From the NCBI GenBank assembly GCA_024628785.1, contig CP102404.1:930001-994000 (forward strand): DNA of 64,000 nt, read 5' to 3'. Made by a program: the position numbers and the translations under genes. The notes beneath the pieces were generated by a model, which saw only the letters and a list, made by a program, of their open reading frames with translations, did not search any database and had not been told where the DNA came from. This document shows positions 1 through 64,000 of this stretch, one piece after another. The DNA is from Fusobacteria bacterium ZRK30 (GTDB taxonomy: Bacteria > Fusobacteriota > Fusobacteriia > Fusobacteriales > Fusobacteriaceae). Numbering within the stretch: position 1 is the first letter of the stretch; the number at the start of each line of letters is the position of its first letter.

Positions 1-1577
1 GTTTCCATAGGAATACCCATTGTTAATGATAAATCTAAATTTTTATAAAAACTACCTCTAACTCCATATCCAGCAGAATAAATTTCTTTATCCTCGTAGG
101 AAGTCTCCCCATATAACATTCCACCATCAAAGAACATAAATGCCTTCATCTTATTAACTATAGGAACTTCATATTCTAAACTACAAGCTATCCCCTTATC
201 TGCTCCCATAAAGCTTTCTGGATAACCTCTTCCCATATATGATCCACCTATAAAAAATTGTTCTGAAGATGGTAAATATTCATCAGCTGTCCCCTGACCA
301 TTTATTTTCAAATAAACAATTGCATTATTTTCTAATAATCTTTGGAACAACATATTTACTTCATATTTTGTGAAATATTTTTTATTTAATTTAATATCTT
401 CATAATCTAAATATGAATAAGTATTTTTCATATAAAATACTGATCTATTAAAATATTTTAATATAGACATATAACCTGATACTTTTTCTGTTGTATCATC
501 AATCCATTTATTATCTAAAATTGTTGTACTTGATTTTTGATTTCCCCAAGTAAGGCCAGAATTAACCTTAAGATCTCTTCTTATAAATAAAGGTTGAGAT
601 ATTGTCATTTGATAATTTTTAGAACTTCCCTTTGTATCTAACTCTGCATAATCTCCATTTTTCAAACTCATTTCATTTGCTGAATATTGAGGTTCCAACC
701 TAGTTCCTTTCCTTGAAATAGGAATAGAATAACTTACCACACCTGTCATACTTCCTTCCGTTGCAGCACCTACTAAGTTTAAACTATCTCTATAACCAAA
801 AACACTGTGATTAGCATAAGCAAAACCACCCTTATATTCTCCAGTACTTTCGCTTCCAGTATTATTTGCATAAACTATTAAATCTGTTTTTTTAGGTTCC
901 TTTACATTTAAAATATAGTCTGTTGTCCCAAATTTTTCTCCTGCTTTCATTTGAATTTCAATTGAGATATCCTCCACTGAATTAAACCATACTAGATTTT
1001 TATTTAATTCATTGAAATTGGAGATATCCCCTTTTTTTAAACTATCCATTCTTTTTAATATATAAGAATCTTTTGTACTCTTATTATTTTTTATTTCGAT
1101 TTTATCAGTTTCTCCCTCTATCAATATTATTTTAAAAACTCCATTTTCTATTGTTTGAGGTGGGATAATTGCTTTACAAACTACATATCCCTTTTTTTCA
1201 TAAAGTTTATTTATTTTTTCTACCAGTTCAAACATTTCATTCAAATTTACTTTTTTATTTTCATAATTCTTGATTATACTCTTTAATTCTAATTTTGTTA
1301 AAATTTTAGAATCATTATGCTCTACTTTTTTCAAAATAAATTCAATTTCAGGATACTTTTCTTTTTCTGATATTTCTTCCTTCTCTTCTTTTTTTTGAAT
1401 CTGAGAACCTTTTTCAATTTCTTTCTTTATTTTAAAATTTTCAATTGCTTTAATTTGCCTATTTAATTCCTGCCCTGCATTTAACTCTTCTCCAATAGCT
1501 AAACTTTCTTTACAGTTGCTTAAAAAAAATAAGAACACTCCCATTAATAATATTTCTCTTTTTTTAATTTTCCACAT
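1..1577 (-). CDS. TpsB-type outer-membrane transporter (FhaC/ShlB family), 3' end missing
   Basis: Two-partner-secretion outer-membrane pore that would export a large TpsA adhesin or hemolysin. The reading frame is open from an ATG at 1577, preceded by AAGGAT, to the window edge (525 codons). It begins with a basic, hydrophobic signal-like segment (KKREILLMGVFLFF), then a charged Lys/Glu-rich linker, then a POTRA-like region (GYVVCKAIIPPQTIENG, IEGETDKIEI). The rest is a beta-barrel region with the motif FFIGGSYMGRGYPES, typical of the family's late barrel strands. The last strands and the stop lie outside the window, and the TpsA partner is probably beyond the edge too. The family call rests on POTRA plus barrel motifs; the substrate is unknown. 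Confidence 0.88.
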   Translation of the reverse strand, partial: MWKIKKREILLMGVFLFFLSNCKESLAIGEELNAGQELNRQIKAIENFKIKKEIEKGSQIQKKEEKEEISEKEKYPEIEFILKKVEHNDSKILTKLELKSIIKNYENKKVNLNEMFELVEKINKLYEKKGYVVCKAIIPPQTIENGVFKIILIEGETDKIEIKNNKSTKDSYILKRMDSLKKGDISNFNELNKNLVWFNSVEDISIEIQMKAGEKFGTTDYILNVKEPKKTDLIVYANNTGSESTGEYKGGFAYANHSVFGYRDSLNLVGAATEGSMTGVVSYSIPISRKGTRLEPQYSANEMSLKNGDYAELDTKGSSKNYQMTISQPLFIRRDLKVNSGLTWGNQKSSTTILDNKWIDDTTEKVSGYMSILKYFNRSVFYMKNTYSYLDYEDIKLNKKYFTKYEVNMLFQRLLENNAIVYLKINGQGTADEYLPSSEQFFIGGSYMGRGYPESFMGADKGIACSLEYEVPIVNKMKAFMFFDGGMLYGETSYEDKEIYSAGYGVRGSFYKNLDLSLTMGIPME

Positions 1578-1666
1578 ATATCCTTGTTATGATAAGTGTA
1601 TAGGATTCTTATCACACCCTCCTCTCTTATTTATTTTAAATATCCTATAAATATTTTTTAGTTTGA

Positions 1667-1750
1667 TTAGAATCTACTATCTATTATGAAGGAATCTTTG
1701 CTCAATTCTTCTTCAAATACCACTTTAAAATCGCAACTATAAATCCTCAT
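1667..1750 (-). CDS. possible 27-aa ORF downstream of the 45-aa ORF
   Basis: A short open frame (MRIYSCDFKVVFEEELSKDS, then 7 more residues) on the same strand as the TpsB gene, between it and the 45-residue ORF. There is only a weak AGGAT-like site upstream. It could be a fragment of a longer decayed gene. I do not recognise it and give it low weight. Confidence 0.15.
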   Translation of the reverse strand: MRIYSCDFKVVFEEELSKDSFIIDSRF

Positions 1751-2030
1751 TTTTTAATGAGAATCCTATTGGTGTTAAATTTTTCATTTGTTTTTTATCT
1801 CAATTTCATCATAAAAAATATGGTGATCTGTATTATCCTTAGATTTCAAAAATTAAATATATTACCTTAACTTAATTTTTAAGTCCTTTTTTTATGCGAT
1901 TTTTCTAATAATTCAGTGTTTAAAACTTAGCTTTCAATTTTAAAGACTACTTTATTGCAAACCTCTAACGAGATTCACCTTTTATAATTTCCTATACAAT
2001 AAAAAAAGCCTATTAATCTTTTTTCTAATT

Positions 2031-2168
2031 TTACTTGATCCTTCTCCTTCTCTCGTAGAATTCTCGTTGTTTACAATAATTATCAAAACTTCCATAGAAT
2101 TTTTGATAATGAGGTCTTAAAATGTGATACCTGAACCACCTTGTTATATACCATTTTATTCTTTTCAT
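2031..2168 (-). CDS. small basic hypothetical protein (45 aa)
   Basis: Open frame from ATG at 2168 to TAA at 2031-2033, with GGAAAGGAG about a dozen bases upstream. The product starts MKRIKWYITRWFRYHI and ends in an arginine-rich tail (REFYERRRRIK), so it is small, very basic and aromatic. It lies upstream of the TpsB gene on the same strand and could share its transcript. No family recognised. It may be a real small protein of the secretion locus or chance. Confidence 0.3.
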   Translation of the reverse strand: MKRIKWYITRWFRYHILRPHYQKFYGSFDNYCKQREFYERRRRIK

Positions 2169-2468
2169 TACACTACACTACTCCTTTCCCTAAAATAATT
2201 ATTGTTTGGTTTTTAAACGTATAACAACAAAAAAACACACACATACGTATATATATACATATATGTAGGTTAATCCCTATTAGTAATACTATACACTATA
2301 TTTAATTTTTTTTTTAGAAAATTTTTACTTTTATTGAACTTAACTTAAAATATAAAACAATTAATCATTAATAAAAACCAAGAAATTAAAGGGTATTAAG
2401 GGTTGCGAAATAAAATTATAATGTCATAAATTTAGTTAAATATTGATATTAATTTAAAAAAAAGTATA
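2169..2468. other. AT-rich non-coding stretch left of IS21
   Basis: About 300 bases without a convincing gene. It includes a low-complexity run of alternating CA/TA around 2235-2270, which is partly self-complementary (TACGTATATATATA). The promoter of the leftward TpsB cluster is presumably here, but no -35/-10 pair stands out. Confidence 0.4.
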
Positions 2469-2550
2469 TGTAAATGTCAATCAAGAATTGACCCATGTGG
2501 CAGTTAATTTTTGACCCACCTAAGGGTAATTAAAAAGTGACCCACCCTGC

Positions 2551-3281
2551 CTATTTCGCAGAGACCCTGTAAGAGTCACCATTCATGTTTAAAATATGTC
2601 CTCTAAATGTTACGCGATCTATTAAAGCTGTTGTTAACATTGTATCAGGGAAGAATTCTTCCCACTCTGAAAATGCTAAATTAGTAGAAATTATAATACT
2701 TCCCCTCTCACTTCTTTCTGAAATCACTTGAAATAGGAGTTCTGATTGATGTTTGTTAAAGGAGAGGTAGGAAAGCTCATCTATTATGAGTAGATCTAAT
2801 CTTGCTAATTGCCTTAAGAATCTCCCTAAATTACTATTTTCTTGCGCTTCAACTAATTTATTTGATAAGTTAGCAGCTGTAGTAAAGTACACCTTATGTC
2901 CACAGTTGCAAGCTTTAAGTCCTAGAGCTATAGAAAGATGTGTCTTTCCAGTTCCTGGGTTCCCTATCATTATTATATTTTCTTTTTTTTGATAAACTCA
3001 CAGCTGGAGAGTTCGCCTACTACTGAAGGTTTTAAATAGCTAAGACGTTTAACTTCAAACTCTTCTAGCGTTTTTTCAAAGGGAAATTTAGCTCCGCGCT
3101 TTAACCTGAAAAGTTTATTGTCTTGTCTAGTTAATACTTCCTTTTCTAATAGTGTAAGCAGAAATTCTTCATATCCTTGTTTTGAATTTATTGCTTGGCG
3201 CTGAACCTCATGATAGTCTTTGAAGCTAGATAGTTTTAAAGCTTTGGAAAAAAGTTTAATTTTTTCACTAATTACACTCAT
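2551..3281 (-). CDS. istB: IstB ATPase helper of IS21, read through a -1 frameshift
   Basis: AAA+-type helper that works with IstA in IS21 transposition. The N-terminal part (3281 down to 2973) ends ..CEFIKKKKI at a stop. The C-terminal part continues in the -1 frame as ENIIMIGNPGTGKTH (Walker A) and LDLLIIDELSYL (Walker B). The two frames meet at eight A's followed by G, which contains A AAA AAG in the zero frame (2988-2982). A -1 slip there gives FIKKKENIIMIGNPGTGKTH, the expected IstB continuity, and a protein of about 242 residues, normal for the family. Either programmed frameshifting or a one-base deletion would explain it. The start overlaps the end of istA by four bases. Confidence 0.82.
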
Positions 3282-4648
3282 TGGATCACCTCTTGGGAAA
3301 TTAAGTTATCATATTTACCTAAATTATTTCTTTGAACTTCTATTTGGTCGTTGATTTTAGGAAGACCGACTTCTTCTCTTAGATATTCTAAAAAGAGTTT
3401 TGAATCTCCTTTAGAGTGATACATTTCAAAAATTGCTTTAGGAATATTTTGTATAACTGGATCAGCATTAAATACAGCTCGCGGTTTTCTTTCTAAAGCT
3501 TTAAGATAGTGAATTAATTGATAACTATGCTTATTTTTTTTAAATATTCTCTGGTGAATTGCAACAACTTTACCTTTATGAAGAAATTGTATTTCTGAAT
3601 GACCAGTTTTTAAAATCACCTCAGTTCCTACTAATTCACAGGGTAATGAATATTTATTAGTTTCAAAAGTTACAGTTGAAAACTTAGTGACTCTTTTATA
3701 GTCTCTTTTAGAAATATCTAGTGAATGGCTAGGAAGCTCTAAAAGGTTATTAGCTTCAATCTGGAATTTTTGTTTAACACTTAAGCTTTCACCGCCAACT
3801 TTATGATTTTCTAAGTAGTTATCACAAGCCTTTTTTATTTTGATATTTAACTCATTCAAACTTTTAACTCTAGGGATAGGAACCATAGTATTTCTTCTGA
3901 TAAGTCCTACTAAATTTTCAACCAAACCTTTTTCATTTCCACTTCTAACATTGCAAAATTTAGGTTTAAAAGCATAATGAGCAACGAGAGTTTCATACCC
4001 TTTAGTTATTTTAGTTACATGTTTTCCATAGCCTTCTGATACAGCAACTCTGGCATTATCAAAGAGAACTTCTCTAGGAATACCACCAAAATATTCAAAA
4101 GCAGAGATGATCCCATCTAAAAAACATTCTTCTCTTTCTGCGAAGTAGGCCTTAGTAAAGATATGAGCGCTATATGCTAACCGAGCACAAAAATATTTTA
4201 TTTCCTGCTTTTCATCATTGAGAAAGATATGCGCTGAACCAAAATCAATTTGCATAGCTTCCGCAGGATTAAAGGTAAGTGGTAGAAAAACCTCTTTTGT
4301 TTTACCTTTTAATTCTCTAAATGCAACCTTAACAGAAGAATATGAACCAAGAAACCCAACCTCTTCTTTGAGTCTAACCCAAACCCTATTAGCAGTGTGC
4401 CTCTGTTTTGAATGAGTATGCTCGTTGTCTTCAAAAATACAAGCTTCAATAAAGTCTAAGACTTCTCTAGTCATAACTTGTTTTCCTCGAGAAGAAAACT
4501 TTTTTTCTCCAGGAATTGTATCTCCATTAATATACTTTCTAACAGTGTTTCTAGAAATATGAAGATCTCTAGAAATTTTTCTAATAGAAACCCCTTCAAC
4601 TAGATGAAGTCGTCTAATTTTTTTATATGTATCCATATGAATTGCCAC
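3278..4648 (-). CDS. istA: IstA transposase of IS21 family
   Basis: DDE transposase. An N-terminal helix-turn-helix (VSIRKISRDLHISRNTVRKY, around residues 15-35) is followed by the catalytic core, with the first Asp in MQIDFGSAHI, the second in VLFDNARVAV and the Glu in NEKGLVENLVG. A C-terminal beta-rich region follows. The frame is open to 4708, but I choose GTG at 4648 because AGGAGG sits six bases upstream; ATG at 4636 is the alternative. The resulting length of about 456 residues fits IS21 IstA. It overlaps istB by four bases, implying coupled translation. Confidence 0.88.
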   Translation of the reverse strand: MAIHMDTYKKIRRLHLVEGVSIRKISRDLHISRNTVRKYINGDTIPGEKKFSSRGKQVMTREVLDFIEACIFEDNEHTHSKQRHTANRVWVRLKEEVGFLGSYSSVKVAFRELKGKTKEVFLPLTFNPAEAMQIDFGSAHIFLNDEKQEIKYFCARLAYSAHIFTKAYFAEREECFLDGIISAFEYFGGIPREVLFDNARVAVSEGYGKHVTKITKGYETLVAHYAFKPKFCNVRSGNEKGLVENLVGLIRRNTMVPIPRVKSLNELNIKIKKACDNYLENHKVGGESLSVKQKFQIEANNLLELPSHSLDISKRDYKRVTKFSTVTFETNKYSLPCELVGTEVILKTGHSEIQFLHKGKVVAIHQRIFKKNKHSYQLIHYLKALERKPRAVFNADPVIQNIPKAIFEMYHSKGDSKLFLEYLREEVGLPKINDQIEVQRNNLGKYDNLISQEVIQ

Positions 4649-4764
4649 CTCAAACCTCCTGTACATCTCTTTAAAAAGATTGTACAGAGTAATATTAGGG
4701 TGGGTCAATAATTAGCTGCCTTTTTTATCTCAAAAGGGTCAATTTTATATTACCCTTTACATAC

Positions 4765-4828
4765 ACCTCTCCATTTTATAGAATTTTTACATTAATTTTT
4801 AAAGTTACACAAAACTTGCAACAGCCCC
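4765..4828 (+). repeat. solo IS-end-like repeat, copy 1
   Basis: This 64-bp segment begins ACCTCTCCATTTTATAGAA and ends ACTTGCAACAGCCCC. It recurs in the same orientation at 20982-21046 with few differences. Its last 12 bases in reverse (GGGGCTGTTGCA) also occur at 23532-23543. It looks like a terminal inverted repeat left by a transposon (perhaps IS256-like), with no transposase attached. Confidence 0.6.
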
Positions 4829-4838
4829 AAATTCTTTT

Positions 4839-5228
4839 CTACAATTTTATCCAAAAACGCTTGTGTTCTTCTATAACGTTTTCTAATATTCCACCATTTC
4901 CTAAAATAACTCCTTCAGATCCTTGGTTATCAATATTACAAGTAATCAATACTTTTTTCATTCCCATATCTCTAGTTTTTTCTAGACCTAAAGAAAGCAT
5001 CTTCTTTCCATACCCTTTTCTTCTATGCTCTTTAGCAACACAGTAACCTATATTTCCTCCTAGCTTTAATAAGAAAGGAGTTAGACTTTCTCTGATCTTT
5101 ATTACTCCTACCACTGTTTCATTTTCTATTGCAAAATAAATAGTTTGTGGAACTCTATTTACTCTTATATTGCATTTTAAATAATTGTTTTTACTGGTAT
5201 CACTGGAATTGAAAAGGAGAACCCTTTT
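4839..5228 (-). pseudogene. GNAT acetyltransferase fragment (5'-truncated)
   Basis: The frame is open from just after a TAA above 5228 to TAG at 4839. It encodes the acetyl-CoA-binding part of a GNAT fold: VGVIKIRESL, then NIGYCVAKEHRRKGYGKKML (the R-x-x-G-x-G pyrophosphate loop), then the late strand VLITCNIDNQGSEGVI. The N-terminal strands and a proper start are missing; only a GTG at 5114 offers internal initiation. The 3' side abuts the solo IS-end repeat and the 5' side a MITE-like repeat. It is probably a relic, although the 91-residue internal ORF could be translated. Confidence 0.7.
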
Positions 5229-5237
5229 TTAATCCAT

Positions 5238-5484
5238 CGCGGACAGTCTGAAACCCAATAAAAAGAATAGTAATGCAGACAATTTTTTATATAATACCAA
5301 ATAAATGCACAATAAATTATTTGTTGATTTCCTAACTTTTTATATTCTATTTAAAATAACTATTTTGGAACTTTCATAAATGAACTCAATAAAATCAACC
5401 TTAAAAGTACACTCCTATTAGAGTGTCCTTTTATTTGGTACTTTCATATATTTTGTTTGCAATAATCTTTTAAATCTGTCCGCG
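5238..5484. repeat. MITE-like element with nested inverted repeats (about 247 bp)
   Basis: CGCGGACAG at 5238-5246 is the exact inverse of CTGTCCGCG at 5476-5484. Nested inside, TACCAAATAAA (5295-5305) is the exact inverse of 5430-5440. A third hairpin (AAAAGTACACTC / GAGTGTCCTTTT, about 5404-5432) lies within that. There is no coding capacity. The ends are GC-rich against an AT-rich interior. This layout suggests a small non-autonomous element, but no target duplication is visible. Confidence 0.45.
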
Positions 5485-5546
5485 GTTTTTCTATTTTCTT
5501 CAAGAATTTTCATTCCTAATTTAATATTTCTTCTAAAATCAAAAAC

Positions 5547-5575
5547 TTGATAAAATACAAAATATAGTCTATAAT
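5547..5575 (+). promoter_or_regulatory. sigma70-type promoter of the AbiF-like leader
   Basis: TTGATA at 5547-5552, a 17-base spacer, then TATAAT at 5570-5575. Transcription would start near 5582, ahead of the structured leader and the 95-residue ORF. Confidence 0.6.
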
Positions 5576-5581
5576 AGTTTA

Positions 5582-5673
5582 TATAAGAGTTGTAACGATT
5601 TTTATTAAAGGTATTTATAATATATCAGCCACGCTTAATGGTTTACCATGCGTACCAGGGCTGATTTTTTTTT
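5582..5673 (+). ncRNA. structured, terminated leader RNA upstream of Abi_2-like gene
   Basis: From the predicted start near 5582 the RNA runs into a strong composite hairpin. ATCAGCC (5624-5630) pairs with GGCTGAT (5659-5665). Inside it, ACGC pairs with GCGT and ATGGT with ACCAT. A run of nine T's follows (5665-5673). This is a terminator placed before the ORF, so a discrete RNA of about 90 nt is predicted with the ORF made by read-through. Abi_2/abiF genes are reported to carry a conserved upstream RNA (the abiF motif). Whether this is that motif is inference. Confidence 0.5.
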
Positions 5674-5695
5674 GAATAATTATAGGAGAGATCAG

Positions 5696-5983
5696 ATGAA
5701 ATATAACAAAAGTCATTTTACAATTGATCAGCAAATTAAAAAGATAAAATCTGATGGTTTTATAGTAAACAATGAAGATCAATTAAAGGTAATTTGGTTT
5801 TATCTTGAAGGAACATTATTCTTTATAAAATATATAATTGATAAAATTAAACCAGAATACGATTTTAATCCTCTTTACACTTTAATTGATGGATTTATAA
5901 AAAAATACCCTGGTAAAGCTATTTATATGGGAATAATGACTCCTGATAAATTAAAATACTTGATAGAAACTCCTAAGATCTAG
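5696..5983 (+). CDS. short Abi_2 (AbiD/AbiF-like) protein, 95 aa, apparently internally deleted
   Basis: Start ATG at 5696 with AGGAGAG eight bases upstream; the frame upstream of it lies in the leader hairpin. The N-terminus (FTIDQQIKKIKSDGFIVNNE) matches the opening of Abi_2 proteins, which have a 'QI..L...G' pattern. The C-terminus (LIDGFIKKYPGKAIYMGI) resembles the end of the same family. At 95 residues it is about a third of the usual length, so the central HEPN-like part would be missing. It may be a deletion derivative of an abortive-infection gene or a small regulator. Family assignment is by pattern only. Confidence 0.45.
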   Translation: MKYNKSHFTIDQQIKKIKSDGFIVNNEDQLKVIWFYLEGTLFFIKYIIDKIKPEYDFNPLYTLIDGFIKKYPGKAIYMGIMTPDKLKYLIETPKI

Positions 5984-6006
5984 ACTAAAATCTAGGTCTT
6001 TTTTTC
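5975..6006 (+). terminator. Rho-independent terminator after the Abi_2-like gene
   Basis: AAGATCTAGA pairs with TCTAGGTCTT around an ACTAAAA loop, followed by a T run. It overlaps the last codons of the ORF. Confidence 0.75.
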
Positions 6007-6091
6007 TTTTCCTATAGTTCTTATTGTTAAATATGTGTAAAAAAACAAAAAAATTACACACATCAAAAAAATATGGGTACAAGATGCCCTG

Positions 6092-6370
6092 GTTCTTTTT
6101 ACATTCCGGGCGATTCTCCGTAAGATTCGGCTGGAGACTAGCTTCTGTACGACCAGGTATCCGCTTTCCTCTTTCCTCCTTATTGGAGACGGATTCTGAG
6201 GATTTCTAGCCGAGGGGAGCTTACTTCATCCCCCCTCGCCGTTCCCCTCACACTCCCCTTGGCTACCCCCTCTAATCGGTAGCGTTCGTGAGGGGATACT
6301 CATATGGGTGATTCAGCTCGTTACGCATTCGCTCGGTGTAGATAGTAGGGATAAACTGTCTTAGATATCC
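6092..6370 (+). repeat. structured repeat A, copy 1
   Basis: GC-rich block in an AT-rich setting, about 270 bp, in the same orientation as copy 2 at 13106-13379 and very similar along its length. Its stems include CGGCTGGAGA (6128-6137) with TTTCTAGCCG (6203-6212), a CGAGGGG/CCCCTCG hairpin, TCCCCTCAC/GTGAGGGGA, and inside that GCTACC/GGTAGC. In copy 2 the 3' arm of the first stem is TCTCCAGCCG. Both differences keep pairing as G-U on the + strand only. It ends AGGGATAA..GATATCC (6347-6370), a module shared with family B. The short ORFs crossing it are not conserved in quality and look spurious. Confidence 0.75.
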
Positions 6371-6507
6371 TTTTTTTCTCATTTTTTCAATATCTTCATC
6401 TCTAAATTTAGAATTATAATTTTTTATCTGAATTGTTTTCTTTGTAGCATTCAGAATAAAAATTTATTCTAGAAGTAAATTCTTTAACTTCATAAATTTA
6501 AAGCTAC

Positions 6508-7611
6508 TTACTTAATAATTAAATAATCATAAATATCACTATATTTTTGACCATATTCAAAAGTTTTGTTAGAGGATATTTTCTTTTTAGGAAAAATAAA
6601 ATTTGCAATATTATTAAACATATCTGAGTTTATAGTTTTATAGAAGATTTTGTCTTCAATATAATTATTACTTAAAAAACTATTCGATTTTATATTTGAT
6701 CTTCGTTCAATATCAAGAGATAAAGTTTTATCTTTAAAATAATCACTCTGAGTTTTTAATAAATAAACACAAGATGTATAACTATTAACTTTACTTTTAA
6801 ATATATGATCTTTACCTATAACTAATATGAATGTTTCATTAGGGTAGAGTTTTGAAATATATTCAATATTTTTTGAAATATGAACTTCTCTTTTGTTGAG
6901 ATCAACGGCTTTAGTTTGATGTATGTTTGAGGTATCTATTGCAGATTTTATAAAATAACGAGTCATAGGGTCTAAATCTTTGTCCAATTTACGCTGAAGT
7001 TTCTTTAAAAAAGTTTTATGATCTTTAGTGTAATCTTTAGTGTGAGTATCTGGATATTTCACTAACAAATCTTTTATTTCCCCCTTTAACTTCCTATCTT
7101 TTACTACTTCAGTTAATAAAAAGTTTAAAAATGGATGAGGTCTAAACTCAAGATCAACACCTACTAATTTAACTTTATCTTCAAAAGTCTTTGATCTATT
7201 AAATTCATAAAGATCTCTAAAAAAATTCTCAAACTTAACATGTTGAATTTTAAATTTATCATTTATTACACCTGGAAAATTTATAGCTTTATATAAGTAT
7301 TCTTCATTGCCAGTCAATACAAATTTATTAGCATATTCTGCATTTGCAGGAGGGAATTCCAATAAAAAATGTCTTATATTTCTTGTTTCATAAAGAAGTT
7401 TTAAAAAATCCAAAGAGATATCATATGATAAAAAATAACGATGATTTTCACCTATTGTAATCAATTTTATATCTTTTTCAACTACTTCAGTTTGAAATTT
7501 TTCTAAGGTTGTTTTTTGGAATGTTTCATTAAAATAAGTAGTTTCTATCCTTTTTTTTCCTATAAATACCAATGCTACAAATATTAAAACTATTAAAAAT
7601 ATTTTTTTCAT
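6508..7611 (-). CDS. membrane-anchored EreA/ChaN-like (erythromycin esterase/Tiki superfamily) protein
   Basis: 367 residues. An N-terminal signal or anchor (KKIFLIVLIFVALVFIG) places the rest outside the inner membrane. The core shows EreA/ChaN-like features: ITIGENHR (the G-E-x-H motif) near residue 53, LEFPPANAEYANKF, LVGVDLEFRPHP near 150, and LVIGKDHI near 275. The superfamily includes macrolide esterases, haem-binding ChaN and metal-dependent Tiki-like peptidases, so the substrate cannot be named. It is the last gene of the leftward operon after three MFS exporters, which suggests a role in detoxification or in processing what they export. Confidence 0.55.
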   Translation of the reverse strand: MKKIFLIVLIFVALVFIGKKRIETTYFNETFQKTTLEKFQTEVVEKDIKLITIGENHRYFLSYDISLDFLKLLYETRNIRHFLLEFPPANAEYANKFVLTGNEEYLYKAINFPGVINDKFKIQHVKFENFFRDLYEFNRSKTFEDKVKLVGVDLEFRPHPFLNFLLTEVVKDRKLKGEIKDLLVKYPDTHTKDYTKDHKTFLKKLQRKLDKDLDPMTRYFIKSAIDTSNIHQTKAVDLNKREVHISKNIEYISKLYPNETFILVIGKDHIFKSKVNSYTSCVYLLKTQSDYFKDKTLSLDIERRSNIKSNSFLSNNYIEDKIFYKTINSDMFNNIANFIFPKKKISSNKTFEYGQKYSDIYDYLIIK

Positions 7612-7659
7612 AATATACTCCTTTTTAATTTTATTTTAATAAAATTTTCGAAGAATCTT

Positions 7660-8898
7660 TTATATAAATTTTCCCAAATTCATTTTTATATCTTTTGAAT
7701 CTACCCTTCTCACCACTACAATAAAGTAAAAAACAGCACATAAACCACTGGCAGTAAGAGATAAATAAAGCGGATTAACTTTATCTATAATTCCAGCTAC
7801 TAAAAAATAACCGATAGGGGTCAATATAGATCCAAATATCTCTATCAATGAAAAAGCCCTGCCTTTTATCTTATGAGGTATCACTATCTCAAAATATACA
7901 AATAAAGTTTCAACATATATAATATTTGTAGCCCCAAAGATAAAAAATAAGCTGATTATACTCAACTGGCACAACAGTAAATTATTACTAAAAACATATA
8001 GTGAAATAGGAATTCCTGCTAAAACTATAAAATTAATTATAACCATCTTTTTCCATAGCTTCCCTCCTAATTCAAATTTTTCAGGATATTTAGCTAAAAT
8101 CCCTCCTCCTATAATATATCCTATTGCAACACTAGACATTGTATATCCTAGAAATATTACTGGAAGTTTTAGATAGCTGGTGATAATAAATGGAAAAACA
8201 ACCGATATTATAGGATTAAAAAAGAAGTTTACAGATAACATAAACAACATAAGTCCTTTAAAGCTCGAATTAGCATTTTTGATATATACCAATGGTTCCT
8301 TATACTCTTTAATAATATTTACCCTTTCTTTATTCTTTGATTTTGTCAGATGTGACTTATATCTAATAAAAAACTCTAAAATTCCAGAGATTAAAAATGA
8401 TAATAGATTGATAGTTAAAATAAAGTTTAATCCTAGTTTCGTATAGAGGAAAATTCCTACAGGAGGAGCAGATATATTTATAATCCTGACCACAGTTTTC
8501 ATCAATGATTTTCTTTTTAACAAGTCTTTACTCTTCACAATTTGACTAAAAATAGTTCCGGAGGCTGCAAAGAAAAGTTTATTCACTGAATTTTGTATAA
8601 AAATAAGAGCAAAAAGATAGTTGATGTCTCCTTCTGCTAAAAATATATATCCACCTAATAACCCTGCATTTATCAGATCACAAATAATCATTATATATTT
8701 TCTATTAAATTTATCCGCTATATACCCTGCTACAAATGAAGTCAATAAGAGCAAAACTTCCTGTATACCTAAAACAGAACCCAGTGTTCCTCCGGACCTG
8801 GTCCCCTCTAGTATAACGATAGGAATAATAGCATTTTGGAGCGATCCTCCTAGTATTGACGCGATCCTACACCAAAAATATAACCAATAGTTTCTCAT
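7660..8898 (-). CDS. MFS exporter (Mef/EntS-like, MFS_3), third of three
   Basis: 412 residues with about 12 hydrophobic segments. The MFS loop 2-3 signature appears as GYIADKFNRKYIMIICDLI (around residue 60) and the family-typical late motif as IPHKIKGRAFSLIEIFGSILTPIGY. The MFS_3 group includes macrolide efflux pumps (Mef) and siderophore exporter EntS. It follows the 404-residue paralogue after a 41-base gap and precedes the EreA/ChaN-like gene by 48 bases, so the four genes look like one operon. The substrate is unknown. Confidence 0.8.
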   Translation of the reverse strand: MRNYWLYFWCRIASILGGSLQNAIIPIVILEGTRSGGTLGSVLGIQEVLLLLTSFVAGYIADKFNRKYIMIICDLINAGLLGGYIFLAEGDINYLFALIFIQNSVNKLFFAASGTIFSQIVKSKDLLKRKSLMKTVVRIINISAPPVGIFLYTKLGLNFILTINLLSFLISGILEFFIRYKSHLTKSKNKERVNIIKEYKEPLVYIKNANSSFKGLMLFMLSVNFFFNPIISVVFPFIITSYLKLPVIFLGYTMSSVAIGYIIGGGILAKYPEKFELGGKLWKKMVIINFIVLAGIPISLYVFSNNLLLCQLSIISLFFIFGATNIIYVETLFVYFEIVIPHKIKGRAFSLIEIFGSILTPIGYFLVAGIIDKVNPLYLSLTASGLCAVFYFIVVVRRVDSKDIKMNLGKFI

Positions 8899-8939
8899 TT
8901 TTATTCCTCCCTATACCTACAAGATAATTTTAGTATAAA

Positions 8940-10154
8940 TTATACACTTCTATACTTATTTTTATTTTCTTTTGTTAACCATCTAAAAACTATAAGATAA
9001 GTAGATAGTAATATACCGGTAATAATAAAAAGTGATGCAGAATTCCCCCCTGCTAATATAAACCCTATCAGCAATTGACCTAAGGGTGTGGCTATATCCA
9101 TGGAACTATTAAATAGAGCTCCTATTCGGCCGTAATACTCTTCTGGAACTATATCTTGAAAACTTCCTACTAGACATATTCCAAGAATATTTATCAACCC
9201 TGCTACTAAAAATCCAAATATAGTCAGTGAAATTATAAGAACTAAGAAATTTGATGTTCCTAAAAAGATTCCACCACAAGCGATTGTCATAATTATTATT
9301 AATAGATAAATTTTTTTTAGTAGTGTATTGATACTAACTTTCTTTAATATATTGCTGGCTATAAATGGAGAGATAACCATAGCACTGATCATTATGGATA
9401 GAACAATTCCAAAAGTTCTATCATCAACTAATAGTTGTGTTTTTAATATATACGGAAAAGCAATGGAGAAAAGAGGTCCTATCAATAGGTTTAAGCCGCA
9501 TCCTATAAATATAAGACCTAATATAGATCTATCCTTACCTAAAATAACTACACCTTCCTTTAGATCTACTAATAAACTTTTTACATCAAGTTTACTTTTT
9601 CCTCTCTTACTCACAGGAAGTTTTATGAATATCTCACTTATTCCTGATATAACAAAGCTTAAACTATTAAACATCATTATAGGAAGTAATCCAAAGCTGT
9701 ATGTGAATCCTGCAATTAACGGAGTAATAAACTCCAAACCTGAAGATAAAAATGAGTTTAAACTATTGGCATTTTTTCTTTCGCTTTTTTCTATAATTAC
9801 AGGTAATACTCCCATTGAGGCAGGAGCAAACATTACATTAAGAAGAGAAAGCGTTATTTGGATAACATAGATATCAAAGATTGAAAACTCTCCTTTAAAA
9901 AAAAATATCAAAGAGTAGATGGCTATTACTCCTCCACTTATAAAATCTAAGGTAACCATAATTTTTTTCTTATTAAACTTATCTGCCAATACTCCTGCAA
10001 ATGGCCCTAAAATAATTCTAGGTATAAAAGATACTGCTATCGTAGACGCAAATAATGCAGCATCTCCAGTCTTGTGAAGTACATATAGTGATAATGAAAA
10101 GTTTTGAATATATGTCCCAAAAATCGAAACAAACCGACCTACAATTAACAACAT
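8940..10154 (-). CDS. MFS exporter (Mef/EntS-like, MFS_3), second of three
   Basis: 404 residues, multi-pass. Begins MLLIVGRFVSIFGTYIQNFS and carries FAGVLADKFNKKKIMVTLDF at the loop 2-3 position and VPEEYYGRIGALFNSSMDIA late in the chain, closely parallel to the other two copies. Tandem triplication of one MFS type in a single operon is unusual; the copies are clearly diverged, so this is not a recent duplication. Regulation is probably from the shared promoter upstream of the first copy. Confidence 0.8.
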   Translation of the reverse strand: MLLIVGRFVSIFGTYIQNFSLSLYVLHKTGDAALFASTIAVSFIPRIILGPFAGVLADKFNKKKIMVTLDFISGGVIAIYSLIFFFKGEFSIFDIYVIQITLSLLNVMFAPASMGVLPVIIEKSERKNANSLNSFLSSGLEFITPLIAGFTYSFGLLPIMMFNSLSFVISGISEIFIKLPVSKRGKSKLDVKSLLVDLKEGVVILGKDRSILGLIFIGCGLNLLIGPLFSIAFPYILKTQLLVDDRTFGIVLSIMISAMVISPFIASNILKKVSINTLLKKIYLLIIIMTIACGGIFLGTSNFLVLIISLTIFGFLVAGLINILGICLVGSFQDIVPEEYYGRIGALFNSSMDIATPLGQLLIGFILAGGNSASLFIITGILLSTYLIVFRWLTKENKNKYRSV

Positions 10155-10215
10155 AAAATTTGAATTTCTTAATAATTTTTTATTAAAAATCTTCCTCTCC
10201 TCCTATTCGTTACAA

Positions 10216-11445
10216 TTAATTAGCAATTGATTTATTTACAAACTTTTTTCCTGCTTTAGTTTTTCCAAAGAATAAATAGGTTGCTATTGTTAATGTGATT
10301 GATCCCATAGTAACAACAGATCTTATATTGAATTTATAATCTATCAAAAGACCAAAAATTATTAAACCAAAAGGAACTACAGATCTAACCATTGTATCCA
10401 ATAATGAGAAAAACCTCCCTTTAATATCACAGTCTACGGTTTTTTGTAGATAAGATAAAAATGGAACATTGACTAAACTATTAAAAATACCAAGCATCAA
10501 GATAAGAAATCCATTTATATAAATAAAATATGGATTAGGAATATACAGATCCATATTTATAAATAATGCTAAAATCATTAGTTGAATCATCAAAAAATAA
10601 GTTATTTTTTCTCTAAATTCAATTGTTTTTAAAAATTTACCAATGATAATATTACCTAATAAAAGACCAATAACAAATACACTCTGTAAATAACCTATAT
10701 ATGAAGGTTTTAAGTTTAATTCTTGTAAGATAAAGTATGAAAATACAATCGTTGTCACAGGATTAAAAAAGAAATTTAGAACAATAATATACCCTGAAAC
10801 CCCTAAGATTTCATCTTTTTCCTTTAAATATTTTACAACAGGAGCATAGGATGCTATGACACTTTTAACACTTTGAATCTTGATCTCTTTTCTTTTTTCA
10901 CTAGGAGTATACTGTATAAAAAATTCAGAGAATCCTGAAATTAAAAAAGTTATTGCGTTTAAAAGAAAGATTAATTCTATTTTCATAAATCCATACAAAG
11001 CAACTCCTAAAATTGGAGTAAATATTTGTGTAAAGGTGATTACTCCACTATAGATATTGTTATTTCTTTCAACTTTTTTTATAGAATCTAATTCTGAAAA
11101 AATTGCCGAAGATGCAGATGAAAAACATCTTGAAATAACAACCAGAACTCCTTGCATAAGAATTATAGAAGAAGTGCTAGTTCTTCCACTGAGAAGTAGA
11201 ATTGATATTGTTATAAAAGACAAAAAATCACATATTATTAATAGGTGTTTTCTATTGAATTTATCTGCTACTATTCCCATTATTGGACCGGTAATAAGAC
11301 TTAGAACTAAAAATACACTGGCAGCTTTTCCCATCTCTAGGCCTGACCCTGTGACTTTTAAAATATATAGTGGAATAACAACTGACTGCATCCCCGAACC
11401 TACAATTGATGTAACTGATGATATTAAATATAGTAAAAAATTCAT
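10216..11445 (-). CDS. MFS exporter (Mef/EntS-like, MFS_3), first of three
   Basis: 409 residues with about 12 membrane segments. Loop motif MGIVADKFNRKHLLIICDF; late motif VDCDIKGRFFSLLDTMVRSV. GGGGAGGAGAAT precedes the ATG at 11445. It is the promoter-proximal gene of the leftward operon. The operon starts opposite the HTH-TPR regulator, with the palindrome at 11524-11609 between them, so it is the likely regulatory target. Confidence 0.8.
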   Translation of the reverse strand: MNFLLYLISSVTSIVGSGMQSVVIPLYILKVTGSGLEMGKAASVFLVLSLITGPIMGIVADKFNRKHLLIICDFLSFITISILLLSGRTSTSSIILMQGVLVVISRCFSSASSAIFSELDSIKKVERNNNIYSGVITFTQIFTPILGVALYGFMKIELIFLLNAITFLISGFSEFFIQYTPSEKRKEIKIQSVKSVIASYAPVVKYLKEKDEILGVSGYIIVLNFFFNPVTTIVFSYFILQELNLKPSYIGYLQSVFVIGLLLGNIIIGKFLKTIEFREKITYFLMIQLMILALFINMDLYIPNPYFIYINGFLILMLGIFNSLVNVPFLSYLQKTVDCDIKGRFFSLLDTMVRSVVPFGLIIFGLLIDYKFNIRSVVTMGSITLTIATYLFFGKTKAGKKFVNKSIAN

Positions 11446-11500
11446 ATTCTCCTCCCCTTTTTAATCAATAAAAAACTAAATATTTTTCATTGCTATAATA

Positions 11501-11528
11501 TATATACTGGGCTTTTCTGAAATATCAA
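11501..11528 (-). promoter_or_regulatory. promoter of the MFS operon
   Basis: On the minus strand, TTGATA (complement of 11523-11528), a 16-base spacer, then TATATA (complement of 11501-11506). The -35 box forms the left tip of the large palindrome. Confidence 0.5.
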
Positions 11529-11609
11529 AAAAAATTGAAAAATAGACAAAAAATGAATTTTAAAGGACTATTTTATTCATTTTTTCACCTATTTTAAAGT
11601 TTTTTTGAT
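11524..11609. promoter_or_regulatory. large palindromic operator between regulator and MFS operon
   Basis: Left arm 11524-11558 and right arm 11575-11609 are inverted copies of 35 bases, matching at 28 positions, with a 16-base centre. The innermost 11 bases (AAAAAATGAAT) and outermost 10 are exact. The -35 hexamers of both divergent promoters sit at the two tips, so one protein bound here could control both directions. Arms of this length also could form a hairpin. Confidence 0.6.
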
Positions 11610-11632
11610 AAATTGAATTTTAAAGATATACT
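11605..11632 (+). promoter_or_regulatory. promoter of the HTH-TPR regulator
   Basis: TTGATA at 11605-11610, a 16-base spacer and TATACT at 11627-11632, about 28 bases before the start codon. The -35 box is the right tip of the palindrome, which suggests autoregulation. Confidence 0.6.
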
Positions 11633-11659
11633 CTTAATACTAAATAGGGAGGGATTATC

Positions 11660-12865
11660 GTGCAAAAAATATTTGAACTAGCAAAAGAACATAAAATAAC
11701 TTTAAAAGAACTTTCAAGGCAAAGACTTAGTTCAACATATCTTTCTAAAATAAAAAGAGGTCATAATTTTTTTAAAGAAAAACATATCCCCTTGTTGGTT
11801 GATTCTTTTAATAGAATTTTTCAAGAAAGAAATATAAATAAAGTTGTTACTATAAAAGAATTATGGATTAGTCCTCAGGAGGAACTAGATCAACTAATTG
11901 TTGAAAGTCTTATAAATAAAAGTATCTATTCCAAAGAAAAACAAGAAGAAATAGAATTATTTGGACGTGAGAAAGAAGTTCACAGCTGTAAATATCGATA
12001 TATTATAGCCAAATATAATCAAAAGATGGGGAGGAAAGAAAAAGCTTTAAATATCTATTATGATCTATTAAATCATTTCTCTTGCTCCGCTCTATTCTAT
12101 TCTGTCTTAATTGAAATAACTAGATTAGAAAAAGCTCAAATTGTCTATGAAATACATCTGAAATATAAAAATAAAATTAATATAGCTCCATTTAAAACAA
12201 AAGCTCTTTTAACTTATAATACTGGTGTAAATCTTTTGAAAACTAAAAAATGGGGTAAAGCTATCCCTTTTTTTAAAATTATCATTGATATGCCAGAGAT
12301 TACAAAACACTACTACCACTCCTACAATAATTTAGGTATTTGTTATCAAAACTTAGGAGAATATGAGAAAGCTATTGAACACTTTAAAAAAAGTGTGAGT
12401 GATCCATCAAATTATCATGAGTTGGAAGTTTGTTATACTAACATCATTTCTTGTGCTAAAAAAATGAAAAATGAAATACTAGTAAAAATTACTGTTAATA
12501 AACTGGAAAATATACTTAAAAAATTAAAAAACAAAGCTTTGTATCAAACTTATTGGAATTTAGGGTTATCCTACCTATATTTAGGAGAAACAAAGAAAGC
12601 CATTGTTGCATTTGAAAAGGAAATTTCATTCCCTTTAGATCTTAAGCATCATCACTTTAATCCCACTAAATATTTAGACTCCATAAAACAACTTGTTTTA
12701 CTTTATGGTCATCAGCCATTAAAACAGCAGGAATTAATAAAAATAATTTGTGAAATACCAAAAGAAATGATGTGTTACGATTTTTCTATGTATATATTAA
12801 AATTTTATATAAAAAATTCTTTAGAATACGAAGCTAATCTTCTTATTCAGAAAATACAATTATAA
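11660..12865 (+). CDS. RRNPP-type HTH-TPR regulator (NprR/PlcR-like)
   Basis: 401 residues, starting at GTG with AGGGAGGG upstream. The N-terminal 55 residues form an XRE-like helix-turn-helix (ITLKELSRQRLSSTYLSKIK). The rest is helical with recognisable TPRs: YNTGVNLLKTKKWGKAIPFF, YNNLGICYQNLGEYEKAIEH, and WNLGLSYLYLGETKKAIVAF. This architecture and length fit peptide-pheromone receptors such as NprR, PlcR and AimR. Context agrees: a small signal-peptide ORF follows immediately and a divergent exporter operon shares a palindromic control region. Binding of a peptide is inference; XRE-TPR proteins without a pheromone also exist. Confidence 0.7.
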   Translation: MQKIFELAKEHKITLKELSRQRLSSTYLSKIKRGHNFFKEKHIPLLVDSFNRIFQERNINKVVTIKELWISPQEELDQLIVESLINKSIYSKEKQEEIELFGREKEVHSCKYRYIIAKYNQKMGRKEKALNIYYDLLNHFSCSALFYSVLIEITRLEKAQIVYEIHLKYKNKINIAPFKTKALLTYNTGVNLLKTKKWGKAIPFFKIIIDMPEITKHYYHSYNNLGICYQNLGEYEKAIEHFKKSVSDPSNYHELEVCYTNIISCAKKMKNEILVKITVNKLENILKKLKNKALYQTYWNLGLSYLYLGETKKAIVAFEKEISFPLDLKHHHFNPTKYLDSIKQLVLLYGHQPLKQQELIKIICEIPKEMMCYDFSMYILKFYIKNSLEYEANLLIQKIQL

Positions 12866-12882
12866 ATTTAAAGGGGGAAAAA

Positions 12883-13003
12883 ATGAAAAAAATGGTTAAT
12901 ATTTATAGGTGTCTTATTACTCTTTAGTATCACTTTAGCTAATAAAAATGCAGGGAGAGGAAGAAGGGATACTCACAGAGATACTTACATGTATAAAATT
13001 TAA
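12883..13003 (+). CDS. candidate secreted signalling peptide precursor (frame broken at A7)
   Basis: GGGGG then ATG at 12883, followed by seven A's. From TGG at 12893 to TAA at 13001-13003 the frame encodes WLIFIGVLLLFSITLA, a good signal-peptide core. A short charged tail follows (NKNAGRGRRDTHRDTYMYKI). With six A's the ATG would read straight in as MKKWLIF.. and give 39 residues; with the seven present, the ATG frame stops after 14 codons. It begins 18 bases after the regulator's stop, the place where RRNPP pheromone genes usually sit. Slippage, phase variation, a mutation or a sequencing error could explain the extra A. No other start fits the open frame. Confidence 0.5.
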
Positions 13004-13024
13004 ACTTCTAATTAAACTTAACTA

Positions 13025-13068
13025 AAAAAAGAGCCCTTGAAGCATTAATGCTTCAAGGGCTCTTTTTT
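13025..13068 (+). terminator. terminator of regulator and peptide genes
   Basis: A perfect 32-base palindrome (13031-13062; arms GAGCCCTTGAAGCATT and its inverse) is flanked by A's and a T run. It is very strong and probably bidirectional. Confidence 0.9.
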
Positions 13069-13105
13069 CTCCTACTTTCAAAATCATCTATTCCTATATT
13101 CAGAC

Positions 13106-13379
13106 GGATATCCAATATTCTTCTTTCATTCCCGGGCGATTCTCAAAAAGATCGGCTGGAGACCAGCTTCTGTACGACCAAATATCCGCTTTCTTCTGAC
13201 CTCCTTATTGGAGACAGACTCGGAGGATCTCCAGCCGAGGGGAGCTTACTTCATCCCCCCTCGCCGTTCCCCTCACACTCCCCTTGGCTACCCCCTCTAA
13301 AATCGGTAGCGTTCGTGAGGGGATACTCATATGGGGGATTCAGCTCGTCCGCCCTCGCTCGGTGTAGATAGTAGGGATA
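13106..13379 (+). repeat. structured repeat A, copy 2
   Basis: Second copy of the GC-rich block at 6092-6370. It opens with GGATATCC and carries the same nested stems. The main stem is a perfect 10 bp here (13153-13162 with 13228-13237). It ends at GTAGGGATA and lacks the terminal GATATCC. The two A copies enclose the MFS/regulator/peptide module as direct repeats. The 107-codon frame crossing this copy has no protein-like composition and is rejected as a gene. Confidence 0.75.
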
Positions 13380-13380
13380 G

Positions 13381-13461
13381 CCCTGTGACTATTATATTTT
13401 ATAGCTTATTCCACCTTTCTATATAATATTAGGTAGGAATAAGCTACTTGCGTCACTAGGG
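13381..13461 (+). other. large nested hairpin after repeat A copy 2
   Basis: CCCTGTGAC (13381-13389) faces GTCACTAGGG (13452-13461). Inside, AGCTTATTCC (13403-13412) is the exact inverse of GGAATAAGCT (13436-13445), with CCT/AGG beyond. It directly continues repeat A copy 2 and may be part of one longer structured transcript. No T run follows, so it is not a plain terminator. Confidence 0.55.
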
Positions 13462-13569
13462 CCGAAAGTACAGGCACCTCATAAGCTCCCCATAGCGATT
13501 CTTTGAAAAATTTCAAACCCTTCCCCACCCCTCCTGGATGGAATCTCCTGTTTATCCCCACCTTCGCAA

Positions 13570-13625
13570 AATTCTTAATTTACAGCGTAAATTTCTAGTA
13601 TTTTGGTGATGCCCTTTACGGGTAT
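13570..13625 (+). repeat. structured repeat C, short copy 1
   Basis: ATTCTTAATTTAC, AGC, GTAAATT, then TTTGGTGATGCCCTTTACGG. In C2 and C3 the first hairpin is AATTTA-TGATAA-TAAATT, so the loop differs while the stem is kept. The second hairpin is GCCC-TTTA-CGGGT. Only the first 56 bases of the longer C copies are present. The bases between the hairpin at 13461 and this copy (13462-13569) are C-rich and hold no gene I can support. Confidence 0.6.
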
Positions 13626-13690
13626 AAAGTTTTATTTTTTTTCTCTTTTTACTTCTTAGTTGGGTTTTATCGGATATTCCCCCTTCATCT

Positions 13691-13859
13691 GTAGAGTGCG
13701 ATCCATATCGGGCAGCACTTTGCTGAGTCAATAAGTACAGGATTGGGGGTCCTCAACCATCTCTGCCACCCATAGACCCTCTGGTTAGAAGAACACGAAG
13801 TTCATTTCCTGAAGGAGCGATCCTTGGAGTATGGCAGGGATAAGTGGTTTCGGATATCC
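13691..13859 (+). repeat. structured repeat B, copy 1
   Basis: About 169 bp, very similar to 15253-15422. Both begin GTAGAGTGCGATCCATAT and end with the 24-bp module AGGGATAA..GATATCC (13836-13859), which also ends repeat A copy 1. Stems include AGTGC/GCACT, TCTCTGCCA/TGGCAGGGA and AAGGA-GCGA-TCCTT. B1 and B2 enclose the prepilin and small secreted genes. Confidence 0.7.
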
Positions 13860-14059
13860 TCTTTTATAGTCATACAGCTTCCCCAGAACTGTTTCTAAAA
13901 TAAAACTAATAGAATGCAGATTAGATCTGATTTAAATGGATTCTCACAGATAAAAAAAATCGGTGAAAATCAAAAAACTTATCAGATTTAATCCATATAC
14001 CTATAAAATAAAAGGATTTTACTTAATAAATAATAAATATATATTAAGGATGTGATTTT

Positions 14060-14881
14060 ATGAATAAAAAAAATGGTTTTACTTTAATAGAACTATTAAT
14101 AGTTCTTGCTATTATAGGTGTTTTGGCTGTGACGGCTATCCCAAAGCTTCGAAAAGTATTAAATAAAGGGAAGGTGGCAAAGGTTCAGCATAAATTAGGA
14201 TTGATCAGGTCCAAACTTTCCATTGAAAGTAATATTTCTTTTGAATTCCCTGATTTAGTTTCCAACGATATAAATTTATTGAATAAATTTGATATCCATC
14301 CTACAGAACCTTTTTCATCTGATAGTAATTCATATGGAGAAACAGATAAAGTAGTTTCTGTTAGAGATAATAGTGGTGGATGGTACTATATTAAGGAGGA
14401 AGGAGAAATCTATGCTAACCTGCCTAATGGTGCCTATACTGGGGATTCAAAATATGAAATTTGGAATGACAATCAGACAGTTACAATAACAGATTTACAA
14501 AATTTACAAGATGTCTGCAATATAGAGGCAATGGAAATCAATGATCAAGGAGAATATATAAGTAATTCAAGTTTTGAAGATTTTAATACAGGAATATATA
14601 CTCAAGTAGATGTTAGCAAGATAGAGCAGTGGAATACCATGGCTTCAAATAATAAGGAAGATGACTTCTTAGAAGTTCCTGTTGCAGATTGGAATGACTT
14701 TTTTGAACTAAATACAAATAAAGTAACTTCTTTATACCAAGACATTGTAACAGCATCAGGAACGATGAACTGGTCTATAAGCCAGAGCTGGGGAGCTGGG
14801 CAGAGCTCTACCACTATTAGTGTAGGATCTGAAGGAGATACTGTTATTTTAGAAACTATGAAAGATGAAAACGATGAATAG
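14060..14881 (+). CDS. type IV prepilin-like protein, C-terminus cut by an in-frame stop
   Basis: 273 residues. The N-terminus MNKKNGFTLIELLIVLAIIG is a class III (prepilin) signal cleaved by PilD before Phe, followed by the hydrophobic assembly helix. From about residue 175 (NSSFEDF..EQW..DFFELNTN, LYQDIVTASGTMNWSISQSW) it resembles a carbohydrate-binding, DUF642-like beta-sandwich. After TAG at 14879-14881 the same frame continues for 18 codons (VIYLETYEVLEGQTVIKF) with what looks like the missing last strands. The gene may be truncated by a recent nonsense mutation. No pilus assembly genes are nearby. Confidence 0.75.
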   Translation: MNKKNGFTLIELLIVLAIIGVLAVTAIPKLRKVLNKGKVAKVQHKLGLIRSKLSIESNISFEFPDLVSNDINLLNKFDIHPTEPFSSDSNSYGETDKVVSVRDNSGGWYYIKEEGEIYANLPNGAYTGDSKYEIWNDNQTVTITDLQNLQDVCNIEAMEINDQGEYISNSSFEDFNTGIYTQVDVSKIEQWNTMASNNKEDDFLEVPVADWNDFFELNTNKVTSLYQDIVTASGTMNWSISQSWGAGQSSTTISVGSEGDTVILETMKDENDE

Positions 14882-14976
14882 GTAATTTATTTAGAGACAT
14901 ATGAAGTTCTTGAAGGCCAGACAGTTATTAAATTTTGATAATTATAAGTAATAATAACAGTATAAATGGAGGATAT

Positions 14977-15159
14977 ATGAAATATTTATTTTTAATAATT
15001 AACTTATTTATTTTTGGATATGAAAGTAAAAGTAGTAGTGCTCAAACTACAGAAAAACTCAAAACATCCAATCTTATAAAAATAATAAAAAATGTAAAGA
15101 TAGAAGAAATCCCCGAGGAATTTCGTGAGTATGAAGAGCAAGGTTATAATCGTTCTTAA
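14977..15159 (+). CDS. small secreted hypothetical protein (60 aa)
   Basis: ATG at 14977 with GGAGG five bases upstream; the longer frame upstream lacks a ribosome site. An N-terminal hydrophobic stretch (KYLFLIINLFIFGYE) is followed by a polar tail containing NLIKIIKNVKIEEIPEEF. It is probably exported or anchored. It follows the prepilin gene on the same strand, inside the B1-B2 interval. No family recognised. Confidence 0.55.
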   Translation: MKYLFLIINLFIFGYESKSSSAQTTEKLKTSNLIKIIKNVKIEEIPEEFREYEEQGYNRS

Positions 15160-15252
15160 TTAGAGTTATAATAAAAAAATCTTCCCTAGGTATAAATAAG
15201 AAAAAAATATCTAGAAACTTAAAAAGAAATTTTTTTTCTTCCCCCTTCCCTT

Positions 15253-15422
15253 GTAGAGTGCGATCCATATGGGGTAGCACTTTGCTGAGTCAATAAGTAC
15301 AGGATTGGGTGAACCTCGACCATCTCTGCCATCCAATGACCCTCTGGGTAGAAGAACACGCAGTTCATTCCCTGAAGAAGCGATCCTCGAAGCCTGGCAG
15401 GGATAAGCGGTCTCGGATATCC
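15253..15422 (+). repeat. structured repeat B, copy 2
   Basis: Direct repeat of 13691-13859, including the terminal module (15399-15422). In the small hairpin, AAGGA-GCGA-TCCTT of copy 1 becomes AAGAA-GCGA-TCCTC, which keeps pairing (as G-U) only on the minus strand. Strand evidence for B is therefore mixed. Confidence 0.7.
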
Positions 15423-15473
15423 TTTTTTATAGTCTAATATTATAGTTTTAGACTTAAAAACTTAAAAACAATC

Positions 15474-15514
15474 AAAAAAGAGCAGATGAATGAAGATAGC
15501 ATCTACTCTTTTTC
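15474..15514 (+). terminator. terminator-like hairpin after repeat B copy 2
   Basis: AAAAAAGAGCAGATG pairs with CATCTACTCTTTTT (one mismatch), with a T run on the + side and A's on the other, so it may work both ways. Confidence 0.6.
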
Positions 15515-15519
15515 TTCTC

Positions 15520-15735
15520 AAAGTTCTTAATTTATGATAATAAATTTCTAGATACTTTGGTGATGCCCTTTACGGGTACATTTTTAAAATTCAAAACCGA
15601 TGTTTAAGCAAAAAGGTCGCTCCGCAATAAACCTTGATTTTTTTGAGGCTCTCATTCCCCTTCTAAGCCCTTTCGAAACTTATCCTCTTATGTTTACACC
15701 TAGAAACCCCTTACAAAAAAGATTTTTATATTTTT
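15520..15735 (+). repeat. structured repeat C, long copy 2
   Basis: About 200 bp matching 21048-21240 in the same orientation: the two C hairpins, then AAAAAGGTCGCTCCG and AATAAACCTTGATTTTTTTG, then GAGGCTCTCATT. C2 and C3 enclose the preT-preA-DUF1097 region. No open frame is shared by the copies. Confidence 0.65.
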
Positions 15736-16100
15736 TTAGATATTTTTCTATTCGAAGTTTGTAGTCGTCCGGCTTCAGTAGTAATGTTCCTACAATAACG
15801 ATCGTGTATTACTTATTCAGACAAAATGGTTTTAGCTTCGGTTTCTCTTTGACATCGTAATTTTTTTATAACTATAAGAAAATTTCGTACTCGTCAATCG
15901 AGAAACCATAAAAAGGAAGAGTAAGAAACCTTCTTGAATTTTTCCGTTAGCTTTTCTTTCCTACATTTAAAATTTATTCTACAAATTAGAATCAATTTTA
16001 ATAATCGTAGCATCAAGGTAGCCCGTATCAAGGGCGAAATCCTTGGAACTTTGTTTTTTTAATCTCTAAAAAAATTTAAAAAGTTCCTTTTTAGTGTAGT
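15736..16100 (+). other. non-coding block rich in inverted repeats
   Basis: GGTTTCTCTTTGAC (about 15839) faces GTCAATCGAGAAACC (about 15895-15909). Further on, CAAGG-TA-GCCC pairs with GGGC-GAAAT-CCTTG around 16014-16053. GGAACTT/AAGTTCC followed by T's (about 16049-16095) would terminate it. There is no credible gene. It adjoins repeat C2 and may belong to the same long transcript. Confidence 0.45.
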
Positions 16101-16376
16101 ATTCTAATATGTATTTAGTTTTTAAGATTCTCCCAACTTCTTTAAACCCTTTTGCTACCCCATTATTTCTATTATATGAATTTATTTTCTATAAAATTAA
16201 AAATGCCTTAACTTTACCACACCTGATAGATTTTACAAGTCTTATAGCCTCTAAAATCCATATTTTTGATACACAGATTTTGACAATAGTTTTGATAATA
16301 TTTATGAGACTATTAAAATTATCAATTATTTTAAAAAATTACAATTAAATTTTTATTAAATTTTCATTAAAATTAT

Positions 16377-16405
16377 TTGACTATATCATATTAATAAAGT
16401 ATATT
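16377..16405 (+). promoter_or_regulatory. promoter of preT-preA
   Basis: TTGACT (16377-16382), 17-base spacer, TATATT (16400-16405). The leader of about 80 bases then contains the perfect 10-bp palindrome ACTGCGCAGT (16443-16452) flanked by T's and A's, a possible operator. Confidence 0.6.
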
Positions 16406-16492
16406 CATACTATCAATTCACTTAAAAAATAAACATATTTTTACTGCGCAGTGAAAAGTTTATGAAAAATATTCAAGAATAGGAGGAATCAA

Positions 16493-17683
16493 ATGAAAAA
16501 ATATGAAGAAGAATTTGAAAATACACTATCTCCTTTGGTAGTAATCGAAGAAGCTGGAAGATGTCTGCTTTGTGAAGACGCTCCTTGCTCATCAGAATGC
16601 CCTGCAGGTACATCACCTGATAAATTTATTAGATCACTATATTTCAGAAACTTAAAAGGTGCAGTAGAAAGAATTAGAGAAAATAATATATTAGGTGGTG
16701 TCTGTGCACACGTCTGTCCTACAGAATCATATTGTAAAAAAGGCTGTAGCAGATCAGGTATTGATAAACCTGTTGAAATAGGTAAAATTCAAAGATTCTT
16801 AACTGAATACGAAAGAAAACTTAATCTTAATTTTATTAAAAAAACTCCTTTAACAAAAGAAAAAGTAGCTATCATAGGTTCTGGTCCTGCTGGATTAACT
16901 ACTGCATCAGAACTTGCAAAAGAAGGATATAAAGCAACTATATTTGAAAAATCTGAAAAACTTGGTGGATGGTTAAGATATGGAATTCCTGAATATAGAT
17001 TAGGAGAAGAAATTTTAGACCATGAAATCAATTTCATAAAAGAACAAGGTGTAGAATTTATTCTTAATTCTGAATTTGGTAAAGATATAACTTTAGAATC
17101 CCTTGAAAAAGAAGGCTTTAAGAGTATATTATTTGCTACAGGAAATAATACCGGAAGAACTTTACCTATTTTTGAAGGGAAAGAAAATGTAGAGATTGCT
17201 GTTGAATTTTTAGCAAGAATTAAAAAACAACAAAAAAATGATATTGGAAAAAATGTTGTAGTTGTAGGTGGAGGAGACGTTGCTCTTGATGCTGCTTGTT
17301 CTGCAAAATTATTAGGAGCTGAAACTGTTAAAGTAATAGCTTTAGAAACTCTTGACAAACTTCCTGCAAGTGAAGAAGAATTGAGAATTGCAAAGGAATT
17401 AAATATTCAAATTATTGGTGGATTTATACCTGAATTGATAGAAGCAGATAAAATTATATTCAAAGGTACAGATAGTAAAGATAAAATAGAAACTTATTGT
17501 GATAAAATAATTGTTGCTATTGGTCAAGAAAGTAATCTTGATTCAAGTGTAAGATCTAAAAAAGAATCTAATATTTTCTTTGCAGGAGATATTGCTGAAG
17601 GAGATAAAACGGTTGTTTGGGCAATAAAAAGAGGTAAAGAAAACGCAAAAAGCATAATTGAATTTTTAGGAGGTGTAAAATAA
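16493..17683 (+). CDS. preT: NAD-dependent dihydropyrimidine dehydrogenase subunit PreT
   Basis: 396-residue flavoprotein that feeds electrons from NADH to PreA for reduction of uracil or thymine. N-terminal Fe-S cysteines: [16 protein letters not shown] (residues 24-39) and [16 protein letters not shown] site [15 protein letters not shown] near 123; NAD site [13 protein letters not shown] near 258; late FAD motif NIFFAGDI. GltD-like proteins share this fold, but the overlap of its stop with the start of preA (shared base 17683) makes PreT the better call. Good ribosome site AGGAGGAATC. Confidence 0.88.
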
Positions 17684-18918
17684 TGTTAAAAAAAGACTTA
17701 TCAATAGAATTTATGGGCGTAAAATTTGAAAATCCATTCCTTCTTTCTTCTTCTCCAGTAGGAAACTGTTATGAAATGTGTTCAAAAGCTTTAGAAAGTG
17801 GTTGGGGAGGTATAGTTTTTAAGACTGTAGGTTTCTTTATAGCAAACGAAGTTTCTCCAAGATTTGCTGAACTACAAAAAGAAAGAGCCCCTTTTGTTGG
17901 ATTCAAGAATATGGAACAAATAGCTGAACATTCTTTGGAAGAAAACTTAGCTGCAATGAAAAAACTAAAAGAAGATTATCCTAATAAAGTTCTTATTGCA
18001 TCTATCATGGGTCAAAACGAAAAAGAATGGGAAGACCTTGCACGTCTAGTTACTGAAATAGGTGCAGATATGATTGAATGTAATTTCTCATGTCCACAAA
18101 TGACAAGTCACGCAATGGGTTCTGACGTTGGTCAAAATCCTGAATTAGTTAAAAAATACTGCCAAGCAGTAAGAAGAGGAAGTAATTTACCATTTCTTGC
18201 AAAAATGACTCCAAACATAGGTAACATGGTAGAACCAGCATATGCTTCTATGCAAGGTGGAGCTACAGGAATTGCTACTATTAATACAGTTAAATCAATT
18301 GTTGGAGTAGATCTTGAAAAACAAATAGGATTACCGATTGTAAATGGTAAATCATCTGTTTCTGGATATTCTGGAAAGGCTGTAAAACCTATAGCTCTTA
18401 GATTTATACATGAATTAAAAACAAATGAAAAAACTAAAGATGCTCCTATAAGTGGTATCGGTGGTATAGAAACTTGGGAAGACGCCTTAGAATTTATTCT
18501 TCTAGGATGTGAAACTCTACAAGTAACTACATCAATTATGCAATACGGTTATAGAATAGTAGAAGATTTAATAAGTGGTCTTTCTCATTATATGGAAGAA
18601 AAAAACATAGATAAACTTGAAGATTTAGTAGGAAAAGCAATTGATAATATTATCCCTGCTGAAGATCTTGATAGAGGATATATTGTTTATCCTGAAATAA
18701 ACAAAGATGAATGTATAAAATGTGGAAGGTGTTATATTTCATGTTACGATGGTGGACATCAAGCTATTTCTTGGGACAAAGAAAACAGAGAAGTTTCTGT
18801 TGATAAAGATAAATGTGTAGGATGTCATTTATGTTCATTAGTATGTCCTGTTAAATGTATTAGTAAAGGTGAAATAAAATTCAAAAATGAAAATGAAAAC
18901 AGAGAAATTAGCCTTTAA
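17683..18918 (+). CDS. preA: NAD-dependent dihydropyrimidine dehydrogenase subunit PreA
   Basis: 411 residues, the same length as E. coli PreA. A dihydroorotate-dehydrogenase-like FMN TIM barrel holds the active-site region [15 protein letters not shown], with the catalytic cysteine. The C-terminus carries two 4Fe-4S clusters: [11 protein letters not shown] (about 344) and [15 protein letters not shown] (about 377). Together with PreT it reduces uracil/thymine to the dihydro forms. Later pathway enzymes (hydantoinase, ureidopropionase) are not in the window. Confidence 0.92.
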
Positions 18919-18943
18919 TATTTTTAAAATAGGGGGGTGAACA

Positions 18944-19423
18944 ATGAAAAAATTATTTTCCTTATCTTTAACCACAGGTATATTGTGTGGAATTTGGATA
19001 TTAATTGGTAATGCTCTAAACATCCCTACTTGGATTGGTTTTGCAGGTTGTACAGCTTTTTTTGCTGCAGGAGGATGTAGTGACAATGGTGTTCCAAAAG
19101 CATTATTTTCTACTCTTAGTGGTGTATTATGGGCTGTTGTCATCTTTCAACTTTCCAATTACTTTCCTGGTGAATACTCAAGTGCTACCCTTACTGCAAT
19201 TGTTACCTTCATTATGTGCATTCAAGGAGGACTTAAGTTGTTTGCATTTATTCCTGGTACCTTTATTGGTAGTTTTTCAACATTTGCTGCTGGTGGACAC
19301 TGGGAACAGGTTATCCCTGGTTTAATCCTAGGAGTGGCTCTAGGATTCTTATGTGATTATAGTGGTACAAAACTTGATTCTGTTGTAACAATTAAATCAG
19401 ATTCTAAGAATTCTGTTACCTAA
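18944..19423 (+). CDS. DUF1097 membrane protein
   Basis: 159 residues, about five hydrophobic segments, with glycine- and cysteine-rich stretches (GFAGCTAFFAAGGCSDNG). Matches the DUF1097 (YcdZ-like) family of small inner-membrane proteins. Starts 25 bases after preA behind a GGGGGGTG site, so probably cotranscribed. A role in uptake of a pyrimidine is plausible from context only. Confidence 0.75.
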   Translation: MKKLFSLSLTTGILCGIWILIGNALNIPTWIGFAGCTAFFAAGGCSDNGVPKALFSTLSGVLWAVVIFQLSNYFPGEYSSATLTAIVTFIMCIQGGLKLFAFIPGTFIGSFSTFAAGGHWEQVIPGLILGVALGFLCDYSGTKLDSVVTIKSDSKNSVT

Positions 19424-19513
19424 TATCCTTTAAGCACTAATTCCAAATATCCATTTATAAATTTACATTCTAAAAGAGCATTTCGATCTAATCCATTGAT
19501 TTGCTCAAGATAA

Positions 19514-19711
19514 GCCATAGTCTGGTATGCTGATGAAGAGTATGAGAAATTTTTGAATTTAAATGTTGTTGATGGAATTGCTGAAGTAGGGGAGCAAGGA
19601 GTTTGTATTAAATTAGTTAGAGGATATGAAAAATTCTGGGAAGAGTTAGATTTATTGAAACAAGAAAGAGAAGAAGATGCAAAAGCTCAGTGTAAGGATT
19701 TGGATAGTTGA
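19514..19711 (+). pseudogene. C-terminal fragment of an unknown protein
   Basis: An open frame of 65 codons without a start, beginning right after a TAA. It ends ..LDLLKQEREEDAKAQCKDLDS. Composition is protein-like (acidic, helical) and includes GIAEVGEQGVCIKLVRGYEK. Probably the tail of a gene whose 5' part was lost when the DUF1097/Tn3 junction formed. Not recognised. Confidence 0.35.
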
Positions 19712-19754
19712 CCCTAAACAGAGCATGGTAAATCAGTTGTAATAAAAGAATCTA

Positions 19755-19898
19755 ATGGAGGGGATGATCATAATAACAATGTTGTTGGTATTAGGATGCA
19801 TTGCTATAGTATTTGCATTTTTTGATATGTGGACTGGTGGTAGTGACAATAGAACTCGAGATGAAAATAATTTGGATGAGTTCAATGACGATAATTAA
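19755..19898 (+). CDS. small single-pass membrane peptide (44-47 aa)
   Basis: Starts at ATG 19755 or ATG 19764. The product has one hydrophobic helix (IIITMLLVLGCIAIVFAF) and an acidic hydrophilic tail ending NLDEFNDDN. The GGAGGGG site lies between the two candidate starts, so the exact start is unclear. No family recognised; it sits between a gene fragment and a Tn3 remnant. Confidence 0.35.
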   Translation: MEGMIIITMLLVLGCIAIVFAFFDMWTGGSDNRTRDENNLDEFNDDN

Positions 19899-20067
19899 TT
19901 AGAAACTAGAAAACCTTGTGTTTCCTAGGTTTTCACAATTCGGTAATGAGGATCTGAGCAGACTTCTAACCCTAGCCCCAAGTTTAGCTAGAATTAGAGT
20001 TTGTTTTCACGATTCGTATAAAGTATCACGTCGCCAATATCCACCATCTACAGTTACATAGCTCTAA

Positions 20068-20122
20068 GTCAATAAAATCAAGCGATAACTTCAGTTCGAA
20101 GCTAACACTTGATTTTTTTGAC
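20068..20122 (+). terminator. strong hairpin upstream of the Tn3 fragment
   Basis: GTCA and ATAAAATCAAG pair with CTTGATTTTTTTGAC, and inside them CTTC pairs with GAAG. The stem ends in a T-rich arm and could serve as a terminator. The stretch from 19899 to here holds no gene. It has an 8-bp hairpin (GAAAACCT/AGGTTTTC) near 19905-19930. Confidence 0.4.
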
Positions 20123-20875
20123 TAAAACTAGACTTTGGTGAAAAAATTCGGAAAAAACGGAGCGTGGCTATACAGGAACACTATACAGATACAGCTGGTT
20201 ATACCGATCAAGTTTTTGGACTTACTCAGCTCTTAGGATTTAGATTTGCTCCTAGAATAAGAGATTTAGCAGACGTTAAGCTATTTACCCTTAGTACTGT
20301 TGATGATTACAAAGGTTTAAATTTAATGTTTCGTGGAAAAATAAATGAAAAGGTAATAAAAGAAAATTATGACGATGTATTGAGGCTTGCAGCCTCCATC
20401 CGTGAAGGGACTGTTCTGGCATCCTTAATTCTTAGTAAAATAGGTTCTTATTCAAGGCAGAACGGTCTTTCTACCGCACTTAGAGAAATGGGTAAAATCG
20501 AAAAGACTATATTTATTTTAGATTATCTTTCAAGTGAAGAGTTGAGAAGAAAAATACAGAAAGGTCTCAATAAAGGGGAAGCTATGAATGGACTTGCTAG
20601 AGCTATTTTCTTTGGAAAACAAGGTGAACTAAGGGAAAGGACTTTAGAAAATCAGCTTCAAAGAGCTAGTCCTCTTAATATCCTAATAAATGCCATAAAC
20701 ACTTTACCTTGAAAAAGCTGTTGAATACAAGAAAGAAATTGGTGATTTTAATGAAGAACTACTCTCCAATATATCTCCAATGGGGTGGGAACATATAAAC
20801 TTTTTAGGTGAATACACATTTAATTCAAATGAGGGGACTTCTATAGAAGTTTTAAGAGAGTTGAATTTGCCTTAA
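20122..20875 (+). pseudogene. tnpA: Tn3-family transposase (TnpA) C-terminal remnant
   Basis: From about 20164 the frame reads HYTDTAGYTDQVFGLTQLLG, FRFAPRIRDLADVKLF, REGTVLASLILSKIGSYSRQ and GLNKGEAMNGLARAIFFGKQ, the last part of Tn3 TnpA, including FENQ-like 'LENQLQRAS'. Near 20700 the frame breaks where NTVYLEKAV is expected (NT, then YLEKAVEYKKEIGDF in another frame). It then runs to TAA at 20875 (ISPMGWEHINFLGEYTF). The N-terminal two thirds are absent, so it is a dead remnant. Confidence 0.88.
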
Positions 20876-20912
20876 GCCTGATATTAAAGGCGTTCCTCGT
20901 CAGGACAAATTC

Positions 20913-20950
20913 CTTAGCGTTGTAAATCCACATTTTCCTGACGGGACCCC
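20913..20950 (+). repeat. Tn3 38-bp terminal inverted repeat
   Basis: Exactly 38 bases, from CTTAGCGT to GGGACCCC. Reversed, it begins GGGGTCCCGTCAGG and ends ACGCTAAG, the hallmark of Tn3-family ends. It sits 37 bases past the tnpA stop; the opposite end was not found. Confidence 0.85.
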
Positions 20951-20981
20951 AAAAAGGAGAAGTAATAATTAAAGTAATTAT

Positions 20982-21046
20982 ACCTCTCCATTTTATAGAA
21001 ATTTTACATTGATTTTTAGAGTTTACACAAAACTTGCAACAGCCCC
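20982..21046 (+). repeat. solo IS-end-like repeat, copy 2
   Basis: Second copy of the element at 4765-4828 (65 bp, few differences). It lies between the Tn3 end and repeat C3. Confidence 0.6.
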
Positions 21047-21047
21047 T

Positions 21048-21240
21048 CTTAAAGTTCTTAATTTATGATAATAAATTTCTAGATACTTTGGTGATGCCCT
21101 TTACGGGTACACTTTTTTTAATTCAAAACCTATCTTTAAGGAAAAAGGTCGCTCCGTAATAAACCTTGATTTTTTTGAGGCTCTCATTTCCTTTCTAAAC
21201 TCTTTTAAAACCTAAGCCCTTATATTTATACCTTGAAGCT
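21048..21240 (+). repeat. structured repeat C, long copy 3
   Basis: Direct repeat of 15520-15735 with the same paired hairpins and downstream conserved blocks. It lies just past the 3' end of the minus-strand propeller-like gene. Confidence 0.65.
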
Positions 21241-21268
21241 TCTAAAAAATTTAGATTTATACAAATTT

Positions 21269-22141
21269 TTATTTATTTTTTTTATAAATATATAATTCAG
21301 AAATTTCTTTATCATACCCTTTATAAAAACCAACAGGCATACCTCTATCAATTTTAGTTCCTCTATTAGCGACAACTAATAAATCAGAGTTTGTGGGATC
21401 AATTGATAATCCTTCTATTTCTCCAGCTCTTATAAAATCATTCATTTCTCTATATAGAGAAACATATGTTGCCGTATCTGATGGATTAGAAAAATCTGAT
21501 ATGTAAATATTATCAGATTCATTATAATCTGCATCTCCGTCATCAGCAGCAATCAATATTTTGCCATTAATATAAAATATTCCTTGTGTATATTGTGGAT
21601 CTGGCCTTAAATGAACTTTCCTTTCATATTCTTTTGTTTTGATATCATATGAATATAAATATCTTCCTTTAGTCCAATCTGCCATCCACACTTTCCCGTT
21701 AACTCTATCAACCGTTAAACCACATACTTCCACTTGTCCAGATTCAGCATTCCAAGGAATAGAGTATTTATATTTTAAAGTTTTGGCATCATACACTGCT
21801 ATTTGTATATTTTTACTCACTCCAAAATCAAAAATTTCAATACCTGTATAAATTTCGTTGTTATAAATATCAATATCTCCAAAGTGGTTTGCTGCTTTTT
21901 CTAGCTTCGTAAAAGGATTCAAATTTTCTGAAACAAGTTTTCCATCTTTAGTATATTTATAAAGAGCTTTACTACTTGAAACATAATAATAATTTTTATC
22001 CGCAGCTATTCCTTGTCTACCTTTTACCTTAATAACTTTACTGAGTACATAATCCTTACCATTTTTAGGTATAGAAGCTCCAAAAATTCCTGTAGTCAGT
22101 ACAATAAAGATAAATAATTTAAATAATTTTTTCATTCTCAC
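21269..22141 (-). CDS. secreted beta-propeller-like protein
   Basis: 290 residues. A signal peptide (KKLFKLFIFIVLTTGIFGAS) is followed by repeating aromatic/Asp-rich strands: YYYVSSSKALYKYTKDGK, GLTVDRVNGKVWMADW, YLYSYDIKTKEYE, and IEGLSIDPTNSDLLVVANRG. These are typical of SMP-30/NHL-like propellers. It has its own GGAGAG site; either of the first two ATGs could be used. There is no operon partner. The ligand or enzyme role is unknown. Confidence 0.55.
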   Translation of the reverse strand: MRMKKLFKLFIFIVLTTGIFGASIPKNGKDYVLSKVIKVKGRQGIAADKNYYYVSSSKALYKYTKDGKLVSENLNPFTKLEKAANHFGDIDIYNNEIYTGIEIFDFGVSKNIQIAVYDAKTLKYKYSIPWNAESGQVEVCGLTVDRVNGKVWMADWTKGRYLYSYDIKTKEYERKVHLRPDPQYTQGIFYINGKILIAADDGDADYNESDNIYISDFSNPSDTATYVSLYREMNDFIRAGEIEGLSIDPTNSDLLVVANRGTKIDRGMPVGFYKGYDKEISELYIYKKNK

Positions 22142-22262
22142 TCTCCTTATATATATATTTTCTATATAATATTATTATACTAATGTTTCAAAGTCAACTA
22201 TAAACTTAATAAATTGAATATCAATAATTTCATATTCTTCTTTCTATTTTTTAGGTTATTCT

Positions 22263-23066
22263 TTAGGAATCCTTCTCCAATAACTCCGCCACATTCTTCG
22301 GCACCTCAGTCTGAGCATAGATAGTCGTAGTGGATATATCACTGTGCCCCAGTAATTTCTGGATTTGATTGAGGGGTAATCCTCTTTTCAATAGAATAGT
22401 AGCATAGGTATGTCGGAGAGAATGCAGATGGGTATATCCCATCCTCCTCAAACCTCGATCGACTATTCCCCTAGGCTTCTTATATCCTCCTCTTCCGGTA
22501 TCTTTTAGATCTTTCAACCCTTTTAATATCCAGTCTGAAGTCGGAACTATCCTCTGTTTATTTCTCTTTCCAATTACCTTTATCTGCCCATCTTCAGCTT
22601 CTACAGTTTGTATCTCACTGATTCTCAAACCACAAGTGAGCATCAATGCTAGCCATATTCCCTCTCTTTTTCCCTTGCCTATAAGTTCCTTAGCATGATT
22701 TTTTATCTCAATAAATTCCTTCTCACTCTTAGTTGCAGGTATTCTACTTTTATGTCCTATGATTACCAGTTTATTTAGTTCTATGTATAGTTTTGGATAG
22801 TCACTCCTAAGATACCATTTCCCTAGCTGCTTTAGTGCGGATACTAATTTTCTCTTGGTATTGAGATCCTTTGACATGATCCCTTTCTCCAGTTCCTCGA
22901 TATTTAGATTATAGATAGTTTTGTTGTTGGATCTTGCTACCCCATTCCAAAACTTTATGGCTGATTTATAGGTTTTCAGGGTATTCTGGCTATGTTCAGA
23001 AGCTCTCAAGAAAATAAAAAACTTCTCCATCTTGGGAGGTCTTCCCTTTTTTCCTTTCAAACCCAT
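22263..23066 (-). CDS. tyrosine recombinase/integrase
   Basis: 267 residues. A SAM-like N-terminal domain (SEHSQNTLKTYKSAIKFWNG) is followed by the catalytic domain with TCGLRISEIQ (Arg), KVIGKRNKQR (Lys), HLHSLRHTYAT (His/Arg), LLGHSDISTT (His) and TIYAQ (Tyr nucleophile). The motif set is complete, so it is probably active. It is XerC/D-sized and lacks the extra patch of integron integrases as far as I can see. The frame extends upstream without an ATG. Neighbours are a CRISPR relic and IS ends; its target site is not evident. Confidence 0.85.
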   Translation of the reverse strand: MGLKGKKGRPPKMEKFFIFLRASEHSQNTLKTYKSAIKFWNGVARSNNKTIYNLNIEELEKGIMSKDLNTKRKLVSALKQLGKWYLRSDYPKLYIELNKLVIIGHKSRIPATKSEKEFIEIKNHAKELIGKGKREGIWLALMLTCGLRISEIQTVEAEDGQIKVIGKRNKQRIVPTSDWILKGLKDLKDTGRGGYKKPRGIVDRGLRRMGYTHLHSLRHTYATILLKRGLPLNQIQKLLGHSDISTTTIYAQTEVPKNVAELLEKDS

Positions 23067-23365
23067 ACCTTCAGGAATATATTCCCCTAAATTTTCTTGA
23101 ATTTCTCTACCTTTACTTTCATACCTTTCCTCAGTTTCTTTTGTAGAAGAGAAACTATAAGAAGGAAGAGTTATTATTTAGAATTAATGTTCTGCTTACA
23201 CTCTCTTCAATCTCAATAAATTCAAAGAAAATAAGTCATTCTCAGTTAATTTAATACCACCTATAAGGTTTAGCCTTCATTATAAAAATTAAAAACTAGA
23301 ATCTATCTAATTTTAACTAAATTATGAACTCACTGAGTTCACTTTTTTCATTAAAATCTATTACT
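23067..23365. other. non-coding stretch between integrase and CRISPR relic
   Basis: About 300 AT-rich bases. An extension of the integrase frame (..ETEERYESKGREIQENLGEY..) stays open to roughly 23170 but has no start codon. Nothing else seen. Confidence 0.35.
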
Positions 23366-23528
23366 ATTTGAATACGTCTTACGTTAATCATCTATTCAGG
23401 GAGACCAAGGCAGTTATAGCAGACTTTCTAAAATTTAAATACATCTTATGTTGATCATCTATTTTCATAATTAGCCATCTTTTGCGGTATATCCCCCTAT
23501 TTAAATACATCTTATGTTGATCATCTAT
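23366..23528 (-). CRISPR. orphan CRISPR relic: three repeats, two spacers
   Basis: Two identical 30-bp repeats (23433-23462, 23499-23528) begin ATTTAAATACAT and end GATCATCTAT. A third, degenerate copy (23366-23395) has four changes. Spacers are 37 bp (23396-23432) and 36 bp (23463-23498) and unrelated to each other. Read on the minus strand the repeat ends GATGTATTTAAAT, as in many type I-B arrays, and the degenerate copy then lies at the distal end. The leader position (after 23528) is occupied by an IS-end sequence. There are no cas genes in the window. Confidence 0.8.
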
Positions 23529-23531
23529 ATA

Positions 23532-23543
23532 GGGGCTGTTGCA
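23532..23543 (-). repeat. IS-end motif at the CRISPR leader position
   Basis: GGGGCTGTTGCA, the inverse of the tip of the repeats at 4765-4828 and 20982-21046. It starts three bases after the last CRISPR repeat, so an insertion or deletion event probably removed the leader. Confidence 0.4.
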
Positions 23544-23588
23544 CCACACGCTATCCCCCTAAAATGGTGTAAACTTATATAGACATTT

Positions 23589-23614
23589 AAAAAGCTCCCA
23601 ATTTGGGAGCTTTT
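23589..23614. terminator. bidirectional terminator
   Basis: AAAAAGCTCCC, AATTT loop, GGGAGCTTTT. It ends the leftward dCache gene and anything read from the left. Confidence 0.75.
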
Positions 23615-23658
23615 CTTTTAATTTAAAGTATCTATCATTAATTAGAGGTTTAAAGTGA

Positions 23659-24750
23659 TTATTTTTTATTTAATTCTTCCTTTTTTTTTAGCAATGCTCT
23701 AGAATGTTCATATTTATAGTATTTAGAATTTGAATATATAATAGACAATAGTAAAGCTATAATGGTTAAGAATAATACCCTTTGAAAAAAAATAAAATTA
23801 TTTTCATGTTCATATTTTGAAACATGTGCTTTTGTAAAGATTATCCAATAATAATTTTTATTATTTGTTTTATTTGGATAAATCTTATTATAAGTGTATA
23901 AAATCTTATTTTGATAGACACTACCAGAATTATTTTTTTGGATTTGTTTCCATACTTCTGGAGAATCATTTTTAAAATTAAGATCTTTTCTATCTTCAAG
24001 CATAAATCCCCATTCTTTGTATTTTTCTACTGATTTTAAATAATATGAGTTCTCATCTATTAAAAAAGGTAATGCGTCCTCTTGAATTTGAAGTTTTTTA
24101 TTAATATTGTCCAACAATTCTTCACCAAAATAATTTATGATAACGATTCCTTTTCTTCTTCCCTCGGAATCAAATACAGGTGTTGCAAACCTTAGAGTAG
24201 GGTTATAAGGGAACTCTATACTGCCATTTTCTATATTAAGATCAAATTTAGATAAAAAAATTTTTTTTTCATCTAAAATAATAGTATCTTTGAAGTAATA
24301 TCTATTAACTTTATTTTGTAAATTTTCTTTTTTTACTATATAAGGATCTCCTTTGTTGTAATTAATTCTAACTATTTCCATACCACTTTCATCTATATAT
24401 CTAATTTGACTATATGTTTTTTTATTCTTTGAGAACAATAAAAAATCTTCTTCTATACCATTTAAATCTTTTATCTGACCATTCAAATATTTATTAAACT
24501 GAAAATTTTGAGATAAATACATTAAATCTGATGAGACACTTAACACGTCATCTAATAAAATATTATGTATTTTTTGTACTTCTATTATTTCAATAGCTTT
24601 AATTCTTTTCAAAGTATCTTCGTTATTTTTAGACTTAATTGTTAACAGAACAGAAATCCCAATAATAATTATAGGAATAAAAATAATTAATATATATTTT
24701 AATTTATATTTAATCTTTTGATAGTTTAAATTTTTCATAGTTAACTCCAT
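23659..24750 (-). CDS. dCache sensor protein lacking an output domain
   Basis: 363 residues. First membrane helix YILIIFIPIIIIGISVLLTI, a large extracytoplasmic double-Cache-like region (RYIDESGMEIVRINYNKGDP; RFATPVFDSEGRRKGIVIIN), second helix VLFLTIIALLLSIIYSNS, then a short charged coiled coil ending EELNKK at the stop. Sensors of this type normally continue into GGDEF, HD-GYP or kinase domains. A gene fragment with GGDEF/HD-GYP-like pieces lies just upstream at 24795-24966. I infer a truncated c-di-GMP signalling protein. Confidence 0.65.
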   Translation of the reverse strand: MELTMKNLNYQKIKYKLKYILIIFIPIIIIGISVLLTIKSKNNEDTLKRIKAIEIIEVQKIHNILLDDVLSVSSDLMYLSQNFQFNKYLNGQIKDLNGIEEDFLLFSKNKKTYSQIRYIDESGMEIVRINYNKGDPYIVKKENLQNKVNRYYFKDTIILDEKKIFLSKFDLNIENGSIEFPYNPTLRFATPVFDSEGRRKGIVIINYFGEELLDNINKKLQIQEDALPFLIDENSYYLKSVEKYKEWGFMLEDRKDLNFKNDSPEVWKQIQKNNSGSVYQNKILYTYNKIYPNKTNNKNYYWIIFTKAHVSKYEHENNFIFFQRVLFLTIIALLLSIIYSNSKYYKYEHSRALLKKKEELNKK

Positions 24751-24794
24751 GTGTTATTTATTTTTTTAAATTTACATACACTCCTGCCAGACAG

Positions 24795-24966
24795 TTATAA
24801 TTTTCCTTTGATTTCTTCTTCTGTCAATCTTTCAACCTTATTTAGTATAAGATCAGGTATCCCTATCCCCCCATCATGTAAAATTGCTATGATTATAAAG
24901 GCTTGTAAGCTCCTCTTTTTTAATTGATGTAGTCATATTGTGGAATGTCATTAGCAGTTCCTCCAT
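24795..24966 (-). pseudogene. c-di-GMP enzyme fragments (GGDEF start plus HD-GYP piece)
   Basis: One frame from 24966 reads SIKKEELTSLYNHSNF, like the opening of a GGDEF domain, then stops. An overlapping frame reads IAILHDGGIGIPDLILNKVE and then RLTEEEIKGKL to TAA at 24795. That parallels the HD-GYP segment 'LLHDIGKIGIPD.ILNK...LT.EE', though here the K after the HDxG site is lost. This is a decayed gene. Confidence 0.5.
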
Positions 24967-25204
24967 TTTCTTCTTGATACATCTATTGTATTTTTTATTA
25001 TTTGATTTATACAAAACTAAATGGATTTTCCTTTTCACTCTTTTTATTAAATTTTATTTTATCATGAGATATTTTAATAAATAGGAAGATAAACTTAGTA
25101 TAGTAGGAAGTAAACTTTAAGCAAAAAAGTCTCAATGAAAATGAATATAGGGTAATTAAATTGCACAGCACTTACTACATTACTTGAAGCCTCTAAAATA
25201 AAAG

Positions 25205-25233
25205 AAAGATCCTAAAAAATTTAGGATCTTTTT
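25205..25233. terminator. bidirectional terminator
   Basis: AAAGATCCTAAA and its exact inverse TTTAGGATCTTT around a short A-rich loop. The bases 24967-25204 hold no gene I can support. Confidence 0.65.
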
Positions 25234-25298
25234 AAATTAATTTTTAAAATTGAAACAATCATTAAATCTACAAACAAATTCTTATTTGTTACGATAGT

Positions 25299-25327
25299 TT
25301 GACTTTTTGTAAATATTTCTATATAAT
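25299..25327 (+). promoter_or_regulatory. consensus promoter of a short RNA
   Basis: TTGACT, 17-base spacer, TATAAT. Start expected near 25334. Confidence 0.65.
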
Positions 25328-25333
25328 TGAAAT

Positions 25334-25410
25334 GTACATAAATATAGATGTTTTCAAAAATATAAGTGTCTATGAAAAAGCCAACCTAACTAGTTGGCTT
25401 TTTTTTTTTT
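25334..25410 (+). ncRNA. predicted small RNA of about 77 nt
   Basis: The promoter at 25299-25327 and a strong terminator (AAGCCAAC/GTTGGCTT, 25378-25400, plus ten T's) bound a transcript of about 77 nt with no ribosome site. It lies about 110 bases upstream of the toxin-like peptide on the same strand. Function unknown. Confidence 0.5.
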
Positions 25411-25446
25411 ATATTAATTTTATCTTCTGTATGATAAAATTAATAT
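25411..25446. repeat. perfect 14-bp inverted repeat
   Basis: ATATTAATTTTATC (25411-25424) and its exact inverse (25433-25446) around an 8-base loop, starting on the very last T of the small RNA terminator. Confidence 0.6.
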
Positions 25447-25523
25447 GAGTGGCTATTTGTAGCCTGTAAACAATTGGTCTTAGACACACCTTTTGTTTAA
25501 CACCTTTTAAAGGAGGTGAATTT

Positions 25524-25628
25524 TTGAAGCATCTATATGTATTTTTACTAGAAATATTAAAACTATTACCTAAAGAATATATATTTTCATTGCTAGTAAT
25601 AGCTTTGATTTTATTTTTTAGAAAATAG
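25524..25628 (+). CDS. 34-aa hydrophobic peptide, type I toxin-like
   Basis: TTG start behind a near-perfect AAAGGAGGTGA. The product has a short amphipathic start (LKHLYVFLLEILKLL), PKEY, then one membrane helix (IFSLLVIALILFF) and RK. Size and layout match type I toxins (Fst/Ldr-like). The ribosome site can pair with the CACCTTTT just upstream, a common way such mRNAs are held silent, and GGCTA/TAGCC makes a second leader hairpin. No antisense RNA promoter was identified with certainty, so the toxin role is inference. Confidence 0.5.
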   Translation: MKHLYVFLLEILKLLPKEYIFSLLVIALILFFRK

Positions 25629-25652
25629 TAATTTATTTTTAGCCGCTCATGT

Positions 25653-25682
25653 GGTCAGGATTAGTTACCCTGACCTTTTTTC
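25653..25682 (+). terminator. terminator after the 34-aa peptide
   Basis: GGTCAGG and CCTGACC around a 9-base loop, then six T's. Confidence 0.85.
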
Positions 25683-25801
25683 TTTGTCAAAACAAATAAT
25701 AATTTGTTTAGAGGGGTCTCAATTTTGAGGATTCTTTATTTTTATTTATGTTATAATTAGAGTATAAATTTATGAAAATAAAAAATAGAAGGTGAAAAAA
25801 A

Positions 25802-26829
25802 TTGAAATTAGAAGATGAAATAAAATTAGGAGCGACTAACAGAAAAGCTAGTTTTGAAAATATAATAGAATTAGAAAAACAGAGAAGAAATATTACCTTT
25901 GATGAAGATATTAATTATGATTATAAACTTGACTCTTTAAATTTATCACCTTTAAAGAAAGTCTTTACCGAATTCAAAAAAGAACTCACAGAAGAAAAAT
26001 TGTTGACACTAAAATTAATTAAAATTGAAAACGGTAATAAATATCCAACTAATGGTCTTCTAATAATACTTGGTATTTTAGAAAATGTCTCCACAAAGTG
26101 CAGCCGATTTAAAGGAAACACTATGGAGGTATTTTTAGATAAAAAAGAATACAGTGAAGATTTATTTACTCAACTAGAAAATATAGAAATATTTATAAAA
26201 AATCATTTGAACCTTAGAGGCGACATTAAAGGTCTCCAAAGGGTAGATACCTATGAAATTCCAGAGGTAGCGATAAGAGAAACATTAATTAATGCCATTG
26301 TCCATAGAGATTATAGCAACCTGGGAAGAGATATCAAGGTAGCTATCTATGATAATAAGATAGAAATTGTTTCTCCAGGAGGATTGCCTAACGGGTTAAC
26401 TAATGAAGATATCTTTACAGGAAGATCTGAGGTAAGGAATAGAGTAATTGCCAGAGTATTCAAAGAATTAAACTACATCGAACAATGGGGAAGTGGAATA
26501 AATAGAATTAAATTATCTTGTTTAAAAGCAGGGTTAAAAGAGCCATTTATAGAAGAGATAAATGATTTTGTAGGAGTTAGGTTATTTAGAAATGAAAGTA
26601 CTGGTAAAGTACTGGAAGACTCAAAAGTACTGGAAAAATATTAAATAATCAAGAAAAAATAATTAGTAACTTTATAAAAGAAAATGAGCAAGTTACAAAA
26701 AAAGAAGTAGAAGAACTTTTAAATGTTAAAGATTCTAGAGCAAGAAAAATACTAGAAGAAATGAGAAAGAAAGAAATTATCTTAAAAAAAGGTAAGGGAA
26801 AATTAACTCATTATATTTTTAAAAATTAG
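25802..26829 (+). pseudogene. AlbA_2/RecG-like ATP-binding transcription regulator, broken at both ends
   Basis: Begins in the middle of the AlbA_2 domain (IKLGATNRKASFENIIELEK), so about 100 N-terminal residues are absent. The central GHKL-like ATPase region is present: PEVAIRETLINAIVHRDYSN, DNKIEIVSPGGLPNG, and WGSGINRI. At about 26620-26644 the frame shifts: one frame stops after KVLEKY. The next carries the expected winged-helix tail (NQEKIISNFIKENEQVTKKE, RKILEEMRKKEIILKKGKGK) to TAG at 26829. COG2865 family; decayed. Confidence 0.75.
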
Positions 26830-26996
26830 AAAAGTTAATGCATTATCCTAAAATAAAAAGTACATGAGAAACTTTTATCTTTATTGATCTACAATTGTGC
26901 AACAACTTGTTGCCTAATTAAAAAAAGAAGTATTTAAATGTTTAAACTTAAAGGTTCATAACGATACTTGCTATGGTATCTATTTATTCTAAAGAT

Positions 26997-27023
26997 AAAA
27001 GCCCACAAATTGTGGACTTTTTT
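26997..27023. terminator. bidirectional terminator
   Basis: AAAGCCCAC, AAATT, GTGGACTTTTTT. The region 26830-27472 is otherwise without a gene. It also holds a GCAACA/TTGTTGC hairpin near 26900 and a GGGGACAGTTTGGGGACA duplication near 27218, reminiscent of phage integration sites. Confidence 0.55.
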
Positions 27024-27358
27024 AAAGAAGAACTATTAAAATTAAAATAATAAAAGGTCTTAAAAAAATTAGGATCTTTTTTAATTATCTTTGTGGATAC
27101 AGACGCTAACGTATGCGCTAGAAGTTTATTTTTTTATTCGTCATTATATTGTCTAGAAGTTAAAAATTAAATCAAGTTATATCATAAAAACTCTACCTAA
27201 AATAGTTATTCTGTGGGGACAGTTTGGGGACAAAAAGTATTTTTTTTCAAAAAAACGCATAAAATACCGGTATTAGACCTTAATAAAAACGGGGGTTTAG
27301 TGAATAGAATTACGTTTAAATAATGCCTATTAGGTGCGCCATTTTAAATAAATTCAAT

Positions 27359-27382
27359 GCTGCTTTTAATAGCAGCTTTTTT
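27359..27382 (+). terminator. terminator
   Basis: GCTGC-TTTTAATA-GCAGC followed by six T's. Confidence 0.65.
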
Positions 27383-27564
27383 ATTTATCTATAATAATTT
27401 TTACCGTGTAATAAAAAGAAATCCTTTAAAAAAACAAAGTCACCAATAAAAAAAGGAAAGCTAGATATAAACTGTAACCATGAAACTAGACACTTGAAAA
27501 AGAGTGTTAGTTTCATGGTTTTTTTGATACAATTTTTTAATAAGAGTTTAAAGGAGTGAATTTA

Positions 27565-27975
27565 ATGTCTAAAAAAGTATTTTCAGATATAGAAGTTATT
27601 AAATTATCTAAAAATAAAAATATTTCTAAAGTTTCAAATAAAGCTATTACATATACTTTTGAATTTAAGAAGAAATTTATTGATGAATACAAAACAGGAA
27701 AGCTTTCGCGCATAATTTTTGAGGAAGCTGGTTTAGATATTGAGATTCTTGGAAAAAAGAGAATCCAAACTGCAAGTAACCGTTGGAGAAAAGCGTTTAA
27801 AGAACAAGGAGAATTGGGTTTAAAAGATACTAGAAAAACCTCTTCTGGAAGACCTCTAAAAAGAGAGTTAACAGATTTAGAAAAAATTAAACGCTTAGAA
27901 GCACAGATTGAGTATTTAAAAATAGAAAATGAATTCTTAAAAAAGTTAGACGAGATCGAAAGGGGGGATGCTTAA
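27565..27975 (+). CDS. IS3-family OrfA (DNA-binding part of transposase)
   Basis: 136 residues from ATG at 27565 (AAAGGAG eight bases upstream; an upstream in-frame GTG is less well placed). It has a helix-turn-helix-like N-terminal half (YTFEFKKKFIDEYKTGKLSR, QTASNRWRKAFKEQGELGLK) and a leucine-zipper end (LEKIKRLEAQIEYLKIENEF). At 27939-27945 the codons AAA AAG follow an A, forming the slippery site A AAA AAG. A -1 slip joins it to orfB. Confidence 0.85.
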   Translation: MSKKVFSDIEVIKLSKNKNISKVSNKAITYTFEFKKKFIDEYKTGKLSRIIFEEAGLDIEILGKKRIQTASNRWRKAFKEQGELGLKDTRKTSSGRPLKRELTDLEKIKRLEAQIEYLKIENEFLKKLDEIERGDA

Positions 27976-28877
27976 ATAAAACTGAGATTTTTGAAGCTAT
28001 TGAATTAATAGTTAAAAAATATAAGTTAAAATCAAAAATTAAATTTTTATGCTTTCAAGCAGGGGTTTCTAGGTCTGGTTTTTACAACTATATTAATTCA
28101 GAAAAAAATAGAAATAATAAAGAAGCTCAAGATTTAAAATCCAAAAAATTAATTCTAAAAGCTTTTAATAGAAGAGGTTTTAAGAAGGGTGCCCGAAGTA
28201 TCAGAATGATTTTAGAGAATGAATTTGATACTATTTTTAATTTGAAAAAAATAAGAAGAGTTATGAAAAAATACAAAATAATATGTCCTCATAGAAAACC
28301 TAACCCCTATAAAAACATAGCTAAAGCAACTAAGGAACATTCAACAGTCCCAAATATATTGAATAGAGAATTTAAACAAGGAATTCCTAGAAAAATTCTC
28401 TTAACTGATCTCAGCTATTTAACTTATGGGGTTGGCAAAAGAGCTTACCTCTCAACAATAAAAGATAGCAGCACTAATGAAATACTAGCTCATGAAGTTT
28501 CACATAGCCTCAGTCTAGATATTGCTTTAAATACAGTTAAGCGCTTAGTTAGAAGAAAGTTTAAACTACACCCAGAGTGCATTATTCATTCAGATCAAGG
28601 TTTCCACTATACTAATCCTAAGTTCCAAAGGTTAGTGAAATCAAATAAAATTCTCCAATCAATGTCGCGAAAAGGAAACTGTTGGGACAATGCTCCCATG
28701 GAATCATTCTTTGGACATATGAAAGACGAAATAAATTTAAAGCCCTTAAAAACATTAGATGATGTAAAGAAAGAACTATTTAAATATATGAATTATTACA
28801 ATAACCATAGATATCAATGGAATCTAAAAAAGATGACTCCTGCGCAATACAGAAATCATCTTTTAACAGTATCTTAA
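27945..28877 (+). CDS. IS3-family OrfB (DDE integrase domain), made as OrfAB by -1 frameshift
   Basis: Open from the slippery site to TAA at 28877, with no stop and no well-placed start near its 5' end, as expected for a frameshift product. HTH_21-like part (KGARSIRMILENEF, RRVMKKYKIICPHRK) then the rve core: LTDLSYL (first Asp), IIHSDQGFHYT (second Asp), SMSRKGNCWDNAPMESFFGH (Glu). Triad spacing is normal and the reading frame undamaged, so the element is probably active. Confidence 0.88.
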   Translation, partial: VRRDRKGGCLNKTEIFEAIELIVKKYKLKSKIKFLCFQAGVSRSGFYNYINSEKNRNNKEAQDLKSKKLILKAFNRRGFKKGARSIRMILENEFDTIFNLKKIRRVMKKYKIICPHRKPNPYKNIAKATKEHSTVPNILNREFKQGIPRKILLTDLSYLTYGVGKRAYLSTIKDSSTNEILAHEVSHSLSLDIALNTVKRLVRRKFKLHPECIIHSDQGFHYTNPKFQRLVKSNKILQSMSRKGNCWDNAPMESFFGHMKDEINLKPLKTLDDVKKELFKYMNYYNNHRYQWNLKKMTPAQYRNHLLTVS

Positions 28878-28961
28878 CCAGACCTTTTTTTAAGTGTCCT
28901 TGACAAAGGGTACAGTTTAATACACTCTAACTTTCCTTTTTTTTATTTCTTTTAAACTAGG

Positions 28962-30050
28962 TTATTTAATCTGTTTCTTTTTAAAATGCAGAGAATCTCC
29001 CCAATTATTGTAAATAATTTCATCTCCAACACTTTCGACTCTCTTACCCAAACAGCTTTTACATTGATCAGCATTATCGTCTATACATGGTTTATTATTA
29101 TAAAGCTGGTATTTAGCCTTATGCTCTTTAATCGTTGTAATAGGCATTAAAATATTAGCTCCTGCCCTTAGCCCCTTCTCTCTACCTAAAGAGTCCAATC
29201 CCTGAAGGGCAGTAGTAGCTGCTATATTAACATCTTTTAAATAAATTCTCGTCAATGCTATCATCTTTAATCCTAATTCAACTCTTTTTTTCTTATCTAA
29301 AATATTATTTTTTTCCTTTTTCCCCATAGGTGTATCATCATGAAGGATATAAGGCCCCATACCTATCATATCTATATCCATATTCTCATAAAACAATATA
29401 TCATCCACCAAATCTTCTGTAGTCTGACCTGGTAATCCAATCATTACTCCTGTCCCTACCTGGTATCCAGCCTTTCTCAGGTCCCTTAAGCACTCTATTC
29501 TAGTCTCGTGATTATGAAGAGGATCTTTTGGATGAAGAGATTCGTACATATCTTTATTAGAGCTCTCTATTCTAAGTAAATATCTGTGAGCTCCTGCATC
29601 GAACCATCTTTTATATGTTTCATAGGTTTGTTCACCCAGGGACAGAGTAATTCCCAATTTATTATTTGAAATCTCTTTTATTCCAATTACAACTTCCTCA
29701 ATAAAGTTAACAAATTCTTCATCACACCTTTCTCCGGCCTGAATAGCTATGGATGCATAGTTATTTTCATATATCCACTTAGCACCTTCTAAAATCTGTT
29801 CTTTGGTCATTCTAAATTTTTCAACTTTATCATTGTCTCTTCTAATACCACAATAAAGGCAGTTTTTAATACATTCATTACTAATTTCTATAAGTCCACG
29901 ATAATAAACTTTATTCCCGATATTTTCCAACTTAATTTCATAAGCTTTCTTAAATATTTTTTCTATATCCTCTGTTGAACTTGTATTCATTAAGTAGATC
30001 AAATCACTTCGATCTAATTTTTCTTTATTTAATATTCTTTCTATATCCAA
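28962..30050 (-). CDS. hydE: [FeFe]-hydrogenase maturase HydE (radical SAM)
   Basis: 362 residues. The radical-SAM cluster motif is CIKNCLYC (residues 60-67), followed by GIRRDN, as in HydE rather than BioB. Other HydE-like parts are SIAIQAGERCDEEF, LRIESSNKDMYESLHP, GYQVGTGVMIGLPGQT, GMGPYILHDDTPMG and a late cysteine set (CIDDNADQCKSCLGKR). HydE supplies a step in building the dithiolate-bridged H-cluster. hydF, hydG and the hydrogenase are elsewhere. Confident on family; BioB/PylB-type alternatives are less likely. Confidence 0.85.
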   Translation of the reverse strand: MDIERILNKEKLDRSDLIYLMNTSSTEDIEKIFKKAYEIKLENIGNKVYYRGLIEISNECIKNCLYCGIRRDNDKVEKFRMTKEQILEGAKWIYENNYASIAIQAGERCDEEFVNFIEEVVIGIKEISNNKLGITLSLGEQTYETYKRWFDAGAHRYLLRIESSNKDMYESLHPKDPLHNHETRIECLRDLRKAGYQVGTGVMIGLPGQTTEDLVDDILFYENMDIDMIGMGPYILHDDTPMGKKEKNNILDKKKRVELGLKMIALTRIYLKDVNIAATTALQGLDSLGREKGLRAGANILMPITTIKEHKAKYQLYNNKPCIDDNADQCKSCLGKRVESVGDEIIYNNWGDSLHFKKKQIK

Positions 30051-30206
30051 AATAAATCCCCCTATAAATCTTTATTCAATAGATAAATAATACCATTAAT
30101 AAGTGATTTTTTCCACAAAAAAACTCCTAAAAAAAATTAAGAGTTCCTTGGATTTCATTTTTATATTTAACAAGGTTAAAGGTTGGATTTTTTTTAGACC
30201 AATCTA

Positions 30207-30215
30207 TGCTATAAT
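30207..30215 (+). promoter_or_regulatory. extended -10 promoter of the Cof-type phosphatase gene
   Basis: TGC TATAAT, an extended -10 box with no good -35, 27 bases before the start codon. Confidence 0.45.
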
Positions 30216-30242
30216 AATAAGAAAAAAAAGGAGATCATACTT

Positions 30243-31049
30243 ATGAAATATAAAGCAGTTATTTCTGATTTAGACGGTACACTCTTAAATTCAGAACATA
30301 AAATTTCAGACTATACTAAAACAGTTATTAAATCTATCATCGATAGCGGGGTAAAATTTTTCATTGCAACCGGAAGACACCATACCGACGTGTTAGCTAT
30401 AAAGAAGATATTAGATTTAGACAGTATTATGATTACCTCTAATGGTGCTAGAGTACATGATGAGGAAAACAAGGAGATCCTGGCGAGAGATCTTCCCCTG
30501 TCTATATCAAGGGAGATAATGGATCTTAAACTAGATGAGGAAATTTATGTTAATCTATATGCCGGAGATCATTGGTATACAGAAAAAGAAGCTCAGTGGA
30601 CCGAAGAGTTTCATACTGAATCTGGATTTACCTACACTTTAGCTAATTTTCAAGAACTAAAAAATACTAAAATCACAAAATTCTTCTACCTCCATGAAGA
30701 TCCAGAGGTAATGTCCCAGTTAGAAGAAAAAATCAAGGGACTTTATCCTGATCAGCTTAATGTAACTATGTCTCTTCCTATCTGTTTGGAAGTAATGGCT
30801 AAAGATGTCTCTAAAGGAACTGCCATAGTAGAAGTTTTAAAATTAGAAGATATCAAAATTGAAGAAACAATAGCCTTTGGGGACGGGTTAAATGATTTAG
30901 AGATGTTAGGGTTAGTAGGGAAAGGATTCATAATGGAAAACGGCAGCCAGACATTGAAAGAAACGTTACCTCATCTAGAAGTTATTGGAAATAATACAGA
31001 TGATGGAGTAGCTAAAAAATTAGAAGAGATATTTAAAATAAAAAAATAA
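30243..31049 (+). CDS. Cof-type HAD phosphatase
   Basis: 268 residues. HAD motif I SDLDGTLLNSEH (nucleophile Asp) at the start, motif II FFIATGRHHTDV, motif III Lys in DVSKGTAIVEVL and motif IV FGDGLNDLEML. A C2B cap lies between them. The family dephosphorylates sugar phosphates, FMN or similar small molecules; the substrate cannot be told. It precedes dtd by 46 bases and is probably cotranscribed with it. Confidence 0.88.
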   Translation: MKYKAVISDLDGTLLNSEHKISDYTKTVIKSIIDSGVKFFIATGRHHTDVLAIKKILDLDSIMITSNGARVHDEENKEILARDLPLSISREIMDLKLDEEIYVNLYAGDHWYTEKEAQWTEEFHTESGFTYTLANFQELKNTKITKFFYLHEDPEVMSQLEEKIKGLYPDQLNVTMSLPICLEVMAKDVSKGTAIVEVLKLEDIKIEETIAFGDGLNDLEMLGLVGKGFIMENGSQTLKETLPHLEVIGNNTDDGVAKKLEEIFKIKK

Positions 31050-31095
31050 TAGATTTAATCATAAATTTTTGAAAAATTACTAGGAGGAACAGGAT

Positions 31096-31551
31096 ATGAG
31101 AGTCGTTTTACAGAGAGTTTCAAGAGCAAGTGTAGAAGTAGAAGGAAGTGTAATTGGAAAAATAGACAATGGATTATTACTGTTATTAGGTATCCATGTA
31201 GATGATAATATGAAGGAATTAGAGTGGATGGTAAATAAGGTCATAGGACTTAGGATCTTTGAAGATGAGGATGGAAAGATGAATAATTCTTTAACCGATG
31301 TAGATGGCAGTCTTTTAATAGTTTCACAATTTACCCTATATGGTGACTGTGAAAAGGGAAGAAGACCAGGATTTATAGATGCTGCCAGACCAGAAAAGGC
31401 TGTCCCTATGTATGAAGAATTTATAGAGAAATGTAAAAAGTTAGGAGTTCATGTAGAAAGTGGTGAATTTGGTGCTGATATGAAGGTGGATCTTTTAAAT
31501 GATGGTCCGGTTACCTTGGTAATCGATTCTCCTGCAAGACTTAGAGGATAG
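31096..31551 (+). CDS. dtd: D-aminoacyl-tRNA deacylase
   Basis: 151 residues, the family's usual length. It removes D-amino acids (and glycine from tRNA-Ala) from mischarged tRNAs. Diagnostic motifs are both present: SQFTLYGDCEKGRRPGF (the SQFTL active-site strand) and NDGPVTLVIDSP (the GPVT cross-subunit motif). AGGAGGA ribosome site. Confidence 0.95.
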   Translation: MRVVLQRVSRASVEVEGSVIGKIDNGLLLLLGIHVDDNMKELEWMVNKVIGLRIFEDEDGKMNNSLTDVDGSLLIVSQFTLYGDCEKGRRPGFIDAARPEKAVPMYEEFIEKCKKLGVHVESGEFGADMKVDLLNDGPVTLVIDSPARLRG

Positions 31552-31560
31552 AATATTTCA

Positions 31561-31590
31561 AAAAAGTTATCTTAACAGATAGCTTTTTTT
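31561..31590 (+). terminator. terminator after dtd
   Basis: AAGTTATCT-TAAC-AGATAGCTT followed by a T run. Confidence 0.75.
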
Positions 31591-31739
31591 TATTATCTAT
31601 AAATTTTACCCTCAAAATCATTACAAAATGCTATTAGTTTGCAATATAAACATAGAATTTTGAGGTCAAATTTATATACCAGATAAAAGGCTGTAAAATC
31701 TAAAATTGTATTTATTTGGATGCAAGGTCACGTTACTTT

Positions 31740-31808
31740 TTTACAATAACTTTACACTGCAATTTTAATTTTACATGATCTTTACTCCAAATAAATATGA
31801 TTTTTACA
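31740..31808 (+). promoter_or_regulatory. Pho-box-like TTTACA direct repeats upstream of pstS
   Basis: TTTACA occurs at 31740, 31751, 31770 and 31803, and TTTACT at 31781. Two pairs are exactly 11 bp apart and the last is 22 bp on. Such TT(A/T)ACA repeats at one-turn spacing are what PhoP/PhoB-type regulators bind in front of pst operons. No phoB/phoR gene lies in the window. Confidence 0.55.
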
Positions 31809-31862
31809 CAGATATCGTAAACTTCTAAATATAAGAAATAAATAATTTTAGGAGGTTATGAA

Positions 31863-32696
31863 ATGTTAAAGAAAATATTATTAGGTGTATCATTATTGCT
31901 ATTAGTAGCATGTGGAGAGGGAAAAACTAAGTCAGAGGTAATTAAATTACAGGGTTCCGATACAATTTTAAACACATCTCAGGCCATTGCTGAGGAATTC
32001 ATGAAAGAAAATAAAGAAGCAAGAATAGCAGTTACAGGAGGAGGGTCCGGGACTGGAATAGCAGCAAAGTTAAATGGGACAGTTCATGTGGCGATGGCTT
32101 CAAGATCTATAAAGGATAAGGAAGTAAAAAAAGCCAAAGAGGTAGGGATTGATCTAGAGGAGATCGTACTTGGATTCGATGGAATAACTGTAATTATAAA
32201 TCATGATAACAAGATTACAGACTTAGATAAAGCTACATTAGGAAAAGTATTTGCAGGAGAGGTCACTAACTGGAATGAATTAGGAGGAGAGGATGCTGAG
32301 ATTGTAGTTTTATCGAGAGACTCTTCTTCAGGAACCCATTCTTACTTCAAAGAAGAAATCGTCAGAAACGGTAAAAAAGAGAGTGACAAAGAATATGGAC
32401 CTAAGACATTATACATGCCTTCTAACCAAGCAATACTTCAGGAGGTAAAGTCTAATAAGTACGCTATAGGATATATTGGTATGGGATATATGGAAGATTC
32501 TGTCAATGCACTTTCTGTCAATGGGATAGAACCTACCTTCAAAAATGTTGCAGATAAAAATTATCCTATTGCAAGGGAAGTATACTGGTATGTTGATGGG
32601 GACAGAAAAGGTGATGAAGCTAAATTAGTAGATTTTGCTCTTTCTCCTAAGGGACAAGCAATTGTGAAATCAGAAGGGTTTGTACCAGCTAGATAA
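31863..32696 (+). CDS. pstS: phosphate-binding lipoprotein PstS
   Basis: 277 residues. Lipoprotein signal (LLGVSLLLLVACGEG, lipobox LVAC). Periplasmic binding fold with the PstS phosphate-site stretches QGSDTILN, GGGSGTGIAA and SRDSSSGTHSYF. It captures phosphate for PstCAB. First gene of pstSCAB-phoU and directly preceded by Pho-box-like repeats. Confidence 0.93.
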   Translation: MLKKILLGVSLLLLVACGEGKTKSEVIKLQGSDTILNTSQAIAEEFMKENKEARIAVTGGGSGTGIAAKLNGTVHVAMASRSIKDKEVKKAKEVGIDLEEIVLGFDGITVIINHDNKITDLDKATLGKVFAGEVTNWNELGGEDAEIVVLSRDSSSGTHSYFKEEIVRNGKKESDKEYGPKTLYMPSNQAILQEVKSNKYAIGYIGMGYMEDSVNALSVNGIEPTFKNVADKNYPIAREVYWYVDGDRKGDEAKLVDFALSPKGQAIVKSEGFVPAR

Positions 32697-32711
32697 TTAA
32701 TTTATTGTTAT

Positions 32712-32737
32712 CAATCTCTGCAGTTTCGCAGGGATTG
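32712..32737 (+). other. hairpin between pstS and pstC
   Basis: CAATCTCTGC pairs with GCAGGGATTG (one G-U). It has no T run, so it more likely stabilises the pstS 3' end or tempers read-through than terminates. Confidence 0.5.
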
Positions 32738-32828
32738 GTAATGTAACTCTATTATTTTAAATTTGTAATTGAAAATAAATATCAATTATAAGTTTAAGAT
32801 AATAATTATAAATAAGGAGAAAAAAATA

Positions 32829-33707
32829 ATGAATATAAGAAAAAGTAAAGATTTATTTATGAAAAACAGTATCTTTGGAGTAGCAGGGTTTAATATAATA
32901 ATTGTATTTTTAATATTCTTCTTTGTTCTTACAAATAGTGTGAAGTTTTTTACTGATTTTCCTATAGGAGATTTCTTTTTAGGCAGAGAATGGATCTCTC
33001 TTTCTGATAAATACGGATTACTCCCATTATTTATGGGGAGTTTCTGGGTGACCTTGGTGGCACTTGGAATATCTGTACCCCTGAGTCTCATTACAGCCAT
33101 ATATATAGCCGAGTATGCAAACCATAAAACCAGAGTGAGACTTAAGGTTCTTATAGAAACTATGGCAGCTTTACCTTCAGTAGTGCTGGGTTATATAGGA
33201 CTCTATGTTCTTTCTAATCCTATCAAGGAGTTCTTTGGATTAAATACAGGCCTTACTGCACTTACAGGTGGTATATTGTTAGCCTTTATGTCTATCCCTA
33301 CCATGGTAAGTATATCAGATGATTCAATCAGGGCACTAGACAGATCTTATAGGGAAGCGTCTTTAGCCTTAGGGGCAAACAAACTAGAAACAATTATTAA
33401 GATCATCTTGCCGGCAGCTTTTCCCGGGATATTTGCAGGAATTATGTTAGGATTCGGGAGGATCATAGGTGAAACAATGACAGTGCTCATGGTAACAGGT
33501 AATGCACCAATTTTAGATGCTGGTATCCTTTCACCAGTAAGAACACTTACTGCAACTATTGCTGCTGAGATGGGGGAGGTAGTCCAGGGAAGTACTCATT
33601 ATTACTCTCTTTTCGCAGTAGCCCTTGTATTATTTGCTATCAGTTTTACTACAAATACAATAGCCGATCACTTTATACACAGATCCAGAAAGATAATGGG
33701 GAAATAA
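32829..33707 (+). CDS. pstC: phosphate ABC transporter permease PstC
   Basis: 292 residues from ATG at 32829, chosen because GGAGAA precedes it; the frame extends 20 codons upstream without a ribosome site. Six membrane segments. The EAA-type loop that contacts PstB is REASLALGANKLETIIKIIL. FGRIIGETMTVLM is typical of PstC. Works with PstA as the membrane channel. Confidence 0.92.
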   Translation: MNIRKSKDLFMKNSIFGVAGFNIIIVFLIFFFVLTNSVKFFTDFPIGDFFLGREWISLSDKYGLLPLFMGSFWVTLVALGISVPLSLITAIYIAEYANHKTRVRLKVLIETMAALPSVVLGYIGLYVLSNPIKEFFGLNTGLTALTGGILLAFMSIPTMVSISDDSIRALDRSYREASLALGANKLETIIKIILPAAFPGIFAGIMLGFGRIIGETMTVLMVTGNAPILDAGILSPVRTLTATIAAEMGEVVQGSTHYYSLFAVALVLFAISFTTNTIADHFIHRSRKIMGK

Positions 33708-33728
33708 AATATTAAAAGGAGACAAATA

Positions 33729-34574
33729 ATGAGCATACTAAAGGGAAAAGGAGAAAAAATAATAGAGAATTTTATAAAGACAATAGGATTACTTTCTATA
33801 CTTCCAGTGGTTCTTATCTTAGGATATATAGTCTTTACAGGAGTTCCTGCTATTTCATGGGAATTTTTAAGCCAGGCTCCAAAAAATGGAATGAGAGCAG
33901 GAGGGGTTTTACCGGCGATCATAGGAAGTATCTATCTTACATTGGGAACTATAGTTGTATCTGTACCATTTGGAATACTCACAGGAGTTTATCTTGTAGA
34001 ATACTCCAAAGATAATTGGATAAGAAGAACCATAAACCTTACAATAGTTAATTTAGCAGGGATACCCAGCATCATATACGGGCTTTTCGGGATGGCTTTC
34101 TTTGTAATATATATGGGTATGGGAGCCTCTATTATAGCAGGGTCCTTAACCCTTGGAATAATGTGTCTGCCGGTAATCATTACAGCTACCAGAGAATCTT
34201 TATTAGCGGTATCAAGTCATTTGAGGGAAGCTTCCCTAGCTCTAGGGGCCACCAAGTGGGAAACCACATGGAAAGTTATTCTTCCGGCAGCATCTCCTGG
34301 GATACTTACAGGAATTATCCTGAGCATATCCAGAGCCGCAGGGGAAACCGCTCCTATAATGTTTACTGTAGCAGCATTCTACCTTCCTTTTTTACCTGAA
34401 AGTATATGGGACCAGGCTATGACACTGCCATATCACCTATATGTAATATCTACCCAGGTTCCTAATATGCCAAAGACTAATATGGACGGGACATTATTTG
34501 TCTTAGTAGCTATAACAGTTGGATTCAATATGCTAGGAGCATATGTAAGAACAAAATTCAATAAAGAAGTATAA
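33729..34574 (+). CDS. pstA: phosphate ABC transporter permease PstA
   Basis: 281 residues, six membrane segments. EAA loop REASLALGATKWETTWKVIL and SRAAGETAPIMFTVAAF are characteristic of PstA. It starts 21 bases after pstC. Confidence 0.93.
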   Translation: MSILKGKGEKIIENFIKTIGLLSILPVVLILGYIVFTGVPAISWEFLSQAPKNGMRAGGVLPAIIGSIYLTLGTIVVSVPFGILTGVYLVEYSKDNWIRRTINLTIVNLAGIPSIIYGLFGMAFFVIYMGMGASIIAGSLTLGIMCLPVIITATRESLLAVSSHLREASLALGATKWETTWKVILPAASPGILTGIILSISRAAGETAPIMFTVAAFYLPFLPESIWDQAMTLPYHLYVISTQVPNMPKTNMDGTLFVLVAITVGFNMLGAYVRTKFNKEV

Positions 34575-34616
34575 ATTTTAAATTATTTAAGCTTTGATTT
34601 TAGGAGGATATAAAAA

Positions 34617-35381
34617 ATGAAAAACAATAAACTTAGACTGGAAGTAAAAAACTTTAACTTTTATTATGGAAAATTTCAGGCTTTAAAAAATATAAATATG
34701 GATTTTTATAAAAATAAAGTGACAGCCCTTATCGGCCCCTCTGGATGCGGTAAATCTACATTTTTAAGATCGGTAAACAGGATGAATGATCTTATAGATA
34801 TATCAAAATATGAGGGTGAAATTAAATTAGACGGAGATGATATTTTCAGTAAGAAATATGATATAGTCGAACTCAGAAAAAAAATCGGAATGGTTTTTCA
34901 AAAACCAAATCCATTTCCAAAAACTATCTATGAAAATATTGTCTATGGCCCAAAACTTCACGGTGAAAAAAATAAAAAGATCTTAGATGAAATTGTGGAA
35001 GAGAGTCTAAAAGCAGTAGCTCTATGGGATGAAGTAAAAGATAAACTCCACCAGTCGGCTCTAGGACTTTCTGGGGGGCAACAGCAGCGACTCTGTATAG
35101 CAAGGGCCATTGCTGTAAAACCAGAAATACTTTTAATGGATGAACCTACCTCTGCACTAGACCCCATATCTACAGCAAAGATAGAAGGTCTCATAAGGGA
35201 ACTTGAAAAGGATTATACTATAATTATAGTAACCCATAATATGCAGCAGGCAGCCAGAATCTCTGAGTATACCGGATTCTTCTATCAGGGTGTAGTGGAG
35301 GAGTTTAACAAAACAGAAAAGATCTTTACTAATCCTGATAACAAAAAAACAGAGGATTATATCACAGGTAAATTCGGATAG
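34617..35381 (+). CDS. pstB: phosphate ABC transporter ATPase PstB
   Basis: 254 residues. Walker [10 protein letters not shown], signature [14 protein letters not shown], Walker [14 protein letters not shown], switch His in [14 protein letters not shown]. The loop [14 protein letters not shown] is typical of PstB. It drives import through PstCA. Confidence 0.95.
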
Positions 35382-35430
35382 AATAATATGGAAAATAGGA
35401 TATAAATTCTAAAAAACTAAGGGGGCTAAA

Positions 35431-36102
35431 ATGAAAAATCTTCACGAAAGAATAGATGAACTGACTGAACAATTTATTGAAATGTTTAAAAATGTAGACA
35501 GACTTTTAAAAATTAATATGGAGATGCTTGATAAAAAAGTATTTATACAATCACTCTATGGAGAGGCAAAGGTAGTTGAAGATAGGATAAATTCCTGTGA
35601 AGTAAAAATAAAAGAGGACTCTATCCAGGCTATAGCTAGATTTCAGCCGGCAGCACGAGATTTGAGAGCCCTCCTAACTTTCATAGACTGTGTTAAAATG
35701 TTGGAGAGGATGGGGGATCTTCTGAAGAATAATCTCAGACTCATGAGAAAACTCCATAAACATGGTAATGGTGCAAAGGAACATCTCTATATAATTGAGG
35801 AGATGGCAAAAAAAGTTAACGACATATTTGAAACCTATATGAAAGCTTTTATAGAAAAAGATGAAAAAAAAATATACATTCTTTTGGCTTCCGATGAAGA
35901 GATAGACGAGATGAGAGTAGAAGTCATAAATGAGATAATAGATTTTATGAAAGAAAGCCCTGAAAATATTGTAGGTGGCTCACTTATCTTGCTTTTAAGC
36001 AAGAAGTTTGAACGGCTATCAGACAAAATCATGCAGCTTGGAAAAGGCCTTATTTATACTATGAGTGGTGCAAATTTAAGGAAACAAGAGCTTGAAAAAT
36101 AA
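35431..36102 (+). CDS. phoU: phosphate signalling/regulatory protein PhoU
   Basis: 223 residues, all helical, two PhoU repeats with metal-binding-type stretches (ARDLRALLTFIDCVKMLERM in the first; LSKKFERLSDKIMQLGKGL in the second). It dampens PstSCAB activity and Pho signalling. Last gene of the operon. Confidence 0.9.
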   Translation: MKNLHERIDELTEQFIEMFKNVDRLLKINMEMLDKKVFIQSLYGEAKVVEDRINSCEVKIKEDSIQAIARFQPAARDLRALLTFIDCVKMLERMGDLLKNNLRLMRKLHKHGNGAKEHLYIIEEMAKKVNDIFETYMKAFIEKDEKKIYILLASDEEIDEMRVEVINEIIDFMKESPENIVGGSLILLLSKKFERLSDKIMQLGKGLIYTMSGANLRKQELEK

Positions 36103-36125
36103 TAGGACCTCTTTTAAAAACCAAG

Positions 36126-36155
36126 AAAAAAACCTGACTAAAAATCAGGTTTTTT
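36126..36155. terminator. bidirectional terminator between phoU and glgP
   Basis: AAAAAACCTGA and TCAGGTTTTTT around CTAAAAA; it serves the convergent pst and glg operons. Confidence 0.85.
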
Positions 36156-36158
36156 CAT

Positions 36159-38555
36159 CTATACCTTCCAAATTTCTTCTGCATACTTTCTTATGGTGTT
36201 ATCACTAGAAAAACGACCGGATTTTGCAATATTTTTAACTACCATGGAATTCCATCTATCACGGTCACGGTAAATACCATCTATTTTTTTATGTGTTTCT
36301 AAGTAGGAGTTAAAATCCTTTAGAACAAAATACCTGTCTTCATCTATTAGGTGACTGTATATACTTGAAAAGTCTCCTCCAAATGTTCCGTCCCGGAGCA
36401 TTTCTACAACTTTATTTATTTTAGGATTTTGTTTTAGAAATTTTATTGGATTATAAGATTGTTTTTTCTCTATCTCTTTTAATTCCTTATAGTTTAATCC
36501 AAAAATAAATATATTTTCTTCTCCCACAGCTTCTTTTATCTCAACATTTGCTCCATCTAAGGTTCCTATAGTCAAGGCCCCATTCATCATGAACTTCATG
36601 TTTGATGTCCCGCTAGCTTCCATTCCAACAGTGGATATCTGCTCACTTAGATCACTTCCAGGGATTATTATTTGAGCTTTACTCACGCTGTAATTTGGAA
36701 TAAATACTACCTTTATAAATTTATTGATTCTCTCATCATCATTTATCAATTTTCCTACAGAATTAATCAATTTTATAATTCTTTTAGCTAAATAATAACC
36801 AGGTGCTGCCTTAGCTGAAAAAATAAATGTCTTTGGATGCATTCTAAAGTCTTGATTTTCAAGTATTTCCATGTACAGGTAAATTATATGTAAAACATTC
36901 AAGAGCTGTCTTTTATATCCATGGAGTCTTTTTACATGGGTATCAAAGATAGAATTGATATCTACCTCTATCCCTGTTTCTTTCCATATAAGTTCAGCCA
37001 ATTTTTTTTTGTTTTCTAGTTTTATCCCCTCTATCTTCTCACAAAAACTCCTATTTTCTGAAAATTCAGTTAATTTTTCCAAAAGACTCGGGTCGTCTTT
37101 CCAACTAGATCCAATCGTATTATCTATCAATGTTGTCAATGGTTTATTTGACTTTAAAAGCCATCTTCTATGGGTTATTCCATTAGTTTTATTATTAAAC
37201 CTCTCTGGATATAATTCATAGAAATTTTTCAGTACTTTTTTTGTTAAAACCTCTGTGTGTAACTCTGATACTCCATTTATAGAGTGACTTCCTACAATAG
37301 CTAGATGTGCCATATTTATTAATCGGTCTTTAATAATCGCAACTTCCATAACCCTGTCCCAATCATCGTATTTTTGATAAACCTTATCACAGAATCTTCT
37401 GTTAATCTCTTCAATTATCATATATACTCTTGGAATTAATTCCTGAACTTTGTCTATCTCCCATTTTTCCATGGCTTCTGTCAAAATTGTGTGGTTGGTG
37501 TAAGACATCACTTTTTTTGTGATCTCCCAGGCTTCATCCCAGTATACTTTCTTTTCATCTATTAAAATTCTCATAAATTCTGCAACACAAAGAGCAGGAT
37601 GAGTATCATTTATCTGTATGCTGAAGGTGTCAGGAAATTCACTTGGTGAAACACCTTTCTTAGAATTATAGTCCACTATACTCTGGAGTCCGGCACTGAC
37701 AAAAAAATACTCTTGTTTTAATCTTAGCAGTCTCCCGCTTTCAGTTGTGTCATCAGGATACAACAATTTTGAGATAGCTTCAGCCTTTCTTTTCTTTTCA
37801 TCTAATTCTGAAAAAGTACCATAACTAAAGGAATTAAAGTCAAAATCATTCCCTTCTATTTGAGCTTTCCACAATCTCAGATTATTCACAACCTTATTCT
37901 TATAACCTACAATAGGTACATCGTAGGGAACTGCTAAGATTGTTTCATATCCAGTATGAACAGGTGTTAAAAATCCCCCTAACTCTTTTAAAGTTATGTC
38001 TCCATAAAATTTTATCCTTTTAGATTGATGACTTTTTTTAGTTTCCCAAACAAATCCATTTTTTAACCAATTGTCAGGCCCCTCTATCTGTTCTCCATTT
38101 ACTATTTTTTGTTCAAACAAACCATAATCATATCTTATACCGCATCCATGTCCTGGTATTCCTATTGATGCCATAGAATCCAAGAAACAAGCAGCCAGTC
38201 TTCCTAACCCGCCATTTCCAAGACCTGGTTCGGCATCATATTTATCAAATTCTTTGAAGTCTAACCCCAATTCATCCATAACTTCCATACATAGTTCTTC
38301 CAAACCTAGATTAATGATATTAGTACCTGTCATCTTCCCCAATAAAAATTCTAAGGAAAAATAATATACCTGTTTTTCCTTTCCAATCCTATAATTTTCA
38401 TTTTTTTCCAGCCAGTTTTCTGAAAGATACCCCTTTATAACTGTGGCAAATATCTTATACTGACCTTCTTTAGATGTGTCCACAAATTCCTTTGTAAACA
38501 TTATCATAGCTACTTTTTTTAAATCAGATAGGATCTTTTCTTTTGTAATATTCAT
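36159..38555 (-). CDS. glgP: glycogen/starch phosphorylase
   Basis: 798 residues, normal for the family. It releases glucose-1-phosphate from glycogen. PLP-site region GTSNMKFMMNGALTIGTLDG (the PLP Lys lies in MKFMMNG) and N-terminal GNGGLGRLAACFLDSMAS are intact. Last gene of the leftward glgB-C-D-A-P operon, 21 bases after glgA. Confidence 0.95.
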   Translation of the reverse strand: MNITKEKILSDLKKVAMIMFTKEFVDTSKEGQYKIFATVIKGYLSENWLEKNENYRIGKEKQVYYFSLEFLLGKMTGTNIINLGLEELCMEVMDELGLDFKEFDKYDAEPGLGNGGLGRLAACFLDSMASIGIPGHGCGIRYDYGLFEQKIVNGEQIEGPDNWLKNGFVWETKKSHQSKRIKFYGDITLKELGGFLTPVHTGYETILAVPYDVPIVGYKNKVVNNLRLWKAQIEGNDFDFNSFSYGTFSELDEKKRKAEAISKLLYPDDTTESGRLLRLKQEYFFVSAGLQSIVDYNSKKGVSPSEFPDTFSIQINDTHPALCVAEFMRILIDEKKVYWDEAWEITKKVMSYTNHTILTEAMEKWEIDKVQELIPRVYMIIEEINRRFCDKVYQKYDDWDRVMEVAIIKDRLINMAHLAIVGSHSINGVSELHTEVLTKKVLKNFYELYPERFNNKTNGITHRRWLLKSNKPLTTLIDNTIGSSWKDDPSLLEKLTEFSENRSFCEKIEGIKLENKKKLAELIWKETGIEVDINSIFDTHVKRLHGYKRQLLNVLHIIYLYMEILENQDFRMHPKTFIFSAKAAPGYYLAKRIIKLINSVGKLINDDERINKFIKVVFIPNYSVSKAQIIIPGSDLSEQISTVGMEASGTSNMKFMMNGALTIGTLDGANVEIKEAVGEENIFIFGLNYKELKEIEKKQSYNPIKFLKQNPKINKVVEMLRDGTFGGDFSSIYSHLIDEDRYFVLKDFNSYLETHKKIDGIYRDRDRWNSMVVKNIAKSGRFSSDNTIRKYAEEIWKV

Positions 38556-38576
38556 AATATCCCTCCTATCTTCCCT

Positions 38577-40004
38577 TTATTTTTTATTTATTAGAGCTTT
38601 ATATATCTTCTTATATTCTTTAGCTGCATTTGCCCAGCTGCTCTTCCTTTCCATGGCATTTTTAACCAGCTTATCCCACTGTTCTTTGTTTTCATGGATT
38701 TTTAAAGCATACTTTAAGGTTTCCAGTAATTCATGGGCATTATAATTTTTAAATCCAAAACCGGTTCCTGTTCCTTCGAATTCATTATACGGAATAACTG
38801 TATCCTTTAATCCTCCTGTTTCCCTTACAATAGGGATAGTTCCATACCTCATAGAAATTAATTGAGACAATCCACATGGTTCAAATAATGACGGCATTAA
38901 AAATATATCTGATCCAGCATATATTTTTTTAGCCAGTACACTGTTAAAAGTAATGTTTGCTGATAATTTAGATGGATATAGATGTGCATAGTACCTAAAT
39001 AGATCTTCAAATTGAAGATCTCCGGTTCCCAATACAACCAGCTGTATATCTAAAACTAATAGTTCTTCTAATATATGCGCTATGAGATCTAAACCTTTTT
39101 GTCCGGTAAGACGCGTTACAATTCCAATAACCGGTATATCCTCACTCTCTGGCAACCCCAGCTCCTTCTGCAAAGCCAGTTTATTCTTTATTTTTTTTGT
39201 CCTTGTAGAGATACCATATTTAGTATTAAGCTCCTTATCTTTTCTAGGATTAAAACTCTCATAATCTATACCATTTACTATCCCTGTAACTTTATAATCT
39301 AACTTTTGAAATAGCCCGTGGAGACCCTCCCCAAAAAAAGGATATTTTATCTCGTTGGCGTATGTATCACTCACTGTAGTTATATAATCAGAAAAAGTAA
39401 TTCCCCCTTTCATATAGGAGATAGCATCGTTAAATTTTAATCTTTCCTCATCAAAATAATAATCGCTTAAACCTAGGATATCGTGAAGTGTATTTTTACT
39501 ATATACACCCTGAAATTTAAGGTTATGTATGGTATATACCACCTTTATATCTTTATATTTTTCCCCATAAAATGCCTTTAAAAATACAGGAATTAAAGCT
39601 GACTGCCAATCATTGCAATGGATAATATCAGGTATAAAATCCATGTGTTCAATGGAGTCTATTACTGCTCTAGCAAAATATGCAAATCGTTCACCGTCAT
39701 CAAAATATCCATAGGCATTTGGACGATTAAAATAACCTTCGTTATCTATAAAATAAAATGGAATATTGTCATATTTCATATTATAAAGACCTACATATTT
39801 CTCCCTCCAAGATACATTGGTTGTAAACTTAGATATCAATCTCATTCCACTACGATATCTGTCATGGATACTTGTGTATTTAGGCATGATCACCCTGATA
39901 TCTGTTGTTTTAACAAGGGCTTTAGGAAGAGAATGTGCAACATCTCCTAACCCTCCGCTCTTGGCAAAGGGGTGTGCCTCACTACTTACAAATAATATTT
40001 TCAT
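38577..40004 (-). CDS. glgA: glycogen synthase (ADP-glucose dependent)
   Basis: 475 residues, GT5 family. ADP-glucose site KSGGLGDVAHSLPKAL near the N-terminus, HCNDWQSALIP, and the GT-B retaining motif MPSLFEPCGLSQLISMRYG with IVRETGGLKDTV. It extends alpha-1,4-glucan chains. Confidence 0.95.
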   Translation of the reverse strand: MKILFVSSEAHPFAKSGGLGDVAHSLPKALVKTTDIRVIMPKYTSIHDRYRSGMRLISKFTTNVSWREKYVGLYNMKYDNIPFYFIDNEGYFNRPNAYGYFDDGERFAYFARAVIDSIEHMDFIPDIIHCNDWQSALIPVFLKAFYGEKYKDIKVVYTIHNLKFQGVYSKNTLHDILGLSDYYFDEERLKFNDAISYMKGGITFSDYITTVSDTYANEIKYPFFGEGLHGLFQKLDYKVTGIVNGIDYESFNPRKDKELNTKYGISTRTKKIKNKLALQKELGLPESEDIPVIGIVTRLTGQKGLDLIAHILEELLVLDIQLVVLGTGDLQFEDLFRYYAHLYPSKLSANITFNSVLAKKIYAGSDIFLMPSLFEPCGLSQLISMRYGTIPIVRETGGLKDTVIPYNEFEGTGTGFGFKNYNAHELLETLKYALKIHENKEQWDKLVKNAMERKSSWANAAKEYKKIYKALINKK

Positions 40005-40028
40005 AATGCTCTCCTTTTTTCTTAAAAT

Positions 40029-40048
40029 GCTGGCTCCGTAGAGCCAGC
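40029..40048 (-). other. hairpin between glgD and glgA
   Basis: GCTGGCTC and GAGCCAGC, exact inverses around a 4-base loop, in the 54-base gap. On the transcribed strand it is followed by ATTTTAAG, so it may partly terminate or protect the upstream message. Confidence 0.5.
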
Positions 40049-40058
40049 AAAAAATATG

Positions 40059-41180
40059 TTATCCGTCTAAGAGTGATTTTTTTTCTATTATTAATGGAAA
40101 ATCTTCCGATCCAATCACTTTTTGATATTTGCTGATTGTTACATTTTTATCTATAATCACATTTCTTATCTCCACACCCTCTTCAATTATACAAGATTGC
40201 AAGATTATACTATTTTCTATGGTAGCCCCTTTTTTTATTACTACCCTTCTACCTATTATGCTGTCTTTCACCGACCCCTTTACAATACAACCATTAGCTA
40301 TAAGGGAATTAGACACCTTAGAATTCGGTTTATAGATGGCTGGTGGCGTGTCATTAATTTTTGTAGATATTCCGCCGTTATTCAGGAGAAGTTCCTCTCT
40401 GGTCTCTTTTTTTAATATATCTTTATTTGCTCTAAAATAATTTTTTGTGGAATCAATAAATTTAGCATATCCAGTAAACTCGTATAGATTGGTAGAAATT
40501 TTATGAACGCTATGTTCAATAAATTTATTTAAATCTCCCACAAAGCCATTCTGCACCCCGCTCATGAGAAGGTCTATTAGGAGATCTTTTTTTATAATCT
40601 TTATCTCCAATGATATATTTGTTTCTTCCTGGGAATCTACAACCATTCCAAATTTTTTCACTTCTTTATTTTCATTGAGTATTACACTTGTAGATCCTCT
40701 GTACGCCTTTATATTTTCATCTATTTTTTTATACACTATAGTAAGATCTTTCCCTGATTTTTCATGAGAATCTATAATAGATCGTAGATCAATGTTAGCA
40801 ACTAAATGAGATGAACATAATACAACATAATTTTCTTTACTCTTATGCAAATATTCTAAATTAGATCTAAAGTTTTCTACATTTGATTTTCCAATTTCAG
40901 AATCAATGGTAGGATGCATCAAAAATATCCCCCCATTTTTTCTGTTTAGGTCCCAAAACTGGCCTCCCCTTATATGATCTCTCAGTGATCTAACATAGCT
41001 GTGTGGAACTACTATTCCCACATTTGAAATCCCAAACCTAGTCAGGTTTGTTAGGGAAAAATCCACTACTCTATACCTTCCTGCAAATGGAATAGATGCA
41101 ATCGGTCTATATTTTGTAAGTCCCCTTATATCATTAGTGTCTTGAGATGCCAGTATTAATCCCATATATGATTTTGCCAT
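40059..41180 (-). CDS. glgD: glucose-1-phosphate adenylyltransferase-like subunit GlgD
   Basis: 373 residues, homologous to GlgC with the C-terminal left-handed beta-helix (hexapeptide-like VKGSVKDSIIGRRVVIKKGA). The N-terminal nucleotide loop is altered: LILASQDTNDIRGLTKYRPI instead of the GGxGxRLxPLT signature, as expected for the regulatory partner GlgD. It probably forms a hetero-oligomer with GlgC. The gap to glgC is 15 bases. Confidence 0.9.
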   Translation of the reverse strand: MAKSYMGLILASQDTNDIRGLTKYRPIASIPFAGRYRVVDFSLTNLTRFGISNVGIVVPHSYVRSLRDHIRGGQFWDLNRKNGGIFLMHPTIDSEIGKSNVENFRSNLEYLHKSKENYVVLCSSHLVANIDLRSIIDSHEKSGKDLTIVYKKIDENIKAYRGSTSVILNENKEVKKFGMVVDSQEETNISLEIKIIKKDLLIDLLMSGVQNGFVGDLNKFIEHSVHKISTNLYEFTGYAKFIDSTKNYFRANKDILKKETREELLLNNGGISTKINDTPPAIYKPNSKVSNSLIANGCIVKGSVKDSIIGRRVVIKKGATIENSIILQSCIIEEGVEIRNVIIDKNVTISKYQKVIGSEDFPLIIEKKSLLDG

Positions 41181-41195
41181 AATTCTCCTCCAAAT

Positions 41196-42320
41196 TTATT
41201 TTATAGTTTTATTTTGTGGTATCACCTTTATCGTAGTATCTCCAGCATGAGTTCCAGACAGAACATTTGTATTTTCTCCTACTATAACTCTATCCAAGAT
41301 TACTCCCCTTCCTATTTTTACATTTGGAAATAACACTGAATTTTTAACTACAGCTCCCTCCTCAATAATTACACCGGGAAATAGTACTGCATTCTTTATA
41401 GAACCATAGACTTCACATCCATCTACTACCATAGAATTTTCAACTACGGCTCTTTCACCAAAATACGCAGCTCCTTTTGGTTCTCCCGATGTATATATCT
41501 TCCAATTATTGGTATGTAAATTTAAATCATTATTTTCATCCAACAGATCCATATTAGCTTCCCATAAACTATTGATCGTTCCCACATCTTTCCAATAACC
41601 CTTAAATGGATGGGTAACCATTTTCAGCCCATCTTCTAACATCTTAGGCAGTATATTCATACCAAAATCATTTTCTGATTCTTTATTCTTTTCATCTTCA
41701 ATGAGATATTTTTTTAATTCCGACCATTTAAAGATATAGATTCCCATAGATGCTAAATTACTCTTTGGTTTTTCTGGTTTTTCTTCAAATTCATATATTG
41801 TGTTGTCATCCCTGACATTCATTATCCCAAACCTTTTAGCTTCTTCTAAGGTCACTGTTAAGGCAGCAATGGTTACGTCTGCTCCTTGTTTTTTATGTTC
41901 CCTTAACATCTTATTATAATCCATCTTATAGATGTGATCTCCAGACAAGATGAGTACATGATCTGGGTCATATCTGTCTATATACTGGATATTTTGGTAG
42001 ATAGCATTAGCCGTTCCTTTATACCAGGCTCCACCTTCCTGTGTTGTATATGGCGGTAAGATTGCCGTCCCCCCATGCATACTATTCAGATCCCAGGCTA
42101 AGCCTGTTCCTATATGTGTATTTAATAAAAATGGTCTATACTGGGTAAGTATTCCCACTGTATCTATCCCTGAATTTGTACAATTACTCAATGGAAAATC
42201 TATAATTTTATATTTACCTCCAAAATCAACTGCTGGTTTTGCTACATCTGAAGTTAAAGGAACCAATCGACTCCCTTGTCCTCCTGCTAATAGCATAGCT
42301 ATCATCTCTTTTTTTCTCAT
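41196..42320 (-). CDS. glgC: glucose-1-phosphate adenylyltransferase
   Basis: 374 residues. Catalytic loop [20 protein letters not shown], then [24 protein letters not shown] (metal-binding Asp) and [11 protein letters not shown]. The C-terminal beta-helix is intact. It makes ADP-glucose, the committed step of bacterial glycogen synthesis. Confidence 0.95.
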
Positions 42321-42471
42321 TTAAACTCCCTCCTATGAATGTTTAACTTTTAGACATCTTATCACAATTCACTTATAATTCATCAGGTGAATTGAATATT
42401 TTTTAATCGTCACACTATAAAAAATTGTTCGTTTAAAATTTCAGTACTAAAAGTTTTATAAATACTGTATT

Positions 42472-44358
42472 TTAAAACTTTGGTTTTAAATATAATACTG
42501 AAAGGGGAGCTATATCTATCTCTATATGGCAAAGTTCTTTATCTATACCGCCCCATCTAGGTTTTAATATTTCTGAATTTATTCTCCCTTCTCCCCCATA
42601 CTTATTGGTATCACTGTTCAATACTTCTTCATAATCAACAAATCTAGGTACTCCCATCTTATGTTTAGAGTAATGAACAGGTGTAAAATTATATACTGCT
42701 ATTATAAAATCATCCCTCTCCTCACTCTTTCTCATGAAGGAAACTATCCCACAATTACTATTATTCGCCTCTAACCAATGAAATCCTTCATATGAATGAT
42801 CAATTTCCCAAAAAGATTTCTCTTTTCTATAAAAAAAGTTTAAATTTTTAACAAATTCTCGCAGCTCTCTATGTTTTTGAAGCTCCAATAACTGCCATTC
42901 TATCGACTCATAAAATCTCCATTCTAAAAACTGGCCGATCTCTCCCCCCATGAAAAGAAGTTTTTTTCCAGGGTGTGCCATCATATATCCTAAAAGTAAC
43001 CTCAAACTTGCAAATTTATCCACATAGTATCCTGGAAATTTTTCTATAAGAGATTTTTTCCCGTGAACTACTTCATCATGGGAAAAAGGCAGAACATAAT
43101 TTTCTGAGAATGCATAAACTATTGAGAATGTGATTAGATTATGATGAAACTTTCTATTGATGGGGTCGAGCTCCATATATTTCAAGATATCATTCATCCA
43201 TCCCATATTCCATTTATAGTTAAATCCTAACCCATTTTCTTCCTTTCCCTTAGTTATATTTGGCCGAGATGTAGATTCTTCAGCGATCATCAGTGCATTT
43301 GGAAACTCCTTAAATATTGCGGCATTCAACCTTTGCATAAAATCAATTGCCCATAAATTTTGGTTACCGCCATCTTTATTTTTCAACTCCGGACTAGGTT
43401 CCTTGCAAAAGTCTAAATACAACATATTAGATACCGCATCTACTCTGAGACCATCTATATGATATTCTTTCATCCAAAATATAGCATTCGATATTAAAAA
43501 ACTATGAATCTCTCGTTTGGATAGATCAAAGTTACAAGTTCCCCACTGTTCATTTTCTCCCAATACTGGGTTGCTATATTCATATGTCGGGGTCCCATCA
43601 AATCTATATAAACCATGAGCATCTTTGCAAAAATGTCCCGGTACCCAGTCCAAAATAACTCCTATTCCGTGTCTGTGTAGCTCATCTATCAAATACTTGA
43701 AATCTTCTGGTATTCCATGTCTGCTAGTAACTGAAAAATATCCTGTACCCTGGTATCCCCAGGAATCATCCAGTGGATACTCAGCTATAGGCATCAATTC
43801 TACATGGGTATATCCCATTTCAGAAACATATTTAGGCAGTTCCTCTGCTAACTCTCTATAGGTCTGGAAATTTTCCTTCCCCTGGGGTTTTTTCCAGGAT
43901 CCCAAATGAACCTCATATATATTCATAGGATTTTTATACGGTTGATAGGATTTTTTATCCTCCTGCCATTCCTGATCATTCCAAACATAATTTTCTAAAT
44001 CCCATACTATTGAAGCTGTATTTGGCCTTAATTCTGAATACAACGCATATGGATCTGATTTTACAAGGTTTTTGCCACTCCATGTTTCAACAGCATATTT
44101 ATATTTATCGCCTTTTTTTATCCCGTCAATTTGAAGAATCCAAAAGTCATTAATTTTTTTCATCCTGTGACTATTATGATCCCAATTATTAAAATCCCCT
44201 ACCACTGAGAGACTTTTTGCATTGGGAGCCCAAGCTCTAAAAGATACTCCACAGTCATTTATATGTGCACCTAATAAATTATATGACTCAAAATGGTTCC
44301 CTTCGTGAAAAATATGAACATCAAATTCAATTTCCTTTTTTTCTTCCTCATATTTCAT
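42472..44358 (-). CDS. glgB: 1,4-alpha-glucan branching enzyme
   Basis: 628 residues, GH13. N-terminal CBM48 (GVSFRAWAPNAKSLSVVGDF), then catalytic regions GLRVDAVSNMLYLDF (nucleophile Asp), MIAEESTSRPN (acid Glu) and LPFSHDEVVHGKKS (stabilising Asp). First gene of the glg operon. A 151-base gap to glgC could hold a second promoter, but none is obvious. Confidence 0.95.
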   Translation of the reverse strand: MKYEEEKKEIEFDVHIFHEGNHFESYNLLGAHINDCGVSFRAWAPNAKSLSVVGDFNNWDHNSHRMKKINDFWILQIDGIKKGDKYKYAVETWSGKNLVKSDPYALYSELRPNTASIVWDLENYVWNDQEWQEDKKSYQPYKNPMNIYEVHLGSWKKPQGKENFQTYRELAEELPKYVSEMGYTHVELMPIAEYPLDDSWGYQGTGYFSVTSRHGIPEDFKYLIDELHRHGIGVILDWVPGHFCKDAHGLYRFDGTPTYEYSNPVLGENEQWGTCNFDLSKREIHSFLISNAIFWMKEYHIDGLRVDAVSNMLYLDFCKEPSPELKNKDGGNQNLWAIDFMQRLNAAIFKEFPNALMIAEESTSRPNITKGKEENGLGFNYKWNMGWMNDILKYMELDPINRKFHHNLITFSIVYAFSENYVLPFSHDEVVHGKKSLIEKFPGYYVDKFASLRLLLGYMMAHPGKKLLFMGGEIGQFLEWRFYESIEWQLLELQKHRELREFVKNLNFFYRKEKSFWEIDHSYEGFHWLEANNSNCGIVSFMRKSEERDDFIIAVYNFTPVHYSKHKMGVPRFVDYEEVLNSDTNKYGGEGRINSEILKPRWGGIDKELCHIEIDIAPLSVLYLKPKF

Positions 44359-44433
44359 AACTAACCCCTTTGTTTGTTAAGTTTGTTTTACATTAGGAGT
44401 ATACCCCAACTCGATCATGTTTACAAAAAAAAA

Positions 44434-44462
44434 TTGCTTTTTTCCTAAAAATTTGTTATAAT
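44434..44462 (+). promoter_or_regulatory. promoter upstream of the 34-aa ORF / glnN leader
   Basis: TTGCTT, 17-base spacer, TATAAT. It is the only good rightward promoter found before glnN, so it may serve both the small ORF and, by read-through, the riboswitch and glnN. Confidence 0.6.
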
Positions 44463-44504
44463 GCTCTAAATAGTTGGTACACATAAAATATTGGAGGTAA
44501 GCAA

Positions 44505-44609
44505 ATGGTTTTAAAAAAAATTGACAGATTAGACATTTTCATATTTAGCTTTACTTCAAAGATGGGCTTAGTATCTAAAAAACTAAAAACAGTTTCTTAT
44601 AGGGGATAG
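44505..44609 (+). CDS. 34-aa ORF in the glnN upstream region
   Basis: ATG behind TTGGAGGTAAGCAA, a good ribosome site. Product begins MVLKKIDRLDIFIFSFTSKM and is basic, with one short hydrophobic patch. Its stop lies inside the terminator hairpin that follows, so it could be a leader peptide or a small protein. No family recognised. Confidence 0.45.
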   Translation: MVLKKIDRLDIFIFSFTSKMGLVSKKLKTVSYRG

Positions 44610-44637
44610 TGACTTCGGGTCACTGTCCCCCTTTTTT
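44602..44637 (+). terminator. strong terminator after the 34-aa ORF
   Basis: GGGGATAGTGAC-TTCG-GGTCACTGTCCCC then T's: a long GC-rich stem closed near a stable TTCG loop. Confidence 0.85.
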
Positions 44638-44651
44638 AAAATTTATATAAA

Positions 44652-44780
44652 ACTTATATATCCCCATAATATGGTTGGGAGTTTCTAGGGTTTACCGCAA
44701 ATTAACCACTATAAGTGAATTTATGCCGCTATCGTCCAAGGCTTGTTTTTCACTTACTTAAAACATGTCTTGTTTTTTTA
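44652..44780 (+). ncRNA. purine-riboswitch-like aptamer and terminator upstream of glnN
   Basis: P1 is ACTTATA (44652-44658) with TATAAGT (44710-44716). Inside are the family's invariant blocks in order: ATATGG, GAGTTTCTA, CCGCAAAT (consensus CCGTAAAT) and ACTAT just before P1 closes. The GG of the first loop and CC of the second can form the loop-loop contact. The ACTAT joining segment has C at the specificity position, as in guanine types. Just downstream AAGTGAA (44713-44719) can pair with TTCACTT (44749-44755) in competition with P1. AAAACA-TGTC-TTGTTTT plus T's (44760-44779) could terminate. Confidence 0.65.
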
Positions 44781-44823
44781 TAAATTAATCACAACGAACA
44801 TTCAAACAACTTAGGAGGTCAAA

Positions 44824-46935
44824 ATGGAAAAAATTATTAATGAAACTAAAAGTGTACCTGAAATTTATGGAGATTATTGCTTCGACAAAACTACTTTGAG
44901 ACAGCGTGTCCCAAAGAGTGTATTCAAAGAATTTTTAGAGGTACAAAATGGTAGAAAGGAATTGACTCTTTCCATTGCTGAGGTAATAGCCAATGCTATG
45001 AAAGACTGGGCTATAGAAAAAGGAGCTACTCATTTTACCCACTGGTTCCAACCCCTTAATGGACTTACTGCAGAAAAACATGATTCTTTCATCTCTCCTA
45101 TCGGAGATGGACAAATCATAATGGAATTCTCTGGTAAAGAGTTAATTAAAGGAGAATCAGATGCATCTTCATTTCCAAATGGCGGACTAAGATCTACCTT
45201 TGAAGCCCGTGGATATACTGCCTGGGACACTACCTCACCTGCTTTTTTAAAAGATGATAATACAGGGATCACACTATATATCCCTACTGCTTTTGTTGCT
45301 TATACAGGAGAGGCTTTGGATAAAAAAGTACCTCTGCTCAGATCAATGAATGCCGTTGAAAAACAAGCTCTTAGAATCTTAAAGATCTTAGGAAACAACA
45401 CTTCTCAACATATTACTACATGTTTAGGAGCAGAGCAGGAATACTTCTTAGTTGAAAAAAACCTATTCAATAAGAGATTGGACCTGGCTCATACAGGTAG
45501 AACATTATTTGGTGCAAAACCTGCTAAATCACAGGAACTTAGAAGTCACTATTATGGAACTATAGAAGAGAGAGTGGCTGCCTATATGAGAGAGCTGGAC
45601 TTTGAACTATGGAGATTAGGAATCCCTTCAAAGACTAAACATAACGAAGTAGCTCCTAACCAATTTGAGCTTGCACCTGTATACAGTACTTCAAATGTAG
45701 CTACCGACCAAAATCAACTTGTGATGGATACTATAAACAAAGTGGCTATCAGACATGATTTAGTGGCATTATTACACGAAAAACCATTTGCAGATGTTAA
45801 TGGTTCAGGTAAGCATAATAACTGGTCTCTAGCTACTGATGATGGTATAAACTTATTTGATCCAGGGAAAAATCCTAAAGAGAATGCACAATTTTTAATC
45901 TTTGTAGCTGCTGTTATAAAGGCTGTAGATAAGTATGCACCACTTCTTAGACTATCTACTGCAAGTGCATCTAATGACAACAGATTAGGAGGACATGAAG
46001 CTCCACCAGCTATAATCTCTATCTTCTTAGGAGATGAGTTAGAGACTATCTTCAAAAAGACCGATGAAAAATTAGAAACTAGAAGTAAAATGGAAATTGG
46101 GGTAGATTCTTTACCTAAGTTATCTATGGATATCACCGATAGAAACAGAACTTCTCCATTTGCATTTACAGGAAATAAATTTGAATTTAGAATGCCTGGT
46201 TCCAGCCAAAGTACTTCTACACCTAATATCATGATAAATACTATTATGGCAGATGTATTAAAAGAGTTTGCTGATGAATTAGAAGGGGTAGAAGATAAGA
46301 CTAAGGGAATTCAAAAATTAATATCTAAAACATACAAAGAACATAAAAGAATCATCTTCTCTGGAAATGGTTATGGTGAAGAATGGGTAAAAGAAGCTAA
46401 GGAAAGAGGATTGCCTAATTTAAAATCTACTACAGATGTAATAGGAACTTATATTACTTCTGATACAATTGAATTATTTGGAAGACACGGAGTATTGTCT
46501 GAGGGAGAATTAATCTCTAGATACAATATCTATGCTGAAAATTATTACAACCAAATAGTAACAGAATCAGCTGTAATGATTAAGATGGCTGTTCAAGATA
46601 TCTATCCGGCATCAAATAGATACGCTTTAGAGCTGGCTGAAATAATTAAAAAATCTTCTAAAATATTAGGAGAAGGGTTCGCAGTAACTCAAAAAGAACT
46701 TCTGGCTTCTATCTTAAAAAATAATGCTGGTTTATATAATGCAGCTAAAAAACTAGAAGAAAAATTAGATGAGTTAAACAATTTAGAAGATATTACACTA
46801 AGTGTTAACTTCACTAAAGATGAACTATTGCCTCTTATGAAAGAATTAAGAGTTCATGGAGATAACTTAGAAGGAATAGTGGAACACAAGATGTGGCCAT
46901 TCCCGACTTACGAAGAATTATTATTTAAATTATAA
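44824..46935 (+). CDS. glnN: glutamine synthetase type III (GlnN)
   Basis: 703 residues, matching GSIII (about 700) rather than GSI. Assimilates ammonia into glutamine. Typical GSIII stretches are THWFQPLNGLTAEKHDSF, FPNGGLRSTFEARGYTAWD, LGAEQEYFLV, KHNEVAPNQFELAPVY, GSGKHNNWSL and NKFEFRMPGSSQS. AGGAGG site five bases before ATG. Its leader carries a purine-riboswitch-like element. Confidence 0.94.
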   Translation: MEKIINETKSVPEIYGDYCFDKTTLRQRVPKSVFKEFLEVQNGRKELTLSIAEVIANAMKDWAIEKGATHFTHWFQPLNGLTAEKHDSFISPIGDGQIIMEFSGKELIKGESDASSFPNGGLRSTFEARGYTAWDTTSPAFLKDDNTGITLYIPTAFVAYTGEALDKKVPLLRSMNAVEKQALRILKILGNNTSQHITTCLGAEQEYFLVEKNLFNKRLDLAHTGRTLFGAKPAKSQELRSHYYGTIEERVAAYMRELDFELWRLGIPSKTKHNEVAPNQFELAPVYSTSNVATDQNQLVMDTINKVAIRHDLVALLHEKPFADVNGSGKHNNWSLATDDGINLFDPGKNPKENAQFLIFVAAVIKAVDKYAPLLRLSTASASNDNRLGGHEAPPAIISIFLGDELETIFKKTDEKLETRSKMEIGVDSLPKLSMDITDRNRTSPFAFTGNKFEFRMPGSSQSTSTPNIMINTIMADVLKEFADELEGVEDKTKGIQKLISKTYKEHKRIIFSGNGYGEEWVKEAKERGLPNLKSTTDVIGTYITSDTIELFGRHGVLSEGELISRYNIYAENYYNQIVTESAVMIKMAVQDIYPASNRYALELAEIIKKSSKILGEGFAVTQKELLASILKNNAGLYNAAKKLEEKLDELNNLEDITLSVNFTKDELLPLMKELRVHGDNLEGIVEHKMWPFPTYEELLFKL

Positions 46936-46937
46936 AT

Positions 46938-46967
46938 AAAAAAGAGCGGATTTTTCCGCTCTTTTTT
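46938..46967. terminator. bidirectional terminator after glnN
   Basis: AAAAAAGAGCGGA-TTTT-TCCGCTCTTTTTT; shared with the convergent permease gene. Confidence 0.9.
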
Positions 46968-47735
46968 CTATACTAAACTGCTTATCACATTATAAATATT
47001 TAAAATCACCAAAGCTATTATAGAAATATTGAATATTCTATGGATCGTTTCATGGGTTAATTTATGATTGAAGTGAGCACCTATAAACCCTCCTAATATC
47101 CCACCAGGAATCATTACATAGAGCATGGATAGATCGAGTCCTATAAATCCGGTTTCTATAAATATCAAAGTTAATTTTGTAAACTGAGATAATAAAATTA
47201 TCAATATTGAAGTTATTGCTGCTTTTTTTATATCCATATTCATGAGTAAAACCAGCACCATCACATTTATAGGACCTCCTCCTATCCCTAAAAAAGATGC
47301 AATAGTTCCAAGAATCATACCTACCAAGAATAACCACAAGTAATTTTTTACATGATATTTTGAGAAATTTTCTTTAAATAAAACCAATATCAAAAGAAAT
47401 GCCAATATAAATCCTTGAATCGCAGTAGCAAAACCTTCATTATTTAAAGTTTTTAAAAAAATACCAAATAATAAATTACCAATTCCCCCTCCTAATATTG
47501 ATCCTGCTGCAATTACCAGCATATTCTTTTCAATTTTAAATCCCTTCTTTATTTGTTTCCCTGTAGATACAACAGCCATTGAAAAAACCGTAAAGGAAGA
47601 GAGTATCCCAATAGTAGTCAGATCATAAGTTCCTATAGCGTCTAAAACCGGCTTTATAACCACTCCTCCGCCTAATCCAACCAGTGATCCAAAAATTGTT
47701 GCCAGTAGTCCAATACCAAAGTATAATATCATCAT
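46968..47735 (-). CDS. TauE/SafE family permease
   Basis: 255 residues, about eight membrane helices in two related halves. Each half has a glycine-rich loop: FGSLVGLGGGVVIKPVL in the first and IASFLGIGGGPINVMVLVLL in the second, diagnostic of COG0730. Members export sulfite, sulfoacetate or similar anions; the substrate is unknown. Single gene. Confidence 0.85.
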   Translation of the reverse strand: MMILYFGIGLLATIFGSLVGLGGGVVIKPVLDAIGTYDLTTIGILSSFTVFSMAVVSTGKQIKKGFKIEKNMLVIAAGSILGGGIGNLLFGIFLKTLNNEGFATAIQGFILAFLLILVLFKENFSKYHVKNYLWLFLVGMILGTIASFLGIGGGPINVMVLVLLMNMDIKKAAITSILIILLSQFTKLTLIFIETGFIGLDLSMLYVMIPGGILGGFIGAHFNHKLTHETIHRIFNISIIALVILNIYNVISSLV

Positions 47736-47907
47736 TTTTTTCCACCTTTATAAAATTAATATGTATATCTATGATAGGCTAATCTCTTATTTATGTCAAC
47801 CTGTATCCCTTCAAGTCTTCCTTTTGTCACTCTTATTAAAGCCGTTAAAAAGGATTTTTTTATTTAACTTTGTAAAAAGTAATATAGAGAACCATGGGGT
47901 GGTTAAA

Positions 47908-48501
47908 ATGATTTTTAACAATTTGAAAAATGAGATAAAATTAGATGAACTTTTTAGATTTGATAAGAAAACCAATTCTTATATAATAGATATTTTTGTA
48001 GATCACTATGAAGCTCTTTACAGTACTCTGGATTTTTCCCCCTTTAAAAATAAGGATTTAGATGATGATTTAATTGCCTATCTAGAAGAGTCCATAGAAG
48101 ACATTCCCTTTCGATACAATCTTTTAGTTAATATAAATATGCCTCAAAATATCTATGATAAAGTTAAGGAGAACAGAGGGATAAAGGAAATAAAACACTA
48201 TTTTTTATATCTGCACAAGAAGAAAAAAAAGGAGATCTATGAAATTTACAGGTCAGCTATGGGAAATTTTATTACTGGTGTCTTATTTATTTTTGCAATT
48301 TCCATTATCAAAAAAAATCTTCCCCTTACACACCTGGTATGGGAGATAGTCATAGAGGGGTTTTATGTAGGAGGATGGGTTTTCCTTTGGGAGTTTTTTT
48401 CATTGCTTTTTTTAGATCCCAGCAAGGAAAAAAGAAAATTAAAACAGTATCAGAGAGTTTTGGATTCTAAAATCAGCTATACCTATCACAAGAGATCATA
48501 A
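47908..48501 (+). CDS. hypothetical membrane protein (197 aa)
   Basis: Start set at ATG 47908, which has GGGGTGG upstream; the frame extends 49 codons further but overlaps the neighbouring promoter region and has no ribosome site. A cytoplasmic acidic N-terminal domain (LDDDLIAYLEESIEDIPF) is followed by two membrane helices (GNFITGVLFIFAISII; GFYVGGWVFLWEFFSLLFL) and a basic tail. No family recognised. Confidence 0.6.
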   Translation: MIFNNLKNEIKLDELFRFDKKTNSYIIDIFVDHYEALYSTLDFSPFKNKDLDDDLIAYLEESIEDIPFRYNLLVNINMPQNIYDKVKENRGIKEIKHYFLYLHKKKKKEIYEIYRSAMGNFITGVLFIFAISIIKKNLPLTHLVWEIVIEGFYVGGWVFLWEFFSLLFLDPSKEKRKLKQYQRVLDSKISYTYHKRS

Positions 48502-48515
48502 TTAAAATCTAAATA

Positions 48516-48547
48516 AAAAAAGGAGATAGTCAGACTATCTCCTTTTA
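48516..48547. terminator. bidirectional terminator between 197-aa gene and fba
   Basis: AAAAGGAGATAGT and its inverse ACTATCTCCTTTT around a 3-base loop. Confidence 0.85.
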
Positions 48548-48553
48548 AATTTA

Positions 48554-49534
48554 TTACTTATTTCCTTTTTTGTAAGCACCTTCAGAACCGAATACATCAG
48601 TTATTTTAGACATATAGAATTCCTTCATATAGTTCTTTGCTGGTGTTAAATATTTTCTAGGATCAAATTCTCCTGGTTTAGTAGCTAATACTTCTCTGAT
48701 ACCAGCAGTAAATGCTAATCTACCATCTGTATCAACATTGATCTTAGCAACTGCTGATTTTGCAGCTCCTCTTAATTGCTCATTAGGGATACCAATCGCA
48801 TCTTTGATCTCTCCACCAAACTCTTTTATCATTGAGATAAATTTAGCTGGTACTGATGATGAACCATGTAATACGATAGGGAATCCAGGTATCTTAGTTT
48901 CAATTTCAGCTAAGATATCTAGCTTTAACTTAGGATCATCTCCTGGTTTAAATTTATGTGCTCCATGTGAAGTTCCGATTGAGATAGCTAAAGAATCTAC
49001 TCCAGCTTTTGCTACAAACTCTTCTACTTCATGTGGTTGTGTGAAAATATGTTCTTCATTAGATACTTCATCTTCGATTCCAGCTAAAACACCTAATTCA
49101 GCCTCAACAGTTACACCATTTGCATGTGCGTATTCTGCAACTTTTTTAGATTCAGCAATATTTTCTTCAAATGAATGATGAGATGCGTCTATCATTACTG
49201 ATGAGAATCCCCATTCGATACAATCTTTAGCCTGCTCAAAAGATGACCCGTGATCTAAGTGTAAAGCGATAGGGATATCTGATCCCATTTCTCTTGCAAC
49301 GTCAACAGCTGCTTTAGCTAACATAGCTACTACTGGTTTACCCATATAGTTTCTAGCTCCATTTGAACATTGTAATATAACTGGTGACCCCATCTCAGCA
49401 CATGCTTCAACGATTGCTAACATTTGCTCCATGTTGTTGAAGTTAAATGCAGGTACTGCATATCCTTCTTTATTTGCTTTAGCAAACATCTCTTTAGTGT
49501 TCACTAATCCTAAATCTTTGTAATTATATCTCAT
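48554..49534 (-). CDS. fba: fructose-bisphosphate aldolase, class II
   Basis: 326 residues. Zn-binding and catalytic stretches: IALHLDHGSSFEQA, SVMIDASHHSFEENI, VEAELGVLAGIEDE, SIGTSHGAHKF and VLHGSSSVP. It splits fructose-1,6-bisphosphate in glycolysis. Last gene of a leftward cluster with serS. Confidence 0.95.
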   Translation of the reverse strand: MRYNYKDLGLVNTKEMFAKANKEGYAVPAFNFNNMEQMLAIVEACAEMGSPVILQCSNGARNYMGKPVVAMLAKAAVDVAREMGSDIPIALHLDHGSSFEQAKDCIEWGFSSVMIDASHHSFEENIAESKKVAEYAHANGVTVEAELGVLAGIEDEVSNEEHIFTQPHEVEEFVAKAGVDSLAISIGTSHGAHKFKPGDDPKLKLDILAEIETKIPGFPIVLHGSSSVPAKFISMIKEFGGEIKDAIGIPNEQLRGAAKSAVAKINVDTDGRLAFTAGIREVLATKPGEFDPRKYLTPAKNYMKEFYMSKITDVFGSEGAYKKGNK

Positions 49535-49615
49535 AATTACCTCCTCTATTGTATTTGAGTTTTTCTACTCTTTAATAATACCAAATTTAATACATAAAAG
49601 CAATCTTTTGAAAGA

Positions 49616-50089
49616 TTATATTTTACCCTCTATTTGCTTTAAAATATGCCTAAAAAACGCCTTGAATTTCATTCTCTTCTTAAATAGAACAAAAACCTCT
49701 GGAACTAATTCTATAATCGTATCTATTAATTCGTTATATCTCTGTAGTTTTCCAGTAAAAATGTTTTGTGCATTTATTAGCCACGAAATAAGTAGTATAT
49801 CAAAAATCCTCAAAAAATTAATTCCAACCTGGGTAACTCCCCTCCAGGTGATATAAAAATTATAAAATTTAAAAATAACCTCACCATCCTGGATCATCAA
49901 CAATTGAAATAATATTGTAGTGAAATAAAGAAGAAAAACATATTTCATCTTCTTTATAGAATTTTTTAAATTTTTGTTAAATAGCAGGTTTGAAAAAATC
50001 ATCAAACCTGCTACTATTATTAATATATATATATTAGATGTAAGGATTGTAATTAGGAGTATAAAGAATATACTACTTTTTAACAACAT
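49616..50089 (-). CDS. small integral membrane protein, possibly EcfT/CbiQ-like
   Basis: 157 residues with four or five hydrophobic segments and a basic C-terminus ([20 protein letters not shown]). The stretch [20 protein letters not shown] resembles the coupling region of ECF-transporter T components, but the protein is shorter than usual and lacks clear Ala-Arg-Gly motifs. Overlaps the end of serS by 17 bases, so it is cotranscribed and probably coupled. Function unproven. Confidence 0.45.
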
Positions 50090-51344
50090 CTAATCCGCCC
50101 ATATATGGCTTAAGAGCTTCTGGAATTAAGAAACTTCCATCTGCTTGCTGATAATTTTCCATAATAGCCAGTAAAGTTCTTCCTACTGCTAATCCAGATC
50201 CATTCAATGTATGAACAAATTCACTCTTTCCGCCTTGAGCCGGCTTGAATCTAAGTCCCATTCTTCTAGCTTGGAAATTTCCACAGTTAGAACAAGATGA
50301 GATCTCTCTATATGTATCTTCAGATGGTAACCATACCTCTAAATCATATGTTTTAGTTGCTGAGAATCCGATATCTCCTGTACAAAGTTGAACTACTCTA
50401 TATGGTAATCCTAATTTTTGTAATACAGTTTCTGCATTTACTACCATTTTTTCTAATTCTTCATTTGAGTTATTAGGGTGAGCTAATTTTACCATCTCAA
50501 CTTTATTAAATTGATGTTGTCTGATTAATCCTCTGATATCTCTACCATATGATCCTGCTTCCCTTCTAAAACATGGTGAAAATGCAGTATAATATTTAGG
50601 TAGATCTGCTTCTGCTAAAGTTTCTCCTCTGTGGATATTTGTTAAAGTTATCTCTGAAGTTGAGATTAGGTACATATCATCTTCAGTTTTATACATGTCG
50701 TCACCAAATTTTGGCAATTGACCAGTCCCTTCACATATTTCAGGTTTTACTAAAACCGGTGTAAGGTGCTCTGTATATCCATGCTCTGTAGTATGTAGAT
50801 CTAACATGAAGTTTATTAGTGCTCTTTCTAATCTAGCTCCTGCTCCTCTATATAGAGTGAATCTAGATCCTCCTAATTTTACTCCTCTTTCGAAATCTAA
50901 TATATCTAAGTCTTCTCCTAATTCCCAATGAGGTTTAACATCGAAATCAAACTTTGAAGGCTCTCCCCAAGTTCTAACTAAGATATTATCAGTATCGTCA
51001 TTTCCAACTGGTGTAGACTCATGATATACATTTGGAATAGTCATTTGGAAATATTTGATCTCCCCTTCGATTACAGATAATTTCTTATCTATTGCTTTGA
51101 TACTAGAACTTACAGATCCCATCTCTTCAATAATATGAGATGCGTCTTCTCCAGCTCTCTTTAACTTTCCTACCTCTTGTGAAGCGTTATTTCTTTTAAA
51201 CTTTAAAGTTTCTACCTCTGATAATAACTCTCTTCTTTCCTCATCTAACTGCTCAAATCTATCTAAATCTATCTTGGCATTTCTATTTTCTAAAATTCCT
51301 TTTAAAAATTCAATGTTATTTCTGATATACTTTAAATCTAACAT
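50073..51344 (-). CDS. serS: seryl-tRNA synthetase
   Basis: 423 residues. An N-terminal coiled-coil arm ([19 protein letters not shown]) is followed by the class II core: motif 2 [20 protein letters not shown] and motif 3 [19 protein letters not shown]. Charges tRNA-Ser and tRNA-Sec. Confidence 0.96.
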
Positions 51345-51378
51345 GCTTACCCCTCCATATTTTATTTTATATTTTATT

Positions 51379-51972
51379 TTAATTACTTTTTTTATATCCC
51401 ATTCTTGTAACTTTCAGACCTTTAGTATCTATCTCAGCCAATGTAAATAAACCTTTGGGAGAAATATTATATAACTCTAAAAAGATCTTATTGGCAATCC
51501 TTTTAAAATCTGCTATTTTTTCTTTTAAGTTTCTTTCTTGGGTTTTTCCTCTTTTTTCCCTTATTTCTATGATTTCATCACTGTTTAATAGATTTTCTAA
51601 AGCATCTATATCCGCTGTACATCCCTCTACCTCATAGATCAAAATATCAAAATCATTGGCTATCCCCGATTTCTTTGGGACATCGTAGATCTTATGAAAT
51701 TTAAACCCTTCAGGTGAGTTGGAATTTAGAAGTTCTACCATCTCCTCATTGGACAGTTCGGAGATTATCTCAGCATCCATTAATTCATTGTATGCTTCAT
51801 CTCCTAATGACACAGGATTTCCAAAGGACAATTTTGGTCTTGGGTGAAACCCTTCTGAATGTTTTATAGTTATACCAGTTTTCTTAAAGAGTCTCTCTAA
51901 AAATCTTATAGTATCTAAATGAGAGATGTATTTCATATCTCCGATTCTATCAAAGACTATTCTTTTCTTCAT
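51379..51972 (-). CDS. DUF2344 protein (radical-SAM-linked, TIGR03936 type)
   Basis: 197 residues from ATG at 51972, with GAGGAG six bases upstream; the frame is open 15 codons further. Starts [20 protein letters not shown] and has [17 protein letters not shown], both typical of DUF2344. Such proteins are often fused to or next to a B12-binding radical SAM protein, which is absent here. Upstream of serS with a 34-base gap, so likely first in this operon. Confidence 0.8.
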
Positions 51973-52177
51973 GTTCATCTCCTCTTTATCGCTTATTATA
52001 TCTGACAATTCTAACATAAACCATTAAAAAATTCAATCAAAAGAAATACAGAACCACTTATACAGGTGTTATTTTTATAACCTCTGATATTTATTATTAT
52101 TATTTAAAATTAAAATGACCATATCAAAATTAATTTTACCTCACTTAATTTAGATATTAAAACAGTCCAAAAAATTT

Positions 52178-52218
52178 AAAGTCCATCGAAAAAACTATCT
52201 GTCTTTTCAATGGACTTA
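52178..52218. terminator. terminator-like hairpin
   Basis: AAAGTCCATCGAAAA faces TTTTCAATGGACTT. It ends the leftward permease operon. The stretch 51973-52298 otherwise contains only AT-rich sequence and the presumed promoter of the serS cluster. Confidence 0.6.
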
Positions 52219-52298
52219 ATTTATCTCTATAAAGGTTTTAAATATAATACCTTTGTAGAAAATTTTAACCTAGCCTACATCTATCAAGGAATATTTAA

Positions 52299-53183
52299 TT
52301 AAACATTAACAGGTTCTTGATTTTCAGGTGAAAAAGAATCTTTTAATAAATTAACCGAAGTATAAAGGATAACTCCCATAATAACCCAAGTTAAAATATT
52401 TATAGGTAGTGATTTAACTAGATAAGCTGCCACAACAACTCCAACCGACCCAAATATTGTACTCCATAGAGTAACACTTCTATGATAAGCTCCTTCACGG
52501 ATAAACTTTGCACTTGCTGCCGGCATTAAATATGCACATGATCCCATCATAATAGGGAAAGCAACTAATGGACTTAGTCCAAGGGCATATACCAGTGCCA
52601 TACAAGGGGCATAAAGTCCTATTCCAAGAGTCATAAGCGCTCCTAATATAAAATTCCCTATAATTGCTATAATTAATTTAATACCAGAAAGACCAACTGC
52701 ATCTCCACCAGATGAAAGTATTCCTAATTTACCGGCTAACATTATTATTACCACAACTATTAAAGCTATCCCCATATAAAGTTGAACCTTTTTCTCGTTC
52801 AATTTGGCCACATATCCTGCACCTAAAAGAGCCCCTAAAGTTGCAGCTACAAGCATAGATATCAACGTAACCAGATCCACCTTTACATCTTTGATAAAAA
52901 TAAGAGCTTCAATAACAATAGGAATAGTCATAGCAGTGTTTAAAGTTCCAGGAATAATCCTGTCATTTACCAACTTAAACTGTTTAAATATAGCAGTCAT
53001 AGGTGCAAATCCACCTATTCCAAGGGTGTCGAAAAAACAAATTATAAATCCAATACCACTTAAAGCTACCTTATTTTCCTTTTCTAACTTATTCTTTCTC
53101 TTAACCTCTCTATAATCTTTAAAAAAAACTGCAAGATACCATAATCCCATACAAAATAAAATTCCTAATAACGCTCCAACCAT
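52299..53183 (-). CDS. TauE/SafE family permease
   Basis: 294 residues from ATG at 53183, chosen for the AGGAGG site right upstream; the longer frame lacks one. Eight or nine membrane helices. The first-half loop is FIICFFDTLGIGGFAPMTAI and the second half has ALMTLGIGLYAPCMALVYAL. Differs clearly from the permease at 46968-47735. Anion export is the family role; no partner gene adjoins it. Confidence 0.8.
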   Translation of the reverse strand: MVGALLGILFCMGLWYLAVFFKDYREVKRKNKLEKENKVALSGIGFIICFFDTLGIGGFAPMTAIFKQFKLVNDRIIPGTLNTAMTIPIVIEALIFIKDVKVDLVTLISMLVAATLGALLGAGYVAKLNEKKVQLYMGIALIVVVIIMLAGKLGILSSGGDAVGLSGIKLIIAIIGNFILGALMTLGIGLYAPCMALVYALGLSPLVAFPIMMGSCAYLMPAASAKFIREGAYHRSVTLWSTIFGSVGVVVAAYLVKSLPINILTWVIMGVILYTSVNLLKDSFSPENQEPVNV

Positions 53184-53469
53184 CTTTCCTCCTTCTACAA
53201 AAAACAATACATGTGAAAATAATACCATAGTTTGAAGATTTTTACCAATTTTTTGTTACGGATACAAAACATTAAACCCAATTATGATACATTAAGTTTT
53301 AATTAAAAAAAATATATAATGTTTATTACGACTAATAAAATAATTAAAAAAAACTTAAAAAGATCAAAAATTAAACACTTAAATACGGAAAAAATTGAAA
53401 AATATTGTAAAAATTGTCTATTTTAGTTAAAATATAATGAAAGCTTTTAATTACCTAGGAGGGAATTTA

Positions 53470-54681
53470 ATGAAAATTCTTCATATTATATCTCAGAAAC
53501 CAAGCGATACCGGAAGTGGAATCTATTTAAAAAATCTAATAAAAGAATTTGCCGATTTAAACCACTCTCAATGTTTAGTTTATGGCAGTGAATTTCAAGG
53601 AGAAGTAAAGGATATAGATATTTTTTCCACCTACGAAGTTATTTTTAATACATCCGAACTCCCCTTTCCAATTGTCGGTATGAGTGACATCATGCCCTAT
53701 AAAAGTACCGTGTACAAAGAGATGGATAGTTCCATGATAAACCTTTATGAAGATGCTTTTAAAAAACAAATTTTAAAAGCTGTGAAGGAGTTTAACCCAG
53801 ACTATATCCTCTGCCATCATTTATATTTTTTGACTGCCTTAGTAAGAGAATGGGTCAAAGATATTAAGGTAATTGGATTTTGTCATGGAAGCGACCTCAG
53901 ACAGATGAATACACACAGCTTAAAAAATAGTTTCATCCAGGAAAAAATTAAAAATTTAGATAAAATCATAGCCCTTCACGAAGTTCAAAAAAAAGAAATT
54001 CAAAAGATCTATGATGTAGAGCCCTATAAAGTTACTTCCCTTGGAATAGGGTTTAATAATAAAGTTTTTCATTTGATCGATACAGAAAAAAACAATGAAA
54101 TAATCGATATAATCTTTACCGGTAAGATCTCATATGCAAAGGGGGTTCGGTATCTAATAGAGGCCTTTTCTTCCATTAAAACAGATAAACAAATAAGACT
54201 TAACCTGATTGGTATGGGGCATGGAAAGGAATATGAAGAGATTCTAACCCATAGTAAAAATAGTAAGAATGAGATAAAGTTTTGGGGTATGGTTGAGCAG
54301 ATTAAATTAAAAAAGATCTATAATAAAGGGCACATTTTTATCCTCCCATCCCTATACGAGGGCTTACCCTTAGTTTTAGTAGAAGCTATGGCCTGTGGAC
54401 TGAGAGTCATCTCTTCTGATCTTCCCGGGATAAAGCCCTGGTTTGGAGATGCGATCAATGATTCAAATATGATCACATACATAGATATTCCAGAAAGAGT
54501 CTCCCAGGATCAATTAAAAGAACAAAATGAAGAGATCTATATAAAAAATATAAAGAGTGCTCTTTTAAACTCTTTAGATACTCTCCATCATACGAATCAT
54601 GATATTTCTTTAAATAGATTCACTTGGAAAAATTTAACTTCTCAATTAGAAGATATTTTAAAAGATATTAAAAATCAGTAA
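53470..54681 (+). CDS. glycosyltransferase, GT4 family
   Basis: 403 residues from ATG at 53470 (AGGAGGG upstream). GT-B fold: N-terminal HIISQKPSDTGSGIYLKNLI, later FTGKISYAKGVRYLIEAFSS, then the donor-site motif LPSLYEGLPLVLVEAMACGL with the two catalytic-region Glu residues. Cytosolic or membrane-associated; acceptor unknown. It is followed after 26 bases by a coiled-coil protein gene. Confidence 0.85.
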   Translation: MKILHIISQKPSDTGSGIYLKNLIKEFADLNHSQCLVYGSEFQGEVKDIDIFSTYEVIFNTSELPFPIVGMSDIMPYKSTVYKEMDSSMINLYEDAFKKQILKAVKEFNPDYILCHHLYFLTALVREWVKDIKVIGFCHGSDLRQMNTHSLKNSFIQEKIKNLDKIIALHEVQKKEIQKIYDVEPYKVTSLGIGFNNKVFHLIDTEKNNEIIDIIFTGKISYAKGVRYLIEAFSSIKTDKQIRLNLIGMGHGKEYEEILTHSKNSKNEIKFWGMVEQIKLKKIYNKGHIFILPSLYEGLPLVLVEAMACGLRVISSDLPGIKPWFGDAINDSNMITYIDIPERVSQDQLKEQNEEIYIKNIKSALLNSLDTLHHTNHDISLNRFTWKNLTSQLEDILKDIKNQ

Positions 54682-54707
54682 AAAAATTTTAAAAATGGAG
54701 GAACCAT

Positions 54708-55526
54708 ATGAATTTTAAATGTAAATGCGGGGCTAAATACAGGACTAAAACGCCTGAATTTACAGGGGATATAGAGGCTACAATCTACACCGACGGGGTA
54801 GTAGAAGGAGCTATGACTCCTAGAATGATAGATGTTTTTATATGTGATACCTGTAAAAAAATCAAATTTGTCAGTGAATGTGAAGAAATCCAAGAGAAGG
54901 CCGCCACTCTTCTCCTAGAACCCACAACTGAGAAATACTTAGAAATTTTAAAAGATGAAAAATTTAAAACTCTGAATATCCGGATAAAAACCTGGCAGAG
55001 AGCCAACGATAAATATAGGGAGATCGATTCCTTAGATGACCTCAAAGTAAAGGTAGAACTTTTAAAGGCTACCATTTCACAAATTCCTTCTATAACACAC
55101 TTTAACGAATATATTGCTAAGATGGTCCAAAAAAAGGAAACTCTTTCTGAAAATGTATCCATAGCTGTAGTGGAAGAAAAAATTAATGAATTGATCCAAA
55201 AAAGAGAGGAAGTCTATGGCAGACTGAAGGAAAAAAACCACCTAAATAATATCACAGCTCAAATTAAAGAGATGGAAGAAGTAGGAGAAGCAGAAGTAGT
55301 TTATAGTACTCAAGAAAAAGAAAACATGAAAATCCTTTTAGATATCTTAGGAGAAAGCAGTGCCGAAAAGATTTTAAAGGCAGAGCTTCATAGAAATCTA
55401 GGAGAATTTGAAAATTCTATAGCTATAGCCGATGAAATAACTGCAAAACAATATGAGAAAATCAGAGATCTTATAAAAAATTTAAGTGAAAGACATCTAA
55501 AAAAACCAGCTAGACTCAATTCTTGA
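54708..55526 (+). CDS. hypothetical zinc-ribbon plus coiled-coil protein (272 aa)
   Basis: N-terminal CKCG and later CDTCKK form a probable zinc ribbon (residues 4-47). The remainder is charged and helical (KVELLKATISQIPSITHFNE; VVEEKINELIQKREEVYGRL), consistent with a coiled coil. Good GGAGG site. Cotranscribed with the glycosyltransferase. No family recognised. Confidence 0.6.
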   Translation: MNFKCKCGAKYRTKTPEFTGDIEATIYTDGVVEGAMTPRMIDVFICDTCKKIKFVSECEEIQEKAATLLLEPTTEKYLEILKDEKFKTLNIRIKTWQRANDKYREIDSLDDLKVKVELLKATISQIPSITHFNEYIAKMVQKKETLSENVSIAVVEEKINELIQKREEVYGRLKEKNHLNNITAQIKEMEEVGEAEVVYSTQEKENMKILLDILGESSAEKILKAELHRNLGEFENSIAIADEITAKQYEKIRDLIKNLSERHLKKPARLNS

Positions 55527-55534
55527 TTAAAGTA

Positions 55535-55570
55535 AAAAGAGACCTAAAGATTCGATTTTAGGTCTCTTTT
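55535..55570. terminator. bidirectional terminator
   Basis: AAAAGAGACCTAAA and its exact inverse TTTAGGTCTCTTTT around an 8-base loop. Confidence 0.88.
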
Positions 55571-55600
55571 ATTAATTCAATTGATTTCTTATTTTAATTT

Positions 55601-57115
55601 TTATATTTCACCCTTAATTTGTTTAGATATTTTACTTATAAGCTTATACTTTAATCTTCTCAAATCATGGGATAGATCCACCTTATATTTATGTGGATTT
55701 TCCAGTCTCTTTCTCTCAGTAGATATTTTATCTAATTCTGCCAGATAATAATCTCTTGAAATTTTTATATCTTTCAACTTTGAATATTCTTCAGTTATGT
55801 CACCATCTTTTACGTATATTTTAGTAAGTTTTTTATAGGTATAATCTCCCCCTGCCAAACTAACATTTTTAAAGTCATACTTTTCATCTCTGAGTTCCAG
55901 GGTTTCATTATTCATCAATAACTTCTTATCATTATCTCCATCAACTAAAGTTATTAAGTCTGCATAAGCTAATCCCTTTTTATCATAGAGTCTGTAGACC
56001 TCTTTAAAACCAGGATTTGATATTTTGATAATATCCTCCGACAGTTTTATAACTGATTCACCGTCAACTTCTACTATTTTATATACTCCTCCAAAACAAG
56101 GATTTGACTTACTTACAGCAATAGCATCTCCTACACCATAGGAGTTTACAGCTACATCCTGCTCCTTTAAAGCTCTTATTAAATTTTCATCCAATCCATT
56201 GGTTAGAACTATCTGAGCCTTATGAAGAGATGCCTCATCCAATAATTTTCTACATTTTTTAGACAGATATGCTAAATCTCCCGAGTCTATCCTTATACCA
56301 TAAGTTCCCTGGTAGGAGTCATCTATCCCATTTTCTTTAAATGAATCTATGGCATTCTGTATTCCTATCTTCAAGGTATTATAGGTATCAATTAAGAGAA
56401 TAAGGGGATTATTCCCACTTCTTCTATTTTTTATAAATTTATCAAAAGATTCTTTTTCTGCTTCCCTTCCGACACCAAAAGTCTGAATATATGAGTGTGC
56501 CATAGTTCCTACACTGGGGATCCCATACTTATATTCTGTAACTATATTGGAATGGGTTGTACATCCCCCAATATAGGCCGCTTTATTCCCCTCTACAGCA
56601 GAACTAAATCCATGGGCTCTCCTGCTCCCAAATGACAGCACAGGGGTAGGGTGAGCAGCTCTGCTTACACGAGATGCTTTTGTAGCTATGGCCATTTGCA
56701 TATTCATTATATTTAAAATAGGGGTTTCTAAAATTTTGGCCTGAATTATAGGAGCTTTTATAGTTATAATAGGTTCATTGGGGTACGCTATCTCCCCGTC
56801 TCTCATAGCATATAGATCTCCTGTAAATTTTAACTTTACCAAATATTCCAATAATTCTTCCTCATGAATAAGGGGGGAAAAATATTTTCTTTTTTCCTCC
56901 TCACTTGTACTATTTAAAACCTCTATCAATTTAATTACTTCATGGATACCGGAAACTACAGCTAAGCCTCCATCCTCTGTTTTACGAAAGTACATGTCAA
57001 AAACAGCTACCCTTTCCTCCATACCCTCCTTTAAAAAAACATCACTTTCTGTATATTGATACCTATCGGAGTTTATTACATTTGCAAATTCACTTAACAG
57101 TTGTCTATCCTTCAT
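55601..57115 (-). CDS. pncB: nicotinate phosphoribosyltransferase
   Basis: 504 residues, long (Gram-positive-type) form. It converts nicotinate and PRPP to nicotinate mononucleotide for NAD salvage. Recognisable parts: FGSRRAHGFSSAVEGNKAAY, GTMAHSYIQTFG, LLIDTYNTLKIGIQNAI, GIRIDSGDLAYLSKKCRKLL and NGLDENLIRALKEQ. Single gene. Confidence 0.92.
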   Translation of the reverse strand: MKDRQLLSEFANVINSDRYQYTESDVFLKEGMEERVAVFDMYFRKTEDGGLAVVSGIHEVIKLIEVLNSTSEEEKRKYFSPLIHEEELLEYLVKLKFTGDLYAMRDGEIAYPNEPIITIKAPIIQAKILETPILNIMNMQMAIATKASRVSRAAHPTPVLSFGSRRAHGFSSAVEGNKAAYIGGCTTHSNIVTEYKYGIPSVGTMAHSYIQTFGVGREAEKESFDKFIKNRRSGNNPLILLIDTYNTLKIGIQNAIDSFKENGIDDSYQGTYGIRIDSGDLAYLSKKCRKLLDEASLHKAQIVLTNGLDENLIRALKEQDVAVNSYGVGDAIAVSKSNPCFGGVYKIVEVDGESVIKLSEDIIKISNPGFKEVYRLYDKKGLAYADLITLVDGDNDKKLLMNNETLELRDEKYDFKNVSLAGGDYTYKKLTKIYVKDGDITEEYSKLKDIKISRDYYLAELDKISTERKRLENPHKYKVDLSHDLRRLKYKLISKISKQIKGEI

Positions 57116-57209
57116 AGGTTCCCCCTCTTTTATTTAAAATCTTGATAATTTCTCTTTTAATCTATCTAATTTATAGTTAGCTTTCTATTTTTAATTCTTA
57201 TCTTTACTT

Positions 57210-57782
57210 TTAAAGCTTCCAGTTAAAATTTAAAAATGGCATTACCGGTAAAATACCATTACTGGCAAAGTTTAAAAATCCTATTTGGATACCATTTATC
57301 TTATCTGTAACATTTATAAGTCCCAATTGAAAAAATGTTTCCTTGGAATAGTTGATTACCCCAAATTCATAACCTGAATTAGTTTTTGAATAGTTAAATA
57401 TTCCTAGTTTTAATCCTGTAAACTCATTTGTAAGATTTCCCGCTCCTATTAAAAGCCCCTTACTATCCCCACCATGGAGATTAATAAGCCCCAGACCGGT
57501 TCCTCTAAATTCAGTATTAACTTTATTAAATATTCCTGCTCCTAAAAATATTCCCCCCTGCAGACCTGTGAATTCGTCTACATCACTGGCGAACATATTA
57601 AAATCAACCCCTGTAACTTTTTCTGTAGTTCCAAAAAATACAGGCACACGTAATCCTTTGACCTGTTCACCTTCACCTATATTCAAAGTAGGTGTTAATC
57701 CTAACTGAAAGTTTGTACTTTGACTAAAACTTGTCATAGTCACACCGATCATCAAACTTAAAAATAATATTAGTTTTTTCAT
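57210..57782 (-). CDS. LA_2272-type surface repeat protein
   Basis: 190 residues with a signal peptide (KKLILFLSLMIGVTMTSFSQ). The mature part is a series of short Gly-Leu strands (GLQGGIFLGAGIFNKV, GLGLINLHGGDSKGLLIGAG, GLKLGIFNYSKT, FQLGLINVTDKINGIQIGFL), the LA_2272 surface-repeat pattern, and ends in LNFNWKL like an outer-membrane strand. Starts nine bases after the upstream gene, so one operon. Confidence 0.75.
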   Translation of the reverse strand: MKKLILFLSLMIGVTMTSFSQSTNFQLGLTPTLNIGEGEQVKGLRVPVFFGTTEKVTGVDFNMFASDVDEFTGLQGGIFLGAGIFNKVNTEFRGTGLGLINLHGGDSKGLLIGAGNLTNEFTGLKLGIFNYSKTNSGYEFGVINYSKETFFQLGLINVTDKINGIQIGFLNFASNGILPVMPFLNFNWKL

Positions 57783-57790
57783 TTTTCCTC

Positions 57791-58468
57791 CTATAATTCT
57801 GTCTCAAAAAAGAATGTCACATTATTTGATCCACCATCTACCCCGTTAATAGTCCCAAATATTCCTGATCTATGCGAAATTCCCATTCCAATATAGGTAT
57901 CTTCCAAGTCATCTATCTTAGTAATATCTTTAGCATTGAAAGAAAGGGTAATGTCTATATAGTTTAAATAGTTAGAGTTCTTTTCATTATATTGATTGTA
58001 TCTTTCTAAATTAGTAATATTACTTGTATAAGATAATCCTTCTGATACTCCCAATCTTGTACGGACATATTTATCCCATGGAAATTCCGTCCAGTATATT
58101 TTTATACCAAAATTTATCTCATAGGTATTATCATTTGTGTAATAATCTGTTTCTTCACCGCTATAACTGTTAAAGTGGGTAATAAAACTACTCTGTAAAG
58201 TTATATTTATTGGAAAATCATAGGGTCTCTTGTATACATATCTTTCCACCTGTATCCCAGCAATCTTACCATCGTTGGGGTCTTTCTTTAAATCTTTAAA
58301 GGCCAGCAGATCTCCTAAATCTGACTGTGTAGCTATTCCATATAGAGGCCTGATTATATATTTGTTTCCATCTACGTCAAACGCCTTTCTACTCTTTCCC
58401 TCTCCCTCTGTCTCTCCGTAAAGATTCAAAGAAAGGAGGGTTATTAAAGCAATAATTATTTTTTTCAT
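57791..58468 (-). CDS. outer-membrane beta-barrel-like protein
   Basis: 225 residues from ATG at 58468, behind GGGAGG; the frame extends 11 codons further. Signal peptide KKIIIALITLLSLNLYGE, then alternating strands with aromatic residues (NITLQSSFITHFNSYS, INFGIKIYWTEFPW, YIDITLSFNAK) and a C-terminal strand ending in NVTFFFETEL. The stretch RTRLGVSEGLSYTSNI is distinctive, but I cannot name the family. Confidence 0.6.
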   Translation of the reverse strand: MKKIIIALITLLSLNLYGETEGEGKSRKAFDVDGNKYIIRPLYGIATQSDLGDLLAFKDLKKDPNDGKIAGIQVERYVYKRPYDFPINITLQSSFITHFNSYSGEETDYYTNDNTYEINFGIKIYWTEFPWDKYVRTRLGVSEGLSYTSNITNLERYNQYNEKNSNYLNYIDITLSFNAKDITKIDDLEDTYIGMGISHRSGIFGTINGVDGGSNNVTFFFETEL

Positions 58469-58576
58469 TATACTTGTATCCTCCCTATTTAATAATGTCA
58501 TGTGGAATTATTGTACCATAATTATTAAATTTATTTTTTAAGAAATTTATTTTTCTAGTAGTTTTTTAATAAAAAC

Positions 58577-59197
58577 TTATTTGATCATGGGCACAAACTT
58601 TACATAAGCTAAACCAGTTATTAAAAATGTATCCCCATCATTTCTCTCTATATAAAACAATTGTTGTCTGAATCTACCTACAGGAATAATCATCCTCCCC
58701 CCTATTTTTAATTGTTTCATGAGGTTTTGTGGAATTTCTGCAGGTGCAGCCGATACTATTATAACATCATAGGGAGCCTTTTTTTCATACCCTTCAAAGC
58801 CATTTTTATTCAGCACTTCAATATTTTTATATCCTAAACGATTGAGCTTTTCTTTAGATTCCAGATAAAGATCAAAGTTCACCTCTAGAGTAATAACTTG
58901 CTTTGCAATTTTAGATATGAGTGCCGCTTCATATCCCGATCCTGCTCCTACCTCTAAAACTATGTCATTTTTTTCTATTTTTAATTTTTCCAGCATATAA
59001 GCTACGATATACGGCTGGGAAATTGTCTGTCCCGATCCAATAGGAAGAGGGTAATCATTGTATGCAAACTCAATCTCTTCCTCTCTGACAAAAAGGTGCC
59101 TTTCAACCTCTAAAAATGCAGCTATTACTTCAGGAGCTTTTATTCCGCGATAAAGAAGCTGTTTTTCTACCATAGATTTTCTCAGTTTTTCAAACAT
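58577..59197 (-). CDS. pcm: protein-L-isoaspartate O-methyltransferase
   Basis: 206 residues. SAM-binding motif I is LEVGAGSGYEAALISKI; upstream is YPLPIGSGQTISQPYIVAYM, diagnostic of Pcm, and YDVIIVSAAPAEIP follows. It repairs isomerised Asp/Asn residues. Confidence 0.93.
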   Translation of the reverse strand: MFEKLRKSMVEKQLLYRGIKAPEVIAAFLEVERHLFVREEEIEFAYNDYPLPIGSGQTISQPYIVAYMLEKLKIEKNDIVLEVGAGSGYEAALISKIAKQVITLEVNFDLYLESKEKLNRLGYKNIEVLNKNGFEGYEKKAPYDVIIVSAAPAEIPQNLMKQLKIGGRMIIPVGRFRQQLFYIERNDGDTFLITGLAYVKFVPMIK

Positions 59198-59296
59198 CTT
59201 TCCTCCTTTAAAAATTTATCATTCTTTTAATTTAAATAATAGTAACTTTTACTAATTAAATTAATACAATATCTATTTTTAGTTAATTTATAAAGT

Positions 59297-59330
59297 AAAA
59301 AAAAGCTAAAACAACTTCTTCAGCTTTTTT
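59297..59330 (-). terminator. terminator after the diguanylate cyclase gene
   Basis: AAAAAAGCT faces AGCTTTTTT with a 16-base loop, at the 3' end of the leftward gene. Modest stem strength. Confidence 0.5.
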
Positions 59331-60675
59331 ATTTTTCTACCCTATTTTTTCCTCTTGCTTTAGCTTTATACAGAAGCTTGTCTACCTTTCTTATAATTTC
59401 ATCTTGACTTTCATCAGCTACTTCTACAACTCCTAAACTTATAGTAGTTTTAATATTTTCATTATCGTATCTTATAGTTTCAACTTCTTCCCTGATCCTT
59501 TCAGCTATATCAAAAGATTTTTCTATATTTGTTTCAGGGAGGATAATAATAAATTCTTCCCCACCATATCTTCCAAATAAATCTACTTCTCTTAGATTAC
59601 TTTTAATAAATTCACTTATTTTTTTTAATACTTCATCCCCTGTCTGGTGACCGTACTTATCATTTATTCTTTTAAAGTCATCCACATCCAGCATAACCAC
59701 AGATGGTTTTTCATGAACTCTTATTGCTTTTTCTATTTCTGACCCAAGTTTTTCTAAGATATACTTCCTGTTATAAATTTTAGTCAATCCGTCTGTGATT
59801 GCTATTTTTTTAAATTTCTCATTACTTAGATGCAGCTCCTTAGTTCGTTCTTTCACTTTTTTTTCCAGCGACAAACTATAGTCTTCTAATTTTTTTCGGC
59901 TTATCTTTAATTTCTCATCCCTTATATTAATTTGCTCGATCATATGATTAAACTCGTTGATCAAGTAACTAAATTCTAACTTAGAGCTATTCTCAATTTT
60001 ACTCTTATAATTTCCACGAGATACTTCTATTGCAGCATCTGATAATTTAATTAAAGGAATAAACATTTTTTTCGTTAACAATATTAATATTATTATGAGT
60101 AAGAGTACACCAACTATAATAATATCCCTAATAATATTGTGTCTATACTCGTACATGAGCTTATCTATTCCTTTTAGATCAACCTTTATGTAGAGTACAC
60201 CAACTACTCCGGATTTTGTCACTCTGCTGTATTCCTTCCCTTTTATAGGTACAGCCACTTTAAATCGTCCCTCTTTAAAATTTATTTCCATACTTCGCAG
60301 TTTATTTTTTACTAATATTTCATTGACGATTTTTTCCCTTAACTTTTCTCCCACTTCCCCTTTATTGTTAGAAGATATGATATGATCTTCTGTATCATAG
60401 ACACGTATTTTTTCTATAAAAGAATAAGAACCAATATTTTCTGTCAATCTCTGTAAAGAATTTATTTCTTTATTTTCCAAAAGACCTGATGCTGCCCAGT
60501 CTAATCCTGAAATAACAGAAAAAACCTGTTCTTTATACTGAAGTTTCAAATAACTATACAAAAGTTTATCTATGAAAAAAAATGACAAAAGCATAGTTGT
60601 AACTATTACAACTATCAATCCCATTGAAATCTTTAGATATAAGGTATAAAAAGATCTTCTTAATCCCTTCCTCAT
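59329..60675 (-). CDS. membrane diguanylate cyclase (HAMP-GGDEF)
   Basis: 448 residues. Two membrane helices (MGLIVVIVTTMLLSFFFI and IIIVGVLLLIIILILL) bracket a periplasmic sensor of about 150 residues. HAMP and coiled coil follow (EVSRGNYKSKIENSS; LEDYSLSLEKKVKERTKELH). GGDEF domain: LTKIYNRKYI, DVDDFKRINDKYGHQTGDEV, active site GRYGGEEF, with the inhibitory-site pattern REVD five residues before. It should make c-di-GMP. It starts two bases after the stop of the substrate-binding lipoprotein gene, so they are translated together and probably signal as a pair. Confidence 0.9.
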   Translation of the reverse strand: MRKGLRRSFYTLYLKISMGLIVVIVTTMLLSFFFIDKLLYSYLKLQYKEQVFSVISGLDWAASGLLENKEINSLQRLTENIGSYSFIEKIRVYDTEDHIISSNNKGEVGEKLREKIVNEILVKNKLRSMEINFKEGRFKVAVPIKGKEYSRVTKSGVVGVLYIKVDLKGIDKLMYEYRHNIIRDIIIVGVLLLIIILILLTKKMFIPLIKLSDAAIEVSRGNYKSKIENSSKLEFSYLINEFNHMIEQINIRDEKLKISRKKLEDYSLSLEKKVKERTKELHLSNEKFKKIAITDGLTKIYNRKYILEKLGSEIEKAIRVHEKPSVVMLDVDDFKRINDKYGHQTGDEVLKKISEFIKSNLREVDLFGRYGGEEFIIILPETNIEKSFDIAERIREEVETIRYDNENIKTTISLGVVEVADESQDEIIRKVDKLLYKAKARGKNRVEK

Positions 60676-60676
60676 C

Positions 60677-61636
60677 CTACTCCTCTCCTATATCAATAAT
60701 AATCTCATCAGTATATATCCTCTCTATCTCTACTCTGTCAGAGATCAAACCATTTTCAAATAAAAAATCATCCATCTCCATCAATTTTTCTTTAAATTTT
60801 TCTGAATTGAATATCTTTTTATTTTCTTCTAAACTAAACATTTTAAAACTTTCATAGAATAGCTTAAATTCTTCTGGATTTATATTCTCCTTGGAGCTCA
60901 TTATTTTATAGGCTTCTTCTGGATTTTCCTTTACAAATTTTTGAGCCTTATACCAGGCACGGATAATATTCGAGTAATCTCCCTTTCTTTTCTCTAAAAC
61001 CTCATTTCTGGCAAGTAAAACATCCACTACATAATTAGGCATATCCTCAGTGGTGATTGCAACTCTACCACTACCTTCTGTCGCAGCCTGGCTCATAAAA
61101 GGTTCATATGTAAAACAGGCCTCTACTTCCCCGAGGATAAATTTTTCCATACTTTCTTTAGAAGTAGCGGGAATTATTGTCACGTCTTCCTCTTTGAGTC
61201 CTATTTTTTCCAATACTTTATGAAGTAAAAAATGTTCGTCTGTCCCAAGTTCTACTGCTATTTTTTTACCTTTAAGATCTTTTAGATCCTCAATAAACTC
61301 TTTAACTACTAACCCATCTCCTCCCTCTATCATATCGGCAGTGAGGATTATCTTTCCACCTTCTCCTTTTTTATCATAATAAAGAGTATTAAAATATGAG
61401 GAACTCACTATATCTGTTTTCCCTAAATAAAAAGCTGTTAAACTGTCTGCCCAGGTAGAAAATCTAATAATTTCTACTTTGGTCTCTTCAAAATAACCCT
61501 GTTCTTCAGCTATATACCACAATTCACAAGGCGGCCAATCATTGATCCCTATTTTTATAGGCTCCTCATATTTTCTGCAGGAAATCAAACTTAAAAATAA
61601 AACACCTAATATCAAATATAATTTTTTATTTCCCAT
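60677..61636 (-). CDS. NMT1/SsuA-like substrate-binding lipoprotein
   Basis: 319 residues from ATG at 61636 (GGGGGG upstream), chosen because it starts a lipoprotein signal (LYLILGVLFLSLISCRKYEE, lipobox LISC); the frame runs 58 codons further without one. NMT1-type fold: IGINDWPPCELWYIAEEQGY, STWADSLTAFYLGKTDI, LKGKKIAVELGTDEHFLL. Such proteins usually serve ABC importers for thiamine precursors, sulfonates or nitrate, but no permease or ATPase is adjacent; the partner gene is a diguanylate cyclase. Confidence 0.85.
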   Translation of the reverse strand: MGNKKLYLILGVLFLSLISCRKYEEPIKIGINDWPPCELWYIAEEQGYFEETKVEIIRFSTWADSLTAFYLGKTDIVSSSYFNTLYYDKKGEGGKIILTADMIEGGDGLVVKEFIEDLKDLKGKKIAVELGTDEHFLLHKVLEKIGLKEEDVTIIPATSKESMEKFILGEVEACFTYEPFMSQAATEGSGRVAITTEDMPNYVVDVLLARNEVLEKRKGDYSNIIRAWYKAQKFVKENPEEAYKIMSSKENINPEEFKLFYESFKMFSLEENKKIFNSEKFKEKLMEMDDFLFENGLISDRVEIERIYTDEIIIDIGEE

Positions 61637-61852
61637 TCTAGTCCCCCCATATTTTTTGATATCATATAATTCATTAAATATTTTTTTGTTTTTTATATCA
61701 CATATTATGTTATACAAAAAATGCCCTAAGATCCTTCTACTTTTATAAAATCGCGATTCTCCATCCAATAAATAGTTATTGCCTAAAAAAGAGAAAATAA
61801 AAGTAATCAAAAGTATTTAATATTATGATATAATTGTCTCGAGGTGAACCTT

Positions 61853-62374
61853 ATGAAACAAAATTTAATTTTAATAGGATTTATGGGAAGTGGAAAATCT
61901 ACAGTGGGCAGAGAACTGGCTAAAGTTTTAGAGATGGACTTTGTAGATACAGACCACTATATAGAACACAAAGAAAACATGAAAGTAAAAGAGATATTTG
62001 CTCTTAAAGGGGAAAAATATTTCAGAGAAATTGAAGCAAAATATGTTAAAGAAATCTCAAAAATGAATAACACCGTTATCTCTACAGGGGGCGGCGTGGT
62101 AGCATCTGATACCAATATAATGCTTTTAAAAGAAAGCGGCTTTGTAATCTATTTAGACTGCACCATTGAGTGTATCTATAAGAGGGTTTCCAGGAGAAAT
62201 ACCCGGCCTCTCCTAAATGATGTAGAGGACCTGCATTCTCGTATTGTTGAACTTTTAGATGAAAGAATCCATAATTATAAAAAATATATGGACGATGAAG
62301 TATATATCGATTCTAGAACTAACATCTGGGATACTGTGGATAAGATAAAAAAAATGTATATTAAATTTGACTAA
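61853..62374 (+). CDS. aroK: shikimate kinase
   Basis: 173 residues from ATG at 61853 (GAGGTG upstream); an in-frame GTG nine bases earlier is inside the ribosome site. P-loop IGFMGSGKSTVGRELA, FVDTDHYIE (metal/shikimate Asp), EKYFREIEAKYV, VISTGGGVVASD and RRNTRPLL lid. It phosphorylates shikimate in aromatic amino acid synthesis. Confidence 0.93.
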   Translation: MKQNLILIGFMGSGKSTVGRELAKVLEMDFVDTDHYIEHKENMKVKEIFALKGEKYFREIEAKYVKEISKMNNTVISTGGGVVASDTNIMLLKESGFVIYLDCTIECIYKRVSRRNTRPLLNDVEDLHSRIVELLDERIHNYKKYMDDEVYIDSRTNIWDTVDKIKKMYIKFD

Positions 62375-62489
62375 TAAAGGCAACGTGACGTTGCATCCAA
62401 TTAGTCTCAATGAAAGTTTTTATAACCTTTAATTTATTGTTAAATTTTATAATTTTTTAGAGAATAAAAATACTAGGGGGGCATAATTT

Positions 62490-63536
62490 ATGAACAGAAA
62501 ATTTTTAATGGATCTTTTGGATACCTCTTCGCCATCTGGAATGGAAAAAGAAATACAACTTCTTTGGCTGGACTATATAAAAGAGTTTTCCCACAAAACA
62601 GAGAGTGATAATGTCGGCAATGCATATGCAATTTTAAACCCAGAAGCAGATTTTAAAGTTATGATCGCAGCCCATGGAGATGAGATCGGATTTATGGTAA
62701 AAAGAATCGATTCTAATGGTTTTATCTTTTTGGAAAAATTAGGGGGCATAAGCCCAAAAGTAGCTGTTGGAATGAAAATAAAAATCTTGGGTAAAGAAGA
62801 GGTTGTCGGAGTAGTAGGAGCCAATGCTGAACACCATGGAGGAGTAAAAGAAAATCTCAGTATGGATGATATATATGTGGACTGCGGCTTTAAAAATAAA
62901 GAATCAGCAATAAAATTTTTAAATATTGGAGATATGGCAGTTTATAAAAGAGAAACTGAACTTTTGCAGGAAAATAGAATCGCCGGTAAGGCCTTAGACA
63001 ATAAAACTGGAAGTTTCATCATAGCTGAAGTTATGAGAAAGCTGGCTAAGGAAGATCTGAGTATAGGAGTTTATGCTGTTAATACAAGCACTGAGGAAAC
63101 TAATCAAGGGGGAGCTTATTTTGCCGGTTCAAAAATTAATCCGGATATGGCTGTAATTTGTGACGTTACCTTTGCTACTGACTATCCCGGGGTAGATACC
63201 AATGCCAATGGAGAGTTTTCATTAGAGGGCGGACCTGTTTTGGCCAAGGGAGCACCTATAAACCTTAAGATCAATAGAGAATTGGAAAAATCAGCTGAAG
63301 AATTAGATATAAATTTACAATATGAGCTGACTCCTAGAAGAACTGGTACAGATGCTGACACTATAAAGTATACTGGTAAAGGGGTTCCTGTAGCTTTGAT
63401 TTCTCTGCCGATCAGGTATATGCACTCCCCGGTAGAGACAGCTAGTTTTTATGATATTGAAGATGAAATAAATTTACTTACTCACTTTATTTTGAATTTG
63501 GATCCTAAAATTAATTTAAATCCAATTGAGGGATAA
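62490..63536 (+). CDS. M42 family aminopeptidase
   Basis: 348 residues. Metal ligands and catalytic residues in AAHGDEIGFMVKRID, GKALDNKTGSFI, STEETNQGGAYFAG (catalytic Glu pair), VTFATDYPG and YMHSPVETASF. Members are cytosolic dinuclear-metal glutamyl/deblocking aminopeptidases (PepA/FrvX/YsdC type). Single gene with an AGGGGGG site. Confidence 0.9.
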   Translation: MNRKFLMDLLDTSSPSGMEKEIQLLWLDYIKEFSHKTESDNVGNAYAILNPEADFKVMIAAHGDEIGFMVKRIDSNGFIFLEKLGGISPKVAVGMKIKILGKEEVVGVVGANAEHHGGVKENLSMDDIYVDCGFKNKESAIKFLNIGDMAVYKRETELLQENRIAGKALDNKTGSFIIAEVMRKLAKEDLSIGVYAVNTSTEETNQGGAYFAGSKINPDMAVICDVTFATDYPGVDTNANGEFSLEGGPVLAKGAPINLKINRELEKSAEELDINLQYELTPRRTGTDADTIKYTGKGVPVALISLPIRYMHSPVETASFYDIEDEINLLTHFILNLDPKINLNPIEG

Positions 63537-63544
63537 GAAAAAAG

Positions 63545-63591
63545 ACTATAGGATTTTAAAAAAAATATTGATTTTTTTTAAATCCTATAGT
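63545..63591. terminator. terminator after the M42 peptidase gene
   Basis: ACTATAGGATTT and its exact inverse AAATCCTATAGT; the inner A/T tracts can extend the stem. Confidence 0.7.
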
Positions 63592-63729
63592 ATACTTATT
63601 AAAGTAAATTGAACAGAGGAATAAATATTTCTGTTTTAAAAAAAATTATTATAGGCGATAAATCAAAACATCCGTTTTTTTTTTCGTCTTTTTTTTATGT
63701 GTTAAATCTATTATTTTAGGAGGAGTTAT

Positions 63730-64000
63730 ATGAAACAAACTAAGTATATTTTTGTTACCGGTGGTGTAGTATCATCTTTAGGAAAGGGAATCGTAGCGGC
63801 GTCTTTAGGTAGACTTTTAGAGGAAAGAGGTCATTCTGTTACTATTCAAAAATTTGATCCGTATATCAATATAGATCCAGGAACAATGAACCCATATGAG
63901 CATGGAGAGGTATTTGTAACTGACGATGGAGCAGAAACAGACTTAGATCTAGGTCACTATGAAAGATTTATCGACCAAAACTTAACTAAGTACAGTAGTG
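63730..64000 (+). CDS. pyrG: CTP synthase, 5' part
   Basis: Runs off the right edge after 90 codons. [20 protein letters not shown] is the CTP synthase N-terminus with its P-loop, then [20 protein letters not shown] and [19 protein letters not shown]. It makes CTP from UTP and glutamine. AGGAGGAG site. The leader holds AACAGA/TCTGTT and long T tracts (63670-63715), but no GGG start-site attenuator was recognised. Confidence 0.95.

Follow-up and report, generated by a model that had tools for sequence, protein, structure and literature searches.

A probable peptide receptor-pheromone module of RRNPP type in the Fusobacteriaceae

The locus described here, from Fusobacteria bacterium ZRK30, is probably a peptide receptor-pheromone module of the Fusobacteriaceae, RRNPP-like in its working and situated outside the Firmicutes. 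It lies in a window of 64,000 nucleotides (C1:930001-994000), the whole stretch of DNA that was analysed, taken from a 3.6 Mb assembly whose large contigs measure 2.37 and 1.04 Mb. In the proposed mechanism, a regulator and a small gene behind it would be transcribed as one unit, and the product of the small gene would be a Sec signal-peptide precursor, present as a single-copy form in the window's genus and as a multi-copy form in other genera. The precursor would be exported and then cut, and the short peptide would return to the cytoplasm, most plausibly through Opp-type ABC importers; 16 SBP_bac_5 import proteins are encoded in the genome, a common and not a specific feature. The returned peptide would bind the TPR groove of the regulator and alter the binding of its HTH at a palindrome at 11553-11580. 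This palindrome is located between the promoters of the regulator-peptide unit and of three MFS exporters, and the peptide is therefore proposed to control both its own unit and the exporters. Secretion, cleavage, import and binding are steps that we infer, as is the sign of the regulation.

The proposed receptor is encoded on the plus strand at 11660-12865 by an ORF with a GTG start. The sequence-only reading had described an XRE-HTH plus TPR regulator of 401 residues, and this description was confirmed by TPR_2 (E 3e-14) and other TPR matches in Pfam and, for the HTH, by aligned relatives. The regulator's own HTH has no Pfam match, while relatives aligned to it match HTH_3 with E 5e-6 and 8e-6; the HTH region so defined covers residues 1-65 (11660-11854, plus strand), and its type fits the operator type. 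An AF2 model (mean pLDDT 85) shows a helical N-terminal domain followed by TPR helices. The same reading had also seen here the standard NprR/PlcR layout, a likeness of gene arrangement behind which descent in common with the RRNPPA receptors (Rap, Rgg, NprR, PlcR, PrgX, AimR) could lie, though the TPR similarity is generic: NprR is the top natural bacterial chain in a PDB profile search (E ~2e-9), behind designed and eukaryotic TPR proteins, and Foldseek with the regulator model against PDB and viral structures gave only generic TPR folds or superhelices among its top matches. This generic outcome of the fold search, itself made with a predicted model, is counted against a peptide module. A search for phage or viral carriage of the regulator gave no match.

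The regulator faces a divergent operon on the minus strand. Its first three genes were expected to encode MFS exporters and do so by Pfam and NCBIfam (MFS_1, E 1e-25 to 4e-36): the first, at 10216-11445, is Mef/EntS-like, and the second and third lie at 8940-10154 and 7660-8898. The fourth gene (6508-7611, minus strand) encodes 367 aa with one N-terminal hydrophobic segment. Its earlier label, EreA/ChaN-like, found no backing in family profiles, as there is no Pfam match at E 1 and no NCBIfam match at 0.01; the hint came from GENHR...GKDHI-type motifs only, and a single-sequence structure model (pLDDT 40) is too poor for use. Such an operon would also suit an ordinary XRE-TPR efflux regulator responsive to a small molecule or to a substrate of the exporters, with a small gene that is unrelated or decaying and merely linked to it. 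This alternative is unlikely, and the evidence on the small gene given below bears on it from both sides.

Between the divergent promoters lies the operator-like palindrome ATGAATTTTAAAGGACTATTTTATTCAT (11553-11580), for which 0 occurrences are expected by chance in the window. It is conserved in 12 of the 14 copies of the genus, always between -101 and -107. HTH type and operator type agree in all 12 copies with a recognised site, where the palindrome precedes the start by about 103 bp; the upstream regions of L054 and L060 are unrelated and lack a recognised palindrome. A further half-site, ATAAATTGAATTT (11608-11620, plus strand), falls within the putative promoter of the regulator and small gene, TTGATA-16-TATACT (11605-11632, plus strand; by consensus match only). 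No second convincing site of the window-type palindrome was found in the genome, so that control through it is probably local. A very stable hairpin terminator (13024-13069, z -9.5), usable in both directions, follows the regulator and the small gene, which therefore appear to be transcribed together.

A small signal-peptide ORF had been proposed 18 bases behind the regulator. A true homologue of such a gene is present there, but it is out of frame. The ATG at 12883, 17 nt past the regulator stop, opens an ORF (12883-12927, plus strand) that as it stands meets a stop codon after 14 codons (MKKMVNIYRCLITL), and an intact small ORF in the window was accordingly rejected. The homologue of the signal-peptide precursors, putative pheromone precursors, lies at 12887-13003 on the plus strand (38 codons, KKWLIFIGVLLLFSITLANKNAGRGRRDTHRDTYMYKI, ending in a stop); it was recognised by alignment with nine relatives and by tblastn, in which the precursor of a relative matched this segment with E 5e-9. 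An open stretch of this length is seen in 14% of Markov shuffles and is not rare by itself. Alternative starts were also rejected, as this frame has no start codon of its own: a TGA overlaps the ATG, and there is no ATG, GTG or TTG near its beginning. The signal-peptide frame is entered only if an A7 run directly after the ATG (12886-12892, plus strand) is changed by one base. In relatives the run is A8, A9, A9 and A10, and the precursor frame is kept only with A6 or A9. Since its peptide gene is out of frame, the window's copy may currently be silent, whether through slippage, through decay, or as a receiver of signals from other cells. The frame state is counted against the peptide module and favours the efflux-regulator alternative.

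Five homologous genes start with ATG-A(n)-TGG, where n is 7, 8, 9, 9 and 10, and a precursor is read only at n = 9. For this frame state, it is possible, though we hold it with some doubt, that slippage in the A-run (phase variation) toggles the pheromone gene, or that RNA polymerase restores the frame. Three of these five starts are off, compared with none of 17 other RBS-ATG-A6+ genes of the same loci (p 0.006, or p 0.02 when one ambiguous start is counted). The off copies come from two independent assemblies, and their downstream frames remain open for 39-45 codons. The variable poly-A lengths, together with the 17 other such starts that are all in frame, thus point to a slippage tract, and the latter also disfavour general assembly noise as the cause of the frameshift. 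On the other side, A7 would be a short run for a contingency locus, and a sequencing error in the window's assembly might account for its frame state. Phase variation is held at this tentative level because only one genome per species was compared, with no switching seen, and because an orphan copy (L145, in G007) is also out of frame behind a GA6 tract, where no slippage is expected, which indicates that plain decay occurs.

The regulator has relatives both in its own genome and beyond it, and those that bear a name belong to the Fusobacteriaceae. Three further copies are found in the same genome, of which L017 and L018 carry intact signal-peptide ORFs and L019 is broken; sister genomes have as many as five, and one copy among them is split in two pieces. 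Seven regulator copies in the window's genus are each followed, after 14-21 nt, by a signal-peptide ORF that is intact. Their signal peptides, assigned by eye and hydropathy, show a basic start, a hydrophobic core and small residues before the likely cut, as judged from hydropathy only. The signal region changes mostly at synonymous positions (pS 0.60 vs pN 0.23 over all pairs; four synonymous and no non-synonymous changes between L017 and L058), while the mature part is far more variable. Conservation of this kind argues against a small gene that is merely linked to an efflux regulator. An HD-domain protein (HD-GYP-type) was observed as the divergent neighbour of two copies in this genus and of several of the tandem-repeat pairs described below.

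In a profile search of 98 genomes from the phylum, 39 were found to carry the regulator family, and every one of these belongs to a single family of Fusobacteriales; a genome scan with the genus alignment returned two genomes only, both already among the relatives. The tree contains 53 full-length family members, 14 of which were labelled as paired: ten from the window's genus, three of them out of frame, and four with tandem-repeat precursors. The remaining 39 members have no signal-peptide-type ORF just downstream in the same scan. An intact pair is thus present in 11 of 14 members vs 0 of 39 (Fisher p 5e-9, which is indicative only, as the members are related). The paired members fall into two groups on the tree: the first is a clade without exceptions, the second also includes two unpaired rows, and three changes of the label are required in all. 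That many family members are without a peptide gene is counted against a peptide module, and its absence from most distant members favours the efflux-regulator alternative. Loss of the small ORF beside the regulator in relatives would have spoken against the idea from the outset; in this comparison the idea survived, with the seven intact genus copies and with tandem precursors in three genera.

These tandem precursors are found right behind the regulator in five relatives from three other genera (g14, g5 and g10, including Ilyobacter polytropus). Each consists of a signal peptide followed by tandem copies, for example (SSRRATSGGWAV)n, and the repeats share the core [ST]-T/S-RR-x-x-x-G/S-GW. 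The precursors of g14 and g5 repeat a unit of 12 or 17 residues four to seven times, with copies that are identical within a precursor and different between species; in L063 the identical repeats differ by silent codon changes. In the g10 precursor two copies are full and a third has diverged; its contig carries only the C-terminus of the regulator. In all five the final copy ends in GGW directly at the stop, and a mature peptide with a C-terminal Trp is therefore a reasonable guess from the sequences. In I. polytropus, whose regulator is WP_013388349.1, the precursor gene is on pILYOP01 and is annotated just as hypothetical (WP_013388348.1). The occurrence of tandem precursors at the same position in other genera is a further point against the efflux-regulator alternative.

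The product of the small gene could also be an effector, for instance a bacteriocin-like peptide that is secreted or a RiPP substrate, made under the regulator and not sensed by it. The broken copy L019, whose peptide relative is about 2 kb off, faces radical-SAM, MFS and ABC genes, and L062, the G009 copy, is near double-glycine-type peptides, both of which speak for an effector. Neither a modification enzyme nor a dedicated transporter adjoins the tandem-repeat genes of I. polytropus, and the same is true at most genus copies, which renders this reading distinctly improbable along with the covariation of precursor and receptor, for which an unsensed effector would have no need.

This covariation is seen in Mantel tests on ten pairs. 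Peptide distances follow those of the TPR part (residues 66-401; r 0.77, p 1e-4) and not those of the HTH (r 0.15, p 0.13), and the mature part of the peptide fits residues 201-270 best (r 0.65); the ten pairs are linked through descent and recombination, and part of r arises from adjacency by itself. A single locus displays the same pattern directly. In the sister genome G007 the locus orthologous to this one, L059, is 93-98% identical to the window in DNA over the operon (98% at the fourth gene), 95% in the intergenic region and 91% in the HTH. Identity over the rest of the regulator (TPR) drops from 80 to 59%, and that of the peptide is 46%. The C-terminal half of the L059 regulator and its peptide instead match paralogue L018, with 82-84% and 61% protein identity. 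The alignments thus show a TPR domain and a peptide replaced together under a nearly unchanged operon, promoter and HTH, which weighs against an efflux regulator with an unrelated small gene. Such a natural exchange of receptor and peptide, with the neighbouring operon left almost as it was, would be a clear example of signal specificity that evolves in modular fashion.

Taken as a receptor-pheromone module, the locus suggests a broader picture, which we put forward tentatively: the Fusobacteriaceae may own a peptide quorum-sensing family with single-copy and tandem precursors, in which HTH (with operator) and TPR-plus-pheromone halves are exchanged as modules, retuning one operon to another signal, and in which a poly-A slippage tract toggles the pheromone gene. 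Cytoplasmic peptide-pheromone receptors have been described as a speciality of Firmicutes, the group covered by the large surveys, and a search of the literature that covered few subscription journals turned up no description of them in Fusobacteriota. If true, peptide communication would also take place in bacteria that have an outer membrane, and the peptides' way out of the cell and back would need explaining; the two crossings of that membrane count against the module. The idea is directly testable in I. polytropus DSM 2926, a named and sequenced strain, since its pair is complete and its likely pheromone, a peptide of the SSRRATSGGW type, can be read from the repeats.

The RRNPP signature comprises a propeptide of 10-100 aa, Sec secretion, a receptor of 250-500 aa, TPRs and adjacent genes (PMC10075063). 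The receptors here have 401 aa in the window and 402-438 aa in relatives, with TPRs recognised by profile and as modelled helical hairpins. Receptor and precursor genes are separated by 14-43 nt in relatives and by 17 nt from the out-of-frame gene in the window. Precursors of relatives, with 41-105 aa, agree with the signature, while the window copy, with 14 aa in frame, does not as sequenced. The fusobacterial module resembles the RRNPP(A) systems of Bacillota, especially NprR-NprX and PlcR-PapR, in its receptor of about 400 aa built from HTH and TPR, a precursor gene immediately behind it, a putative Sec-type signal sequence (here by hydropathy) and putative local target genes (PMC10075063, PMC9765709). 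It differs in its host phylum, the diderm Fusobacteriota, in that neither sequence nor fold points past TPR to a particular family, in the frame-shifted precursor of the window, and in the exchange of HTH and TPR-peptide halves between loci. L019, with a peptide-type regulator beside radical-SAM and MFS/ABC export genes, recalls streptococcal RaS-RiPP loci controlled by Rgg/SHP, although the SHP genes are of smaller size and depend on PptAB; the fusobacterial precursor, by contrast, is Sec-like and is encoded within the unit of the regulator itself. Finally, tandem pheromone propeptides with up to six copies are known from the AimR, NprR, PlcR and Rap subfamilies of Bacillota (PMC11343458, PMC9765709). 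Those of other Fusobacteriaceae genera, not of the window, likewise carry several putative mature-peptide copies per putatively secreted precursor beside a TPR receptor, but are unrelated in sequence, with three to seven copies and a GW or GGW end.

A GC-richer direct repeat of about 260-310 nt lies on both sides of the entire module (window 6093-6353 and 13080-13390), and additional copies of it occur on contigs C3, C4 and C5. The flanking repeat could have aided mobilisation of the module. The window also carries a transposase and ATPase pair (2551-4708), apparently IS21-like, which is near-identical to a copy near L018, a paralogue of the regulator in the same genome.

Some regulators paired with a peptide gene are faced divergently, in two separate groups, by an HD-domain (HD-GYP-type) protein, encoded at L063 (6978-7673), L064 (6904-7599), L066 (6954-7649), L052 (7563-8624) and L056 (6823-7674). 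It is possible that this protein is a target of the regulator predating the MFS exporters. L056 also contains, at 7995-10928, two tandem copies of the regulator with different HTH types and a single peptide gene in between.

The sister genome G007 possesses an orphan relative of the putative pheromone precursor (L145, C2:54868-54954), which is likewise out of frame and for which no adjoining regulator was found. At L062 (4792-6418) in genome G009, two double-glycine-type leader ORFs (MKELQLN...MMMIDGG) are located close to an XRE-TPR regulator, and a divergent 41-aa signal-peptide ORF lies upstream of it. Finally, at L019 (5944-12510), from the same genome as the window, the broken regulator copy stands opposite split radical-SAM, MFS and ABC genes, a region that looks like a RiPP-type cluster in decay.

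Follow-up and report, generated by a model that had tools for sequence, protein, structure and literature searches.

A predicted guanine-class purine riboswitch in the leader of the type III glutamine synthetase gene glnN of a fusobacterium

Purine nucleotides such as AMP exert a classical feedback on the activity of glutamine synthetase. The leader of the glutamine synthetase gene glnN in Fusobacteria bacterium ZRK30, in which the original prediction had pointed out the building blocks of a purine-riboswitch aptamer, raises the question whether purines also act on the expression of this enzyme, which would place nitrogen assimilation under direct RNA-level control by the purine level. Such a link to glutamine supply had been called unusual, and we indeed found no report of a purine or guanine riboswitch together with glutamine synthetase or glnN in the open-licence literature searched, an absence that is weak evidence. 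Within the window, the stretch of 64,000 nucleotides analysed here (positions 930,001 to 994,000 of contig CP102404.1), the open reading frame at 44824..46935 (+) encodes 703 amino acids and is preceded by the ribosome-binding site AGGAGG at 44813..44818 (+). It carries three domains above the Pfam cut-off, GSIII_N (PF12437, 3.9e-74), Gln-synt_C (PF00120) and Gln-synt_C-ter (PF18318), and with its N-terminal, catalytic and C-terminal domains and a length of about 700 residues corresponds to the GlnN family, so that the assignment of the downstream gene to type III glutamine synthetase (GSIII) holds. It is the only GSIII and also the only PF00120 match in the genome, which is 98% complete.

An Rfam cmscan search of the whole window at the gathering threshold returned a single match, the Purine family RF00167 at 44634-44731 (+), which spans the full length of the model (positions 1-102) with 59.1 bits (E 1.2e-7). 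As the gathering cut-off lies at 37 bits and is exceeded by 22 bits, the search bears out the proposed purine aptamer. The aptamer core occupies 44652..44716 (+) and is closed by P1, which consists of seven perfect pairs (44652-44658 with 44710-44716), followed by P2 (44662-44667/44675-44680) with loop L2 (AATATGG, 44668-44674), the joining segment J2/3 (44681-44688), P3 (44689-44694/44702-44707) with loop L3 (CCGCAAA, 44695-44701) and the discriminator C74 at 44709, all on the forward strand. The core blocks that had been named from the sequence all fall into place, ATATGG as L2, GAGTTTCTA as J2/3, CCGCAAAT as L3 and ACTAT as J3/1 and P1. In the numbering of the xpt aptamer, which we take to apply here, U22 is at 44659, A23 at 44660, G46 at 44681, U47 at 44682, U51 at 44686, A52 at 44687, position 53 at 44688, A73 at 44708 and C74 at 44709. 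C74 is present together with U22, U47 and U51, which places the aptamer in the guanine class, and the kissing contacts between L2 and L3 are complete (G37 and G38 with C60 and C61, as well as U34 and A65); P3 contains a U-U mismatch and P2 also contains mismatches.

The aptamer thus resembles the guanine-I riboswitch of xpt-pbuX in Bacillus subtilis (RF00167), with which it has the three-way junction, the L2-L3 kissing loops, C74 and U22/U47/U51 in common. It differs from this type in that it stands before a glutamine synthetase gene, has position 53 occupied by G where xpt has C, and lacks one pair of P2, like most aptamers of the same genome. The glnA (glutamine) riboswitch RF01739 of cyanobacteria is also found in some cases on a glutamine synthetase gene, but its fold and ligand are different, and cmscan gave no RF01739 match within the window. 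From its sequence, we conclude that the element in the glnN leader is a real guanine-class purine riboswitch, predicted to bind guanine, that stands out by its target and by one core residue. That it is a chance resemblance and the leader contains no riboswitch at all is scarcely credible: the region is AT-rich and the folding energy is ordinary, the minimum free energy of the whole leader being no better than that of dinucleotide shuffles (z -0.07), but a chance match is ruled out by the margin over the Rfam cut-off, by the 89% identity shared with the genome's own purL aptamer and by the conservation of the core. Since the leader does not differ from its shuffles, the case rests on the covariance-model score and on conservation rather than on fold energy.

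The search for the aptamer before glnN in relatives, which had been proposed beforehand, found it in three congeners and in one species of another genus. Within the genus it precedes glnN at the same place in four species (G000, G007, G002 and G004), whose glnN genes are 99% (G007), 93% (G002) and, over the fragment available for G004, 98% identical to that of G000. The 65-nt cores of G000 and G002 show 1 difference, compared with 74 of 242 four-fold sites in glnN (31%; Fisher p 5e-8), and the same comparison yields p 8e-4 for G007 and 1e-3 for G004. The core therefore differs far less than the four-fold sites, indicating purifying selection on the aptamer core. In G005 there is no aptamer, and a short open reading frame with its terminator leads directly into the ribosome-binding site of glnN; the aptamer is also absent from the upstream DNA of G001 and from the 200 nt upstream in G006. 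In the other genus, G011 carries an 81.5-bit purine aptamer before glnN that is dissimilar to those of the G000 genus; here the order is aptamer, terminator, short open reading frame, terminator, glnN, and the aptamer and antiterminator forms are nearly isoenergetic. Among the glnN leaders of the family and order that were scanned one by one, a scan that left out some g4, g8 and g13 members, the aptamer was found only in the four species of the genus and in G011. A general association of purine riboswitches with GSIII was rejected, as the 80 best-matching GSIII loci of other phyla gave no purine aptamer with model R1 up to E 1, nor did the 18 of these 80 that were also scanned with Rfam; the same model recovers eight purine aptamers absent from its building set. 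At locus L178 a weak R1 match (E 0.012, 868-982) lies on the strand opposite glnN.

The competition between P1 and a downstream hairpin that the original prediction had proposed can be traced in the expression platform. The 3′ strand of P1 (44652-44658/44710-44716) has UAAGU in common with an antiterminator at 44713..44755 (+), in which 44713-44719 pairs with 44749-44755 and an inner GCC/GGC helix joins 44725-44727 to 44740-44742, and folding places an intrinsic terminator (terminator 2, that of the riboswitch) at 44737..44779 (+). The antiterminator can form neither together with P1 nor together with the terminator, whereas P1 and terminator are compatible. Unconstrained folding of the leaders gives the antiterminator in three of the four species, the two forms in G007 lying within 0.1 kcal/mol, and all four leaders form the terminator once the aptamer is enforced. 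A U-A to U-G change preserves the antiterminator pairing in G002 and G004, with one outer pair lost. The arrangement in which a P1 strand forms part of an antiterminator that excludes the terminator is the OFF layout of the xpt type, in which ample guanine normally silences purine genes and for which the same response is presumed here, and it is found in the four species and also in G011.

Taken as a whole, the leader is best explained by a guanine-I type purine riboswitch that would act as a transcription OFF switch for glnN, a reading we hold with good confidence on the grounds of sequence and modelled folds. Guanine binding would stabilise P1 and thereby withdraw the UAAGU strand from the antiterminator; with the antiterminator lost, the terminator would form and transcription would end before glnN, while scarcity of guanine would allow the antiterminator to form and glnN to be expressed. 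What speaks against this reading is that a cell whose only recognised glutamine synthetase is shut down by guanine could be harmed, short of a leaky switch or glutamine import, and further that a C-to-G change at position 53 (see below) disrupts a triple reported as fully conserved, that the association is narrow and that the leader folds no better than its shuffles. An ON switch, through which guanine would increase glnN expression, would spare the enzyme from shutdown at high guanine, but it is very improbable, given the compatibility of P1 with the terminator and not with the antiterminator, the outcome of enforcing the aptamer in four species and the same layout in G011.

A purpose for such a switch is suggested by the other purine aptamers of the genome, which contains 12 RF00167 matches including that of glnN. 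Judging from the protein sequences, we take the other aptamers to precede genes for adenosine deaminase, xpt, an NCS2 permease, two AzgA-type permeases and purL, as well as guaA, guaB, a bmpA-like lipoprotein, adenine deaminase and an EamA-like transporter. As nearly all of these 11 aptamers stand before purine genes, glnN appears as one member of a large purine regulon, which takes in the glutamine-using enzymes PurL and GuaA. De novo synthesis of GMP uses glutamine at PurF, PurL and GuaA, and a cell with plentiful purines would by this switch also lower its glutamine synthesis; the purine level would then probably also set glutamine production. Within this set, the aptamers before guaA (L007, 1501-1598) and before the EamA-like transporter gene (L012, 1501-1602) have GUAUCUAC as J2/3 and U at position 73, and that of L012 also has unusual loops, AUAUGC as L2 and GAGCAAAA as L3; by sequence, these two are possible specificity or tuning variants. 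In G011, two tandem purine aptamers about 155 nt apart (L152 and L164, G011:C3:142883-143139) precede a bmpA-like gene, both with U74 and the L2/L3 subtype of L012. A further aptamer of G011 (L167, G011:C10:102936-103032) lies upstream of a gene that reads as formate-tetrahydrofolate ligase (fhs), putatively another supply gene for purine synthesis.

The closest relative of the glnN aptamer is that of purL in the same genome (L006). With an identity of 0.89 the two form the most alike aptamer pair in the genome (mean 0.61, sd 0.09; next-best pair 0.77), their expression platforms align, and in a phylogenetic tree the glnN and purL aptamers of the genus group together with bootstrap/SH-aLRT values of 90/87, a support that is modest as the alignment has few columns. 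The simplest and most likely reading of these sequences is that the whole purL riboswitch, as the probable parent, was duplicated onto glnN, an event that would fall in the ancestor of the four species and would have placed the riboswitch unit between an older short-ORF/terminator attenuator and glnN. The glnN aptamer of G011 is too divergent to be placed and is likely to have a separate origin. Unlike the glnN copy, the purL riboswitch has C53, a full seven-pair P3 and a much stronger terminator, and its leader, in contrast to that of glnN, folds into aptamer and terminator without ligand. If true, this would be a case of a controlling switch copied between genes of one regulon, and parent and copy would allow a direct comparison of natural aptamer re-tuning.

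The residue at which such re-tuning may have occurred is the G at position 53 (44688..44688, +). In an alignment of 40 aptamers this position is C in 36, and 8 further aptamers inspected likewise have C or its equivalent (44 in all), G occurring only in the four glnN aptamers of the genus. The A23-G46-C53 triple has been reported as fully conserved, its C53-G46 pair belonging to the uppermost layer of the binding pocket (PMC3764141). In the glnN aptamers of the four species A23 and G46 are present, but the triple is broken by G53; this concerns a single consensus residue, and the aptamer still scores above the Rfam cut-off. The copy bears on whether the pocket truly needs a residue that has been described as fully conserved. 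Two departures had been read as hints of a variant ligand. The first, AGG after TTTCT, is a real departure, namely C53G, but U22, U47, U51 and C74, which touch the ligand, are all of the guanine type. The second, CGC for CGT in L3, was rejected as a ligand indicator, because positions 62-63 vary freely within the genome (CCGT, CCTT, CCTA). As C53G alters a stacking triple above the ligand and leaves the contacts guanine-type, a change in affinity or tuning is favoured over a change of ligand.

A variant ligand, with the effect of C53G on the G46 triple making the aptamer prefer a different purine, a nucleoside or a nitrogen-related metabolite, is accordingly unlikely. In its favour are the invariance of position 53 elsewhere, the atypical target gene, the selection on the G53 core and the precedent of natural guanine-fold variants, some of them associated with atypical genes, that bind other ligands, such as 2'-dG-I, 2'-dG-II, xanthine-II and guanine-II (PMC9295807). 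These known variants, however, alter ligand-contact positions or the length of J2/3 by insertions (PMC9295807), changes not seen in the glnN aptamer, where J2/3 length and U51 are normal and the guanine-contacting residues are intact, and the purL parent is of the ordinary guanine type. In the free leader, folding assigns the pairing of U51-A52-G53 with C74-U75-A76, which G53 makes possible, a probability of 0.3-0.6 in the four species and at most 0.05 in purL, and unliganded P1 reaches only 0.01-0.14 in the full glnN leader, being much less favoured than in purL. These values point to a guanine switch of reduced sensitivity and not to a new ligand, as far as secondary-structure energies, which ignore tertiary contacts and the ligand, can indicate sensitivity. 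Together with the weaker P3 and terminator, C53G would probably lower the sensitivity of the copy below that of its parent, which would suit the gene for the only recognised glutamine synthetase. It is about as improbable as a variant ligand that the copy is decaying, C53G having ended useful binding and left a constitutive leader or a purely structural remnant: the disfavoured unliganded P1, the mismatches in P2 and P3 and the lack of an aptamer in G005 would fit, but in three comparisons the core has changed far less than the four-fold sites, and both the terminator and most pairs of the antiterminator are still in place. The fuller account, to which we give somewhat less than even weight, is that the purL switch was copied to glnN and then acquired C53G, that self-pairing of the unbound pocket shifts the response to higher guanine or to a different ligand, and that the core is strongly selected. 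The riboswitch is ordinary in kind and uncommon in target, and the tuning hypothesis is testable.

Upstream of the riboswitch the leader contains a second regulatory layout. A candidate promoter (TTGCTT-17-TATAAT, 44434..44462, +), which was not among the listings of a consensus scan, has a perfect -10 and a weak -35 element, and the same block occurs in four relatives. It is followed by a short open reading frame of 34 amino acids with a strong Shine-Dalgarno sequence (44505..44609, +), which ends within the 5′ arm of terminator 1 (44602..44637, +; 13 pairs, then a T run; -22.9 kcal/mol), its stop codon lying inside the stem. A short open reading frame with its stop in or next to a terminator stem precedes glnN in 10 genomes of 4 genera, so this layout probably predates the riboswitch. 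The peptide contains no glutamine run and is weakly conserved, with non-synonymous changes about as many as or above synonymous ones. As a ribosome at the stop codon is expected to block the stem, the leader may act as a translation-sensing attenuator, and expression of glnN in the window would then need both read-through of terminator 1 and low guanine at terminator 2. In the folds of relatives the Shine-Dalgarno sequence of the short open reading frame pairs with its own coding sequence. In G013 the upstream layout of glnN is unlike the leaders of the other genera, and the open reading frame directly 5′ of the gene (L107) reads as a PII (GlnB-like) protein.
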